This document shows positions 1-50,422 of a stretch of 50,422 nucleotides of DNA, piece after piece. The stretch comes from a candidate division WWE3 bacterium (GTDB lineage: Bacteria; Patescibacteriota; WWE3; UBA101185; UBA10185), in NCBI GenBank assembly GCA_012798315.1, contig JAAZNL010000012.1, positions 1 to 50,422 of the forward strand, read 5' to 3'. Under the pieces are notes generated by a model. That model searched no databases and had not been told where the DNA came from. It saw nothing but the letters and a program-made list of their open reading frames with translations. The translations under genes were made by a program, and so were the position numbers. How positions within the stretch are numbered: the first letter of the stretch is position 1; every line of letters starts with the position of its first letter.

Positions 1-524
1 AAAGTATCCAGATCGGAAATACCCTGATACATAAGATTGTGAATTGTATAAAGTGTTGCCGGTCTTGTAGAACCCAATTCCTCGGATAACAAAGCTGTTA
101 TCAGACCCGTATGCCAATCGTTACAATGGATAAGATCATAAGTATTAAATTTTGACTTTATGTAGGCAACTACAGCAGTGTCAAAAAATGAAAATGTGTC
201 GTTTTCTGACACATTAGTTGTACCTTTACCCCCATAACCCGAAAAATAATCTGAATTTCTCAAAAGTAAAACGTCAACATCTGAGCCGGGTAATTTAGTA
301 TTCCATACCTCTACTAAATTATTTTTACCATTATAGGCAATATTTAAATCTATACCTTTATATGCGTTTAAACCCGCCATATTCGCAAAGGAAAAATAAG
401 GGGCGATAACATCAATATTAATATTAAGTTTGGATAAAGCTTTGGGCAGGGATCCGGCTACGTCACCTAAACCACCGAGTTTAATTATAGGAGCAACTTC
501 TGAGGCAGCTAGAAGTACTTTCAT
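1..524 (-). CDS. glgA: glycogen/starch synthase (GT5), N-terminal part, cut by window edge
   Basis: Reading the minus strand from the ATG at 524 gives an open frame to the window edge (about 174 codons). It begins MKVLLAASEVAPIIKLGGLG, the GT5 N-terminus. The ADP-glucose-binding KxGG motif is intact (K15, G17, G18), and an HCNDWHTGL block and a YTIHNLMYQG block follow, as in bacterial GlgA. The expected role is elongation of alpha-1,4-glucan from a nucleotide-glucose donor in the cytoplasm. It starts 13 bp after the stop of the GH57 gene at 538-2100, so it is probably the last visible gene of that operon. A second GT5 gene lies at 3528-5090. The C-terminal GT-B half is outside the window, so the catalytic Glu cannot be checked. 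Confidence 0.9.
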   Translation of the reverse strand, partial: MKVLLAASEVAPIIKLGGLGDVAGSLPKALSKLNINIDVIAPYFSFANMAGLNAYKGIDLNIAYNGKNNLVEVWNTKLPGSDVDVLLLRNSDYFSGYGGKGTTNVSENDTFSFFDTAVVAYIKSKFNTYDLIHCNDWHTGLITALLSEELGSTRPATLYTIHNLMYQGISDLDT

Positions 525-537
525 ATCAGTAAGGGTA

Positions 538-2100
538 TCATAAATCTACAGGGGGCTCTACTCTTTTTCCTGTTCTTTTCCACTCTTCAAAAGCCTCCTC
601 TGTGGTTATATTTAGCATATTCTTTTTGGCAAATTCAGATATTTCTTCCCAATTATGAGAAAACAAAGGTTTAACGGAAGGAATGTTTCTTGCAGTCCAC
701 AATTCGTTAACTACATGTAAAACGTCGTAAATATCTGTTCCCTGACTTAATTTTAAAATCGCGTCACGCCATTTGATAGCCTTTTCAAAATCTCTCGTCT
801 CTGCCGCTTTTTTCATTTCGTCTTCGAACTCCAAAATAATCTGGTTATACCATTCTGCGTGCGTTCTTTTGGAAAAAGGTTTTTGCATAAATGTGCTGGA
901 ATTTTCTAAATGGCGTTTTCTAATGTACCCTGAACGTTGCCAATCAAAAGCTAAATCTAAAATTTTTCGGTACATTAGTTCGGCCTTTTTCATACTTTCG
1001 TCTCCCAAACTCAGAGTGATAACGACCTGTTTTAGTTGGTACGCTCCTTGTTCAACCATTTCTAAGCTCCACCACGGCTTCGCTGAGGCCCACCAGAATT
1101 GATCTGATGCTAAAGCCATATCTAACATCTCCCGAGCTTGCAAATATTTTGAGGAATTTTTGTCTTCAAATGCAGAAACCAAGTGAATTACGTAATTTGT
1201 TAATTCCCATTGTTGTTGATGTATTGGGTTTTCCGGATCCCGCCATAGTATAAAAGAACGGGAACTGGTAGCTTGAGTATGTTCTTTGTCTAGCCAAAAA
1301 TCCTGTTCTTCATTCGTCCATGTACTGGGGCGTAATTCTACATCTTTTGTCATAAACCCTTCGGGGGCTTTCACTAAGCCGTCAAACAAAACAGGTTCAA
1401 AGAATTCGTTGCTCAGAACGTCAAAAAGAAAGTTTTCATGACCTATCCTATGATGTCCAAATGTTTCAGCATCCATGATCGCGACCCAATATTTGTCTTT
1501 TTCATGCAGATCAGTGGTTTCTTTTATAAAAGACACCGCGTCTTTACAAACACCTGATAACATCAACGCACTTACGCGTTTGTCTCTGAATAAAACCGCA
1601 GTTCCTTCCGAAGTCTTGTATAAACAATCGTAGGCAGGATTTCCATCGGGATATGAGAGATTACTCGCAGGTATCCACTTATATCCTTTTGAAGAAATGA
1701 TTCTAAGTATGTTTGGGGAGACAGCCATTTCTGGAGAAAAAAATCCTTTGGGATTAAACGATTCTCCGAAATATATTTTATTAACCTCCGTGTTAACACT
1801 AATTTGTCTGTCTATCTCAGCATCCGGCAAAAGCGGTAAAAACGCGTGGTACATCGCACTTCCTGTTAATTCTACCTGTCCTCGTGCAACCAGAAGTTTC
1901 AAATTATCTATCACTTCTCCGTATCCCTTATCAACTAACATTCGGGATAAAACACCATTTATATTTACTACTACTTTGGCTCTTGGGTTTTTCAGAAGTC
2001 CCCTCGTTAAAGGCAAATAGCACTCATTTACGATACGCATTAAAATATCGTCTTGTTGATTATATGGCTGGTAAAAATGTAATAACGTCAAAAGCTTCAT
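538..2100 (-). CDS. glycoside hydrolase family 57 (alpha-amylase / glucanotransferase-like)
   Basis: 520 aa. GH57 motifs are visible in order: HFYQP near the start (H8-P12), a GQVELTGSAMYH block around 74-85, GFFSPE with the presumed nucleophile E124, and MDAETFGHH with the presumed acid/base D210. GH57 enzymes cleave or transfer alpha-glucans with retention of configuration. The exact activity (alpha-amylase, 4-alpha-glucanotransferase, branching enzyme) cannot be read from the sequence. A DQFWWAS block around 333-339 is shared with the neighbouring GH57 paralog. Residues 424-452 (EFEDEMKKAAETRDFEKAI and following) resemble a UVR-type helical hairpin, which is unusual at the end of a GH57. 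The gene sits between another GH57 and a glgA with gaps of 8 and 13 bp, so one alpha-glucan operon is likely. Confidence 0.85.
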   Translation of the reverse strand: MKLLTLLHFYQPYNQQDDILMRIVNECYLPLTRGLLKNPRAKVVVNINGVLSRMLVDKGYGEVIDNLKLLVARGQVELTGSAMYHAFLPLLPDAEIDRQISVNTEVNKIYFGESFNPKGFFSPEMAVSPNILRIISSKGYKWIPASNLSYPDGNPAYDCLYKTSEGTAVLFRDKRVSALMLSGVCKDAVSFIKETTDLHEKDKYWVAIMDAETFGHHRIGHENFLFDVLSNEFFEPVLFDGLVKAPEGFMTKDVELRPSTWTNEEQDFWLDKEHTQATSSRSFILWRDPENPIHQQQWELTNYVIHLVSAFEDKNSSKYLQAREMLDMALASDQFWWASAKPWWSLEMVEQGAYQLKQVVITLSLGDESMKKAELMYRKILDLAFDWQRSGYIRKRHLENSSTFMQKPFSKRTHAEWYNQIILEFEDEMKKAAETRDFEKAIKWRDAILKLSQGTDIYDVLHVVNELWTARNIPSVKPLFSHNWEEISEFAKKNMLNITTEEAFEEWKRTGKRVEPPVDL

Positions 2101-2108
2101 AACTTTTA

Positions 2109-3374
2109 CTATTTGATCTGTTGAGAGATAATCGCACTTATTTCTTCGGATTTTTTAGCTACTAAGTATATCAGTTCGGCGTCATTTAATCTCGCCGATA
2201 TTTCTTTGTAATAATCAAGCGCCCTATTGATCATTGTGGGACTAAAGAGAACTTTGTCATATATTTGCTCATTACTGGCCCACCAGAATTGATCGCTGTG
2301 TAAAGACTTATTTACTAAGAGCATTAATTCAACTTTTGAACGGTCTTCAACACTCAATTTCTGCATTTCTACGGGATTCCACACTGCTACGTTTTCGAAA
2401 CCCTCAGGACTGGTAAAGTTTGCCACCTTCTCATAACTTTTAAGAATGTTTTCCTGGATATACCAAAGACTTTTTTGTATTTCATTGTCTTTATTCGCCC
2501 AAAGCTTGTACAACTTTGATGGATCTGTTGTACAGGATGCTTCACTCCAGTTAGATTCAAAAACAGCGTCTGCGTGCTCCATAGGACTTTCGGCAACCAA
2601 ATCCGATACGGTTGTTAAATTATTTCCGCTTCGTATTAATTTGTCGCAAATATCTTCGAGTAAATACATTCCTTCTTTGTTGTGGTGTCCAAAAGCCTCT
2701 GCATCCAAAGCTATCACAATAGAATCAGTTGTTTCGGATCTCTTATTAATCTTTTCAAGAATTTCGTCCCCAAATGAATCCCGCTTAAACGACAGCATAT
2801 TGCTTATTTCACCGTCTCTAATAACAACCAATGCAGTTTCATTTTTATACTTAAAAACATTCTGACCAAGCATTAAAATCTGTTCCTGAGGCACAACACA
2901 CTTATCCGCCAAAAGCCAATCGTAACCCAAAGAACTTACAAGTTTAATTACCGAGTCGTTTACACACAGTTCCGGAGGAAAAAAACCTCTGAGATTTTTG
3001 ACCAGAATAGACTCCTCACCTTCAAAACCTTGACGGGATCCTAAATAATAACCTAAACCAAATTCGTTCAGTATAATCCCCTGCTCGGCAAGAAGTTCGG
3101 GTGTTTTGGTGAGCAAAGAATGATACGCAACGCAACCTACAATTTCTATTCTCTCAGATTCATATAAATCGCGTAAATCTTTTAGCCATTCTTTATAACC
3201 ATATTTATCCATCTGCTCCAACAAACTCAACGGAACATTTAATGTAAATTTATAGTTCGGTTTATTTTTTATTAGCTTTATTAAAGGAAAGTAACTATCG
3301 GAACAGATTTGTTTAAAAACATTTTCTGTTTGTGTGGGAGGTTGATATAAGTGCAATAAAAAGCCAACATTCAC
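2109..3374 (-). CDS. glycoside hydrolase family 57, second paralog
   Basis: 421 aa. Motifs are HLYQPP (from H8), an IEIVGCVAYHSLL block, GFFPPELC with presumed nucleophile E135, and LDAEAFGHH with presumed acid/base D224. It is clearly related to the next gene (shared DQFWWAS and the two catalytic blocks) but about 100 aa shorter, lacking the UVR-like tail. It probably acts on cytoplasmic alpha-glucan with the two GlgA proteins. The start used here is GTG at 3374. No clear Shine-Dalgarno site lies in front of it, and the end of the structured RNA (3402) is only 27 nt upstream. Expression is therefore probably driven by the promoter at 3498-3526 through that RNA element. Confidence 0.84.
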   Translation of the reverse strand: MNVGFLLHLYQPPTQTENVFKQICSDSYFPLIKLIKNKPNYKFTLNVPLSLLEQMDKYGYKEWLKDLRDLYESERIEIVGCVAYHSLLTKTPELLAEQGIILNEFGLGYYLGSRQGFEGEESILVKNLRGFFPPELCVNDSVIKLVSSLGYDWLLADKCVVPQEQILMLGQNVFKYKNETALVVIRDGEISNMLSFKRDSFGDEILEKINKRSETTDSIVIALDAEAFGHHNKEGMYLLEDICDKLIRSGNNLTTVSDLVAESPMEHADAVFESNWSEASCTTDPSKLYKLWANKDNEIQKSLWYIQENILKSYEKVANFTSPEGFENVAVWNPVEMQKLSVEDRSKVELMLLVNKSLHSDQFWWASNEQIYDKVLFSPTMINRALDYYKEISARLNDAELIYLVAKKSEEISAIISQQIK

Positions 3375-3401
3375 AGCTAAAATTATGTCTTAAAACGCTT
3401 A

Positions 3402-3484
3402 GGAGGTCAACCCCGCCAGCGACTATTTCTTATTCTCCTGCCCACAGAATAAGAAACTAAATGTCTCTTGCGGGATCAACCTCC
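3402..3484 (-). ncRNA. highly structured RNA element (unclassified), own promoter, between glgA and GH57
   Basis: On the minus strand a 15-bp helix pairs 3470-3484 with 3402-3416, with no mismatch if G-U pairs are allowed. It is followed by an asymmetric internal loop (13 nt on one side, 9 on the other). A perfect 11-bp helix (3446-3456 with 3426-3436) then closes a 9-nt loop, GTGGGCAGG. A consensus-like promoter starts transcription just upstream (about 3491). There is only a weak T-run (TTTT) after the outer helix, so it could be a 5' leader element of the GH57 operon, an attenuator, or a separate small RNA. The stem-bubble-stem shape recalls 6S RNA, but at about 85-100 nt it is much shorter than known 6S RNAs. 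I do not recognise the family. Confidence 0.6.
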
Positions 3485-3497
3485 CAAATATGAGAGT

Positions 3498-3526
3498 AGT
3501 ATAGCAATAACTTATAGGATTGTCAA
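3498..3526 (-). promoter_or_regulatory. strong sigma70-type promoter for structured RNA / GH57 operon
   Basis: On the minus strand, TTGACA (3521-3526), 17-bp spacer, TATACT (3498-3503). The -35 box lies right after the glgA stop codon (3528-3530). The spacer contains ATCCTATAA, similar to the word found in the promoters of the GC-rich cassettes. The predicted start is near 3491, a few bases before the outer helix of the RNA. Confidence 0.75.
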
Positions 3527-3527
3527 T

Positions 3528-5090
3528 TTATCCCAATATGTATTCCATGGCTTTGTCTCGCGGGTTTTTCTTTGTTCTAAAGCCAATAGCTCGTTCATAT
3601 AGTTTTATGTATTCACGGGCGCTGTATTCCCAGCTGTAATCCATTTTCATTGCATTTTTCTGAAGTTTAGCCCAGATTTTTTTATTTCGGAATAATTCAA
3701 CAGCTCGAACAATCTGTCCATACAATGAAAACTCATTAAAATCTCTAAAGACAAATCCGGTGCCTGTCCCTTTGGCAGAATCAAAATCTTCAACAGTATC
3801 AGCCAATCCCCCGACTTTTCGAACAATTGGAATTGAACCATAACGCATGGCTTCAATCTGCACTATTCCACACGGTTCAAACCTTGAAGGATATACTATG
3901 CAATCGGTACCTGCAAAAATTAGTCTGGGTAGCGTAAAGTTCGGATAGGGGTGAATGCCAACTTTATTAGGATATTTGTCCTTAAATCTTTTTAATGATT
4001 CGCTTATAGTGCCGTCGCCGCCGCCCACCTGAACAAACTGGATATTAAAATCGCGCATAACGTGGTCTAATGTGTTAATCATTAAATCAACGCCCTTCAT
4101 ATAATCCAGCCTTCCTACGAATCCAAAAAGGGGTATATTCTCATCCACCGGCAAATCAAATTCTTTTTGCAGAGCCTTTTTGTTCTCTACCCTTTTTTCC
4201 ATATTGTCTATATCGTAATTAACCTCTATTAAATTATCTGAATGAGGATTAAATTCATCATAGTCTATGCCGTTTACAATACCAAAGACCTTACTTTTTA
4301 ATTCTAATAGCAATTTGTCTAAACCTTCGCCAAATTCCGGAGTCAGAATCTCCCTGGAATACGTTTTGGAAACTGTATTAACTACATCAGCGTACAATAA
4401 CCCTCTTTTCATAAAATTTTGTGAATTCAATCTAGGATTAAAAAAAGAAGCTATAGACGATTTACCATCATCCATATCCAATTCGGAAACATGTTTGTGG
4501 TCAAAGTTGCCCTGATATGCCAGGTTGTGAATTGTCAGACTGGTTGTGATTTTTGAAAGTATCGGATCTTTTTTATAAACGGATTTCAGGTAGTTCGGAA
4601 CGATTGCCGTATGCCAATCATTGCAATGTATTACATCGGGTATAAAGGCTCCGGTTCTTATAAATTCAAGAACTCCTCTGGATAACAAGGCCCATCTGGT
4701 AGGATCATCGCTGTACCCATAAACATTGGCGCGTTTTTCATAGTATTCTTGATTTTCCAAAAAGAAAACCTTAACACCGCACTCCATTTGAGTCATTTTT
4801 ACATTACACACCAAAAAAGGGGTTGCTTCATCATCGGTTGGAACCTGAATTCCTTCCTTAAACAAAGTTATTTTGTATTTTTCCTCATCTATAAAACCGA
4901 ATTTAGGGATAAATACAGCTACTTCATGGCCCAATTTCTGCAAAGATTTCGATAAATGACCAATAACAGAAGCAGCGCCACCTACTGACGCATACGGGGA
5001 CGCTTCTGTGGCTACCATTAGTATTTTTAGCTTATCAGGATGTGGGGAACTTGTGTTCGCCGCTTTTTTAGTCTTATTACCGGCTGACAT
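3528..5090 (-). CDS. glgA: glycogen synthase paralog (GT5) with substituted KxGG lysine
   Basis: 520 aa GT-B enzyme of family GT5. After a Lys-rich 20-residue lead, KILMVATEASPYASVGGAAS replaces the usual KxGG; the lysine position is S35. HCNDWHTAI (155-163) and the IHNLAYQGNF block are typical of the N-domain. In the C-domain GRLDYMKG keeps R327 and K332, and PSRFEPCG keeps E405 and C407. It should elongate alpha-1,4-glucans in the cytoplasm, but the lost N-terminal lysine may change donor binding or specificity. Predicted leaderless: extended -10 TGG-TAGAAT at 5098-5103, then 7 nt, then ATG. It lies downstream of an HTH regulator (gap 35 bp) and upstream of the GH57 pair. Confidence 0.9.
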   Translation of the reverse strand: MSAGNKTKKAANTSSPHPDKLKILMVATEASPYASVGGAASVIGHLSKSLQKLGHEVAVFIPKFGFIDEEKYKITLFKEGIQVPTDDEATPFLVCNVKMTQMECGVKVFFLENQEYYEKRANVYGYSDDPTRWALLSRGVLEFIRTGAFIPDVIHCNDWHTAIVPNYLKSVYKKDPILSKITTSLTIHNLAYQGNFDHKHVSELDMDDGKSSIASFFNPRLNSQNFMKRGLLYADVVNTVSKTYSREILTPEFGEGLDKLLLELKSKVFGIVNGIDYDEFNPHSDNLIEVNYDIDNMEKRVENKKALQKEFDLPVDENIPLFGFVGRLDYMKGVDLMINTLDHVMRDFNIQFVQVGGGDGTISESLKRFKDKYPNKVGIHPYPNFTLPRLIFAGTDCIVYPSRFEPCGIVQIEAMRYGSIPIVRKVGGLADTVEDFDSAKGTGTGFVFRDFNEFSLYGQIVRAVELFRNKKIWAKLQKNAMKMDYSWEYSAREYIKLYERAIGFRTKKNPRDKAMEYILG

Positions 5091-5097
5091 ACCTTAT

Positions 5098-5106
5098 ATT
5101 CTACCA
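5098..5106 (-). promoter_or_regulatory. extended -10 of glgA, predicted leaderless start
   Basis: On the minus strand TGG-TAGAAT, with the hexamer at 5098-5103 and seven bases to the ATG at 5090. No good -35 is visible, as expected for an extended -10. Transcription should begin at or within a base of the start codon. Confidence 0.55.
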
Positions 5107-5125
5107 CATCAGTAAAGAGCCGGAC

Positions 5126-6034
5126 TTAAAGTACACTTTTAGCTTCGTCTATTAAGGTATTATCCCCTGTTTTTGTTATATCCTCAAGCAATTTAGTCTT
5201 TGATACAACAAATAAACCATGCATTTCTTCGCGGTTTGCGAATATACCTGTATCTGAAGATACATATAGGCAAAGTTGGGCTCCTGCCTCTTCCGAAGGT
5301 GTTAAACCTAAGACTCTTTCAAAGAAAGGAAGATCGCTAGGTTTCACATAAGCATGCAAAACCGAGAAGGGTTTTATTGGTTTGTACAAAGATAACCCAG
5401 CGTTCATAGAAAATGCGTAAGGAACACCTGCACTTCTGGACGTTTTATCGATATTTTGAGCTATGTCCTTTAGTCCTCCTAACGAGCTTCTGTAATACAA
5501 GGATTTGGTTGCAGGCGCAGTTCTAATTGGTTCTGAGGTAACCCCAGAAAACCCGGTAAAATTTTCCTGTGTTGGCTTGGTTTCTGTACTCGCTTCTAAT
5601 GTATCACTCTCTTCCCTAAACTTTTTAGCGGCTTCTCTAAATTTGGCTAACCAATCGACAGGCTCCTCTGCAACCTCGGGTTCTGCAGATACACTATCTT
5701 CAATCGGTTCTGTTTTAGTAACTGTATCCTTTGAAGCTATAACAGGTGTTTCAACTATCTTTGGCTGCTCTTTAACAACATCTTCTGCCATTGATGCTTT
5801 TTTAGGTGTTTCTTTAACTGGTACGTCATCATGTAAATCACGCGGGGTAACGGAACCGGCTGGGTATAAAAAATCTATTATGTTTTTCTTTGAAAACCTA
5901 TGTCTGCCTGTAGCAGTCTTTATCTCCGCATCAAGCTTACCTTCCTCCAAATATCTGTAAACGGATCGTAAACTGACTCCTAAAATTTCTGCAACCTCTG
6001 TGGATGTATATAAGCGTTCTTCAAGTTGTATCAT
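5126..6034 (-). CDS. MerR/excisionase-type HTH protein with long linker and unknown C-terminal domain
   Basis: 302 aa. Residues 1-57 (TSTEVAEILGVSLRSVYRYL, then KKNIIDFLYP) form a MerR/excisionase-like winged HTH that recognises DNA. Residues about 65-170 are Pro/Glu/Thr/Val-rich and look disordered. The C-terminal ~130 residues are a mixed alpha/beta domain I do not recognise, possibly a sensor. It is the first gene before glgA, so control of alpha-glucan genes is plausible but inferred. Its own promoter carries a dyad in the spacer, suggesting autoregulation. Predicted leaderless: the -10 ends six bases before ATG. Confidence 0.7.
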   Translation of the reverse strand: MIQLEERLYTSTEVAEILGVSLRSVYRYLEEGKLDAEIKTATGRHRFSKKNIIDFLYPAGSVTPRDLHDDVPVKETPKKASMAEDVVKEQPKIVETPVIASKDTVTKTEPIEDSVSAEPEVAEEPVDWLAKFREAAKKFREESDTLEASTETKPTQENFTGFSGVTSEPIRTAPATKSLYYRSSLGGLKDIAQNIDKTSRSAGVPYAFSMNAGLSLYKPIKPFSVLHAYVKPSDLPFFERVLGLTPSEEAGAQLCLYVSSDTGIFANREEMHGLFVVSKTKLLEDITKTGDNTLIDEAKSVL

Positions 6035-6040
6035 GATCTA

Positions 6041-6069
6041 ATGTAATCATTTACACAATACTGTGTCAA
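6041..6069 (-). promoter_or_regulatory. promoter with spacer dyad upstream of HTH gene
   Basis: On the minus strand, consensus TTGACA (6064-6069), 17-bp spacer, TTACAT (6041-6046), six bases to ATG 6034. An inverted repeat ACACA-N4-TGTGT (6053-6066) overlaps the -35 and most of the spacer. This fits binding of a MerR-like dimer between the boxes. Confidence 0.65.
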
Positions 6070-6141
6070 TAAATGTATTTTCACTCGGAAGACAAAGACG
6101 TATACAAAGCGTAAATATCTGACATAACTATCAAAAGGTTG

Positions 6142-7050
6142 CTAAGAGATTTTTTGCGAGGTTATATATTGTTTTAAATTGTTTTCGTAAACCTTACAAG
6201 GAAAAACGGGAAAAGCCTTTAAAATACGTTTATATCTTGCCGGTTGAGTAAATAATCTGTACAACCAACTTAAATTTAGATTTTCTATAAAAATGGGTTC
6301 TTTTGGCTGATATCCTGTTAATAACGCGAATGTTCTACCTACACCCATAGAGACAGTTGCAGGAATTTTGTGTGCATTTCTTACAATCCATTTATCCTGA
6401 TATCCATGATTATAAGCAACCAAGAGAATATCTATGTTAGATACCCCTTTTTCGCGCATTTCTTTTTTTATACAATCTACAGTCGCCTCATCATCTTTTG
6501 GTTCCCTATTAAATTTGGAGGTGCCACCAATTATATTTATGCCGGGGTACTTCGAAGATAATATATTTGCAGTTTCAGAAGCCATATCCGTAGATAAATT
6601 ACCTAAGTCAAAACGGCCTCCGCCAAGTAAATAAAGTGTGTATTTTTTCTTTGCGGATAGGGCTGCCAACCTGTTTGTTAACTCCACACCGGTTATAGTC
6701 GCGTGTAATTCCTCCGGGCGTTCAACAACAGATAACCCTACCTTAATTCCTTCTATAAAAGTTTTAACAGCATACTCGTATTTATTATTAGCAAAAATTT
6801 TGGAGGTGCGTTCTAAAAAAGCGTTAGCGTAAAGAATCCCCGATCCATCCGGTACGGATAAGTCTGCGCTGTTAATAATATTTCTAAATTCATCATCCGT
6901 CTGAGCATCAAATATAAATTCTGGATTTGTGGTACAAATGTACCTTCCCGGCACTTTTTCTAATATAAGCTGTTCTATCTTGGTAATAGCATCCTCGTAG
7001 CTAAGTCCAAAATCAACATTCACTCCTAATATTTGTCTTCTGTAATGCAT
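6142..7050 (-). CDS. WecG/TagA/CpsF family glycosyltransferase (GT26)
   Basis: 302 aa. It starts MHYRRQILGVNVDFGLSYEDA and contains the family core TTNPEFIFDAQTDDEFRNII, then SVPDGSGILYA. A C-terminal VGVGRTFALLTGYQPKEPIFI block leads into a basic amphipathic tail (NLSWLYRLFTQPARYKRI) typical of membrane-associated TagA/WecG enzymes. These enzymes add an N-acetylmannosamine-type sugar to a lipid-linked acceptor in wall polymer or surface polysaccharide synthesis; the actual sugar is unknown. At about 300 aa it is longer than the usual ~240 aa, with extra sequence between the core and the YLLGGGRF block. It follows mreB by 11 bp with an AGGAT Shine-Dalgarno-like stretch, so the two are probably co-transcribed. 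Confidence 0.88.
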   Translation of the reverse strand: MHYRRQILGVNVDFGLSYEDAITKIEQLILEKVPGRYICTTNPEFIFDAQTDDEFRNIINSADLSVPDGSGILYANAFLERTSKIFANNKYEYAVKTFIEGIKVGLSVVERPEELHATITGVELTNRLAALSAKKKYTLYLLGGGRFDLGNLSTDMASETANILSSKYPGINIIGGTSKFNREPKDDEATVDCIKKEMREKGVSNIDILLVAYNHGYQDKWIVRNAHKIPATVSMGVGRTFALLTGYQPKEPIFIENLNLSWLYRLFTQPARYKRILKAFPVFPCKVYENNLKQYITSQKIS

Positions 7051-7061
7051 AAAATACGATC

Positions 7062-8066
7062 CTATCTTTTTATCATACTCTTGCTATACATATCAGCGTT
7101 TTCCAAAACGCGACTCAAACCTTTGACAACACAATACAAGGGATCTTCGGCCACATGAACTGCAATACCAGTATAGTCAGAAATATGCTTATCCAAATTG
7201 CGTAACGACGCGGAACCTCCGCTCAATACTATACCTTTATCTATAACGTCAGAAGCCAATTCGGGAGGAGTTTTTTCTAAAACAGCTTTAATAGCCATCG
7301 CGATCTGGTTTAATGGCGGAGCAAAAACGTTGACAATTTCCTGTGAAGTTATAACAACAGTCTTTGGAAAACCGGAAACTGCGTCCCTACCCTTTACTTC
7401 CATAGTACGATCCTTGGAAAGTGGTTGAGCTGCGCCGATTTCTATTTTTACCCGTTCCGCTGTATTTTCACCAACAACTAAACCATACGTCCGCCTTATA
7501 TAAGAAACTATCGCTTCATCAAGCGTATTGCCTCCAACACGGATGCTACCGTGAGAAACCATTCCATACAATGACACAATTGCAATTTCTGTTGTACCGC
7601 CGCCGATATTAACTATCATGTTTCCTGCAGGTTCCGCAACGGCCAGGCCTGCGCCAATTGCCGCGGCTAAAGGTTCGGGTATCAGATAAGCACTCTTTGC
7701 CCCGGCAGAATAAGCTGCTTCCAAAACGGCACGGGATTCCACGGATGTAGCACCGGCAGGAATAGAAATCATAAGATCTGGTTTAATCAAACGCATTCTA
7801 CCGACAACTCTGTTAATAAAATATCTTAAAAGGGCCTCAGTTACCACATAATCTGCGATTACACCTTCTTTTAAAGGTCTGGATATTACAATGTTATCCG
7901 GAGTCTTGCCCATCATAGCCCTGGCTTCGGTACCTACTGCCACAACACGATCATCGTCCACCGAAACTGCTACAACTGTAGGTTCGTTGACTACTACCCC
8001 TTTTCCCAGTACATATACCAGTGAATTTACGGTTCCCAGATCAATTGCAATTTTTTTGGATAACAT
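7062..8066 (-). CDS. mreB: rod-shape protein MreB (actin-like ATPase)
   Basis: 334 aa, the normal MreB length. The phosphate-1 loop is IAIDLGTVNSLVYV (D9, G11, T12), the connect/phosphate-2 region is MIVNIGGGTTEIAIVSL, and the adenosine motif is GIVLSGGSASLRNL. The PEPLAAAIGAGL block is also typical. MreB polymerises under the membrane and directs elongation-type wall synthesis. It is divergent from the PEGA-domain gene across only 29 bp and is followed by the WecG/TagA-type transferase. No mreC or mreD is in the window. Confidence 0.96.
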   Translation of the reverse strand: MLSKKIAIDLGTVNSLVYVLGKGVVVNEPTVVAVSVDDDRVVAVGTEARAMMGKTPDNIVISRPLKEGVIADYVVTEALLRYFINRVVGRMRLIKPDLMISIPAGATSVESRAVLEAAYSAGAKSAYLIPEPLAAAIGAGLAVAEPAGNMIVNIGGGTTEIAIVSLYGMVSHGSIRVGGNTLDEAIVSYIRRTYGLVVGENTAERVKIEIGAAQPLSKDRTMEVKGRDAVSGFPKTVVITSQEIVNVFAPPLNQIAMAIKAVLEKTPPELASDVIDKGIVLSGGSASLRNLDKHISDYTGIAVHVAEDPLYCVVKGLSRVLENADMYSKSMIKR

Positions 8067-8083
8067 ATTTAGTTTATTTTTGG

Positions 8084-8095
8084 TAAAATGCTCCT
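8084..8095 (+). promoter_or_regulatory. extended -10, predicted leaderless start of PEGA gene
   Basis: TGG-TAAAAT with the hexamer at 8084-8089 and six bases to ATG 8096. It lies in the 29-bp divergent gap with mreB, so any -35 would fall inside the mreB start. Confidence 0.55.
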
Positions 8096-9250
8096 ATGCA
8101 GGGCTTAAAAAACATTTTACAGACTATTCTTACTTTGGCAATAATACTAGGTATTACCACAACCTTATACCTTTACACTTCCGGATACAGACTAAAGAAA
8201 GACGATCTTAATAATATAGATTTATCACAAACCGGAATGATAAGCACGAAATCGCTTCCCGAAAGCGCAAGTGTCTATTTAGACGGAAAGTTGATGACAG
8301 CCACAAACGACACTATTTCAGCAATAGAACCAGGGCCCCATTTGTTAAAGATAGTTAAAAAAGGCTTCGTCGAATGGCAAAAGGAAATCGAGATTTTTCC
8401 GGAATTAGTAACGGATATCACAGCAGTCCTGGTTTCCCAAAGTCCCCGTTTAGATCCTTTAACAAATACCGGAGCCCGAAAACCCAGTATTTCACCGTCT
8501 TTAGGTAAAATGGCATATTTTTCTACCGATAAGACGGACCCTGGCATTTGGGTAATTCCGCTGCGTGGAACTTTAAGTCTTTTTAAAGCGGCTCCGACTG
8601 TAGCTATAGAAGATACCCGTTTTACCAAATATTCCGACGGACAAAAAATCGAGTGGTCGCCCGATGAAAACAAACTTCTTGTGGAAGCCAAAAATAAGAT
8701 ATTTTATCTGATTGATTTAACCAAAAACACAGCGGAAACCACTGCATCGCCCGAACTCGTTAAAAAAGATTGGAATCTACAAATAATGGAAAAACGCCAG
8801 GAATTTGTAGATAAACTGGATATACCTGCTGAAATAAAAAAGATTGCCCTCTCAGATGCGGCTAAATGGTCACCGGATGAGAAAAAGTTTCTGTTCACCA
8901 GCCAAACCGGACAGACTATAGATTACAAAGTTTATAATATGGAAGATCCTCTTCCGGTGGGAGAAAAGGTTGAAACCCTGGTATTTACAACTAATGTAAA
9001 GGACCCGCAACCTGCTATTACATGGTATTCCGACAGTTTTCATTTGATTCTGACCGAGGGTGACGTAGTGGGTGCGAAAAAAGGAAATATTAGTCTGATC
9101 AGAATAGACGGGACAAACAAAACCGAAATTTACAGCAACACTTTGATGGACAACGAAGTATACAGCTCACCAGATGGAGAAAAAGTTATAATATTAACCT
9201 CTTTTAAATCCGGGGAACAAACGGATTTGTACACGGTGAGTATCAGATAA
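8096..9250 (+). CDS. membrane-anchored PEGA-domain / beta-propeller protein
   Basis: 384 aa. One N-terminal membrane segment (about 7-28) is followed by a PEGA-like domain at about 45-112 (SLPESASVYLDGKL, then EPGPHLLKIVKKGF). A TolB/WD40-like propeller follows, with repeated strands such as RKPSISPSLGKMAYFS, IEWSPDENKLLVE, AAKWSPDEKKFLF, ITWYSDSFHLIL and YSSPDGEKVIIL. This architecture is typical of extracytoplasmic proteins that bind surface components; no enzymatic residues are seen. It is divergent from mreB and convergent with sortase 1, so a link to cell wall or surface assembly is likely but inferred. Confidence 0.82.
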   Translation: MQGLKNILQTILTLAIILGITTTLYLYTSGYRLKKDDLNNIDLSQTGMISTKSLPESASVYLDGKLMTATNDTISAIEPGPHLLKIVKKGFVEWQKEIEIFPELVTDITAVLVSQSPRLDPLTNTGARKPSISPSLGKMAYFSTDKTDPGIWVIPLRGTLSLFKAAPTVAIEDTRFTKYSDGQKIEWSPDENKLLVEAKNKIFYLIDLTKNTAETTASPELVKKDWNLQIMEKRQEFVDKLDIPAEIKKIALSDAAKWSPDEKKFLFTSQTGQTIDYKVYNMEDPLPVGEKVETLVFTTNVKDPQPAITWYSDSFHLILTEGDVVGAKKGNISLIRIDGTNKTEIYSNTLMDNEVYSSPDGEKVIILTSFKSGEQTDLYTVSIR

Positions 9251-9270
9251 CACTTCAACAATTTTGATAC

Positions 9271-9951
9271 TTATAGATCCTGAACATCTTTTAATTTTGC
9301 TGTTACTACTAACCTATTTAGAGTTGTGCCGGGAGGATCACAAGTCTGTAACGTTAAAACCGGCTCTATTACGGGACGTGTGATCGGATTTGTATTCCAC
9401 CCCTCATGCGTCTCAATATTAACTACATAATAGGTATAAAGTTTGTTTTTATATACTATGCGGATTGTATCGTTAAGTTCGATTTTTCTTAGCAAATTAA
9501 AGGTTGTAGCGTATTTACCTAATTCCCAAAAATTTAACGAGGCATGTGCGAATAGGTATGTATTTCCGGGGTCTTTAGAAGGCTTATCGGAATTTATAGC
9601 GTGCGCCACCCCTTGCTTTAACGCGTCAGTATAAGCTTCGTGGTTAGAGATTGACACATTAGGTACCACAGGGGCATTAACACCTATTTTTTCTATGATG
9701 ATACTAAACTCATTACTGGCGGGTGTTTCAATAATTGCACTACCCGAAAGAAATCTGGCAAAAACACTGTCTTTTACTCCTTTTTTTGAAGGTTCCCCTT
9801 TTCCAACGTCAACAATATAATCCTGATGTTTTTGTTGCTTTATAAAATACCATGCCTCGGAATACAAAAGCGGTCCGAACGAAAACACAAAAAGAGCCAG
9901 TCCAAGCACAACTAAAACCCATGGCAGATACTTAGATAAGACTTTTCTCAT
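9271..9951 (-). CDS. sortase (transpeptidase) 1
   Basis: 226 aa from the ATG at 9951 (MRKVLSKYLPWVLVVLGLAL). A longer frame opens at 9996 but adds 15 residues in front of the signal-anchor, and the -10 box falls inside that extension. The N-terminal membrane anchor is at about 9-30. Catalytic residues are visible as YLFAHAS (H136), LQTCDPPG (C204) and LNRLVV (R213). Sortases cleave an LPXTG-like motif and transfer the protein to wall or pilus acceptors outside the membrane. The class cannot be fixed by eye. A second sortase is at 30147. Predicted leaderless: TGG-TACTAT (9959-9964), 7 nt, ATG. Confidence 0.88.
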   Translation of the reverse strand: MRKVLSKYLPWVLVVLGLALFVFSFGPLLYSEAWYFIKQQKHQDYIVDVGKGEPSKKGVKDSVFARFLSGSAIIETPASNEFSIIIEKIGVNAPVVPNVSISNHEAYTDALKQGVAHAINSDKPSKDPGNTYLFAHASLNFWELGKYATTFNLLRKIELNDTIRIVYKNKLYTYYVVNIETHEGWNTNPITRPVIEPVLTLQTCDPPGTTLNRLVVTAKLKDVQDL

Positions 9952-9958
9952 ATCTACA

Positions 9959-9967
9959 ATAGTACCA
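9959..9967 (-). promoter_or_regulatory. extended -10 of sortase 1, predicted leaderless start
   Basis: Minus-strand TGG-TACTAT, hexamer 9959-9964, seven bases before ATG 9951. This supports the shorter start for sortase 1. Confidence 0.5.
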
Positions 9968-9997
9968 TTTAGAGTAGTGGTCTTTACATGCTGCATG

Positions 9998-10010
9998 TAT
10001 ACTAGTAAAT
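9998..10010 (+). promoter_or_regulatory. -10 box of thioredoxin gene, predicted leaderless start
   Basis: TATACT at 9998-10003 followed by seven bases and ATG 10011. There is no convincing -35. The divergent sortase promoter lies within 40 bp. Confidence 0.5.
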
Positions 10011-10283
10011 ATGAAAATATTAAAAATAGGTGCCGTATGGTGTTCAGGATGCTTGGTTATGCGCCCAAGATGGCAAAAAATTGAAAAGCAAATACCCGGC
10101 TTGGACACCGAATACTTTGAGTACGATGAAAGAAAAGATATAGCCGAAAAGTATAATATCGAGAATACGAAACTTCCTGTGTTTATTTTTATAGATAAAG
10201 AAGGCAAAGAATTAGAAAGAGTAACAGGGGAGGTAGCCGAAAAAACCCTAATTGATTTAATTAACAAATACAGGAATCTGTAA
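10011..10283 (+). CDS. small thioredoxin-like protein
   Basis: 90 aa. Thioredoxin fold with active site VWCSGC (C11, C14) and a cis-Pro region TKLPVFIFID. It has no signal peptide, so it is probably cytoplasmic. It is shorter than standard thioredoxin (~105 aa). It is directly upstream of the membrane glutaredoxin-CcdA fusion (gap 26 bp), which suggests it supplies electrons to that transporter for reduction of extracytoplasmic thiols. This is an inference from context and from the DsbD/CcdA paradigm. Confidence 0.85.
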   Translation: MKILKIGAVWCSGCLVMRPRWQKIEKQIPGLDTEYFEYDERKDIAEKYNIENTKLPVFIFIDKEGKELERVTGEVAEKTLIDLINKYRNL

Positions 10284-10309
10284 TATTTCAGTTGAATTCG
10301 GGTAAATAT

Positions 10310-11530
10310 ATGAAAAATCTTGTGAAATTTATTTTTATTAGCATACTGTTTTTAACTGTGCTTACAAGTACAAACAGCTTTTCCTACGCCCAAGAAACAA
10401 ATGACCTAAATATTCACCTATTCCATTCCACTACATGTCCGCACTGCAAAGCTGAACGTAAATTTTTAGGAAAACTATTACAGAACTATCCCAACGTAAA
10501 ATTGCATGAATATGATGTGGATAACAAATCCAACGTTAAAATACTTATAGCTACAGCCAAAAGGTTAAACACAAGTATTAGTGCAGTCCCCTTTTTGGTA
10601 ATAGGTGAAGATTACATTGTGGGTTATCAAAGTGATGACACCACGGGTGTTGAGATAGAGACAAAAATCAAAGAGGCTCTAATCACTCATCCCGTGGATA
10701 TTGTAGGAGAAATTGCGGCTGAAGCTGCAAAAGATAAAAAACCAACACAAACTACTGAGTCAAACAACAGGCCGGTAGTGGGGTCAATAAAAGTACCCTT
10801 TATTGGTAATGTTGAGATATCAAAGCTCTCACTCCCCACACTCACCGTATTAATCGGGTTGTTAGATGGATTTAATCCGTGCGCCATGTGGGTATTGTTG
10901 TTCCTTATTAGTCTGCTTATCGGCATGCAGGACAGAAAAAGAATGTGGATTTTGGGCGGCACGTTTATTGGGGTATCTGGATTGATTTATTACATGTTTA
11001 TGGCCGCCTGGCTAAACGTTTTTTTGATAATTGGGTATGCAGCAATAGTCAGATATGTGATTGCCGTGTCTGCGGTGGCTATCGGAGTTTACTATTTACG
11101 AAGATACATGAAGAATAAAGACGGTGGATGTGAAACCGCCGATTACTCTAAAAAACAACAAATATTCGATAAAGCAAAGAAAGTGGTATCTCAAAACAAC
11201 TTAGCAGTCGCCATAGTCGGAATAGCAAGTCTGGCCATTGCGGTTAATGTACTCGAGTTACTATGCTCTGCAGGTTTACCTGCTGTATATACAAAAGTAC
11301 TTTCTATGACACAAATGCCTAAAATCGGATATTATCTGTATTTGTTGGGATACGTGCTCTTTTTTATGGCTGACGATTTAATCGTATTCTTTGTAGCTAT
11401 GTTTACATTTAAAGCTATAGGAATTGAAAGCAAATATTCAAGGTATTCACAACTTGTGGGCGGATTAGTTATGCTGGCACTCGGAATTGTAATGCTTGTT
11501 AACCCCGCACTTTTAACTTTTGGGCAATAA
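10310..11530 (+). CDS. glutaredoxin-like domain fused to CcdA/DsbD-like membrane protein
   Basis: 406 aa from ATG 10310; an upstream TTG at 10292 is possible but would sit before the signal peptide (MKNLVKFIFISILFLTVLTS...SYAQ). The first domain, about 25-125, has CPHC as redox centre in an HLFHSTTCPHCKAE block and a cis-Pro VPFLVIG loop. A linker follows, then a six- to seven-helix membrane domain with the CcdA/DsbD-type cysteines in GFNPCAMW and ELLCSAGLP. The protein should carry reducing equivalents across the membrane to its own outside-facing glutaredoxin domain. It is co-directional with the thioredoxin gene, and its end is only 4 bp from the 3' end of convergent tRNA-Pro. Confidence 0.85.
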   Translation: MKNLVKFIFISILFLTVLTSTNSFSYAQETNDLNIHLFHSTTCPHCKAERKFLGKLLQNYPNVKLHEYDVDNKSNVKILIATAKRLNTSISAVPFLVIGEDYIVGYQSDDTTGVEIETKIKEALITHPVDIVGEIAAEAAKDKKPTQTTESNNRPVVGSIKVPFIGNVEISKLSLPTLTVLIGLLDGFNPCAMWVLLFLISLLIGMQDRKRMWILGGTFIGVSGLIYYMFMAAWLNVFLIIGYAAIVRYVIAVSAVAIGVYYLRRYMKNKDGGCETADYSKKQQIFDKAKKVVSQNNLAVAIVGIASLAIAVNVLELLCSAGLPAVYTKVLSMTQMPKIGYYLYLLGYVLFFMADDLIVFFVAMFTFKAIGIESKYSRYSQLVGGLVMLALGIVMLVNPALLTFGQ

Positions 11531-11534
11531 TCTT

Positions 11535-11610
11535 TGGTCGGGGTGGGCGGACTCGAACCGCCGACCTCACGGTCCCGAACCGTGCACTCTACCAACTGAG
11601 CCACACCCCG
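11535..11610 (-). tRNA. tRNA-Pro (anticodon CGG)
   Basis: 76 nt. The acceptor stem CGGGGTG pairs with CACCCCG and the 3' CCA is encoded (ACCA at 11538-11535). The anticodon stem CACGG/CCGTG encloses TTCGGGA, giving CGG. The T-arm contains GGTTCGAGTCC. It is 14 bp after tRNA-Arg on the same strand. Confidence 0.96.
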
Positions 11611-11624
11611 TTTTTTATTGTTTT

Positions 11625-11699
11625 TGGTGCCCCCAGCGGGAATTGAACCTGCATTTCACACTTAGGAGGCGCGCGTTCTATCCGTTGAACTATGAGGGC
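11625..11699 (-). tRNA. tRNA-Arg (anticodon CCT)
   Basis: 75 nt. The acceptor GCCCTCA pairs with TGGGGGC and CCA is encoded. The anticodon stem CGCGC/GTGTG (two G-U pairs) encloses CTCCTAA, giving CCT for AGG codons. The T-stem has one A-C mismatch. A TGT-TAAAAT extended -10 at 11712-11717 lies just upstream and probably drives both tRNAs. Confidence 0.94.
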
Positions 11700-11711
11700 T
11701 GAAACTAGCCT

Positions 11712-11720
11712 ATTTTAACA
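11712..11720 (-). promoter_or_regulatory. promoter (extended -10) for tRNA-Arg/tRNA-Pro
   Basis: Minus-strand TGT-TAAAAT, hexamer 11712-11717, 12 bases before the first tRNA base. Confidence 0.5.
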
Positions 11721-11763
11721 GTTTAATAAGTATTTAAACAGACGCTGATTTGATACGTATTTG

Positions 11764-11812
11764 AAAAAAAGTGCCCCCTTTTGGTTAATTGGTTAATCAA
11801 CCATTAGGGGGC
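11764..11812 (-). terminator. intrinsic terminator of the 129-aa membrane-protein cassette
   Basis: On the minus strand GCCCCCT ... AGGGGGC (11806-11812 with 11773-11779), with an inner TGGTT/AACCA helix, followed by ACTTTTTTTC. It lies about 20 bp past the stop of the 11831 gene. Confidence 0.85.
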
Positions 11813-11830
11813 GAAGGTCTCCTTACCGGG

Positions 11831-12220
11831 TCAAGAAGCATCTTGGGTTTCCCAATCAGGGATGAAGATCATCAACAAACCGAAGAATCCCGGTACTATC
11901 AATCCAACCAAATCCTGCGTAACTCCGGGGAACAACGTCTCATACATCAACCACGGTGTGCTTTGTAGCATCACACCAAAAACTAATGTGAAAATGCCCA
12001 GGGACATCAAGGCAGCCCACATTATCGCTACTAACGTACGGGTCGTGTCCGATAACAAAATAGCGCCAACGGTGCTAAAACACAGCAACATAAATCCCCA
12101 CTCTTTGGCGCTTGGCATGCCCCCGTTCTTGATTTCGGCCACAACAGGCAAAAATCCGGCGATGAACCAAGAAATCACCGCGCAAAAAACCAAGATAAAA
12201 CGTACTTTCTTTGTGCTCAT
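11831..12220 (-). CDS. small four-helix membrane protein, unknown function (GC-rich cassette 1)
   Basis: 129 aa, about four hydrophobic segments: VRFILVFCAVISWFIAGFLP, EWGFMLLCFSTVGAILL, a central helix LVAIMWAALMSLGIFTLVFG and a last one VGLIVPGFFGLLMIFIP. No family is recognised. Unlike the neighbouring genes it has a strong Shine-Dalgarno site (AAGGAAGGGAGAA before ATG), a separate promoter with TTGACG/TATAAT, and its own terminator. One 60-base line inside it (12001-12060) is 31/60 G+C, against roughly 38% in typical neighbours. It lies between tRNA-Arg and tRNA-Ser with a second small cassette. Acquisition by transfer, or membership of a special expression class, are both possible. Confidence 0.75.
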   Translation of the reverse strand: MSTKKVRFILVFCAVISWFIAGFLPVVAEIKNGGMPSAKEWGFMLLCFSTVGAILLSDTTRTLVAIMWAALMSLGIFTLVFGVMLQSTPWLMYETLFPGVTQDLVGLIVPGFFGLLMIFIPDWETQDAS

Positions 12221-12275
12221 TTCTCCCTTCCTTGTGAGATTTCTTATTTTTTTTTATTTGATTAAGTGTAAACGC

Positions 12276-12303
12276 ATTATACTATAGGATTCTGAAGCGT
12301 CAA
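12276..12303 (-). promoter_or_regulatory. promoter of GC-rich cassette 1 with CTATAG box
   Basis: On the minus strand TTGACG (12298-12303), 16-bp spacer, TATAAT (12276-12281). CCTATAG directly abuts the -10 (CTATAG at 12282-12287). The leader to ATG 12220 is about 50 nt. Confidence 0.75.
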
Positions 12304-12343
12304 ACAGGTAGCTTAGGGCACGCAAGATATTACAAAAAGAAAA

Positions 12344-12395
12344 AACGTCTTGGGATTGTGTTAGTTTGAAGCTAATTACACAACCTTACGACGTT
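12344..12395. terminator. bidirectional-looking terminator between the two small cassettes
   Basis: AACGTC (12344-12349) pairs with GACGTT (12390-12395). Inner TTGTG/CACAA and TTAG/CTAA pairs are also present. The hairpin is flanked by an A-run on the left and seven T on the right. It ends the minus transcript of 12403-12576 and sits 8 bp from its stop. Confidence 0.75.
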
Positions 12396-12402
12396 TTTTT
12401 GC

Positions 12403-12576
12403 TCACATCAAAAGATCAATGAGAGCATCGGTGATCAGGAGCATGATGCGCGCAACAACAATAGCTACTATAAGAGCGGCATTTTGGTGACCTTTCTTTT
12501 GTAGCCACTTTCCGATGAGGTATGAAACCCCTATTCCGATTACCGCCGAGACTAGTTTCGCCACAAACATGTACAT
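12403..12576 (-). CDS. 57-aa two-helix membrane protein, unknown function (GC-rich cassette 2)
   Basis: 57 aa, begins MYMFVAKLVSAVIGIGVSYL and ends ITDALIDLLM with a TGA stop. Two hydrophobic helices flank a basic, Gln/Lys-rich turn (GKWLQKKGHQN). A Shine-Dalgarno site AGAGGAGAT precedes ATG by six bases. A TTGACA-17-TACTAT promoter lies upstream and a hairpin terminator downstream, so it is a complete single-gene unit. The 60-base line 12421-12480 is 31/60 G+C. No family recognised. It could be a small membrane regulator, a holin-like or toxin-like peptide, or a structural peptide. The promoter, ribosome site and terminator argue that it is a real gene despite its size. Confidence 0.72.
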   Translation of the reverse strand: MYMFVAKLVSAVIGIGVSYLIGKWLQKKGHQNAALIVAIVVARIMLLITDALIDLLM

Positions 12577-12635
12577 ATTATCTCCTCTTATCTACTTATT
12601 TGGGAAGTTATTATTCTAAGTGGCGCTATTGCCCT

Positions 12636-12664
12636 ATAGTACACAGGCTTCGAGGATGTGTCAA
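12636..12664 (-). promoter_or_regulatory. promoter of GC-rich cassette 2, abutting tRNA-Ser
   Basis: On the minus strand TTGACA (12659-12664), 17-bp spacer, TACTAT (12636-12641). A CTATAG word (12634-12639) overlaps the -10. The -35 is one base from the CCA end of tRNA-Ser. Confidence 0.78.
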
Positions 12665-12665
12665 C

Positions 12666-12755
12666 TGGCGGAGGGGAAGAGATTCGAACTCTTGAGACCC
12701 TTGCGGGCCTAGTGGTTTTCAAGACCACCGCACTCGACCACTATGCGACCCCTCC
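12666..12755 (-). tRNA. tRNA-Ser (anticodon TGA)
   Basis: 90 nt with a long variable arm (GGCCCGCAAGGGTC). The acceptor GGAGGGG pairs with CCCCTCC, discriminator G, encoded CCA. The anticodon stem GTGGT/ACCAC encloses CTTGAAA, giving TGA. Confidence 0.96.
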
Positions 12756-12771
12756 ATACCGTAAGCTACTC

Positions 12772-12801
12772 ATTATAAGACTTTAAAGCCGGTTTTATCA
12801 A
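12772..12801 (-). promoter_or_regulatory. promoter of tRNA-Ser
   Basis: On the minus strand TTGATA (12796-12801), 18-bp spacer, TATAAT (12772-12777), 16 bases before the tRNA. Confidence 0.65.
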
Positions 12802-12849
12802 CGTTACATCCCAGATAATTACTTCGGCGGGTAAGTTGTTTTTCATAGA

Positions 12850-13920
12850 TTAGCCAAACAAAATTTTATGAAGAGATGTAACCATGTTTACAACGTAGGT
12901 AGCGGCATATATTGTATAACACTCCTGACCTGAATCATCCTTAAAAACCCAGTTTTCTTTGGTCATCGTTACTTTGTCGCCATCCGCATTGTATACAAGT
13001 TTTGGTTGTATTTCATAATCTTCCAGATAGTCTTCCGCAATTTTAACCGGATACGCGCTTCGTAGTAAAATTTTTGGAACTCCCTGAAGTGTGCTGGCAA
13101 CAGACATAAGTTCGGCGTCAGCATTTAAGCGTTCTTCAATAGAATGTATTCCCTCCCTATCGCCTTCTTTGGATACGTATTTGGCCACACCATAACCGGA
13201 ACAAAGTGTGTTGTCACAAACAAAGTATATTTCGTCAGATAATTTGTCATATTTAATGAACTGGCTCGGGTTAAAAAGCAAATTTTTGGATGTCTGGCAA
13301 TATGGGCATACTCGGCGATTTGTCATTCGGGCATTTAATATTTCATTTGGAGTATCAATTAGTATAAAAAAGTCAGGATCGTCCCGGTAATTTATTAAAT
13401 CTCTAAAATACAAAGAGGCGGAAATTTGATCCATGTTTCGCGGTAAACCGTCTATGAAAAGCGCTTTCTTGCCCATCATCGAAATCTCACGTTTTAACAA
13501 ACATAATAAAAACTCAGTTGGTATAGATATTTTGTCTTGCGTACGATTTTTTAAGGCGTCTAAAGACTCATCAATAGACAAAAATCCCCGGTAATTCTTT
13601 TCCAGATACGACCTGAGTTCCGCCGCTGCGGTGGGGTCTTCTATCAGCATATGAACTCGCCTAATTACATCACCCACAGAGATGTGAGCCATCCGGTTAG
13701 CACCAAAAATATCCTCAGTCATTTTGGCGTATGTGCCTTTTCCGGCAAGTTTTTTAGCCATCATATAAGCGATAAAACTGTTGGTATCCAGATAAGTCTT
13801 AATCTGCTCTATTTTGTTACCTAATTTTGCGTGAAAATACTTTAAGCGGTCAACAGGGTCCGTTAAATCGTACACATTGCCATCCGACAATGCTTTAGAG
13901 TTGAAAAACGGATAATCCAT
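12850..13920 (-). CDS. divergent adenylate kinase-like nucleotide kinase
   Basis: 356 aa versus about 215 for Adk. The Adk pattern is visible: AKKLAGKGTYAK (55-66) at the P-loop position, HISVGDVIRRV for the NMP-binding helix, LFIDGLPRN (154-162), TPNEILNARMTNRR, and a four-Cys LID (C205, C208, C235, C240) as in zinc-binding Adks. The P-loop has lost the first and fourth glycines of GxPGxGKGT but keeps GKGT. There is an extra N-terminal ~50 aa and a C-terminal ~90 aa of unknown function. It might be an active kinase with other specificity or a regulatory homolog. It is paired with ndk (9-bp gap), which fits nucleotide phosphate balance. Predicted leaderless: TAGAAT, six bases, ATG. Confidence 0.72.
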   Translation of the reverse strand: MDYPFFNSKALSDGNVYDLTDPVDRLKYFHAKLGNKIEQIKTYLDTNSFIAYMMAKKLAGKGTYAKMTEDIFGANRMAHISVGDVIRRVHMLIEDPTAAAELRSYLEKNYRGFLSIDESLDALKNRTQDKISIPTEFLLCLLKREISMMGKKALFIDGLPRNMDQISASLYFRDLINYRDDPDFFILIDTPNEILNARMTNRRVCPYCQTSKNLLFNPSQFIKYDKLSDEIYFVCDNTLCSGYGVAKYVSKEGDREGIHSIEERLNADAELMSVASTLQGVPKILLRSAYPVKIAEDYLEDYEIQPKLVYNADGDKVTMTKENWVFKDDSGQECYTIYAATYVVNMVTSLHKILFG

Positions 13921-13929
13921 AGGAATATT

Positions 13930-14511
13930 CTAGTACAGATAGAGATCTTCGTGAACCCTTCGATAAGAGACGATATCTTCTTCTTTGAACCAAAGTTTAA
14001 TTTCCTGCTCCGCTTCTTCTGGAGAACCTGATGCATGAATTAAATTGTAAATGGTTCGTTTTCGTCTGTTTGCGGCAATTGCGGAATCTAAAGAAAAATC
14101 TCCTCTAATTGTGCCTGGTTCCGCTTTGGCAGGAACTGTATGCCCCACCAAGGATCTTATTCTTTCTATAGCGTTCACGCCTTCAAAAACAATAGCCAAA
14201 ACCGGTCCGGAGATTAAAAAATCCACATTCCATTGTTTTACCATTTCTCCTACTTTCAAAGGATCTGTTGTCCCCATGTTTGACATTAAATCTATGCCGT
14301 ATTTCTCGCAATCATCAATGGTACGTTGACCTACAATTAACTTCCATTCATCGGTGTCGGGATAATGTTTTTTCGCCAAAGCCTCATCGGCATGAATCAT
14401 ACGGACAGCAACCATTTTTAGGCCAGCCCGTTCAAAACGGTGAAGAACTTCACCAACTATTCCGCGTTTAACCGCGTCAGGTTTTAATAATACTAAGGAT
14501 CGTTGAATCAT
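13930..14511 (-). CDS. ndk: nucleoside diphosphate kinase with an insertion
   Basis: 193 aa versus about 140-150 usual. It starts SLVLLKPDAVKRGIVGEVL; the phosphorylated histidine is H159 in NLIHASGSPEEAEQEI, and VFEGVNAIERIRSLVGHT and PGTIRGDFS are typical. The extra ~45 residues are mainly at 42-80 (HYPDTDEWKLIVGQRT and on), before the MVKQWN block. It transfers the gamma phosphate between NTPs and NDPs in the cytoplasm. It is followed by the Adk-like gene. Predicted leaderless: extended -10 TGC-TAGAAT at 14519-14524, seven bases, ATG. Confidence 0.93.
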   Translation of the reverse strand: MIQRSLVLLKPDAVKRGIVGEVLHRFERAGLKMVAVRMIHADEALAKKHYPDTDEWKLIVGQRTIDDCEKYGIDLMSNMGTTDPLKVGEMVKQWNVDFLISGPVLAIVFEGVNAIERIRSLVGHTVPAKAEPGTIRGDFSLDSAIAANRRKRTIYNLIHASGSPEEAEQEIKLWFKEEDIVSYRRVHEDLYLY

Positions 14512-14516
14512 AGTAG

Positions 14517-15572
14517 CTATTCTAGCACAACATCTTCCAACTCGTAACTGGAGTCATCGAAATATTTAAAAACTGAAAATCTGGGCGATTGCAGATTACG
14601 CTCACCCGTCAGGGCACCAACCAAAACATGGTTTAATTTAGGTTTAACTGGATCGGAAACGGAATCGGATATGTGCAAGTCCGCTGCAATAACGGCTTTA
14701 ACATCGGTACCTCGGATAATGTCTAAAAGCATGTTTCGCTGTGTCATTAGCTCTGTTACATCCTCTCCGTTAACCTTACCCATATATTTGTTGAGTTTTG
14801 GATAATACAAGGGCTGAGACAAAACAACAAAATCAGCGTCCGTTACTTCCTTTTTAAACCATTCAATGTTTTCTGAATCTACTACTGTATAATTAGCGCC
14901 ATTATCAAGAAAAACAAACTTTACACCTTCAATCGTCACAGTTTGTTTTTTGGCGCCAAAAACCTCAAAAAAGTTTTCGTAACCTACCGACTTCCATAGG
15001 TCATGATCTCCTGCAAGCGAATAGTAATCAATATCGTAACTATCCATGATTTTCTTTGCCGCTGTTAAATCTTCAATTAATCCTAGCTTGGTATAATCAC
15101 CCAAAAAAAATATCTTGCTTATTCCCATCGCTTTAGTTTTATCTAAAGCTTTTTTCAGATTTGTATAGTCACTATGCACATCTGCCAGAATAGCCAATTT
15201 GATCCGAGTATTTTTGTTGGTAGTAGCCGCGCCGGCTACCTGAGGCTGTTCATTTTTGTCTACTTCTACTGTAGGTTGTGAGGCTAAAGTTTCTTCTGAG
15301 TTCTTATCGGTATCATTCCCTGTTAAATTTTTGTCCGATAAACGTGTCGCGAATTTTTCTACAACTTGAACTACCTTATTATTTTCGAGATCAATGTTTA
15401 ATTTCGCCAATAAAGGCTTTGTTCTAATCAAAACGGTCTCAGTACTCAACTGGCTTAAACCTCTGACAGCGAATGTAATTACTAAAATAAAAGCTGTTAA
15501 AACCACAACCGCCGCAAAGGGGCGCAGAAAACCCATGCCAAAACCTGAATAGGATTTTTTTCTCGCGGACAT
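14517..15572 (-). CDS. membrane-anchored calcineurin-like metallophosphoesterase
   Basis: 351 aa. One N-terminal membrane helix (about 17-37) precedes a Ser/Thr/Asp-rich linker to ~120. A metallophosphoesterase domain then carries ADVHSD (D131, H133), LGDYTK (D159) and AGDHDLW (D189, H190). A later His (ADLHISD) completes the usual metal set. The domain is probably outside the membrane. The substrate is unknown. It lies between argS and ndk. Predicted leaderless: TAAAAT then six bases to ATG, only 28 bp after the argS stop. Confidence 0.82.
   Translation of the reverse strand: MSARKKSYSGFGMGFLRPFAAVVVLTAFILVITFAVRGLSQLSTETVLIRTKPLLAKLNIDLENNKVVQVVEKFATRLSDKNLTGNDTDKNSEETLASQPTVEVDKNEQPQVAGAATTNKNTRIKLAILADVHSDYTNLKKALDKTKAMGISKIFFLGDYTKLGLIEDLTAAKKIMDSYDIDYYSLAGDHDLWKSVGYENFFEVFGAKKQTVTIEGVKFVFLDNGANYTVVDSENIEWFKKEVTDADFVVLSQPLYYPKLNKYMGKVNGEDVTELMTQRNMLLDIIRGTDVKAVIAADLHISDSVSDPVKPKLNHVLVGALTGERNLQSPRFSVFKYFDDSSYELEDVVLE
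14519..14527 (-). promoter_or_regulatory. extended -10 of ndk, predicted leaderless start
   Basis: Minus-strand TGC-TAGAAT, hexamer 14519-14524, seven bases before ATG 14511. It lies in the 5-bp gap to, and the end of, the phosphoesterase gene, so ndk has its own start inside an apparent operon. Confidence 0.6.
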
Positions 15573-15600
15573 ACTATTATTTTACCTGAAATTTTCGGTT

Positions 15601-16293
15601 TTACATCTTTTCCGGGGAACTGATTCCCAGGATATTTAGGCCGTTTTTGATAACTATTCCCACGGCAGCGTTTAATTGCAATCTAAAAGCTTTAGCATCT
15701 GGTTCTACGGTCTTCAAAATACTTACATTATTATAAAAACTGTTATAGCGTTTAGCTAATTCAAACAAAAAATCAGACAAAAGGTTTGGTGCAAACTCCA
15801 CAGCGGATTTTTGCACAACTTCAGGAAATCGGCACAACCAACGCAACAAGGCACTTTCATCCGGGTTAGGTGTATAGGTTGAGGTTAAATTTTGGTTATT
15901 CAGTAGATCAATATCACCGGACTTAGCACTGACTGAGTGGCTTCTAACATACGCGTATTGCATATAAGGTCCCGAATATCCTTTGGTATCTAAAGCTTCA
16001 TCCAAATCGAAAACTAAATCCTGAAAAGTATTGGTTTTTAACATTTGAATCTTAATGGCTCCATTTCGCACTTCACGGGCGTATTCAAACTCTCCGTATT
16101 TCTCCTGTAGTTCTTTATCGACAAAATCAATAAAATCATCTATTTTTACACCCCAACCTTTACGTCCGGACATTTCGTAAAACTTCTTGTCATCAGAGGT
16201 ATCCATACCTAACTTTTCTGCTGTTGCTCTGGAGATATATACAAAACCATAGTTAACGTGTTTCATCTGAGAAGCTTGTTTTTCGTAACCCAA
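15601..16293 (-). CDS. argS: arginyl-tRNA synthetase, C-terminal part after an in-frame stop
   Basis: 230 codons from a TTG, in the same reading frame as the N-terminal part. The two are separated only by TAA (16303-16305) and three sense codons (TTA AAA TAT). It holds the KMSKS-region equivalent EMSGRKGWGV (41-50), the GYSGPYMQYAYVRSHSV block, and the ArgS anticodon-binding domain (DALR type) ending LGISSPEKM, the family's usual C-terminus. Nothing else is damaged. No Shine-Dalgarno site or good start is seen, so independent translation is doubtful. Full ArgS would need readthrough, a corrected base, or association of two fragments split inside the catalytic domain. Confidence 0.8.
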   Translation of the reverse strand: MGYEKQASQMKHVNYGFVYISRATAEKLGMDTSDDKKFYEMSGRKGWGVKIDDFIDFVDKELQEKYGEFEYAREVRNGAIKIQMLKTNTFQDLVFDLDEALDTKGYSGPYMQYAYVRSHSVSAKSGDIDLLNNQNLTSTYTPNPDESALLRWLCRFPEVVQKSAVEFAPNLLSDFLFELAKRYNSFYNNVSILKTVEPDAKAFRLQLNAAVGIVIKNGLNILGISSPEKM

Positions 16294-16302
16294 ATATTTT
16301 AA

Positions 16303-17535
16303 TTATTTTTTGACAGCCTCCATCGCGTAAGTTTGCTCCATACCAATTACGTCAAACACGAAATTAACATTAGAAAAACTAATATCCGATCTATCTGCCG
16401 CATCACTTGTGGTTCTCCATAGTGTTTTAGTCTGCGTACCTGTATCCCAAGGTTTGTAGTTAAAATCCAAATCCAGCAAACCGAATTTCCACATATGATA
16501 AGCAATATCCTTGCCAGTGTAGGTCGGAATACCGTTAGAACGTACTATTATCTTGTCTTTTTCGATTTGGTCGCCCTGTCGTCCTTGTTCTTCCGATGCC
16601 GAAACCTGTTCATCCCCCATTTTTACTAACCAACAGCCTTCCGAAGCACCTTCCGTTGCTTTGTAAACGTTTGGATTTGACTTTAAATATGCGAATGCTT
16701 TTTCCCACATTTTTAGGTTTAGGATATCCGATTCGTAAATTACAACATCGTAATCTATATTCAAACTAGAAAATGTTTTCAACTGTTCCAGGAGTATCTT
16801 ATCCGCTAACTCCTTTTGGGTTTTAAACTCGGGGCTCGTAGGATCTTCCAATTTTTTTAATAATTGTTGCCTGGACTCCTTTAGCTCCTCACTCTGGTTA
16901 ATTTGGCTCTCCATAGCGGCATATACATCCCAGGCATAATGATCAAATTTTTTATAGGGAGCAGGTGATATATCTCTGATTCTAGTAAGACCCATGTTGG
17001 ACGTAGCGACCTGGACTCCGACATTATTAGCGTAGTATTGAACCTCGACGTCATATCCTAAAAACTCGTATACTCTTTCTAAAAATTGACCTACGCAGGC
17101 GTTTCGTAAGTGGCCTACATGCGCAGCCTTATTAGGATTCACATTTGAATGTTCAAGAGCAATACGAAATCCTTTACCCAGATCACATGACCCATAGGTG
17201 TTTTTGCGTTCTAAAACTTCGGTGAGTAAATTTCTTAACCATATATCTGATATCTTCATGTTGATAAAACCAGGAGCCACTATAGAAACCGAAGATATTA
17301 AAACAGGATGTTCTTTAACCAGAGGTGATTCTGATATCCTATAAGATACCGCTTTGGCAATTTCCATTGGTGATTGCTTTAGCTGCTTAGACAATACTAG
17401 AGCAACGTTACATGCGTAATCCCCAAAGGATTCATTGGCAGGGTGCTCGATTTTAAACTCCATATCGTTAAGCCCATACAGGGATTCAACTATATGTGTA
17501 ATTTCATTTTGAATCAGATTTGATGTAGAAATCAT
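16303..17535 (-). CDS. argS: arginyl-tRNA synthetase, N-terminal part ending at premature TAA
   Basis: 410 aa. It has an N-terminal Arg-tRNA synthetase domain (FGDYACNVALVLSKQL), then the class I catalytic core with HVGH (139-142, the HIGH signature) in VNPNKAAHVGHLRNA. YANNVGVQ follows, and IPTYTGKDIAYHMWKFG binds ATP/Arg. The frame ends AVKK-TAA, but reads on in the same frame as LKYLGYEKQASQMKHVNYG, exactly where ArgS continues. Counting both parts, the gene has about 644 codons, a little longer than E. coli ArgS. The enzyme charges tRNA-Arg and is essential. A TGA-TATGAT extended -10 eight bases before the ATG suggests a leaderless start. Confidence 0.88.
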   Translation of the reverse strand: MISTSNLIQNEITHIVESLYGLNDMEFKIEHPANESFGDYACNVALVLSKQLKQSPMEIAKAVSYRISESPLVKEHPVLISSVSIVAPGFINMKISDIWLRNLLTEVLERKNTYGSCDLGKGFRIALEHSNVNPNKAAHVGHLRNACVGQFLERVYEFLGYDVEVQYYANNVGVQVATSNMGLTRIRDISPAPYKKFDHYAWDVYAAMESQINQSEELKESRQQLLKKLEDPTSPEFKTQKELADKILLEQLKTFSSLNIDYDVVIYESDILNLKMWEKAFAYLKSNPNVYKATEGASEGCWLVKMGDEQVSASEEQGRQGDQIEKDKIIVRSNGIPTYTGKDIAYHMWKFGLLDLDFNYKPWDTGTQTKTLWRTTSDAADRSDISFSNVNFVFDVIGMEQTYAMEAVKK

Positions 17536-17556
17536 GCAGAAGCATCATATCATTGC

Positions 17557-18405
17557 TTACAGCGTAAATTCAACATTCCCTTCTTCGCTCGTAATATGCA
17601 CACGGCAACCTATACCTTCTAAATCTCCTATTACTTGCGGGCTTGGATGACCGAACTTGTTTGCTCCTACAGAAATCACACAATGTAAAGGGTGCAATTT
17701 GTCTAAAATGGCCTGTGAACGCCCTGTAATTGACCCGTGATGAGGAACTTTGTAAACTTCCAGGCTGCCATCAATTAGTTTTAAGACTGCCGGAGTTAAA
17801 ACACTGTCAATTATTTCCCCCGAAGCGTCTCCTGTAAACAGAATTTCATAAGTACCAAAGTTAAATAACATAATCAGAGATCGATCGTTTTCATTTTTAA
17901 TTTTTGAAACATCCTCGGGCGGCCACAGGATATATATTTGTAAATTAGGTCTGCCCAAAATTGTGTGTGAAAACATTTGACCGGACTGTACATCTTTAAA
18001 AAAATCTGGGGGCAGATTTAAAAACATATTTTTTGAAAATAAACCGGCGAAGGTTGTTTTCGAAAAGGAGTAGCCGGAGACGTCGTTAAACGTAGCAAAG
18101 CTTTTTGAACATCTTGTTATTAAACTAGGCAAGTTTTTTGTATGATCAGCATGGAAATGTGAAATATAAAAAAAACGAATCTTACACACAGGATATGTCA
18201 TAAAACTCAGAATTGAATAGTCAACCGATAAGTCAGTTCCCCCGTCGATCAACATGTAGCCCAAGTTTCCAAGATTAAATATTGCCGCATCCCCTTGTCC
18301 AACATTTAAAAAAGTAACAGATATAGAATTAGATTTATATCTAAAGTTCAGGGCAAGAAAAAAGTAAAATAACAATCCGATTATGACTAAATTTTTTCCT
18401 GACAT
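17557..18405 (-). CDS. comEC: ComEC metallo-beta-lactamase domain (second half of a split ComEC)
   Basis: 282 aa. One hydrophobic helix at 6-20, then the ComEC-type MBL domain: VTFLNVGQGDA, SHFHADH (metal ligands), LFTGDAS, YKVPHHGS and CVISVGANKFGHPSP. In usual ComEC this domain is fused to the membrane channel. Here it starts at an ATG that overlaps the end of the channel ORF by 19 bp, with AGGGGG as a Shine-Dalgarno site. It may degrade or help thread incoming DNA outside the membrane. Upstream of argS by 21 bp. Confidence 0.88.
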   Translation of the reverse strand: MSGKNLVIIGLLFYFFLALNFRYKSNSISVTFLNVGQGDAAIFNLGNLGYMLIDGGTDLSVDYSILSFMTYPVCKIRFFYISHFHADHTKNLPSLITRCSKSFATFNDVSGYSFSKTTFAGLFSKNMFLNLPPDFFKDVQSGQMFSHTILGRPNLQIYILWPPEDVSKIKNENDRSLIMLFNFGTYEILFTGDASGEIIDSVLTPAVLKLIDGSLEVYKVPHHGSITGRSQAILDKLHPLHCVISVGANKFGHPSPQVIGDLEGIGCRVHITSEEGNVEFTL

Positions 18406-19325
18406 TTTAACCCCCTACTTCTGCGGCTAAATATCACAGTTAATACCACTAGTAACAAGTAATAACATATAAGCTTGGTAGCACTTAAATTTGTCTGGCT
18501 ACTAATAAACTCATACTTTCCCATAAAATCTATTCCATAAACAAAGATAGTAAGAAACGGGTAACAAACAAAAAAGACAAAAGGCGCAAATTGTGTATGC
18601 ATATATATGTCAATAAACGAAGTAAAAACGGTTAAAAAACCTAAAATGGTACTTATAGGTATAGTCCACAAAAGTACCATGTTAATTAAGGGTGAAAAAA
18701 TACTTATTCGCGAAAAAGCAAAAACTATAAAAGGAGTAACAATAATAGAGGCAGCTAACGAAGCGCTTAAATCAGATATAAACATGTTTGGGAGTACTCT
18801 TACATATTTAGTCATCATTTTATTTATACCTGTTGAATACAACAGTAACCCTAAAGTTGCCCCCGATGACAAAACAAAGCTGTAAGAAGTCAGCAACGAC
18901 TTGTTAGTCAATATCATTAATATACATGTGAAACACAATACATAAACCCCTTGAACAGATCTTCCCGATAATTTTGCAACAAGGAGTATAGAGGACATCA
19001 GCCACGCCCTCACAATCGGGGGCTCAAACCCTGTTGCCAAAGCGTAAATTAATGACAGTACTATATATAACAAAGTATGACGCAAGGTAACTCTATTTCC
19101 AATAACAGTTTGGCATATATTTAACACTAACGATATGTTATAGCCGGAAACAACAGCTACGTGTATTGTACCTGTGTTAATTAGTTTTTGTTTAAACTCA
19201 GGGACTTGTGACAAATCATCTAGACCTAACGTTAACCCTTTTAATAAAGTGCTCTGAGGCGCGGGCATAAAAACGTCCCAATAATCTGTTAGACTACTGA
19301 GAATACTACTATCACTGTTTATCAT
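18387..19325 (-). CDS. comEC: ComEC channel (competence domain), first half of a split ComEC
   Basis: 312 aa. It lacks the usual N-terminal DUF4131/OB part and starts near LLKGLTLG. The competence domain motif TGTIHVAVVSGYNISLV and about seven hydrophobic helices follow, forming the ssDNA uptake pore. It ends RRSRGLKCQEKI-TAG. The run of six A just before this stop (GGAAAAAATTTAG) is where a single added A would join the frame to the MBL ORF. The ATG overlaps the comEA stop (ATGA), so translation is coupled to comEA. Confidence 0.88.
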   Translation of the reverse strand: MINSDSSILSSLTDYWDVFMPAPQSTLLKGLTLGLDDLSQVPEFKQKLINTGTIHVAVVSGYNISLVLNICQTVIGNRVTLRHTLLYIVLSLIYALATGFEPPIVRAWLMSSILLVAKLSGRSVQGVYVLCFTCILMILTNKSLLTSYSFVLSSGATLGLLLYSTGINKMMTKYVRVLPNMFISDLSASLAASIIVTPFIVFAFSRISIFSPLINMVLLWTIPISTILGFLTVFTSFIDIYMHTQFAPFVFFVCYPFLTIFVYGIDFMGKYEFISSQTNLSATKLICYYLLLVVLTVIFSRRSRGLKCQEKI

Positions 19326-19978
19326 ATCGTAAATTTACTTTTTAACTGGTCTACGACACTTTTCGGTAACTTTACTTTGCTTATTAGTTGGTCAAAACTG
19401 GTATACGGCCTGTTTTGAATTATTTTAGTTGCATAAGATTCACCTATACCTTTAATGGCTAATAAATCGTTTTTGCTACAACTATTAATATTCAGTGTGA
19501 CGTTTGACTGAGTATCCGACGGTATAACAAGTCTCTCGGAGTTTTGATCTGTTTCTGCCAACGACTGATTTAAAACTTCAAACGTGATTTCGTTTCTCCA
19601 TGGAATATGTAAATTCTGAGCGTCCGCTAATTTTGAAGCAAGATTTAAAGTCGATCTAATGTACGAATCATCCGCCCCTTTGCTAATACCACCAGCCAGT
19701 TTTAGCGCATCTACTACCCTGCTGTTATTAGGAAGTGTGTACACCCCAGGTTTATTAACAGCCCCTGATACGTAAACTAGAATATCCTCCGCGTCGTTCA
19801 GAGGGGAGATTTCAATATGAGTAGGAGCTGTATCGCCCACTACCGGAGATACCGGGTACGAATTGGTTTTATAGCTTAGATAAAATCCATAACTACTTAT
19901 GCATAACCCCATAAACCCAACCAACAATATTACAACCCTGCTTTTCAATATATTAATGGCAGAATCAAGTCCAAACAT
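19322..19978 (-). CDS. comEA: ComEA-like DNA-binding competence protein
   Basis: 218 aa from ATG 19978; an ATG 51 bp upstream (20029) gives 235 aa, but a TTAGCA-16-TATATA promoter ends five bases before 19978. Membrane helix ILKSRVVILLVGFMGLCISS, then an SLBB domain (ILVYVSGAVNKPGVYTL ... ALKLAGGI), then a C-terminal helix-hairpin-helix pair (LNINSCSKNDLLAIKGIGES, RPYTSFDQL). ComEA binds double-stranded DNA outside the membrane and passes it to ComEC, which is the next gene. Confidence 0.9.
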   Translation of the reverse strand: MFGLDSAINILKSRVVILLVGFMGLCISSYGFYLSYKTNSYPVSPVVGDTAPTHIEISPLNDAEDILVYVSGAVNKPGVYTLPNNSRVVDALKLAGGISKGADDSYIRSTLNLASKLADAQNLHIPWRNEITFEVLNQSLAETDQNSERLVIPSDTQSNVTLNINSCSKNDLLAIKGIGESYATKIIQNRPYTSFDQLISKVKLPKSVVDQLKSKFTI

Positions 19979-20190
19979 AACGCTATATAAACACATAAAA
20001 GAAGATGCTAAGAGAGCCGTAACTCTCATTTGAGTAGATAATAATATTTAACGCATTATTACCGAATATACATGCCGTGTTAGCAATTTATTCATCCCAA
20101 TTCCCGCATATTAAACGCAATTATCGGAAAATAAAATAGCGCTTTTGTGAATATAAATACAAGAGAGAATATAAGTTATGGGGATCGGAT

Positions 20191-20484
20191 TTAATCCTTT
20201 AAAGCTTCTTTGATAATTTCTCTAAAGATCGGGCTTCTGTGTAGATCTTTAATCAGATTCACAAATTTAACTTCGTTGATGTGGTAGTACACTTCTCTAC
20301 CGCGTTTTTCGTTCTTAAGAAAACCCAAAGACGCAAGTATTCTAAGGTGATGAGATGCAAGATTTTCTTCAACATTTAGCCTATCTGCAACCTGAGTAAC
20401 ATTCTTCTGTCCGTCGCTCAAGTATTTTAGAATTTTTAAACGATTGTCATCAGATAACGCCTTCGATAGCTTTGAAAACAGCAT
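20191..20484 (-). CDS. ArsR-family HTH regulator
   Basis: 97 aa from ATG 20484 (MLFSKLSKALSDDNRLKILK); the frame extends to a TTG at 20499, but that overlaps the -10. Winged HTH: QKNVTQVADRLNVEENLASHHLRIL, wing KRGREVYYHI. The usual metal-binding ELCVC motif is absent, so the signal is not an ArsR/SmtB-type metal at that site. It lies between comM and comEA, so competence control is a fair guess. The promoter TTGCAT-17-TATTAT has a TACAA-N6-TTGTA dyad in the spacer, fitting autoregulation, and ends six bases before ATG. Confidence 0.82.
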   Translation of the reverse strand: MLFSKLSKALSDDNRLKILKYLSDGQKNVTQVADRLNVEENLASHHLRILASLGFLKNEKRGREVYYHINEVKFVNLIKDLHRSPIFREIIKEALKD

Positions 20485-20490
20485 GCCGCT

Positions 20491-20519
20491 ATAATACAAC
20501 AGCTATTGTAACAATGCAA
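20491..20519 (-). promoter_or_regulatory. promoter/operator of ArsR gene
   Basis: Minus strand: TTGCAT -35 (20514-20519), 17-bp spacer, TATTAT -10 (20491-20496). Inverted repeat TACAA (20506-20510 read on the minus strand as the left arm) with TTGTA (20495-20499), six-base gap, covering the spacer. Predicted leaderless start at 20484. Confidence 0.55.
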
Positions 20520-20525
20520 CGCCGA

Positions 20526-22058
20526 CTATAATTCACCTTCACATTTATACTGTATAGACTCCATAATATGCCGTTCGCTTATGTCCTCCACCCCTTCCAT
20601 ATCTGCCAGGGTTCTTGCTACACGTATAATTTTATGGCAGGATCTCGGAGATAATTTGTACACATCGCAAGCCTTGTTTAAAAGTAATGCTTCGGGGTGC
20701 CTGATTGCAGCATATTTTGGCAGCAATGTTAAATTTAAGTCTCTGTTTATAATAGGCCCACAGTTTTTGTAACGAAATCTCTGTATTTCACGGGCTTGGG
20801 CAACTAAAGATCTTAAATATCCGGAAGTATATTCAGGGGTTGAGGACTTTTTATTTAACAAAATATCCGGAATTTTAGTCATGCGTACGAGCAGATCCAA
20901 CCTATCCATGATCGGTCCGGATAATTTGCTTAAATAATTATGTATGTCCCTATCCGTACAAGTGCACGCCCTCGCCGTATCTCCCTGATACCCACATTTA
21001 CAAGGGTTAGAGGCGGCAAGAAGTGTGAATTTTGCCGGAAATTCTATGTTGTAACGTGCGCGTGCAAGAGATATATACCCTAGCTCTAGAGGCTGACGTA
21101 AAACTTCAATTACCTGCCGGGGAAATTCGCAAAATTCATCCATAAATAGAACACCTAGATGTGCCAGCGTAATCTCACCTGGACGAGGAACAGACCCTCC
21201 CCCTATCATACCCACATAAGTAGTGCTATGATGAGGAGTTCTAACCGGAGGTAAAGTCATAATCCCATCGGAATAATTTATAAGTCCGGTGTAAGAATAT
21301 ACCTTCGTTACTTCTAAGGATTCTTCAAAACTTAAATTGGGCAGAATACTTGGCAGAGCAGATGCTAAAAGTGTTTTACCTATACCTGGTGAACCTATCA
21401 TTAACATGTGATGCCCTCCCGCGGCAAGAACTGCTGCCATTTTTTTGGCTTTTTCGTGTCCTACAATGTCATCAAACAATAATGTAGCGACATTATTCTC
21501 TGCGTATAGCTTTTCCGTCCCTTCTTGATAAATGCGCGGAACTTTGATATGAATGCCTTTTAAATGGTCCAGTAAGTCGGACAAATGTTTAAAACAATAC
21601 ACAGGTAAGTTGGGACAACCACTGCACACTTTATGATCAGTTTCAGATATGTATACTGCGTTGTAACCATTTTCTAAAGCGAACAAAGCCGCATTAAACG
21701 TACCTCTGGTGTGTCTAATAGTGCCATCTAACGACAATTCTCCATAATATAGTTCGTTTTCCTGAATCTCAATATTTTCACTGACACTTAAAATACCTAC
21801 AGCAATAGCCAAATCATAAAAAGAACCTTCCTTATTAATATCTGCCGGAGCAAGGTTCACAGTTATTTTTTTGTTGGGAAACTTAAATCCGCACTGTTGA
21901 ATTGCAGACTTTACACGATGTTTGCTCTCTTCTATAGATTTATTCGGCAGGCCTACTATTTCAAAACCAGGTATTCCGGCATTAGAAATATTTACTTCCA
22001 CATCCACCGGCAATATGTCTAAACCATAAAACGCCAATGATTTAATTTTCTTTAGCAT
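20526..22058 (-). CDS. comM: ComM/YifB Mg-chelatase-like AAA+ helicase
   Basis: 510 aa, normal length. N-terminal ChlI/Lon-like domain (VEVNISNAGIPGFEIVGLPN), AAA+ core with Walker A GSPGIGKT (222-229) and Walker B VLFMDE (303-308), sensor region AASNPCKCGYQGD, C-terminal helical domain. In naturally competent bacteria ComM is a hexameric helicase extending heteroduplex during recombination of incoming DNA. Its ATG overlaps dprA by 17 bp and has a strong AAAGGAGGG Shine-Dalgarno site, so it is translated from the dprA transcript. Confidence 0.94.
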   Translation of the reverse strand: MLKKIKSLAFYGLDILPVDVEVNISNAGIPGFEIVGLPNKSIEESKHRVKSAIQQCGFKFPNKKITVNLAPADINKEGSFYDLAIAVGILSVSENIEIQENELYYGELSLDGTIRHTRGTFNAALFALENGYNAVYISETDHKVCSGCPNLPVYCFKHLSDLLDHLKGIHIKVPRIYQEGTEKLYAENNVATLLFDDIVGHEKAKKMAAVLAAGGHHMLMIGSPGIGKTLLASALPSILPNLSFEESLEVTKVYSYTGLINYSDGIMTLPPVRTPHHSTTYVGMIGGGSVPRPGEITLAHLGVLFMDEFCEFPRQVIEVLRQPLELGYISLARARYNIEFPAKFTLLAASNPCKCGYQGDTARACTCTDRDIHNYLSKLSGPIMDRLDLLVRMTKIPDILLNKKSSTPEYTSGYLRSLVAQAREIQRFRYKNCGPIINRDLNLTLLPKYAAIRHPEALLLNKACDVYKLSPRSCHKIIRVARTLADMEGVEDISERHIMESIQYKCEGEL

Positions 22059-22899
22059 AATATGTTCCCTCCTTTAGAAACACCAGATCGCCAGATAATA
22101 AAGTCATAAGAGTTTTGCTTAAAGTCACTAAAGGTACCTTTAAATACGTGGCTAAGTCTGTCACGCTCATCGGCGCGATCCTTAGAGCATCTAAAATTCT
22201 GGCCGAGTCTTCGGAAAAATCTGCATTTTTTCTCATGTATAAATCAATGTTTTTAGGTAATGCAAGGTCTTTTGCTAAACTATGCCCGGATACCACTGCC
22301 TTAGCGTACGAAAACAGCAGCTTATAAATACCCGTAGAATAAGGACTAAATATGTTACCTGGTACCACATATACGAAGCGCTTGTATTTTTGCGCAAAAT
22401 CAGCAGTTAGCAGAGATCCACTACCTTCTGCCGCCTCCACGATCAATATTGCCTTACTCATACCAGCGATTAATCTGTTCCTACGCACAAATGACCACTT
22501 TTTAGGTTCAAAAGAATCAGGATACTCCGACATGACAACACCTTCATTTTGAGTAATTTCATTAATCAATCTACGGGTGTCTATAGAAACCTTGTAATTC
22601 AAGCCAAAAGGCAGAATTGCTACGGTCTTTACAGACTTTTTTAGACACATCTCGTGCACTGAGGTATCAACTCCCCGCGTTAAACCGGACACTAAAGTAC
22701 AGTCATAAGCGGACAAATCCGATACGAACCTGGACACTACATTTGTGCCATAAGGTGTAATATTTCTTGTACCTACAATACCTATGCAATTCGCAAAAGT
22801 CTTTTCTCCGATATTCCCAAGGTAGTTTAATGCTTCCGGCGGATCCGGGATTGTTTTAAGCAATAAAGGATAAAGTGGATCATTCTTGGGTATTTGCAC
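22042..22899 (-). CDS. dprA: DNA processing protein DprA
   Basis: 285 aa from a GTG at 22899. It is shorter than many DprA proteins because the N-terminal SAM-like domain is missing. The Rossmann-type core shows GIVGTRNITPYG, SGLTRGVDTSVHE, AILPFGL, RRNRLIAGMSKAILIVEA and GSLLTA. A winged-helix end (MSVTDLATYLKVPLVTLSKTL) is present. DprA protects incoming ssDNA and loads RecA. It heads the comM transcript. A TATACC hexamer eight bases before the GTG could be a -10. Confidence 0.94.
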   Translation of the reverse strand: MQIPKNDPLYPLLLKTIPDPPEALNYLGNIGEKTFANCIGIVGTRNITPYGTNVVSRFVSDLSAYDCTLVSGLTRGVDTSVHEMCLKKSVKTVAILPFGLNYKVSIDTRRLINEITQNEGVVMSEYPDSFEPKKWSFVRRNRLIAGMSKAILIVEAAEGSGSLLTADFAQKYKRFVYVVPGNIFSPYSTGIYKLLFSYAKAVVSGHSLAKDLALPKNIDLYMRKNADFSEDSARILDALRIAPMSVTDLATYLKVPLVTLSKTLMTLLSGDLVFLKEGTYYAKEN

Positions 22900-23011
22900 A
22901 TAACTACGGTATAGGTAAATATGTAAATTTGAAGAAGGGATTTGATATTTTGAGTAGTGACGACCCCCTTTACAGCTATGGTATTATTCTTTCAGATAAG
23001 CATTACTAAAT

Positions 23012-23024
23012 TAATATATTACAT
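23012..23024 (+). promoter_or_regulatory. -10 of membrane MerR gene, predicted leaderless
   Basis: TAATAT at 23012-23017, seven bases, ATG 23025. A weak TTTCAG is 16 bp upstream. Confidence 0.4.
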
Positions 23025-23687
23025 ATGACAGAGTTCATTAGCGTAGAAAAACTAATAGATGAAGCCAAAAATAAAGGTTTAAATTTTGGTAAGGGCGATC
23101 CTTACAACCGTCTAAGGTATTACACAAAAATCGGCTGGCTCCCAAATATGAAGCGTAAAATGGATAACGAAGGTAACGTTAAAGGCCACTACCCCGCATG
23201 GGCTTTGGATCGGCTATTACAAATAGAAGAGTTAAAAGAACATGGCGCGCAAAACGATGAAATCTCAAAAAAGCTTCAGGTAAAAAATAAGTTTCAGACC
23301 GTGTTTTCAGTTTTTACAGAAAAGGAATCCAGAAACCAGATTATAATGTATGCAATACTGTCGTTGCTATTTGTAATAGTACTAAATGAATTCGGGATAC
23401 TTAAAATCGGGAAAACTAAAGATGAATTTACCTCATCACTTCTGCTTCAGTTACCTAATCAAATTTTGGATAGCGGTACGGCATTTATGCCCAAAAATCA
23501 AAAAGCTGTATTTATAAAAACTCCTTTAGTTAAATCAAATTCCAGAATTTATGTCAGCTTTAATAACGAATATGCACCGGCTACCAGATATTGGACTTCC
23601 GATGTCCGAGAGTATGAGGGGTTTTTAGTTGAAACTGATTCACCACTATTCGAAAATTCGGAATTTTCATGGTGGGTTACGAATTAA
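23025..23687 (+). CDS. membrane-tethered MerR-like regulator with outside beta domain
   Basis: 220 aa. Residues about 4-85 form a MerR-like HTH (RLRYYTKIGWLPNM, HYPAWALDRLLQIEELKEHG). One membrane helix follows at 105-121 (IIMYAILSLLFVIVLNE). Residues 150-220 form a beta-rich domain (KAVFIKTPLVKSNSRIYVSF, EGFLVETDSPLFENSEFSWW). That last pattern resembles a small domain common at the ends of CPR surface proteins; this is from memory. The topology places the DNA-binding part inside and the beta domain outside, so it may be a one-component sensor of surface state. It is 80 bp upstream of a Wzy-like gene on the same strand. Confidence 0.7.
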   Translation: MTEFISVEKLIDEAKNKGLNFGKGDPYNRLRYYTKIGWLPNMKRKMDNEGNVKGHYPAWALDRLLQIEELKEHGAQNDEISKKLQVKNKFQTVFSVFTEKESRNQIIMYAILSLLFVIVLNEFGILKIGKTKDEFTSSLLLQLPNQILDSGTAFMPKNQKAVFIKTPLVKSNSRIYVSFNNEYAPATRYWTSDVREYEGFLVETDSPLFENSEFSWWVTN

Positions 23688-23709
23688 ACTTTTAGCCCAT
23701 ATATCGCCA

Positions 23710-23738
23710 TTCTCGTTACGAGAAACTACCTATTGACT
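23710..23738 (+). promoter_or_regulatory. palindrome and -35 upstream of Wzy-like gene
   Basis: A 15-base palindrome TTCTCGTTACGAGAA (23710-23724) lies nine bases before TTGACT (23733-23738). An AT-rich -10 (ATAAAT/TAAATT) ends five to six bases before ATG 23768. The palindrome is a candidate operator, possibly for the adjacent MerR-like protein. It could also be a short terminator hairpin, but no T-run follows. Confidence 0.45.
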
Positions 23739-23767
23739 CATCCTAACAAACGTGAATAAATTAATGC

Positions 23768-26038
23768 ATGAATAGTAATAATCAGAATTTATATATTGTG
23801 GAAAAAATATCCAAACTAATACCTATTTTATTAAGTTTCCTGATGCCGGTTTTCTTCTTATCCATAACGTCAGAGTTTTTCGAATTTAATAAATTCGCAT
23901 TACTTCTGATAGGAACTCTCCTACTCTCTGTTATGTGGGTAATAAAACTTATATCGGGTCAAAAAATTGAATTAACAAAATCGTCTGTTGACTTATCATT
24001 AATCGTTTTAACAATTGTGATGGCATTAAGCACTATTTTTTCTTTAAATAAATCCGTGAGCATTTATGGTAGCCAAGGCAGATGGTTCCCCGGGTTATTT
24101 CCGATGCTCGGGTTTTTGTTTTACTACTATCTAGCAGCTCCGGTGCTTAAAGAAACAAAAACTTTAAAAATGGCCTTTTATGCGCTAATCGCCGGATCTT
24201 CCGTCTCCACAATTGTTGCTATTCTTTCTTACTTTAATGTTTACATAGGAAGTGCTGATTTTATGAGTATTCCTAACTTTACATTAGTAGGCTCCACTAC
24301 TTCTGCCTTAATTTTAGCCGCAGTAGCCATGGTAGGAGCCTTAGCCGCGCTAGCGTATGAACAAAATATACCCAGTAAAATGTTATTAGTTACATCAATT
24401 CTTTTAAATTTCTTTTACGTCGCACTCACAGGATCAATGGTCGGATGGGCAATACTCGCAGTAGGAGCTGTTTGTTTGTTTGTGATGATAGACTTTCGGG
24501 GATACTCAACTAATAGATCTACTTCCATGATCTTAGTGGGAGCTATGTTGGCCATTGTATTGCTAAACGTCGTCCCAAATACCAAAAACGCATTAAAGAA
24601 TCCAAACATGGCTGCAGAAATTACCTTACCTTTCAACGATAGTTGGATTGTTGCTACATCTACAATCAGAGATTATCCTCTTTTAGCAACAGGGCCATCT
24701 ACATTCTATCTTAACTATTCCAGATACAGACCTGTCTCCGTAAATAACACCCCTGTCTGGAACGTACGTTTCGACAAACCACATGATGAACTACTTAATT
24801 CAATGGCAACCTTAGGTATTGTCGGATTAGCCGCAGTACTCTACTTCGCCAGCAGAGTTGCAAAGTTCGCATGGTCAGCAAAGAATATACAAGATGAATC
24901 TGGGTTGGTAAGAGTAATTTCAGTATCCTTACTAGCAACATTGCCGGTTTTCTTATTCACTTACGCGACAGTCATTAACACATTTGTACTATTCCAATTG
25001 CTGATTATGGCAATCGCGGCACACGCCGTAACAAAAGAAGCTGCCAAAGGCGCGGAATTAATCGAAATTAATTTTGCTTCCATAGCGGCCGTTACTACAA
25101 TCGGCGAAGCTGGAGCTATAAAGAGAGAATATTTTCACTACGTCGCGGCTGCACCAATGTTATTAATCGCAGCATATGCAGGATTCTTATTCTACAAATC
25201 GTACGCGGCGGAATTCTATATCAGAAAATCAGTAATTGCAGCTCAAAGTAACAACGGGTCAAAAATCTACGAGTACCAATCAAAAGCGATTAATCTCAAT
25301 CCCCGACGTGATACATACCATGTAGCGTATGCTCAGACAAACCTTGCCTTAGCAAATGCTTTAGCTTCTAAAGAAAATTTAACTGACGAAGATAAAACCA
25401 CCATCCAAACTCTTATTGCACAATCAATTAGAAGTTCAAGAGTCGCTACCGAAGTGCTAAACCCATTAAATGTAGTTAACTGGCAAACAAGAGCTTTGAT
25501 ATATAGAAGTATTTTGGGTGTAGCCGACAATGCTGCTGAATGGGCAATCGCCTCCTACAACACTGCTATTCAGCTAGATCCTTCTAATCCTGCATTAAGA
25601 TTAGATATAGGCGGAATTTACTTTGCTCAGCAAGATTACTTATCTGCAGCTAATTATTTCAGACAGGCAACATCGTTAAAGGCAGACTACGCAAACGCTC
25701 ATTACAATTTTGCGCAAGCACTTATAAAGCTTAACGATCCCGCAAATGCTAAAAGAGAATTAGAGATTACTAAAACTCTGGTTGCCCAAGGATCACCGGA
25801 CTATCAAAAAGTTGAGCAAGATTTGGCTTCCTTAAGTCAAAAACCTACAGTAGCAGGTGCTCAAAATACGAAACCAACTGTTGAACAGCTAACGGGTCAA
25901 ACCACAAATGGACAAACATTACCACAGGAACCTTTGACAAAGCCTGTAGAAACTCAGAACAACGGTACACAAAATTTGAATCTTCAAGACTTACCACAAG
26001 GGTCACAGGTGGGTGCCACACAGCCTGCACAGCAATAA
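23768..26038 (+). CDS. O-antigen ligase/Wzy-like membrane protein with C-terminal TPRs
   Basis: 756 aa. About 11-13 membrane helices in the first ~480 residues. The Wzy_C-type region RDYPLLATGPSTFYLNYSRYRP ... FDKPHDELLNSMATLGIVG is typical of O-antigen ligases and polymerases. TPR repeats follow outside or inside the membrane (NTAIQLDPSNPALRLDIGGI, YFAQQDYLSAANYFRQATSL, ADYANAHYNFAQALIKL). The end is a Gln/Thr/Pro-rich tail. It probably ligates or polymerises a lipid-linked glycan for the cell surface. A strong terminator follows at 26068-26094. Confidence 0.82.
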   Translation: MNSNNQNLYIVEKISKLIPILLSFLMPVFFLSITSEFFEFNKFALLLIGTLLLSVMWVIKLISGQKIELTKSSVDLSLIVLTIVMALSTIFSLNKSVSIYGSQGRWFPGLFPMLGFLFYYYLAAPVLKETKTLKMAFYALIAGSSVSTIVAILSYFNVYIGSADFMSIPNFTLVGSTTSALILAAVAMVGALAALAYEQNIPSKMLLVTSILLNFFYVALTGSMVGWAILAVGAVCLFVMIDFRGYSTNRSTSMILVGAMLAIVLLNVVPNTKNALKNPNMAAEITLPFNDSWIVATSTIRDYPLLATGPSTFYLNYSRYRPVSVNNTPVWNVRFDKPHDELLNSMATLGIVGLAAVLYFASRVAKFAWSAKNIQDESGLVRVISVSLLATLPVFLFTYATVINTFVLFQLLIMAIAAHAVTKEAAKGAELIEINFASIAAVTTIGEAGAIKREYFHYVAAAPMLLIAAYAGFLFYKSYAAEFYIRKSVIAAQSNNGSKIYEYQSKAINLNPRRDTYHVAYAQTNLALANALASKENLTDEDKTTIQTLIAQSIRSSRVATEVLNPLNVVNWQTRALIYRSILGVADNAAEWAIASYNTAIQLDPSNPALRLDIGGIYFAQQDYLSAANYFRQATSLKADYANAHYNFAQALIKLNDPANAKRELEITKTLVAQGSPDYQKVEQDLASLSQKPTVAGAQNTKPTVEQLTGQTTNGQTLPQEPLTKPVETQNNGTQNLNLQDLPQGSQVGATQPAQQ

Positions 26039-26067
26039 CACAAAGCTGATTGATTAAAAACAATTCA

Positions 26068-26094
26068 AAATCCCCCGCGTTTAGCGGGGGATTT
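26068..26094 (+). terminator. intrinsic terminator after Wzy-like gene
   Basis: AAATCCCCCGC (26068-26078) and GCGGGGGATTT (26084-26094) are perfectly complementary around a 5-base loop. Because of the A/T flanks it could work in both directions and also end the tRNA-Ala transcript. Confidence 0.9.
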
Positions 26095-26123
26095 CTGTTA
26101 AAAGCCGTTGGGTAAACTATTAT

Positions 26124-26199
26124 TGGTGGACCGTAGCGGGATCGAACCGCTTACCTCTTCTATGCCATAGAAGCGCTCTGCCAATTGAGCTAACGGCCC
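26124..26199 (-). tRNA. tRNA-Ala (anticodon GGC)
   Basis: 76 nt. Acceptor GGGCCGT/ACGGTCC with one G-U pair, encoded CCA. Anticodon stem CTTCT/AGAAG encloses ATGGCAT, giving GGC. A TATAAT (26210-26215) 10 bases upstream with a weak TGTAAA 17 bp further is the likely promoter. Confidence 0.95.
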
Positions 26200-26222
26200 A
26201 AGCCGAGATATTATAACCAAAA

Positions 26223-27365
26223 CTAATACTTTTTTACATCTTTAGTTTTTACTTTTTCGGTCTGAAAAACCATTCTTCTGTTAGGAAGGTTTGAGGGGTC
26301 ATAAAGTTTTGTAGGAGATACAGTTTCAAATTTTTCTCTGGCAGGGGCTTGTCTTAGTTCTTTTTCGATAGCGATCAGTAAATCATCCCTACCCTTGCCC
26401 GACGCTGCAGAGATACCAATTACTGAAATTTTGTATTTATCCTTAAATGCCTTTTTTATCTTTTCAAATGAATCCAAAACTTCGGTGATATCCAGTTTAT
26501 TAATAATCGTTAACGCAGGCTTTTCTATAACCTTCTCATTATATTGTTGGAGTTCGTTTCTAAGCATTTCGTATGAATTAAGACTTGAAGTTACGTAATC
26601 ATCACCTTTTATGTCAAACAAGGGATCTATAATAAACAAAAGCATTCTTGTACGCTCTACATGCCTTAAAAACTGGTCTCCAAGACCTTTGCCTTCGGCT
26701 GCACCTTCTATTAGTCCCGGAATATCTGCGATAACCGTGTGCCCAAGAGTTGGAAGTTCCAAAATCCCCAGGTTAGGACTTAATGTTGTAAACGGATAAT
26801 CTCCTACTTTGGCATTAGAGCGCGTTAAAAGGTTTAAAAGTGTGCTTTTACCCGCGTTTGGTACACCAACCAAACCTATGTCCGCAACTAATTTTATTTC
26901 TAACTTTATTGTTTTCACCTCACCCCGGACACCTTCGGTATATTGAGTCGGAGTTTGATTAGTCGAACTTCTGAACCGCCAATTTCCTTTGCCACCTCTT
27001 CCCCCTCGTGCAACTAAAAATTGGGTTTGAGCCGTATCTAAATCGGATACCAGAACCTCCTGACCGTTTTTTAATTCATATATCAACGTACCCACCGGAA
27101 CCTTAATATACAAATCGTCTCCATTGGCGCCACTCATTTTCTTTTTTCCGCCAACGAATCCTGGTGTGGCTTCAAAAATATTTTTTGACTTAAAGTCCAT
27201 CAAAGTGGCCATATTATTGTCAGAAATAATGTAGACATCGCCGCCTTTACCACCATCTCCGCCATCGGGGCCGCCCTTGGGTATAAATTTTTCACGCCTA
27301 AACGAGACTTGCCCGTCGCCTCCATTACCTGCTTTTACTTTTATTTGTGCCACATCAATCAGCAT
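26223..27365 (-). CDS. obg: GTPase Obg (ribosome assembly)
   Basis: 380 aa from ATG 27365 (MLIDVAQIKVKAGNGGDGQV), chosen because AAGGA lies seven bases before it; the frame opens at a TTG six codons earlier that overlaps the previous stop. Glycine-rich Obg fold (FIPKGGPDGGDGGKGGDVYI), then the G domain GLVGVPNAGKSTLL, switch I TTLSPNLG, ADIPGLIEGAAEGKGLG, NKLD, and SAASGKG. It lacks the C-terminal OCT domain of some Obg proteins. It is translationally close to the upstream LysM/M23 gene. Confidence 0.95.
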   Translation of the reverse strand: MLIDVAQIKVKAGNGGDGQVSFRREKFIPKGGPDGGDGGKGGDVYIISDNNMATLMDFKSKNIFEATPGFVGGKKKMSGANGDDLYIKVPVGTLIYELKNGQEVLVSDLDTAQTQFLVARGGRGGKGNWRFRSSTNQTPTQYTEGVRGEVKTIKLEIKLVADIGLVGVPNAGKSTLLNLLTRSNAKVGDYPFTTLSPNLGILELPTLGHTVIADIPGLIEGAAEGKGLGDQFLRHVERTRMLLFIIDPLFDIKGDDYVTSSLNSYEMLRNELQQYNEKVIEKPALTIINKLDITEVLDSFEKIKKAFKDKYKISVIGISAASGKGRDDLLIAIEKELRQAPAREKFETVSPTKLYDPSNLPNRRMVFQTEKVKTKDVKKY

Positions 27366-27379
27366 ATTTTTTCCTTCTA

Positions 27380-28585
27380 TCAATTCGTGTAACTAAACGG
27401 ATTCTGCGGAATACCGTTAAATTTGACCATAAAGTGTACATGAGGACCTGTTGAACGTCCTGTGTTGCCCATAACTCCTATCATCTGCCCCCTGGATATC
27501 TTTTGACCATAACTAACATCGAGCCTGCTCATATGTCCGTACACAGTTTCATAGCCATTTCCGTGGTCTATTCTAACATGAAGACCCAAACCGTAGGGAT
27601 CCCACCCTGCCCTCGTAACACGTCCTCCTGTACAGGCAAACAACGGAGGCAATCCTCCACTCCACGGAGTAGCGATATCCACACCATTATGATACCAAGA
27701 GAAGTATTGGGTAACTATTCTAACCGTTGTAGGCCATACACAATAATTTTTGCTTGGCGAGGCACTTGCATAGCTTGCAGATCCTGTCACAGGAGGGGCT
27801 ACGAATACAGGAGGTGCTACAGGTTCAGGCACTTTGGCTCCCGGTATCACTAACTCTGTACCTGGTGATAATCGGGATGTGTCCAAAACGTAATTGAAAT
27901 CTGCGATTGCTTGAGCAGGCACTTCGTATTTTGCGGCAATAGAATTTAACGTGTCACCTTTTTCTACTTTATGAATTAAACCACTCACAGGAGGAATTGT
28001 TATATCTTGTCCTATTTTTAAAACGCTGGAGTCAGTTAAACCATTGACATACTTCAACGCATCTACTGAGATTTTAAACTTTTCACCTATACCAAACAGC
28101 GAATCACCGGGTTCGACCTTATAAATATAAGCTTCTGTTCGCTTACGATCTTCCGGTATATTTGTTGTCGCTGTATCCCTGCGGGGAATTATGTCTGAAC
28201 TGCCGGTTAAATAGTCAGGAGCGACATCTTGCGCAACTACAAAATTAAAACTACTAAAAACCTCTCCGAGCAAAAATACTACGAATCCGACCACCATAAC
28301 TACAAACGTTGCAATTGGCCTCCCCAGCTTTCCGCGCGACCAAATTAATTTAACAACTACATAATCTTTTAAAACTCCGGGTGTTTGGACCAAAAGATAC
28401 AGAATTTTGCTTAAGAGACCAAAAATGTCCCCGATTTTATGGACAGAATAACCGAATATTGCCCTTACAAAGCCCTTCCAGGCATTAAAATAACGCTCAA
28501 ATTGATTGCGTCCTGACGGCTTAAAACCTTCAAAACTAAGGCGGAAAAACCGGCTGGATTTGGGGCGTTTTATTGTAAATATCAT
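27380..28585 (-). CDS. LysM / M23 peptidase-domain envelope protein
   Basis: 401 aa. A basic cytoplasmic lead of ~90 aa precedes a membrane helix (91-112), two LysM domains (about 152-198 and 203-248) that bind peptidoglycan, a Pro/Val linker, and an M23 LytM-type peptidase domain. The zinc ligands are intact: HNGVD (H299, D303) and GPHVHF (H382, H384). It is probably a wall hydrolase acting outside the membrane in growth or division. Gene order here is rho, M23, obg, all on the minus strand with gaps of about 50 bp and 14 bp. Confidence 0.92.
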   Translation of the reverse strand: MIFTIKRPKSSRFFRLSFEGFKPSGRNQFERYFNAWKGFVRAIFGYSVHKIGDIFGLLSKILYLLVQTPGVLKDYVVVKLIWSRGKLGRPIATFVVMVVGFVVFLLGEVFSSFNFVVAQDVAPDYLTGSSDIIPRRDTATTNIPEDRKRTEAYIYKVEPGDSLFGIGEKFKISVDALKYVNGLTDSSVLKIGQDITIPPVSGLIHKVEKGDTLNSIAAKYEVPAQAIADFNYVLDTSRLSPGTELVIPGAKVPEPVAPPVFVAPPVTGSASYASASPSKNYCVWPTTVRIVTQYFSWYHNGVDIATPWSGGLPPLFACTGGRVTRAGWDPYGLGLHVRIDHGNGYETVYGHMSRLDVSYGQKISRGQMIGVMGNTGRSTGPHVHFMVKFNGIPQNPFSYTN

Positions 28586-28637
28586 ATTATTCCAGGTTTT
28601 ATTCTATCAACCTGTGCTAACGTACTCAAATTGCCCC

Positions 28638-30014
28638 TTAAGAAGCTTTGTGGAGGTTATCCAGGAATTCTTTATTAGATTTGGATTTCTTAAGTCTTTC
28701 AATAACCAAATCGGTGGCTTCTCTATCGTCTAATAGATCGATCATTCTTCTCAATCTATAGACTTTTTCTAAATCATCCTTTGGTAATAAAATCTCTTCA
28801 TGGCGGGTGCCGCTAGATTTAATGTCAATAGCAGGAAAGATACGTCTTTCGGATAAGGCTCTGTCTAAACGTAACTCCATATTACCTGTACCTTTGAACT
28901 CTTCAAAGATAACATCATCCATTCTGGAACCGGTTTCCACTAAAGCTGTTGCAATGATGGTTAAACTGCCGCCTTCCTCAAACTTACGGGCAGCGCCAAA
29001 AAAGTGTTTAGCCGGATAAAGTGCAGCCGGGTCAAAACCACCTGTTAATGTTCTTCCGGAAGGAGGAGCTACCATATTGTAGGCACGGGCCAATCTGGTT
29101 AACGAGTCCATTAAGATAACTACGTCCTTACCTACTTCGGCTAATCTCTTTGCTCTTTCCAAACAAATCTCTGCAATTCTTGTTTGATCATCAGCTTTTT
29201 CGTCAAAGTTACTGGCAAAAACTTCACCTTTTACACTTCTGCTAAAATGCGTAACTTCCTCAGGACGTTCGCCGATTAATGCCACAAGTAAAACTACCTC
29301 CGGAAAGTTGGTAGAGATACCATTAGCTATATCTTTTAAAAGCCATGTCTTGCCTGCTTTAGGAGGGGCAACTATCATAGCGCGTTGGCCCTTACCGATA
29401 GGAGCAACCAAATCTATCAAACGGGTGGCCATAACATCACTTTCAGTTTCCAATTTAAGCCATTGGTTAGGAAAAACAGGTGTTAAATGTACAAATTGAG
29501 GTCTTTTACGAGCTAACTCAGGGTCCAACCCTTCTACTTTGTCTACTTTAAGCAGGGATAAGTATCTTTCTCCTTCTTTAGGCGGACGCGCATACCCATT
29601 TATTACATCACCCATTCTAAGGTTAAATCTGCGAATCTGTGACTGACTTATATAAACATCTCTGGGTAAATCATCGGTACTTTTTTCTTTTTGTCTAATT
29701 ACTCCGTAATCGGGTAATACTTCCAACATGCCGGAAATTGCCATAACATCTCCGTTTACGCTACTTTCAGAATAGGAAGCATAACCAATGTTTTGGGCGT
29801 TGTAGTTATTTGTCGAATTTATGGGTCGATCTGATACATAACCAGTGTCTGGTTTTGTCGCGAATTCGGAAACCACTGTGTTCTCCACAGGTTCGTTTAT
29901 CAGTTCGTCCTCCAATGGTAAATTTTGAGTAGCAGCAACCGGAGTTACTCTACTTCTGGTAGTAGTTCTACGATTACTATTCTTATTGCTATCAGACACA
30001 TTTTTTACTGTCAT
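28638..30014 (-). CDS. rho: transcription termination factor Rho
   Basis: 458 aa. Residues 1-87 are polar, low-complexity and do not look like the usual Rho N-terminal helix bundle. The cold-shock-like RNA-binding domain follows ([35 protein letters not shown]). Next is the RecA-type motor with Walker A APPKAGKT (216-223), Walker [17 protein letters not shown], and the Q-loop/R-loop region ([37 protein letters not shown]). Rho stops transcription of untranslated RNA. A disordered N-terminal insertion occurs in several bacterial Rho proteins. Confidence 0.96.
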
Positions 30015-30097
30015 ATGTTTATGATTTTTGAAATCCTAAAATAAATATTTTTTAAATAAAGATGAAAAACGCATAGAGTTAGCGAAAGCTCATCTAT

Positions 30098-30136
30098 AGC
30101 GGGGAGATAGCCACTGCCCCACGCTACCTCCCCACT
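30098..30136 (-). terminator. 14-bp hairpin between sortase 2 and rho
   Basis: 30123-30136 pairs with 30098-30111 on the minus strand: 14 bp with two G-U wobbles and an 11-base loop. It lies 11 bp after the sortase 2 stop. No T-run directly follows. A smaller AGC-GAAA-GCT-type hairpin and then GCGTTTTTC are about 20-40 bp further. Confidence 0.55.
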
Positions 30137-30146
30137 GTAAATCCGG

Positions 30147-30860
30147 TTACTCCACAACTAATTCAGCCTTTACGACAAGCCTTTTGTCGTAAGTTGCACG
30201 ACCGGGCAACCACACTCCACCACAAGTTACTAACGTTAATACTGATTGGTCTTCGTTACCATCAAATATTTGTAGTCTGTTAGGATCATTAATACCTACT
30301 AAAAAGGACTCGGTCACAGAATAGGCGTATAGCTTACCATACCTATCTTCAATCAAAACTTTATCATCTACCTTAAGATTTTTCAACTCCCAGAAAGCAG
30401 CAGGTCTGCCAAAATTATCATCGTAGTGGGCGTTTATTATAACATTTCCATCCTCGCCGGGACGGGACCCATACTTATACCAGCCACCGACTTTCCAGTC
30501 TTTTGGTGCTTCCAAAGCTTTATCGTTATCCAACCCCACCTCAACCAAATTTACAGTTGAGTTACGATTTGGAAACTTAAGGGATACCGCCTCACCATAT
30601 AATGGTCGTAAAGCATCCTTAAATACCGAGGGTTTTTCCTCGACAGGAGAACTGGAAATGACCGGTTTGTCGGCAATTTCATTTTTGTGCCAGTTACGGT
30701 TAATCAAATGGAATTTACTTCCATCAAAATAGCCTCCCAGGTACAAAGCACTTAATGAGAACATTACTGGGGCTAAAATAGCCAATCCCAACATTACCCT
30801 TTTATTTAAAAGTATAGAATCAAACTTTTCTAGTACCCTGTATTTAAGTTTAAATGCCAT
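30147..30860 (-). CDS. sortase (transpeptidase) 2, class E/F-like
   Basis: 237 aa. N-terminal anchor at about 22-43. Catalytic residues: INAHYDD (H145), LVTCGGVW (C213), DKRLVV (R227). GWYKYGSRPGEDGNVII before the His is typical of class E/F sortases. The gene directly follows the LPKTG-protein gene on the same strand, so that protein is its likely substrate. The 126-bp gap between them is highly structured (30886-30975). It shares the general fold with sortase 1 at 9271 but little sequence. Confidence 0.9.
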   Translation of the reverse strand: MAFKLKYRVLEKFDSILLNKRVMLGLAILAPVMFSLSALYLGGYFDGSKFHLINRNWHKNEIADKPVISSSPVEEKPSVFKDALRPLYGEAVSLKFPNRNSTVNLVEVGLDNDKALEAPKDWKVGGWYKYGSRPGEDGNVIINAHYDDNFGRPAAFWELKNLKVDDKVLIEDRYGKLYAYSVTESFLVGINDPNRLQIFDGNEDQSVLTLVTCGGVWLPGRATYDKRLVVKAELVVE

Positions 30861-30885
30861 TTTCGGTTATATTGAAAATTATTAC

Positions 30886-30975
30886 CCGGCTTTGGACCGG
30901 AAACAGAATGGTCGAGTAAGGCAGGGGCCAAACCCAACCATTCTATCCCCGGCCCAAAAGGTTATCTTTTGGGGC
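30886..30975 (-). promoter_or_regulatory. three-hairpin structured gap between LPXTG gene and sortase 2
   Basis: On the minus strand: CTTTTGGG-like arms at 30966-30973 and 30953-30960 closing a 5-base loop, then AGAATGGT/ACCATTCT (30937-30944 with 30905-30912), then CCGG/CCGG (30897-30900 with 30886-30889). No T-run follows the first hairpin, so a processing or RNA-stability element that separates substrate and sortase expression is as likely as a terminator. Confidence 0.5.
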
Positions 30976-30986
30976 GGGAGTAAATA

Positions 30987-31682
30987 TTACTTGTTAAAAG
31001 GTACGCGAATCTTTCTGAATACTAATCCCACGGCGACAGCTCCTAAACCTGCGACACCTGCTAATGCAGATTCCGCACCGGTCTTAGGTAATTCTTTTAT
31101 CTCTTTTTCGTAGTCTTTCCAGCATACTGTAGCTGTATCAGAACCTTCTTTATTTCCATCCCAATACACAGCAGCCTTGTTAACTACGCATTTCTCGTAT
31201 TCGCCATCTCTGTCTAGTTCGTCTTCATCGACTCTAACTTTGATCTTAAACTCTTTGGTTTCACCGGGATCAAAGTTATCCCAATCTTCTGTCAAGCCAT
31301 CACCACCAATTCTATGCAATTCATCAGGTAAACTGTCTTTCATTTTCATATCATCAAAGTCCAGGTCACCATAGTCATCACTCATATTTTTGATTCTTAT
31401 ACAAAATTCAACATATTTATCTTTTTCGTCATTATCGGTTAAATCAATGGTTACTTCATCGTTCCACTCTTTACAGGACTTGTCCTTTTTTTCACCTTCA
31501 AGTCTAACCCATTTTTCAATTTTAAATCTTTTATTTACGATACAAGTTTCCCCACCACCGTAATTCTCTTCACAATCCGCATCATCGTCAGCGAAAACTC
31601 TTTGAGGAAACATAGCAGTTACGGTTGTAACCGCTACTAAGGACAATATTAAATTAGCTACTATACTTTTATAATTTTTCAT
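30987..31682 (-). CDS. LPXTG surface protein, sortase substrate
   Basis: 231 aa. N-terminal signal peptide ends near FPQRVFADD. The mature part is very acidic, with Cys pairs and a beta-domain resembling DUF11-type modules (DMKMKDSLPDELHRIGG, DPGETKEFKIKVRVDE). The C-terminal sorting signal is LPKTG (198-202), a hydrophobic helix and the basic tail FRKIRVPFNK. It is attached outside the cell, probably by sortase 2, encoded next. The strong promoter with a dyad at 31812-31847 suggests it is a major regulated surface protein. Confidence 0.9.
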   Translation of the reverse strand: MKNYKSIVANLILSLVAVTTVTAMFPQRVFADDDADCEENYGGGETCIVNKRFKIEKWVRLEGEKKDKSCKEWNDEVTIDLTDNDEKDKYVEFCIRIKNMSDDYGDLDFDDMKMKDSLPDELHRIGGDGLTEDWDNFDPGETKEFKIKVRVDEDELDRDGEYEKCVVNKAAVYWDGNKEGSDTATVCWKDYEKEIKELPKTGAESALAGVAGLGAVAVGLVFRKIRVPFNK

Positions 31683-31811
31683 TTTAATAATTCCGCATTA
31701 CCCTTTAGTACTTAAAAGGCATACTTAACTTGTTTTTTTGGCAGGAACATTTGTTGCTGTAATAACAACAAAATCGGAGTCTTTAAAAGGACTCACAATT
31801 TATATACAGCT

Positions 31812-31847
31812 ATTATATCTTATAGTATTAGTTGTGTCAATACTATA
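31812..31847 (-). promoter_or_regulatory. promoter and dyad operator of LPXTG gene
   Basis: Minus strand TTGACA (31835-31840), 17-bp spacer, TATAAT (31812-31817): full consensus. An inverted repeat TATAGTATT-N9-AATACTATA (31821-31829 and 31839-31847) spans the -35 and spacer. The upstream arm continues as CCTATAG. The leader to ATG 31682 is about 120 nt with two hairpins (GAGTC/GACTC and TTGTTG/CAACAA). Confidence 0.75.
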
Positions 31848-31850
31848 GGG

Positions 31851-31869
31851 CCGGAGTATATAAATCCGG
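31851..31869 (-). terminator. small hairpin after galE
   Basis: CCGGA/TCCGG arms with a 9-base AT loop, 27 bp past the galE stop and just upstream of the LPXTG promoter. No T-run, so a weak call. Confidence 0.35.
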
Positions 31870-31895
31870 TTATTTTAACATATTTTCTCCAACTC

Positions 31896-32897
31896 TCAAT
31901 AGGAATATCCGTTAGGACGCGCCACGTACCATTTTTGCAGGCATTCCACGCTTTTTTTAATATCTCTTTTAGGCTGCCAGTTAAGTAACTGCTGAGCCTT
32001 GGCATTAGAAGCAAATAACCGAGCGGATTCACCCTTACGCGCGTCGCCACGTTTTCTGGGTATCGTCACATTTATAGCCTTTTCCACTTCTTGAATCATT
32101 TCTTCAACCGAACTTCCTCTTCCGGTACCTAAATTTATCTCGTTGCTCGCCCCACCCTGTTCCAGATAGGAAAAACCTAGATAATGGGCATCTATCAGGT
32201 CGTTAACATCCACATAATCTCTAATAGGTGTGCCATCTGGCGTGTCCACCTTCGGACAGGTTAACTCGAATTCCTCTATTCCCATTGCTCCTCTGACCAA
32301 ATTTTGCAAAAGTAGCACAGACGGTTTCTTGCTGTCACCTATGGAACCATCTTCAGCAGCACCGCATACATTAAAATATCTGAAAATTAAATAGTTGAAC
32401 CCGTAAATTTGGCTCATCCATTTAATAATGTTCTCTGCCATCAATTTAGATTCTCCATACGGATTGCTAGGTTTCTTGGGATGCTCCTCGTTTATGGGGA
32501 GATAGACAGATTCCCCATATACAGCACAGGTAGATGAAAAAATGATATTTTTGACAGAAAATTCTTTCATGGCTTTGAGTAAGTTAAGGGTTCCGTATAC
32601 GTTGTTCTCAAAATAAAGTTCCGGCGCTGACATTGACTCGTTTACTAAACACAAAGCGCCAAAGTGCAATACAGCATCAAAATGAGCCTTTGTGAACACA
32701 CTCCTAACCGCGTTGGCATTTCTCAGGTCAACCTGGTGGAAAGTAAGATCTCCATAACCCGTTAGCACATCCACAGCCTCTCCAAATCCACGCATAAGAT
32801 TATCGATAACAGTTACTTTGTGTCCTTCTTCAAGAAACCTTTTTACCGCGTGGCTTCCTATATAACCGGCTCCTCCGGTAATTAGTATATCTGCCAT
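31896..32897 (-). CDS. galE: UDP-glucose 4-epimerase (SDR family)
   Basis: 333 aa, usual length. NAD-binding GGAGYIGSHA (8-17), DNLMRGF, active-site SSTCAVYGES and YGESK (Tyr/Lys pair), FRYFNVCGA, and DYVDVNDL in the substrate region. It interconverts UDP-Glc and UDP-Gal (or the N-acetyl forms) for surface glycan synthesis. AAGGAG lies about seven bases before the ATG, inside the end of the upstream 1221-aa gene (gap 2 bp), so it is a downstream operon gene initiated by Shine-Dalgarno pairing. Confidence 0.95.
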   Translation of the reverse strand: MADILITGGAGYIGSHAVKRFLEEGHKVTVIDNLMRGFGEAVDVLTGYGDLTFHQVDLRNANAVRSVFTKAHFDAVLHFGALCLVNESMSAPELYFENNVYGTLNLLKAMKEFSVKNIIFSSTCAVYGESVYLPINEEHPKKPSNPYGESKLMAENIIKWMSQIYGFNYLIFRYFNVCGAAEDGSIGDSKKPSVLLLQNLVRGAMGIEEFELTCPKVDTPDGTPIRDYVDVNDLIDAHYLGFSYLEQGGASNEINLGTGRGSSVEEMIQEVEKAINVTIPRKRGDARKGESARLFASNAKAQQLLNWQPKRDIKKSVECLQKWYVARPNGYSY

Positions 32898-32899
32898 AA

Positions 32900-35800
32900 T
32901 TAATCTCCTTGTTTAAAATTCTTAGTTAATACAAAAGACACCGCAACAAGTATAAATCCAATATACTCCAGTATCTGAGGCCAAAAAAAGATTTTAACAT
33001 TAGATTGGTCAAATTCTCCCGGGAATATCCAACCATTTGACCAGTTATTCACCATTACGTGCTTGGCATTACAAGGCTTAAATCCACACAAAGCTACCCA
33101 GCCAGATTCATATGCCTGGTTATAAATTAGAAGTTTCTCGTTCCCATTAAAAGGTACGTCATTATGAACGTTGCGGATAAAATCATACGGAAACGGTGTG
33201 AGCGCGATATATTCCAACTCATTTATACTTATCCCGCTGCCGAATATTAAATTACTAATATTTACGGTATAACCGGAACCTTTACCCATGGGAGGAACCA
33301 AAAAATAGTGAGTTGTGTAATCTGTACCTACACCAAGGGAGACGTACAAATCACAACGTTTAGAGTATTCATTAGTTAAACATACTCTCAAAGGAATACC
33401 TTCTATGTTTTTTGCCCTAATCTCCAAAATATATCCTGTATCATGCCTCGCAAATGGAAATGGAAAGGAATCGCAAAGTGAATCGCCCCTAGATTCATAT
33501 CGGATATGGCTGTCTTTTATTATGTCAACTTTGGATACGCCAAAGTCACGCTGGCCTGTATTACAAAATCTTGGATTGTAATTTAATGACGTAACGTTTC
33601 CCGAGAAATTTAAGTCCTTTTTTAGTGTCATCCGGCCGAAGAACTCTCCTTCCAATTTGGTTAACGGGCTAATATCCAATTTATTACTTAGTAAAGATTC
33701 AAAAGAAAAGATTTTGAGATTCTTATAAGCAACAGCGGTTTCTTCGTTTTTGAGGACGGCACGGGCGGAAAAGCGTAAAAAATACTCTGAGGATTCACCG
33801 CTTTGTGGAGCATTTATCAAAGCGTAGGCTTCACCATTTTTTAATGGTTCGTTTACGCATAATCCGCTCTGGGTGTCCAGCAAACAAATACTTGGTATAG
33901 AACCAAATTCTTCCGTTTCGGCACTAATTTTTAATACCTGAGTATTAAAATCTTCGGGTCTAACCAGATCCCAAAGGTTCAATGTAACGCAGGCATCCAA
34001 GTCTCTGGCTCCAATCTTGAATCCGCCGGGAACTTTAGCAATCAAGTAAGATGATTGTGTGCCCGTATCGCTGCACCTTTCAATTCGGGACATCATTTCT
34101 ACTAGCTTAAGTTCTCTTTCTACCGGCTTAAGTACTTCAAATGTTAGAGGTATGCTGGGATTAATCTTTACAAAACCAAGATTTTTGTATTCTTCGGTAA
34201 GGTCTGCCTTGCTAAAAGACACCAGATTGTTATCCAATTTAAGAACTGTTTTATCTTCAATACTTACTTTAAAATTATATTCAAATACACGCGAACGTAT
34301 AAAACCCGGTACGTCCTCCAGTTTTAGGGTGTATGAGTCGCTTTCTTCCGCGTTCTTTTTAAGGTAGACATAATATTGAACGTAATCATCAATATCAGTG
34401 GCATTTAATTTGGCAAAAGTTAATCTGTTAGTAAAATAAGTATTTTCTTTGTCCGAAGATATAAACTTTTTAGAAATGCTTTCATCGTAATTTGTGATGC
34501 CAAGGTACGGAAAATTCTTACTGGAATCGTTTACATAATTACCGTATTTTTCGTATATAGGATCGGTATATTCCTTAAACAAAGAATCGTTAGAATAAGC
34601 AAAAGTATCAACTTTCTCGGTTAGAGTAAAGTCTTTTTTAGGAGTGTATTTATACAGCTTAAGCCCTTCACCAAAATCTTTTTCTAAAGCAATGCGATTG
34701 GAAACACCCATTAATTCTTTGGTTTGAGGATAAAACATAAGCTGTTCAGGAGATCCGGGGCTTAAAACGCTCTCATCAAGTAATATCCAACGTATTTTGT
34801 ATTTTTCCAAAGTAGTTTCCAAACGCGCAACATCCTCAGAATAAATAGCCAAACTCATTTCCTGATAATATTGTTCGTTAAGCAGGTTCCACCTATCGAA
34901 CTCCCTATCCAGCAAAGGTTGCTTAATTCCGAACCACAAAAAACCTGCTCCTTGGTAACCAAGTTTAGTTTGAGGATTCCAATTGTGGTAAACCCACCCC
35001 CAAAATGACTCAATGGGTAAATCTGCTACTCGTCCATACTCTTTTTGCTGTCCCAAGTACTCAAACATTTTAAAATATCTCGAAGGGATATCTACGCGCA
35101 TTGTAGGGCTTATGAGACGACCGTTAAGTGCCGGTAACATGTACCATAACAATGAAAGCACGACTATTGAGTACATATATAGGTATGAAGTGAAAACAAG
35201 GGAACTTTTCTTCAATAATTTGTCTACTACCCACCCTACATACCCAATAAATATTCCAAAATACACTCCGTAAGTAAACATCAATAATATGGAAAACTTT
35301 GTAAACGGAAATCTGAATGCTTCTTTGAAAATAGGAAAGGTATTTTGCAGAAATACAAACACAAACCCCAAGGGCGGATTCACATTAAATAGGAAAAACA
35401 AACATATGACAAACACCGACAGTAAAGACATTGCGTATCGGTTACGCGTTACAAAAGATATTAATATACCGGTCAGAATCACCGCGAAAATGCCATAACC
35501 TATTTCCGCAACATACGGACGCGTCAAGTGAAACTGCCATTCATCAAGCAACTCGCCAAACTGACCTCCCCCAACGTGCTCTCCCCAATTGAATAAAAAA
35601 TTCCTAAGTAAAGCTACGTGCTCGATACGGCCAAATTCTTTATTCTGCAAAAATGCTTCCTCCGAAAATAAATGGTGAATTTTAGATTGGTTAATACTGG
35701 TACTGTGGTTTATGACAAAATACAAATTCGGCAAAAACCAAAAGGAGTTAATTAAAAAAGTGAAACTAATAAGAATAAACACCCTTTGAACAGTTACCGA

Positions 35801-36565
35801 AGTTCTGAGAGCAGGTTTTTCCAATTTATACCTAAATCGAAGCTTATTAATGAAATCCATTACAACCGCGCCAAGTACCAAAATGCCGAAAAAGGCTCCA
35901 AAATTCATTAAATATGCATAAAATAATGTCGGGGTGTGAGCCTGAGGTATTATCAGTAAAGACATTAGAAGGAATAAAGTAATGTGCCGCCTGCTCCCGT
36001 CCTCAAAATACTTGCACGCCGAATACATAACCAAACCCAGTAGCCCGTAATGCACTAAAAACATCTCTAAAGGAACATAATAATGCTGCAGAGTTCCAAG
36101 ATTAAGTAAATACAGAAGTCCGCCGGAAAAAGCACCTAAACGTGCCTGCTGAGATGAAAGGTTTTTAAGAATGATTCGGTTTAAAAATATATAAACCCCA
36201 AGAGGCCCCGCAACCAACATAAAAAAAGCAAAACCATATCGGAGTTGATCTAAATATAAAAAGAGGCTAAGGAATTCCATTATTAAAATTCTGGGAATTT
36301 CGGAAGCGTGCGCCTGAGAACCGACCGCGCCAAGACCCTGATGTGTCTGCCAAACCGCATCCAAGATGCGCGGCCAATATATATTAAAGTTAAATTCCGG
36401 ATGAAGCGTGTCCCAACCGGTTAAAAAAGTTCCCGGATCGTAATTGCGCAGGGCTATAACAAATGTTAATAAACCCAACAGAATAGGTGCAAAATGGCTA
36501 ACAATATTCTTTTTTATGACTGCAAAAGGAATTTGCTTGTAAAAATCTCTTATCTTAATGGGCAT
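32900..36565 (-). CDS. very large GT-C-type membrane glycosyltransferase-like protein
   Basis: 1221 aa. About 12 membrane helices in the first ~480 residues, with TGWDTLHPEFNFNIYWP in the first outside loop. The acidic residue there fits a GT-C catalytic position. An outside region of ~680 aa rich in beta strands follows, and a last helix at the C-terminus (YIGFILVAVSFVLTK). The plan resembles actinobacterial arabinofuranosyltransferase-type or YfhO-type proteins; the substrate is unknown. It probably adds sugars from lipid carriers to surface glycans or proteins. Operon with galE. Predicted leaderless: TGC-TATACT (36573-36578), seven bases, ATG. Confidence 0.72.
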   Translation of the reverse strand: MPIKIRDFYKQIPFAVIKKNIVSHFAPILLGLLTFVIALRNYDPGTFLTGWDTLHPEFNFNIYWPRILDAVWQTHQGLGAVGSQAHASEIPRILIMEFLSLFLYLDQLRYGFAFFMLVAGPLGVYIFLNRIILKNLSSQQARLGAFSGGLLYLLNLGTLQHYYVPLEMFLVHYGLLGLVMYSACKYFEDGSRRHITLFLLMSLLIIPQAHTPTLFYAYLMNFGAFFGILVLGAVVMDFINKLRFRYKLEKPALRTSVTVQRVFILISFTFLINSFWFLPNLYFVINHSTSINQSKIHHLFSEEAFLQNKEFGRIEHVALLRNFLFNWGEHVGGGQFGELLDEWQFHLTRPYVAEIGYGIFAVILTGILISFVTRNRYAMSLLSVFVICLFFLFNVNPPLGFVFVFLQNTFPIFKEAFRFPFTKFSILLMFTYGVYFGIFIGYVGWVVDKLLKKSSLVFTSYLYMYSIVVLSLLWYMLPALNGRLISPTMRVDIPSRYFKMFEYLGQQKEYGRVADLPIESFWGWVYHNWNPQTKLGYQGAGFLWFGIKQPLLDREFDRWNLLNEQYYQEMSLAIYSEDVARLETTLEKYKIRWILLDESVLSPGSPEQLMFYPQTKELMGVSNRIALEKDFGEGLKLYKYTPKKDFTLTEKVDTFAYSNDSLFKEYTDPIYEKYGNYVNDSSKNFPYLGITNYDESISKKFISSDKENTYFTNRLTFAKLNATDIDDYVQYYVYLKKNAEESDSYTLKLEDVPGFIRSRVFEYNFKVSIEDKTVLKLDNNLVSFSKADLTEEYKNLGFVKINPSIPLTFEVLKPVERELKLVEMMSRIERCSDTGTQSSYLIAKVPGGFKIGARDLDACVTLNLWDLVRPEDFNTQVLKISAETEEFGSIPSICLLDTQSGLCVNEPLKNGEAYALINAPQSGESSEYFLRFSARAVLKNEETAVAYKNLKIFSFESLLSNKLDISPLTKLEGEFFGRMTLKKDLNFSGNVTSLNYNPRFCNTGQRDFGVSKVDIIKDSHIRYESRGDSLCDSFPFPFARHDTGYILEIRAKNIEGIPLRVCLTNEYSKRCDLYVSLGVGTDYTTHYFLVPPMGKGSGYTVNISNLIFGSGISINELEYIALTPFPYDFIRNVHNDVPFNGNEKLLIYNQAYESGWVALCGFKPCNAKHVMVNNWSNGWIFPGEFDQSNVKIFFWPQILEYIGFILVAVSFVLTKNFKQGD

Positions 36566-36572
36566 TAATAAA

Positions 36573-36581
36573 AGTATAGCA
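36573..36581 (-). promoter_or_regulatory. extended -10 of the 1221-aa gene, predicted leaderless
   Basis: Minus-strand TGC-TATACT, hexamer 36573-36578, seven bases before ATG 36565. Confidence 0.6.
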
Positions 36582-36619
36582 TCGTTAAATGAGGGTAAGA
36601 ATGGCCTACAGAAAAAGTT

Positions 36620-36665
36620 AGAGCCGCAAACCAGAAGAAATAAATTTCTCTGTATTTGCGGCTCT
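36620..36665 (-). terminator. terminator of GC-rich cassette 3
   Basis: AGAGCCGCAAA (36620-36630) pairs perfectly with TTTGCGGCTCT (36655-36665), with an inner AGAAAT/ATTTCT helix. On the minus strand it is followed by AACTTTTTC; on the plus strand by TTTTA. It is 52 bp past the stop of the 449-aa gene. Confidence 0.8.
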
Positions 36666-36716
36666 TTTACGTACTTCTAAAGCTTTACAATTAATAACGA
36701 ACAGGATGCTGTGCGG

Positions 36717-38066
36717 TCAAGGCGTGGTAACGGTTACGACACCAATTGCATCCTGATAGCCCGGCTGGCTAACGGTAACGGTGAAAACACGAGAACCAAC
36801 CAAAACGCCAGCCGGAACGTTAATCCAAAACTCTGACGGGTTTAAACCCACCTTCAAAGTTCCGATCCAGGTCCACGTTCCCGCAACATAGTTTGACGCT
36901 CCTTCCAATCCTACAGCCTTGTTGAAGGTTGTGGGTTCGAGGCCGGTGAAGGACGCAACGGTGAGAGTCACTTCCCCAATGGGATCGGATGTTTTGGGAT
37001 AGACGGCCAGATTGATGGAGAACGCGCGATCCGTAATTAGAGTTCCGGTTGCCCGAGAATCATTCGTACCGTCCGAAGCTGAAACATCAAGGTTGACTTG
37101 GGATGCTTCTGGCGCGGCCGGAACCGTGACGATTGGCAGATAGACCGCGTGAACCTGTGCTACAGGGGGCGGCTCGGCTGGATTCGTGACGCTGTATACA
37201 ATCTGAAATGGCTCGCCCATTTCGACAGAAGTCACCGTCCACGTATATTCCCGGGTTTCCTGATAGAACGTGTTGTTCGTCACATTCACCCAGAACTCGG
37301 TGGCGGCATACGGCGCAAAGTCACCAACCCAAGTGTACGTGCCAGTCGCGGGATCATAAACAGGGCTCACGACCACAGACGCGCCAAAGTGAATCTCAGG
37401 CGCCATGTCAGAATCGTAACCCTGCAGGACCAAGTTTACCGGTAGCGCGTGGTTCGCATTGTGGTAGAACGCGGCGCCGGTGGTAAACCCGACAGTTGTC
37501 GTCAACGATGTTTCCCCGCTGCCCCCGATGTCATCGCTCACCCAAGTGCTCGCGGTCACGTTGACCGTCTCAGGTGGGGGCGCTTCGCAAGTGTTAATCA
37601 GCGTGAAAATTTTGGCGACCGGATCAAATCCGTCGACTTCGACCGTGAGTTGGAATTGGGTTGTGGTGTTGTAGAACACATTGTCCCCAACCGATACCCA
37701 CAACTCACTCGGACCTTGATCTGCCGGCAACAATAAACCGTCCCATTCCCACGAGGCAGATTGTTCGTCGTAGACCATATCTCCCCTGCCCATAAGCCCG
37801 GCTGAAACGTGTCCGGTGCTGTTGGATTCAGGAATATAGCCTCCTCCAAACGTAACAACCGCGTGAACCCCCGGCGTTCCTTCAGGGAGGTAAATTGCAC
37901 TCCCTGTAGTAAACGCCTGACAGGTCGACAATTCGGATGGATGGCTTGCACCATCGGTCACCATGAACGTGTCGACCACAACATCAGCTGTCTGCGCTTG
38001 CGCAGGCAGGGTGCTATTTCCCAAAAGGGCTAACAGCACAAGCATACAAACCAAAGTCTTTTTCAC
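36717..38066 (-). CDS. secreted three-repeat beta protein, unknown function (GC-rich cassette 3)
   Basis: 449 aa from a GTG with Shine-Dalgarno GGAGGT. A signal peptide MKKTLVCMLVLLALLGNS...AQAQ is followed by three related beta domains. Each holds a variant of FTTGxAxY, then a W-x-W(D/V)G-L step, then E-(F/L)-W-(V/I)-(N/S)-V, around 50-165, 170-290 and 325-449. A Pro-rich linker AVYLPIVTVPAAPEA separates the last. No sorting motif or anchor is seen, so it is released or held by other contacts. The line 37201-37260 is 31/60 G+C against 23/60 in the neighbouring gene (39241-39300), and codon choice is visibly different. The YLPIV phrase is reminiscent of Chloroflexi secreted proteins; that is memory, not a search. 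Confidence 0.72.
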   Translation of the reverse strand: MKKTLVCMLVLLALLGNSTLPAQAQTADVVVDTFMVTDGASHPSELSTCQAFTTGSAIYLPEGTPGVHAVVTFGGGYIPESNSTGHVSAGLMGRGDMVYDEQSASWEWDGLLLPADQGPSELWVSVGDNVFYNTTTQFQLTVEVDGFDPVAKIFTLINTCEAPPPETVNVTASTWVSDDIGGSGETSLTTTVGFTTGAAFYHNANHALPVNLVLQGYDSDMAPEIHFGASVVVSPVYDPATGTYTWVGDFAPYAATEFWVNVTNNTFYQETREYTWTVTSVEMGEPFQIVYSVTNPAEPPPVAQVHAVYLPIVTVPAAPEASQVNLDVSASDGTNDSRATGTLITDRAFSINLAVYPKTSDPIGEVTLTVASFTGLEPTTFNKAVGLEGASNYVAGTWTWIGTLKVGLNPSEFWINVPAGVLVGSRVFTVTVSQPGYQDAIGVVTVTTP

Positions 38067-38134
38067 GTGTACCTCCGGTATGCAGGATGATGAACGTTTG
38101 TAAAGAGTTGAAATTTAAAGCTTTAGAATTGTAA

Positions 38135-38160
38135 GGATCACCTCCATTTAATAGTGGAGT
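38135..38160 (-). promoter_or_regulatory. leader hairpin and standby ribosome site complementary to 16S 3' end
   Basis: On the minus strand a CTCCA/TGGAG hairpin leads into GGAGGTGATCC (38135-38145), an 11-base perfect complement of the conserved 16S rRNA 3' end. No start codon is within normal distance; the real start with a second GGAGGT is about 70 nt further at 38066. It may be a ribosome standby or a regulatory site. Confidence 0.5.
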
Positions 38161-38176
38161 CTAATAGGATAAGCGA

Positions 38177-38205
38177 ATTATACACTATAGGATATGAAAA
38201 TTCAA
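38177..38205 (-). promoter_or_regulatory. promoter of GC-rich cassette 3 with CTATAG box
   Basis: Minus strand TTGAAT (38200-38205), 17-bp spacer, TATAAT (38177-38182). ATCCTATAG lies in the spacer, with CTATAG at 38185-38190. The -35 is five bases past the stop of the upstream gene. Confidence 0.75.
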
Positions 38206-38210
38206 TGAAG

Positions 38211-40514
38211 TTAAAGGTTTTCCACGTAAGGATAGAAGCAAATTGCTTTACCTTCATAACAAGGGAAAAATCCCCAATCTGCGGGAAAATGCACTATAGA
38301 TTGATTCGAACTGCTTACTTCTATTTGCAGTAAACCGTCCAAGGGTACTTCAAAGTATTTATCGTCACCTTCGAGCCATTTATTATTCCACTGCCAGCCC
38401 GCGGTAGCGTAAGCTATAAAAACCTTACTGCCGAAAGCGGATTTTTCGTTGGATACTAAAACAGCTTTTTTCTCCGGATCGTAACGAACTATACTTTCGG
38501 GATCAAATAACCCTGTGAATTGTGATCTGGGCGTGATTTTAAAATCGTTATAGATATATTCGTTGCCGGATTCATTAACTACATTTTTATAGTTGGAATC
38601 AACAATAAACTCACCGTTTTCAAATAACCAGCCTCTTAGTTCTTTTATATCCTGTTGGTCCGTAGGAAGATCGATGCGAATTCGCACTATATTATCAAGT
38701 TTGATACGACGCTCACTTCCTCCCCCGCTCACGTTAATAACTGCCTCTTCACCGTTACTGTTGTATAAGAAAACCTTAAACGGAAGACCTCCGGTTTTTG
38801 TACGATCGACAAACAAAATATTTCCAAGGCTAATCCGCAAACTGTCCGGACGGACGTCAGGATTTACAAATGTAAGGTAATTGTCCCGTTTAAAAAGACT
38901 TAAAACATTGCCATCAGGCATTTCAAAAGTGGTAACTAATTTAAAATCAGGATCTTTTCCCGATAAAAAGTAGTCGCGCAATTGTATTAATACCGCATAA
39001 TTACGTAAACCGGTAGGACCGGGATCTTTAGGAACCAAAGCAAACTGGATGTTTTTAATGTAGTCAGATAACTCAGATTCCGTGAATGGGGTAAATTGAA
39101 AATACGGGACTATAATCTCCATTCGATCAAACCTGTTTTGTCTCCTGTACATTTCAAACGAGGCCAACGAATAATACCGATTATCCGACAACTCTAGCAC
39201 TTTATATTGGGCAGCGATAAGAGGATCTTCTTTACTCCTGGATTCAATATATTGGATAATTTCGTTTCCGCGCCAATCGTTAGGATTTGCCGCATATGAA
39301 TAAGGCTCGTAATACCAGCCATGGTAGTAAGGACCCCCTATCAAATACGCCAGCGGCTTTAAGTTTTGCGGAAGCATCTTAAACTGATTAAAGGACATGA
39401 AAAAGAAGATAAACATTAAATAAACAGAGTATGTACCGCGCAAGATGTTGGCAAACTTAACATTGAGATATAACAGGGTGTACGCAATGTAAAAAGCAAA
39501 AATCGGCGTTAACGGCAGAACATAGCGCAAATCTTTATTTTGAATCAAGGTAAATACTATATAAGGAATTGCCATTAGCAGCATTAAATGACGTCCAAAT
39601 GGAACGTTTCGTTTGTCGAACATGTAAACGGAAAAGGCCAAAAGTAATACTGATATAAAACTGATTTGATGCGACATTATCAGCTTGAGATAATGAAACA
39701 TACTCTCAAAACTCAAAACATTTTCAGGGTCTCCTATTTCACCATGTGATGTGATGCTGACAATATTAACTATGTTGTTGTAGTTGGCTATATACCAAGG
39801 AATAGCTATAAAAATAACCAAGAGCAAACCCTGGAGTATGTTGACAACTCTTTCCCTGTGAAACAGCTCTTTGTTTTTTAGAGGCTTATAAATAACTTCA
39901 ACCACAAAAGGCACAATTAAAAACACGAAACCATACCATTTAGTTAACTGAATAAGGTTAAAAACAATAAAGAAAATTATGGAATTTCTTCGATTTTTTA
40001 AGGAGTCGGAGTTTATTAGGTAGTAATAGGCCATTAATATCAGCGCTACAACCGGAATATCTAAGTGAAACTGCCTACTCTGCTCCCAAACGTGGGGAAA
40101 AAATGAATAGATAAATGCCGTAAAAACAGCTAATTTTTCATCTTTAAAGTAGAAGTTAACAATTTTATATAGGTAAAAAATGGAAAGCGCGAAAAAGAAA
40201 GTACCTACGTATATTGCATTAAAGTAATTGCTGCCAAGTAACAATATAAGTACACCACCGGTAAGTTGAACTAAAGGAGGATAATAATCCGAAATACGCA
40301 TAAAATCGGAAAACGATATGTCACCAAACACCAGGGCTGGAATTTTTTGTGCAAATAGGAAACTTAAGCCCAAATGCCCCGCACTATCCCAGGTAGGAGG
40401 CGCATTGTTTACTGAATGCCAAACCACATTAAGAACAACATGAAAAAAAATAACTAAAATAATTAGTAAATGATTTCGGTTTAATTTATCGATTAAGTCC
40501 TTAATACGATTCAT
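38211..40514 (-). CDS. GT-C membrane glycosyltransferase (ArnT/PMT-like)
   Basis: 767 aa from ATG 40514 (MNRIKDLIDKLNRNHLLIIL); the frame extends 12 codons further but a -10 lies there. About 11-12 helices in the first ~400 residues, with APPTWDSAGHLGLSFLFAQK in the first outside loop; the Asp there is the usual GT-C catalytic acid. FHLDIPVVALILMAYYYL and KDLRYVLPLTPIFAFYIAY follow. The C-terminal ~350 aa is an outside beta-rich domain. It probably transfers a sugar from a polyprenyl phosphate carrier to a surface acceptor. Predicted leaderless: TGC-TAAAAT (40522-40527), seven bases, ATG. Confidence 0.82.
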   Translation of the reverse strand: MNRIKDLIDKLNRNHLLIILVIFFHVVLNVVWHSVNNAPPTWDSAGHLGLSFLFAQKIPALVFGDISFSDFMRISDYYPPLVQLTGGVLILLLGSNYFNAIYVGTFFFALSIFYLYKIVNFYFKDEKLAVFTAFIYSFFPHVWEQSRQFHLDIPVVALILMAYYYLINSDSLKNRRNSIIFFIVFNLIQLTKWYGFVFLIVPFVVEVIYKPLKNKELFHRERVVNILQGLLLVIFIAIPWYIANYNNIVNIVSITSHGEIGDPENVLSFESMFHYLKLIMSHQISFISVLLLAFSVYMFDKRNVPFGRHLMLLMAIPYIVFTLIQNKDLRYVLPLTPIFAFYIAYTLLYLNVKFANILRGTYSVYLMFIFFFMSFNQFKMLPQNLKPLAYLIGGPYYHGWYYEPYSYAANPNDWRGNEIIQYIESRSKEDPLIAAQYKVLELSDNRYYSLASFEMYRRQNRFDRMEIIVPYFQFTPFTESELSDYIKNIQFALVPKDPGPTGLRNYAVLIQLRDYFLSGKDPDFKLVTTFEMPDGNVLSLFKRDNYLTFVNPDVRPDSLRISLGNILFVDRTKTGGLPFKVFLYNSNGEEAVINVSGGGSERRIKLDNIVRIRIDLPTDQQDIKELRGWLFENGEFIVDSNYKNVVNESGNEYIYNDFKITPRSQFTGLFDPESIVRYDPEKKAVLVSNEKSAFGSKVFIAYATAGWQWNNKWLEGDDKYFEVPLDGLLQIEVSSSNQSIVHFPADWGFFPCYEGKAICFYPYVENL

Positions 40515-40521
40515 TATATAA

Positions 40522-40530
40522 ATTTTAGCA
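40522..40530 (-). promoter_or_regulatory. extended -10 of the 767-aa gene, predicted leaderless
   Basis: Minus-strand TGC-TAAAAT, hexamer 40522-40527, seven bases before ATG 40514. It supports this start over the upstream one. Confidence 0.6.
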
Positions 40531-40582
40531 ACACTATATAGAGTTTGCATATGGCTTTGTGTTTTAAATCCAGAAACGAACA

Positions 40583-40674
40583 GGCCCCGTCAAGTATGTT
40601 TTTTACGCATAATCTTGGCGGGGCCGGGTTTGCCTAGGTAACTTTTGCCTTATGTGGGCGTTGGTTGCTAGGCA
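40583..40674 (-). terminator. tandem hairpins after GC-rich cassette 4
   Basis: On the minus strand first TGCCTAG/CTAGGCA (40668-40674 with 40631-40637), then a 12-bp GC-rich helix (40614-40625 with 40583-40594, one G-U) around a 19-base loop. No clear T-run follows. It lies 20-110 bp past the stop of the 446-aa gene. Confidence 0.65.
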
Positions 40675-40693
40675 CCTTACAGTGGTGGTGGGA

Positions 40694-42034
40694 CTACTTC
40701 AGCTGGTCGAAAACCGTCGAGCCGTCAAAGGTAGCGACAAACACAGACGGTTCGGCAGGTGCGGCCGTAAGACCAAAGGCGGTGGGCATTTCGGTCAGGG
40801 CCTTGAGCAGGACGGGCACAGTATCAGCGACGTTGAAACCGTAGCGGTATTCCTCGTGCGCGATTGTGCCGGAAGCCGTCAACCAGACTTCGTAAACGAC
40901 CGTATCGCTTCCAGCATTTGAAAGGATGACAGTTGCTGGTTCAACGAAGTCCTGCGAAATACCATCAGGGCCGATCACCTTGGAGCCTGCGGGCAATACG
41001 ATCAGATGATCCTTGCCGGCGGTGACACCGAGACGAACGGGTAACGAGATGTCGTTCACGGAAATGACGCTGGCCGGTTGGCCGAGCAGCTTCCGCATAG
41101 CGTAAACACCATCAGTTGCGCTCAATGTGGTCCAGTCAATGCTGGGCACGGGCGCGGCCGCGAAGGTCAGGTTGAACTCGTCCTTGATCTCTTCCGTGGT
41201 ATAGCTCAGCGCGTTGCCATCCCAAGTCAGGACGTAGATGTACGCCTTTTCGCAGCCATTGGTTAATCCGCAATGCGTTGGGTTTCCCACAGACAAAGCG
41301 GCCAATTTGCGATATTCGGCGGACAGTCCGGGCCGATAGATCCAGGTGCTAAAACCGGTGTCCGGGAATCCGGTCACGGTAAAGTCGGCCTGGTCGGATG
41401 AGTTGTTGATCAACAAGAACAGGTTCTCAGTGGCAGACTGCCACGGAACATTTACGATCTGTCCTTTGATCGCGATTTGCGCGTGCCCAGCGAAATTGAC
41501 GCTTTGCGAGTTGGCCGGCACCGAAATGGTTACGCCCTTTGCGGGGTTCTCGCCACGGTGATAGTTTGGCTCGACAGCAAACTTCGCGATTTCTTGCGCA
41601 TACACTTCATCCTGAGTAACAGGTTCTTTCGCAGCTTGGGCGGCAGCGGCAGCTTCGGCTTTTGCAACTTCTGCTTCGGCAATCGCGTCCAACTGGCTCT
41701 TCAGAGCATCGCGCTGTGCGATAGCGTCCTGAGCAGCGATTTGCAAAGCGGCCTGGTCGCTTACAGCCTTGGCTTTTTCTGCCACCAGCTGGTCGATCTG
41801 GACCTGCAATGCGCTTTTTTCGTCGACACTGGTCTGGACGGCGGTTTGTAACTCACCGACCTGCAGGGCCAACACATCGCGCTCAGCCGTAACCACATCC
41901 AGATCGGTCGTGGTTTGAGCCACAACGTTCCGGGCGCTGAAGAATCCGACGGTCATCAAGATCACTGCAACCACAACGACCAGGACAAGTAACACTTTCC
42001 AAGAGTTATGGAAGAACTCACCTAACGTTTTCAT
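40694..42034 (-). CDS. membrane-anchored coiled-coil surface protein, unknown function (GC-rich cassette 4)
   Basis: 446 aa from ATG 42034 with Shine-Dalgarno AAGGAGAG; the frame runs on upstream but without signals. A membrane helix at 14-33 (VLLVLVVVVAVILMTVGFF) precedes a heptad-rich Ala/Gln/Glu coiled coil at about 45-135 (AERDVLALQVGELQTAVQTS and on). A beta-rich domain of ~290 aa follows with no motif I recognise. The topology suggests a stalk carrying an outside head. The line 41641-41700 is 36/60 G+C. With its own promoter, about 250-nt leader and terminator hairpins it is a complete single-gene unit, like the 449-aa gene 2.6 kb away. Confidence 0.72.
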   Translation of the reverse strand: MKTLGEFFHNSWKVLLVLVVVVAVILMTVGFFSARNVVAQTTTDLDVVTAERDVLALQVGELQTAVQTSVDEKSALQVQIDQLVAEKAKAVSDQAALQIAAQDAIAQRDALKSQLDAIAEAEVAKAEAAAAAQAAKEPVTQDEVYAQEIAKFAVEPNYHRGENPAKGVTISVPANSQSVNFAGHAQIAIKGQIVNVPWQSATENLFLLINNSSDQADFTVTGFPDTGFSTWIYRPGLSAEYRKLAALSVGNPTHCGLTNGCEKAYIYVLTWDGNALSYTTEEIKDEFNLTFAAAPVPSIDWTTLSATDGVYAMRKLLGQPASVISVNDISLPVRLGVTAGKDHLIVLPAGSKVIGPDGISQDFVEPATVILSNAGSDTVVYEVWLTASGTIAHEEYRYGFNVADTVPVLLKALTEMPTAFGLTAAPAEPSVFVATFDGSTVFDQLK

Positions 42035-42287
42035 CTTTCTCTCCTTGGCTCGAGTGAGCCTATTGTTTTTGGTTTGAAAAAAAACGATATGCTGACTAGC
42101 AGCCTTTCCACCACCCACCATTCTGCATACAACTGGTGTTATACACAAAATGGCGGGCGTGACGGTAGAGATAAAAAATGAAAATTCACCACTCACTGAT
42201 ATTTCAATTTGCCGGTCGACCTAAATAGATCAACCAATATAGAAAATCTACAAAGCGGCTATTACCGTACTATTATAGACTGGCTGT
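42035..42287 (-). promoter_or_regulatory. long structured 5' leader of the coiled-coil protein gene
   Basis: About 245 nt between the predicted start (near 42281) and ATG 42034. It contains a GGTTGATC/GGTCGACC hairpin around 42215-42240 (8 bp with G-U pairs, loop TATTTA) and a GCTG/CAGC hairpin nearer the gene. No riboswitch class is recognised. Confidence 0.45.
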
Positions 42288-42316
42288 ATGATACTATAGG
42301 CTTCTGTAGTTGTCAA
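42288..42316 (-). promoter_or_regulatory. promoter of GC-rich cassette 4 with CTATAG box
   Basis: Minus strand TTGACA (42311-42316), 17-bp spacer, TATCAT (42288-42293). CTATAG (42294-42299) directly abuts the -10, as in cassette 1. Confidence 0.72.
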
Positions 42317-42421
42317 ATCAGCCAACAACGTCAGGACCAATATCTGCGGTGGTAACATATCTATAGGCCCTGTCTCTTCCTACAATGAAAACAAAAACCA
42401 CCAATTTATGAAAATCAGGAG

Positions 42422-42449
42422 ATTATAGTTCAACGCGATAATTTGTCAA
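42422..42449 (-). promoter_or_regulatory. second upstream promoter with CAACGCG word
   Basis: Minus strand TTGACA (42444-42449), 16-bp spacer, TATAAT (42422-42427). The spacer contains, on the plus strand, CAACGCGATAAT (42431-42442), nearly repeated at 42759-42771. It could feed the coiled-coil gene through about 130 nt or make a short RNA. Confidence 0.6.
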
Positions 42450-42481
42450 TATTTTTTACTTTGTAATTTATTTTTGGTTTG

Positions 42482-42634
42482 CTATTTTGTTAAAAAATTT
42501 GTGAGTGCCTTTTCCACTACTTCCTGTAGTGTCATTTCATTCTGAATGGCATAAACCTGCGCAAGCTTTTTTATTGTTTTATCGAGTAATAATGTTGTTT
42601 TAATTTTTTCAACCTTTTTCTTAATAAGTGTCAT
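42482..42634 (-). CDS. small ribbon-helix-helix DNA-binding protein
   Basis: 50 aa. After a basic lead MTLIKKKVEKI, the segment KTTLLLDKTIKKLAQVYAIQ gives the beta strand and first helix, and MTLQEVVEKALTNFL the second helix of an Arc/CopG/RHH fold. RHH dimers bind short repeats and often repress their own and nearby genes or act as antitoxins. No toxin-like partner is seen. It sits 33 bp upstream of the promoter at 42422-42449, and an ACAACGTTGT palindrome (42651-42660) lies just before the start, so local repression is plausible. No Shine-Dalgarno site is evident. Confidence 0.72.
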   Translation of the reverse strand: MTLIKKKVEKIKTTLLLDKTIKKLAQVYAIQNEMTLQEVVEKALTNFLTK

Positions 42635-42870
42635 TTTATTTCATTTGTACACAACGTTGTATTATCCACATAGAATAAAGCACGCTGAGACAATTAAAAA
42701 ATTAATACTAACAATCATTATACATATATACAGCAATATGTATATACGGTTAATTGTACAACGCGCATAATAATATATAGAAATAAACGTTGCATATATA
42801 ACTACATGTATCTGACATCTCAATTTCCGTAGCTTGTTAATATTTACAAAAGTATTAGGCTTGTTACAGT
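42635..42870. other. AT-rich intergenic stretch without a supported gene
   Basis: Low-complexity AT-rich sequence. It holds the ACAACGTTGT palindrome (42651-42660) and a CAACGCGCATAAT word (42759-42771) similar to the one in the 42422 promoter. A 77-codon frame here is not convincing. Confidence 0.6.
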
Positions 42871-42872
42871 CT

Positions 42873-42903
42873 ATGCTTCTACTGTCCAGAAGCATGGTAT
42901 TAT
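42873..42903 (+). promoter_or_regulatory. extended -10 promoter with overlapping inverted repeat, before candidate small RNA
   Basis: ATGCTTCT-N7-AGAAGCAT (42873-42880 and 42888-42895) is a perfect 8-bp inverted repeat. Its right arm ends inside the TGG of the extended -10 TGG-TATTAT (42895-42903). A dimeric repressor there would block polymerase. Confidence 0.55.
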
Positions 42904-42905
42904 TC

Positions 42906-42990
42906 CAACCTTCGGGTTGAAATTTCGTCTAAAAAACGCCCTGCGTATGCCGCTTTATATGTCGCTTACCGTGGAGCGTTTTTTTTATTG
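42906..42990 (+). ncRNA. candidate small RNA or attenuator upstream of rel
   Basis: The predicted transcript begins near 42908 with CAACC-TTCG-GGTTG, a UUCG-tetraloop hairpin (42906-42919). It ends with AAAAAACGC (42931-42939) pairing with GCGTTTTTT (42976-42984) plus further T, which is a terminator shape. Length is about 80 nt, with no credible reading frame. Because rel follows in the same direction at 43058, it may be an attenuating leader instead. Confidence 0.5.
42931..42986 (+). terminator. terminator-like hairpin upstream of rel
   Basis: 9-bp outer helix AAAAAACGC/GCGTTTTTT with a 36-base inner region and an eight-T tract. The A/T flanks could let it work in both directions. Confidence 0.6.
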
Positions 42991-43057
42991 TATAACTCCC
43001 TTTCTTCTGCTAAAGTTGGGCTCCATAAATTGGAGTACAATGTTATTGGAGTCAGAA

Positions 43058-44449
43058 ATGTCGGAGAGTATTAAAATTAAAAAAGCTAAAGAAATTGCGT
43101 TTTCCTATCTGGGAGAAAAACCCAGATATTCAGGTGAAAGCTATTACGAACATTCCCTACAAGTATATAAAACCCTAATTAAGTCCGGAGTTACGGACGA
43201 ATCTATGCTTTGCGGTGCTCTTTTACACCACGTAGAAAAGGAGCACGATTCAGAAATCGAAAAAGCCCTCGGTCCCGAAATCCTGGATGTGATACGCGGG
43301 TTAAGAAAACTATCAGAATACGATATACGCTTCAGTTCTCCTAAGCACAGTAACGACAAATATTTTATTCAAACCTACCTGAATTTAACAAAAGACATAA
43401 GGGTGCTTTTGGTGAGATTAATTGACCGCGCGGTTAATATCAAAACAGCATACGTACATACCCCAGAAATGCGTAATGAAATAGCCGAAAAAGCCTTATA
43501 TTTGTATTCACCGATATGCAGGTTAATGGGTTTTTCCAAAATAACTTCTGCGCTCGAAGACGAAGCATTTAAACTTGTGTATCCGGATCAGTATTATAAC
43601 GTTGTAAAAATCGTTGATAAACGAAAAGCGGAGATTAATAAATTTTTTGAAGACGCTGTACCCTTTTTAAAAACAATTCTCAAAGAAAATGGTGTTGACG
43701 CTGAAATAAAAACCAGAATAAAACACTATTTCAGCATATATAAAAAGGCGCTTTCATATCTAGCTAAGGGTAAAAATACAGAAATAACATATGATAATAT
43801 CCTGGATATTGCCGGCATGAGGATTATTGTTGATACGGTAGAACAATGCTACCTGGTAGAAGACATACTCAAAAACATATGGCCGGAACAACCTGACGAA
43901 AGAAATGATTACATTAAAACTCCTAAACCAAGCGGATATAAATCAATACACGACATATTTAATGTCAGTGAAGATAAAAACCTGGAAGTACAAATCAGAA
44001 CGCACCAGATGCATGAGGAAAACGAATTTGGCAGTGCCAGTCACTTTTTTTACAAAATCGGGAATAAATTTAGGGAAAACATATTAGAAAACCCTAACTG
44101 GTTAAAGGAAATTAACTATTGGGAAAATCAAAGTCACTTTCTGGAAAATTACGAAATCGCTCATTTTAAGGAATATGTGTACGCGTTTACACCCAAGGGA
44201 GACATCATAGAACTACCACGCGGTGCTAACATTATTGATTTTGCTTATTATATTCACTCTAAAGTCGGAAACAACTGTACAGGAGGCGTAGTCAACGGCA
44301 ATATCGTAAAAATTGATTATGAAATTAAAGACGGAGACAGAGTTGAAATTATGACCACGAAACATCTCAAGAAACCGAGTCCGGACTGGATAAAAGTAGC
44401 CAAAACTAAAAAAGCAGTTTCAATGATAAGAAAGGCATTATACAGCTGA
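43058..44449 (+). CDS. rel: Rel/SpoT-family (p)ppGpp synthetase with degenerate hydrolase site
   Basis: 463 aa from ATG 43058, with GGAG seven bases before it and TACAAT further upstream; the frame is open to 42917 but that would run through the small RNA and its terminator. HD-type N-domain: the second metal motif HD is HH (ALLHHVEKEHD, H57-H58), while LIDRAVNIKT keeps its Asp. The synthetase domain looks intact: DIAGMRIIVD, YIKTPKPSGYKSIHD, EVQIRTHQMHEENEFGSAS. A TGS domain follows (YVYAFTPKGDIIELPRGANI). The protein stops after TGS, without the ACT domain. It probably makes (p)ppGpp and hydrolyses it poorly or not at all. Its 3' end overlaps the convergent PIN-TRAM gene by 12 bp. Confidence 0.88.
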   Translation: MSESIKIKKAKEIAFSYLGEKPRYSGESYYEHSLQVYKTLIKSGVTDESMLCGALLHHVEKEHDSEIEKALGPEILDVIRGLRKLSEYDIRFSSPKHSNDKYFIQTYLNLTKDIRVLLVRLIDRAVNIKTAYVHTPEMRNEIAEKALYLYSPICRLMGFSKITSALEDEAFKLVYPDQYYNVVKIVDKRKAEINKFFEDAVPFLKTILKENGVDAEIKTRIKHYFSIYKKALSYLAKGKNTEITYDNILDIAGMRIIVDTVEQCYLVEDILKNIWPEQPDERNDYIKTPKPSGYKSIHDIFNVSEDKNLEVQIRTHQMHEENEFGSASHFFYKIGNKFRENILENPNWLKEINYWENQSHFLENYEIAHFKEYVYAFTPKGDIIELPRGANIIDFAYYIHSKVGNNCTGGVVNGNIVKIDYEIKDGDRVEIMTTKHLKKPSPDWIKVAKTKKAVSMIRKALYS

Positions 44450-45496
44450 AGAGCTGTTTTTAAATAATACCTGGCTGGTTTCAGGCCCTAAAGGTATACT
44501 GTGAGATTCAGCTATTACGGCAAACACAATTTTTCCAGCGGGAGATTGAATTACTTTTGATACTTTAACCCGGACGTCTTGGTTTACATGATCTTTTCCT
44601 GCTTCAACTATAACCATAGTTCCATCGGCCAAATAGCCTACCCCCTGACTTCTCCCCTTACCTTCATGGATTATTTTAATATCAAAATCTTCCCCCGGGA
44701 GCAAAACCGCTTTTAAGGAATTGGCCAGTTCGTTTATATTTAGCACCTTAATATTATTAACTGATGCTACTTTATTTAAATTAAAATCCAGCGTAGCCAG
44801 CTTAACTTTTTGCTCTCTAGCATAGCGTATAAGTAATTTGTCTACCCCTTGGCCGTCATTTTTAATTTCAGGAATAACCACTTTTACCTTCTTTTTGAGG
44901 TCTTTGACTGAATCCAGCCCTCTTCGACCCTTTTTTCTTTTTAAATCGTCTTTACTGTCTGAAAGCGCGTGCAACTCATCTATTACAAATTGGGGAATAA
45001 TGGCATTGTTTTCCATAAAACCCAACTTTGCCAATTCAAGATAACGTCCATCAATTAAAACAGATGTATCTATAAGTATTGCATCTCTATGTTCCTCAAT
45101 GTGTTTCAACCTTTCCTCTTCAGACCGCTTAAATTGTTTAGCCCGTCTTTGCTCCTGAATCCGTTTAGTCTGTAAATCCCAAAACCTATTTACGATTTCT
45201 GCTACAGTGTTAACTATAAGACTTTCGATAGCAGATTTAGCCCACAATAATAATCTTGGAATATAGAAAAATCGCAAAAAAGCAGCAAAAAACGAGATTA
45301 TCAGTTCCGCCAGGTAAGCAACTCCAAACAGAGGATATTCTCTAAAAAAACTGGAACGGGAAAAATTAAAGCCTATTATAAACAATACCAACGCGGTAAT
45401 TGATCGCAGCAACAGCTTTACTTCTGGAGCCAGCTTCGAAGTTCTCCGCTGAGGTACGGGCAGCATTTTATATTTTGTTTCTAATTTTTCCTCCAT
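44438..45496 (-). CDS. PIN-TRAM membrane protein (YacL-like)
   Basis: 352 aa from ATG 45496; a TTG six codons earlier is an alternative. Two hydrophobic helices (about 30-80) precede a basic amphipathic region. A PIN domain follows (AILIDTSVLIDGRY with the first acid, then IPQFVIDELHAL, KLATLDFNLNKVA). A C-terminal TRAM domain ends it (GVGYLADGTMVIVEAG). This matches the YacL family: a likely RNase tethered to the membrane, RNA-binding through TRAM. It is in front of radA in many bacteria, and here radA is the upstream neighbour. Confidence 0.88.
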   Translation of the reverse strand: MEEKLETKYKMLPVPQRRTSKLAPEVKLLLRSITALVLFIIGFNFSRSSFFREYPLFGVAYLAELIISFFAAFLRFFYIPRLLLWAKSAIESLIVNTVAEIVNRFWDLQTKRIQEQRRAKQFKRSEEERLKHIEEHRDAILIDTSVLIDGRYLELAKLGFMENNAIIPQFVIDELHALSDSKDDLKRKKGRRGLDSVKDLKKKVKVVIPEIKNDGQGVDKLLIRYAREQKVKLATLDFNLNKVASVNNIKVLNINELANSLKAVLLPGEDFDIKIIHEGKGRSQGVGYLADGTMVIVEAGKDHVNQDVRVKVSKVIQSPAGKIVFAVIAESHSIPLGPETSQVLFKNSSSAV

Positions 45497-45572
45497 ATTA
45501 CTTTTATTTCTCAAGTATATTACACCATTTTTAGACGATTAATTTAAGCTTCGGAAAATAGTCTGCCAAAGG

Positions 45573-46895
45573 TTAAATCGATTTTTTGATCGCATCTGCT
45601 ATGCCATTACAATTTTCGGGGCTGATTACTGAACTATAACCAAGCTTTTTGGCCTCTTTTACCCTCTTATCCTGATGAGCAACTTTTCGTATTTCCCCGT
45701 TTAGTCCGCATTCTCCAAACACTACTGTTTTAGGTTTTACTGGTTTATCTTTTAAGGCGGATGCCATTGCGATACAAACAGCTAAATCCGCGGCATATTC
45801 GTTAATTTTAAATCCCCCTGCTACGTTTAAGTAAACATCGTGGTTGCTCAGATCTAAACCGCATCTTTTTTCAAGAATCGCTATAAGCACTTGCAGCCGG
45901 TTAACGTTAAAGCCACTGGTTGTCCTTTTTGGGTAGCCAAATGCTGTCCTAACCGTCAACGCCTGGACCTCAAACAAAAGAGGTCTGTATCCTTCCATAA
46001 TTACTGTTATACAAGAACCGGAAGTTTTTTCAGACGTAGACGTAAGTGATATTTCCGAAGGATTTAACACTTCCCTCATACCACTTTCTGTCATTTCGAA
46101 AATACCTACCTCCGAAACCGGTCCGAATCGGTTTTTATCCGTGCGAAGTATGCGGTATAAATGCTGAGAATCTCCTTCCAGGTACAAAATTGTGTCTACC
46201 AAATGCTCAAGTACTTTAGGCCCCGCAACCACTCCTTCTTTTGTAACGTGTCCGATTAAAATAATCGGAACTCCTTTTGCTTTTGCCGTATTAGTAAGCA
46301 GTTGAGTACATCCACGCACTTGTGTAACCGAGCCTGCTAAACCTGTAAGCTCCGGATGATATAAAGTTTGAATTGAATCTACAATCACAAGACTTAAGTT
46401 TTTTTGCTGATCTATAGCCGAAGTAACATCGTTAACATTTGTTTCTGCTAACATAAACAAGTTCTCAGCAGCATAACCCATACGGGTTGTTCTTAGTTTT
46501 ATTTGATCAACACTTTCCTCCCCACATACATACATAACGTCATGGGTACCAAGACTTCGAGTGATTTCTGTTAGTATGGTGCTCTTTCCTATACCAGGCT
46601 CACCACCCAGCAATATCACCTGTCCGGGGACAAAACCTCCACCCAATACACGATCAAACTCTTCCATATTTGAGGAGAGCCTTTTAGGGGCTTTGGCAAC
46701 AATACTAGATAGTTTTAATGGCGTAATAGCAGCAGATTTTCCTTTTGCGCTGCCCGAAAGAGTCGATAAAGGTCTGGTATCCCGAATTTCTTCTATAAAA
46801 GAGTTCCAGGACTGGCAATTAGGACACTGGCCTACCCAATTTAGCGACTCAAAGGCACAATTTTGGCATATATAAACAGTTTTTAGTTTCGGCAT
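45573..46895 (-). CDS. radA: DNA repair ATPase RadA
   Basis: 440 aa. Zinc finger C10/C13/C24/C27 (YICQNCAF, GQCPNC), RecA-like core with Walker A GEPGIGKS (98-105), the RadA signature KNRFG (254-258), and a Lon-like C-terminal domain (NVAGGFKINEYAADLAVCIA). RadA drives branch migration in recombination and, in competent cells, integration of taken-up DNA, linking it functionally to the dprA-comM cluster. A TATAAT nine bases before ATG suggests an almost leaderless start. Confidence 0.96.
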   Translation of the reverse strand: MPKLKTVYICQNCAFESLNWVGQCPNCQSWNSFIEEIRDTRPLSTLSGSAKGKSAAITPLKLSSIVAKAPKRLSSNMEEFDRVLGGGFVPGQVILLGGEPGIGKSTILTEITRSLGTHDVMYVCGEESVDQIKLRTTRMGYAAENLFMLAETNVNDVTSAIDQQKNLSLVIVDSIQTLYHPELTGLAGSVTQVRGCTQLLTNTAKAKGVPIILIGHVTKEGVVAGPKVLEHLVDTILYLEGDSQHLYRILRTDKNRFGPVSEVGIFEMTESGMREVLNPSEISLTSTSEKTSGSCITVIMEGYRPLLFEVQALTVRTAFGYPKRTTSGFNVNRLQVLIAILEKRCGLDLSNHDVYLNVAGGFKINEYAADLAVCIAMASALKDKPVKPKTVVFGECGLNGEIRKVAHQDKRVKEAKKLGYSSVISPENCNGIADAIKKSI

Positions 46896-46918
46896 GGTAG
46901 TTTTATTATACCCGAGTC

Positions 46919-49216
46919 CTACTTTTTCTTAGTTACGGTCTTCTCTATTATGATGATACTGCCCCGCATATAATCGGCGTGTAAAGATAGCGGCCTTTTT
47001 TTATGTTTAAGTAAAAACTCAGCTATTTTATCCAGTAAATGTTTTTCTACAGTTCTTCTTAATGACCTGGCGCCATACTCCTGTGAGTATCCTGTCTTAA
47101 GCAAATATTCAAACGCGTCATCCGAGATTGTTAATTTTATTTTCTGAGACTTTAGGTTTTCTACCGAACTTCTTATGAGTATATTTAATATTCTTTCTTG
47201 GCTTTCTCGGCTTAATTGTTTGAATACGATTATCTCATCGAATCTGTTTAGTAACTCAGGCTTCATGATTTTCTTGAGATTTACGCGCAAACGGCTATCT
47301 ACCTTTTTATCGCTGACTCCGGGATCACTAAACCCTATAGCGCGGGTGTGGAGAATTTCTGTACCCAAGTTGCTTGTTAATATTATTACAGAGCGACTAA
47401 AATCAAAGGTGTTTCCTCGGGCATCTGTCAATTCTCCCTCTTCCATGATTTGTAAAAGGATATTCAGGACGTCCGGATGAGCTTTTTCGATTTCATCAAA
47501 CAAAACTATGCTATCAGGGCGTGTTTCAATTTTGGAAGTAAGCTCTCCACCCTCTCCGTATCCGACATACCCGGGAGGTGCTCCAACCAAACGGGCTACA
47601 GTATGTTTTTCCGCGAAATCACTCATATCCAAACGAATCAGAGACTTTTCACCAAAAAATTCGTCCGCTAATACTTTTGCTAATTCTGTCTTTCCAACAC
47701 CAGTTGGCCCTAAAAATAAAAAGTTGCCAATAGGTCTTTTTTGGTTGCGCAAACCGAGTTTAGCTCTTATTAGACTGCGAACAACTGTTGTAACAGCATC
47801 GTCCTGACCAATAATTCTTTTTTGAATGGTTTCAGTCAGATTTGATAGGCGGCTAATACTTACTTTGTCGGATTCACCCTTGTTACCGTCCGAAAAAACC
47901 TCTATGGCATCGGCTACTATTGCGGTTGTTAAGGTCATCCGTTCGGTTACAAAAAGATTCTCTTCACTATATGCCAAACGCGTATCTAATACCTTTAACT
48001 CTTTACGGGCACGTAGCGCCTGCTCATAATTACCTTTTTCAAAATGGTCACCAATACTCCCGATAATTTCAAAACGCTTGTCCACCAATTTTTTATAACT
48101 GCGTGGTATTTTGCTTTTGTTCAGGATCATATGGCTACAGGCAAAATCCATAAGATCTATTCCTTTTTGAGGGAATTTTGATTCGCCGGAACCTAGACGG
48201 GCTTTTTTGTATACAAACTTTATTACGTCAGAAGGGATATTTATATTGTGATAATCACTAATATACTGAGCGCTATTTTCTAAAATTTTAAGTGTGGTCT
48301 TTTCATTAGGTTCTTTTATTTCTATTATCGTAAAATCCTCAATAACGTGATCGTTTTCACCAAGTATTTTCTCATAAAGGCTTGAGTTCATTGTAGCTAT
48401 AAGCCTGACATTAGTTGCGTCTACTACCGACTTAAACATAGAGTAAAAAACAGGCATTGTTATACCGGCAGATGTAGCAAAGAAAACACTCTGGAAATTT
48501 TTTATACTCAGAATCACCCGTCCCACCGTCTTAAGTTCATCCGCCAATGAGGAAAGCCCTACATCCAACCCGCCTTTATTAAATACACTTGTTAAAAAAG
48601 CAACCAAATCAAATTCTATAACCTGATAACCTGCAAGGATTGGCGGAACGTCCAGAGTGGCGATATTTCTGGCTAACAGTTCTATGAGAGTCCGTTTTCC
48701 TACCCCCACATCACCTACCAGCAGAACGTTACTGGAATTTTTAAGCAGTAAAGTCGATACCAAAGTATCATATTCTTTTCGGTCGACCAGCGTACGATCC
48801 AGATTTCTTAGTGTTTTGTAATTTAGATTTTCACTAAAAGCGTCAAGAATAGGTGTTTTTCTTGCCTTTTCCAATGATTTCATTGCAGACGGAAACACGT
48901 TTAAATTAACCAATTCCATCCTTACCCTATTTAGTTCGGATGGAACTACCAACTTAAGTAAACCAAGCAGTATGTGTTCAGTACCCACATACGGATGCCC
49001 CAACTTTAAGGATTGATAGTACGCCTCTTTTATCAGTTTTTCGACATCTACTGTTCTAGACTTGGGTAATGTGATGTTGGTTAGCGAATCAAGCAAAAAC
49101 TTGCCTATACCGTCAGTCTTGCCAATCGCCTCAATTACCTGGGTACAGGTAACTTTCTTCTTCCTTGGAAGTAAGGCCACTACACTTTTTGCTCGTTCCG
49201 ACAATCTGTCTATCAT
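46919..49216 (-). CDS. clpC: ClpC-type AAA+ unfoldase with degenerate first ATPase domain
   Basis: 765 aa. Clp_N repeat region (LGHPYVGTEHILLGLL). First AAA domain: Walker A is GDVGVGKRT (168-176, Arg replaces Thr/Ser after Lys) and Walker B is VILSIKNFQ (234-242) without the Asp-Glu pair. A UVR-like middle (HFEKGNYEQALRARKELK) follows. Second AAA domain intact: GPTGVGKT (503-510), VLFDEIE (571-577), sensor LTSNLG, and RAIGFSDPG around 625-633 in the ClpP-docking loop position. It should unfold substrates for ClpP using only the second ring. Its gene lies between the S1 protein and radA. Confidence 0.92.
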   Translation of the reverse strand: MIDRLSERAKSVVALLPRKKKVTCTQVIEAIGKTDGIGKFLLDSLTNITLPKSRTVDVEKLIKEAYYQSLKLGHPYVGTEHILLGLLKLVVPSELNRVRMELVNLNVFPSAMKSLEKARKTPILDAFSENLNYKTLRNLDRTLVDRKEYDTLVSTLLLKNSSNVLLVGDVGVGKRTLIELLARNIATLDVPPILAGYQVIEFDLVAFLTSVFNKGGLDVGLSSLADELKTVGRVILSIKNFQSVFFATSAGITMPVFYSMFKSVVDATNVRLIATMNSSLYEKILGENDHVIEDFTIIEIKEPNEKTTLKILENSAQYISDYHNINIPSDVIKFVYKKARLGSGESKFPQKGIDLMDFACSHMILNKSKIPRSYKKLVDKRFEIIGSIGDHFEKGNYEQALRARKELKVLDTRLAYSEENLFVTERMTLTTAIVADAIEVFSDGNKGESDKVSISRLSNLTETIQKRIIGQDDAVTTVVRSLIRAKLGLRNQKRPIGNFLFLGPTGVGKTELAKVLADEFFGEKSLIRLDMSDFAEKHTVARLVGAPPGYVGYGEGGELTSKIETRPDSIVLFDEIEKAHPDVLNILLQIMEEGELTDARGNTFDFSRSVIILTSNLGTEILHTRAIGFSDPGVSDKKVDSRLRVNLKKIMKPELLNRFDEIIVFKQLSRESQERILNILIRSSVENLKSQKIKLTISDDAFEYLLKTGYSQEYGARSLRRTVEKHLLDKIAEFLLKHKKRPLSLHADYMRGSIIIIEKTVTKKK

Positions 49217-49239
49217 ATTAGTGCTTATTACAAACCAAC

Positions 49240-50358
49240 TTACTTTTCCAGCTGCTTAACGCTTAGCGCCAATTTCTGATTGGCTGCGTCTACTTGAGTA
49301 ACTACAGCAGAAATTTCCTGACCCTCTTCAAGAGGTCCTTCAGTCTCGGAAATATGAATCAATCCATCTAAACCCTTTTCAAGAGTAACAAAAGCCCCAA
49401 ACGGCACGATTTTGCTTACTTTACCAGACACTTTTGCACCAACAGGATATTTTTGTTCTACAGTTTCCCATGGATTTGGAACTAATCTTTTTACACTTAA
49501 AGCAAGTTTTTTGGTGGCATCATCAATACCCAATACCATCACTTTTACTGTTTGACCTACTGAAAAGTAATTTGAAGGATGATTCACCTTTTCCCAGGCT
49601 ATTTCACTGATATGTACCAAACCTTCAACACCGTCTAAGTCTACAAACACACCAAAAGGCATAATACCTGTAACAATGCCTTCTAACGTATCTCCGATTT
49701 TAATGTCTGCCAGTTTTTCTTCTCTCACATCCGCGCTGTACCCTACCAGAGCGTCTTTTTCGGATAATACAAATCGGTTTTTTTCCTGATCTAGTTCGAT
49801 TACCTTTACTTTTAGTACTTTACCGGATAACACTTTTAGGGATTCCTTAAGCTCTGCTTCACTACCCGCGGCAAATTTTGCCACATCATTGGCAAAATGT
49901 ACTCTATCTAAATGGGAAAGCGGTATAAAACCTCTTAAGCCACCACAGTCACATAGAAGACCGCCTTTGTTATATTCAAGGATCTTAGCCTCAATAACCG
50001 TACCGTCTTTGTATGCATCTTCCGCATCTTTCCATTTTCGTTCTTTTTCGGCCTTTTTAATTGATAAAACTATATAACCTTGATCGTTTTCAGCCTGCAA
50101 AACTTTTGCGAATAGTCTTTGACCGGGTAAAATTGCCTTTTTTTCGTCATCACCGTCCGAAAGCTCAGTTCCGCTGATAATACCTTCGGATTTGGCGCCA
50201 ACGTCAATTAAAACCTCGCCCTTTGTAACACTTACTACCGTACCTTCAACCAAATCCCCGGGTTTAAACTCTTTTAACTTTAAACTTGCGTCGCCCATAA
50301 GACGATCCATTACAGCACTTTCTCTCTTTATTTTGGAAGCTTTTGATACTTTAGCCAT
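49240..50358 (-). CDS. rpsA: four-S1-domain RNA-binding protein (ribosomal protein S1-like)
   Basis: 372 aa, four S1 motifs at about 32-105, 118-192, 207-276 and 292-360; the last two are the most typical (GDTLEGIVTGIMPFGVFVDL, GAKVSGKVSKIVPFGAFVTL). Full S1 in E. coli has six. S1 binds mRNA on the small ribosomal subunit; in bacteria with many leaderless mRNAs its role may be limited. The lead is basic (MAKVSKASKIKRES). Upstream, TAATTA ends six bases before the ATG, again compatible with a leaderless start. A poly-T-rich 64 bp then reaches the window edge. Confidence 0.9.
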   Translation of the reverse strand: MAKVSKASKIKRESAVMDRLMGDASLKLKEFKPGDLVEGTVVSVTKGEVLIDVGAKSEGIISGTELSDGDDEKKAILPGQRLFAKVLQAENDQGYIVLSIKKAEKERKWKDAEDAYKDGTVIEAKILEYNKGGLLCDCGGLRGFIPLSHLDRVHFANDVAKFAAGSEAELKESLKVLSGKVLKVKVIELDQEKNRFVLSEKDALVGYSADVREEKLADIKIGDTLEGIVTGIMPFGVFVDLDGVEGLVHISEIAWEKVNHPSNYFSVGQTVKVMVLGIDDATKKLALSVKRLVPNPWETVEQKYPVGAKVSGKVSKIVPFGAFVTLEKGLDGLIHISETEGPLEEGQEISAVVTQVDAANQKLALSVKQLEK

Positions 50359-50422
50359 GAGTAATAATTATGCCTTTTTTGAAATATTTACGGGGAAAAA
50401 CGCCAAAAAATACATATAAAAC

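Follow-up and report, generated by a model that had tools for sequence, protein, structure and literature searches.

Analysis of a 50,422-nt stretch of DNA (hereafter, the window) from a WWE3 bacterium identified a real and conserved RNA that is absent from Rfam and matches no described RNA family. Judged from its sequence features, the element is very probably an independent noncoding RNA gene, and we favor the reading, which we hold to be the probable one, that the RNA acts in trans through its apical loop as a base-pairing sRNA. Rfam gave no match to the RNA at gathering score, and no description of a regulatory RNA in Katanobacteria/WWE3 was found in the open-access literature.

Genomic setting, fold and conservation of the RNA

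The window derives from a 0.9-Mb genome of the Patescibacteria. The minus strand carries, in order, a glgA-type glycosyltransferase gene (Glyco_transf_5, 3528–5090), the RNA element, the GH57 gene GH57-A (2109–3374), a second GH57 gene (538–2100), and another glgA-type gene. The first glgA-type gene lies directly 5' of the RNA and is missing beside it in five family members, while GH57-A, which is probably leaderless, always lies immediately 3' of the RNA. The RNA gene (3392–3491, minus strand) gave a covariance-model match of 82.8 bits (E = 6.1e-18), with the transcription start placed at ~3491 and the 3' end likewise inferred. The protein encoded by the second GH57 gene has a UvrB/UvrC-type motif at its C-terminus (residues 424–453).

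The original prediction located a consensus promoter directly after the glgA stop, and this was borne out: TTGACA and TATACT, separated by 17 nt, lie at 3526–3498 on the minus strand, together with an extended -10 TG. This promoter was kept in all 21 of the loci first examined. Its spacer contains CCTATAA, which is conserved at the locus across the family, the core CCTATA being present in most of those loci. Promoter and spacer motif together (TTGACANNCCTATAA, allowing at most one mismatch) occur once in their own genome, and two complete WWE3 genomes each have a single occurrence of TTGACANNCCTATA, the spacer motif following TTGACA. A MerR/HTH_17-type regulator gene (5126–6034) is found two genes upstream of the RNA at a conserved position, and it directly adjoins the RNA in genomes lacking glgA; its product could be a binder of the CCTATAA spacer.

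Folding of the RNA from ~3491 gave -48.4 kcal/mol, compared with a mean of -26.6 kcal/mol for 200 dinucleotide shuffles (z = -6.8), none of which was as low. The resulting hairpin spans 3488–3398 (minus strand). The fold first put forward had a 9-nt loop, which was retained, and helices that needed revision: the basal helix comprises ~19 bp plus 2- and 3-bp steps (3488–3463 with 3423–3398) instead of 15 bp, and the apical helix 12 bp (3457–3446 with 3436–3425) instead of 11 bp. Both arms of the apical helix, the 5' arm of which is GUUUCUUAUUCU, are defined by fold and covariation, and the internal loop is small and asymmetric. The 9-nt apical loop GUGGGCAGG occupies 3445–3437 and contains UGGGCAG (3444–3438), the predicted mRNA-pairing seed. 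The 3' arm of the basal helix (3398–3423) is followed in the window copy by GCGTTTT, a weak T-run of TTTT only. A T5 run soon after the stem was present in 17 of 24 copies, against a background of 7.6%; that of G005 comes rather late.

BLASTN against 57 relatives revealed the RNA core in most genomes of the same WWE3 family. The covariance model detected the RNA in 24 of the 27 genomes of this family, among them three (G005, G019, and G021) outside the training set of the model, and matched none of the 18 other genomes of the class and nothing outside the WWE3 family among 380 Patescibacteria. In CP006914.1, the RNA lies at ~562,815–562,915 on the minus strand. Lack of conservation or covariation of the helices in relatives had been named as a ground for refutation, and the element withstood this check: double compensatory changes occurred in 31 of the 35 base pairs in a 21-sequence alignment, and in 23 of the 23 modelled pairs of the basal helix. 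The covariation score was 0.585, compared with 0.250 in shuffles, and 0 of 500 shuffles reached this value; 90.6% of cells were paired, versus 72.8% in shuffles, and the signal collapsed when one arm was slid by a base. Because the RNA is conserved in the family and 31 of 35 pairs carry double compensatory changes, its structure is not due to chance. The apical loop UGGGCAGG showed no variation in the family alignment, and the loop sequence TGGGCAGG, invariant in the 21 aligned sequences, was also found in three further copies. The pair closing the loop is C-G in place of U-A in G019 and G021, a compensated change.

Other identities for the element were also considered. A repeat element or MITE was rejected as the RNA is single-copy in the genome, and a mobile or viral origin was rejected as viral contigs gave no match to it. 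A counterpart RNA in sister families was rejected as well, since glgA abuts GH57 directly there, with no RNA in between, and the covariance model finds nothing.

Relation of the RNA to GH57-A

The original prediction had left the element as either a structure controlling GH57 expression or a free RNA. It correctly noted that the gap to the GH57 start (3374) is only 27 nt and that a Shine-Dalgarno site is missing; both features are explained by an own promoter and a leaderless start of the GH57 gene. This promoter (TTGACC-17-CATAAT, 3410–3382, minus strand; 10 of 12 matches) overlaps the 3' arm of the hairpin and ends 7 nt before the GTG at 3374. A GH57 promoter scoring at least 9/12 and lying 6–7 nt ahead of the start was found in 18 of 24 RNA loci. 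In the two complete WWE3 genomes G020 and G010, the -10 hexamer ended exactly 6 nt 5' of the start in 44 and 51 genes, compared with ~7 at other offsets, a peak that is the signature of widespread leaderless mRNAs. The same signature was observed within the window at 6069–6034 and 3410–3374. The free RNA option is supported by the RNA's own promoter, its T-run terminator, and the separate GH57 promoter downstream. The own promoter and terminator expected of a trans-acting sRNA are thus present at the sequence level, with the T-run of the window copy being weak.

Five genomes (G001, G010, G014, G021, and G024) contain the RNA with no glgA beside it and have essentially no glgA-type match genome-wide, apart from one marginal match elsewhere in G010. 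All five keep the RNA next to a GH57-A-like open frame (309–437 aa); four of these frames have lost the catalytic Glu (PPE motif), and most have an altered catalytic Asp region. At loci L033, L041, L046, L047, and L218, where glgA has been lost, GH57-A downstream of the RNA has an open frame and is apparently catalytically dead.

Two alternative explanations draw on this linkage. The RNA might be a cis-acting leader or attenuator of GH57, with read-through or termination at the hairpin set by a signal (a sugar or protein) at the invariant loop. The RNA is invariably located directly upstream of GH57-A, GH57-A is likewise missing from the three family genomes that have no RNA (incomplete assembly may contribute to this), and the stem and T-run could serve as an attenuator. 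However, the GH57 promoter and leaderless start lie downstream of, or overlap, the 3' end of the hairpin in most loci, an alternative anti-terminator pairing was not seen, and a cis leader would have no need of an invariant 9-nt loop that complements motifs of other genes. We consider a leader unlikely: the gene is apparently leaderless and transcribed from its own promoter, which argues against the proposed control in cis. It is also quite unlikely that the GH57-A protein binds the hairpin as a regulator, sensor, or sponge, with or without mRNA targets, in the manner of RapZ and GlmY/GlmZ. The continued adjacency of the RNA and a GH57-A-like gene in the five genomes without a neighboring glgA would fit such a partnership, as would the persistence there of a full-length frame despite the lost catalytic residues, but an RNA-binding domain was not found in GH57-A, the protein appears catalytically intact in most genomes, and the linkage may be mere adjacency.

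Loop-complementary sites and candidate targets

The RNA was also examined for complementarity to sequence around gene starts. Every 7-mer of the RNA was scanned against positions -30 to +39 of all genes in G020 and G010, excluding the start codon; starts were assigned mechanically by taking the longest open frame. The loop complement CTGCCCA was ~4–5-fold enriched near start codons, with 9 observed versus 2.1 expected in G020 (p = 2e-4) and 9 versus 2.4 in G010 (p = 4e-4); the motif had first been noticed via loop complements in these two genomes, and the scan does not represent independent data. UGGGCAG in the loop was the only RNA position outside A/T-rich k-mers that was significant in both genomes. 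The enrichment was restricted to the sense strand, as CTGCCCA and its reverse complement TGGGCAG occurred 18 and 3 times near starts versus 52 and 98 times in gene bodies (p = 1e-5), and TGGGCAG showed no near-start enrichment.

When GC-rich near-start 7-mers were ranked de novo, Shine-Dalgarno variants came top, followed by TGCCCAA, TCTGCCC, and CTGCCCA, with the G-U-compatible word CTGCTCA close behind; the count for TGCCCAA reflects a related motif and is partly inflated by ATGCCCAA starts. TGCCCA was common to five ortholog pairs, compared with a mean of 0.3 for permuted k-mers, although three of the five are ATGCCC-type sites at the start or at an internal Met-Pro, and for this reason we relied on CTGCCCA instead. 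Complementarity to rRNA was rejected as the cause of the motif, the rRNA region being without TGGGCA. A weak near-start excess of CTGCCC was also seen in G018, which lacks the RNA (4 sites where ~0.9 were expected, p = 0.02), and the motif may therefore be independent of the RNA. A conserved structure with an exposed seed, and seed-complementary near-start sites above chance (weakly so in G018 as well), were thus both found, as for a trans-acting sRNA.

The sites point to ppsA, mraZ, galT, a MerR-like regulator gene, and a wall/secreted-protein gene as candidate targets. The ppsA site ATGAAYAAAAATACTGCCCAAAT is common to divergent orthologs, and the loop-complementary sites of mraZ and the MerR-like gene are conserved between divergent genomes. 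The site CTGCCCATG overlaps the AUG/start in three genomes in a gene that we take to be galT from reading its sequence, not from a database match. The mraZ codons CTT GGG and CTG CCC AAG AAA CTT showed unusually high synonymous conservation across the family. At the mraZ coding start in loci L219–L241, two synonymously conserved segments form a 9–10 bp inverted repeat (TTTCTTGGG/CCCAAGAAA), which suggests an mRNA-level element. The mraZ site is gone from three RNA-bearing genomes (G002, G004, and G007) and retained in G012, where the RNA was not found, and its conservation could be explained by a cis hairpin alone. Nor is mraZ the top duplex by energy, ranking 21st of 831 and 14th of 892.

Proposed mode of action and comparison with known RNAs

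We propose that the strong promoter yields an RNA of ~95–100 nt, which would form one long hairpin and end at its own stem and U-run. The G-rich apical loop UGGGCAG would pair with CUGCCCA close to the starts of many mRNAs, which are often leaderless. Pairing at the first codons or start region would most likely block ribosome entry and lower translation; sRNAs are known to inhibit by pairing within the first codons (the 'five-codon window'). At mraZ, pairing might instead open an inhibitory hairpin, making activation possible: the sRNA segment AAGUUUCUU...GGGCAGG is similar to the first mraZ arm and might pair with the other. Transcription and the exact ends of the RNA, its pairing in vivo, and the direction of regulation are all inferred from the DNA. 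The predicted seed of only 7 bp, which would have to work with no known chaperone, counts against the trans-acting reading. No match to Hfq was found in two genomes, and CsrA was absent in 27 genomes; a CsrA-sequestering RNA was rejected on the latter ground and because the RNA has a single loop.

If the RNA does act by base pairing, it would represent post-transcriptional sRNA regulation in ultra-reduced bacteria whose mRNAs are largely leaderless and in which neither Hfq nor CsrA was found. The RNA combines covariation across the family with an invariant loop, and its target motif can be tested, with specific predictions for ppsA, mraZ, and galT. A much broader and speculative view, to which we assign low probability, is that of a CPR-specific RNA family independent of Hfq and CsrA, whose invariant loop would act on leaderless starts, link carbon storage (ppsA, galT, and the glgA locus) to division (mraZ), and have a GH57-derived pseudoenzyme as its partner.

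The original prediction likened the shape of the element to 6S RNA (RF00013), which it resembles as an abundant-looking stem-bubble-stem RNA with a strong promoter; unlike 6S RNA, it is far shorter, gives no score, and has no conserved central bubble. RF00013 had no match in the window and none at the locus at E ≤ 10, and 0 of 27 family genomes exceeded the cut-off while 4 control genomes did. A short 6S-like RNA binding RNA polymerase would fill a role left vacant in the family, where no 6S RNA was recognised, and would suit a single long hairpin whose internal loop is asymmetric. With about half the 6S length, no Rfam 6S score, and an apical loop rather than a promoter-like bubble as the invariant part, we regard this explanation as highly improbable, and the 6S likeness is not supported, as conservation peaks in the apical loop and not in a central bubble.

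The RNA was also compared with other known systems. It shares with the bacterial small SRP RNA (RF00169) a single hairpin of ~100 nt, but lacks the SRP (domain IV) motif and gives no score. RF00169 had no match in G020, G010, the 27 family genomes, or 96 genomes of the phylum, and Ffh and FtsY were not found in the two complete genomes G020 and G010, in which the positive controls EF-Tu and SecA were found. SRP RNA identity was rejected on the basis of the missing RF00169 score and the absence of Ffh and FtsY; the SRP pathway (SRP RNA, Ffh, and FtsY) itself seems to be missing from WWE3. Like sRNAs of the RybB, MicC, and RyhB type, the WWE3 RNA is small and has its own promoter, an intrinsic terminator, and a short seed for several mRNA starts. 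It differs from them in that the seed is carried by the apical loop of a single long hairpin, Hfq was not found, many candidate targets look leaderless, and the family is lineage-specific without detectable relatives elsewhere. No sequence relation to the RapZ–GlmY/GlmZ system was shown, and the putative partner here is GH57-derived, but the two systems are alike in coupling an sRNA gene to a carbohydrate-metabolism protein.
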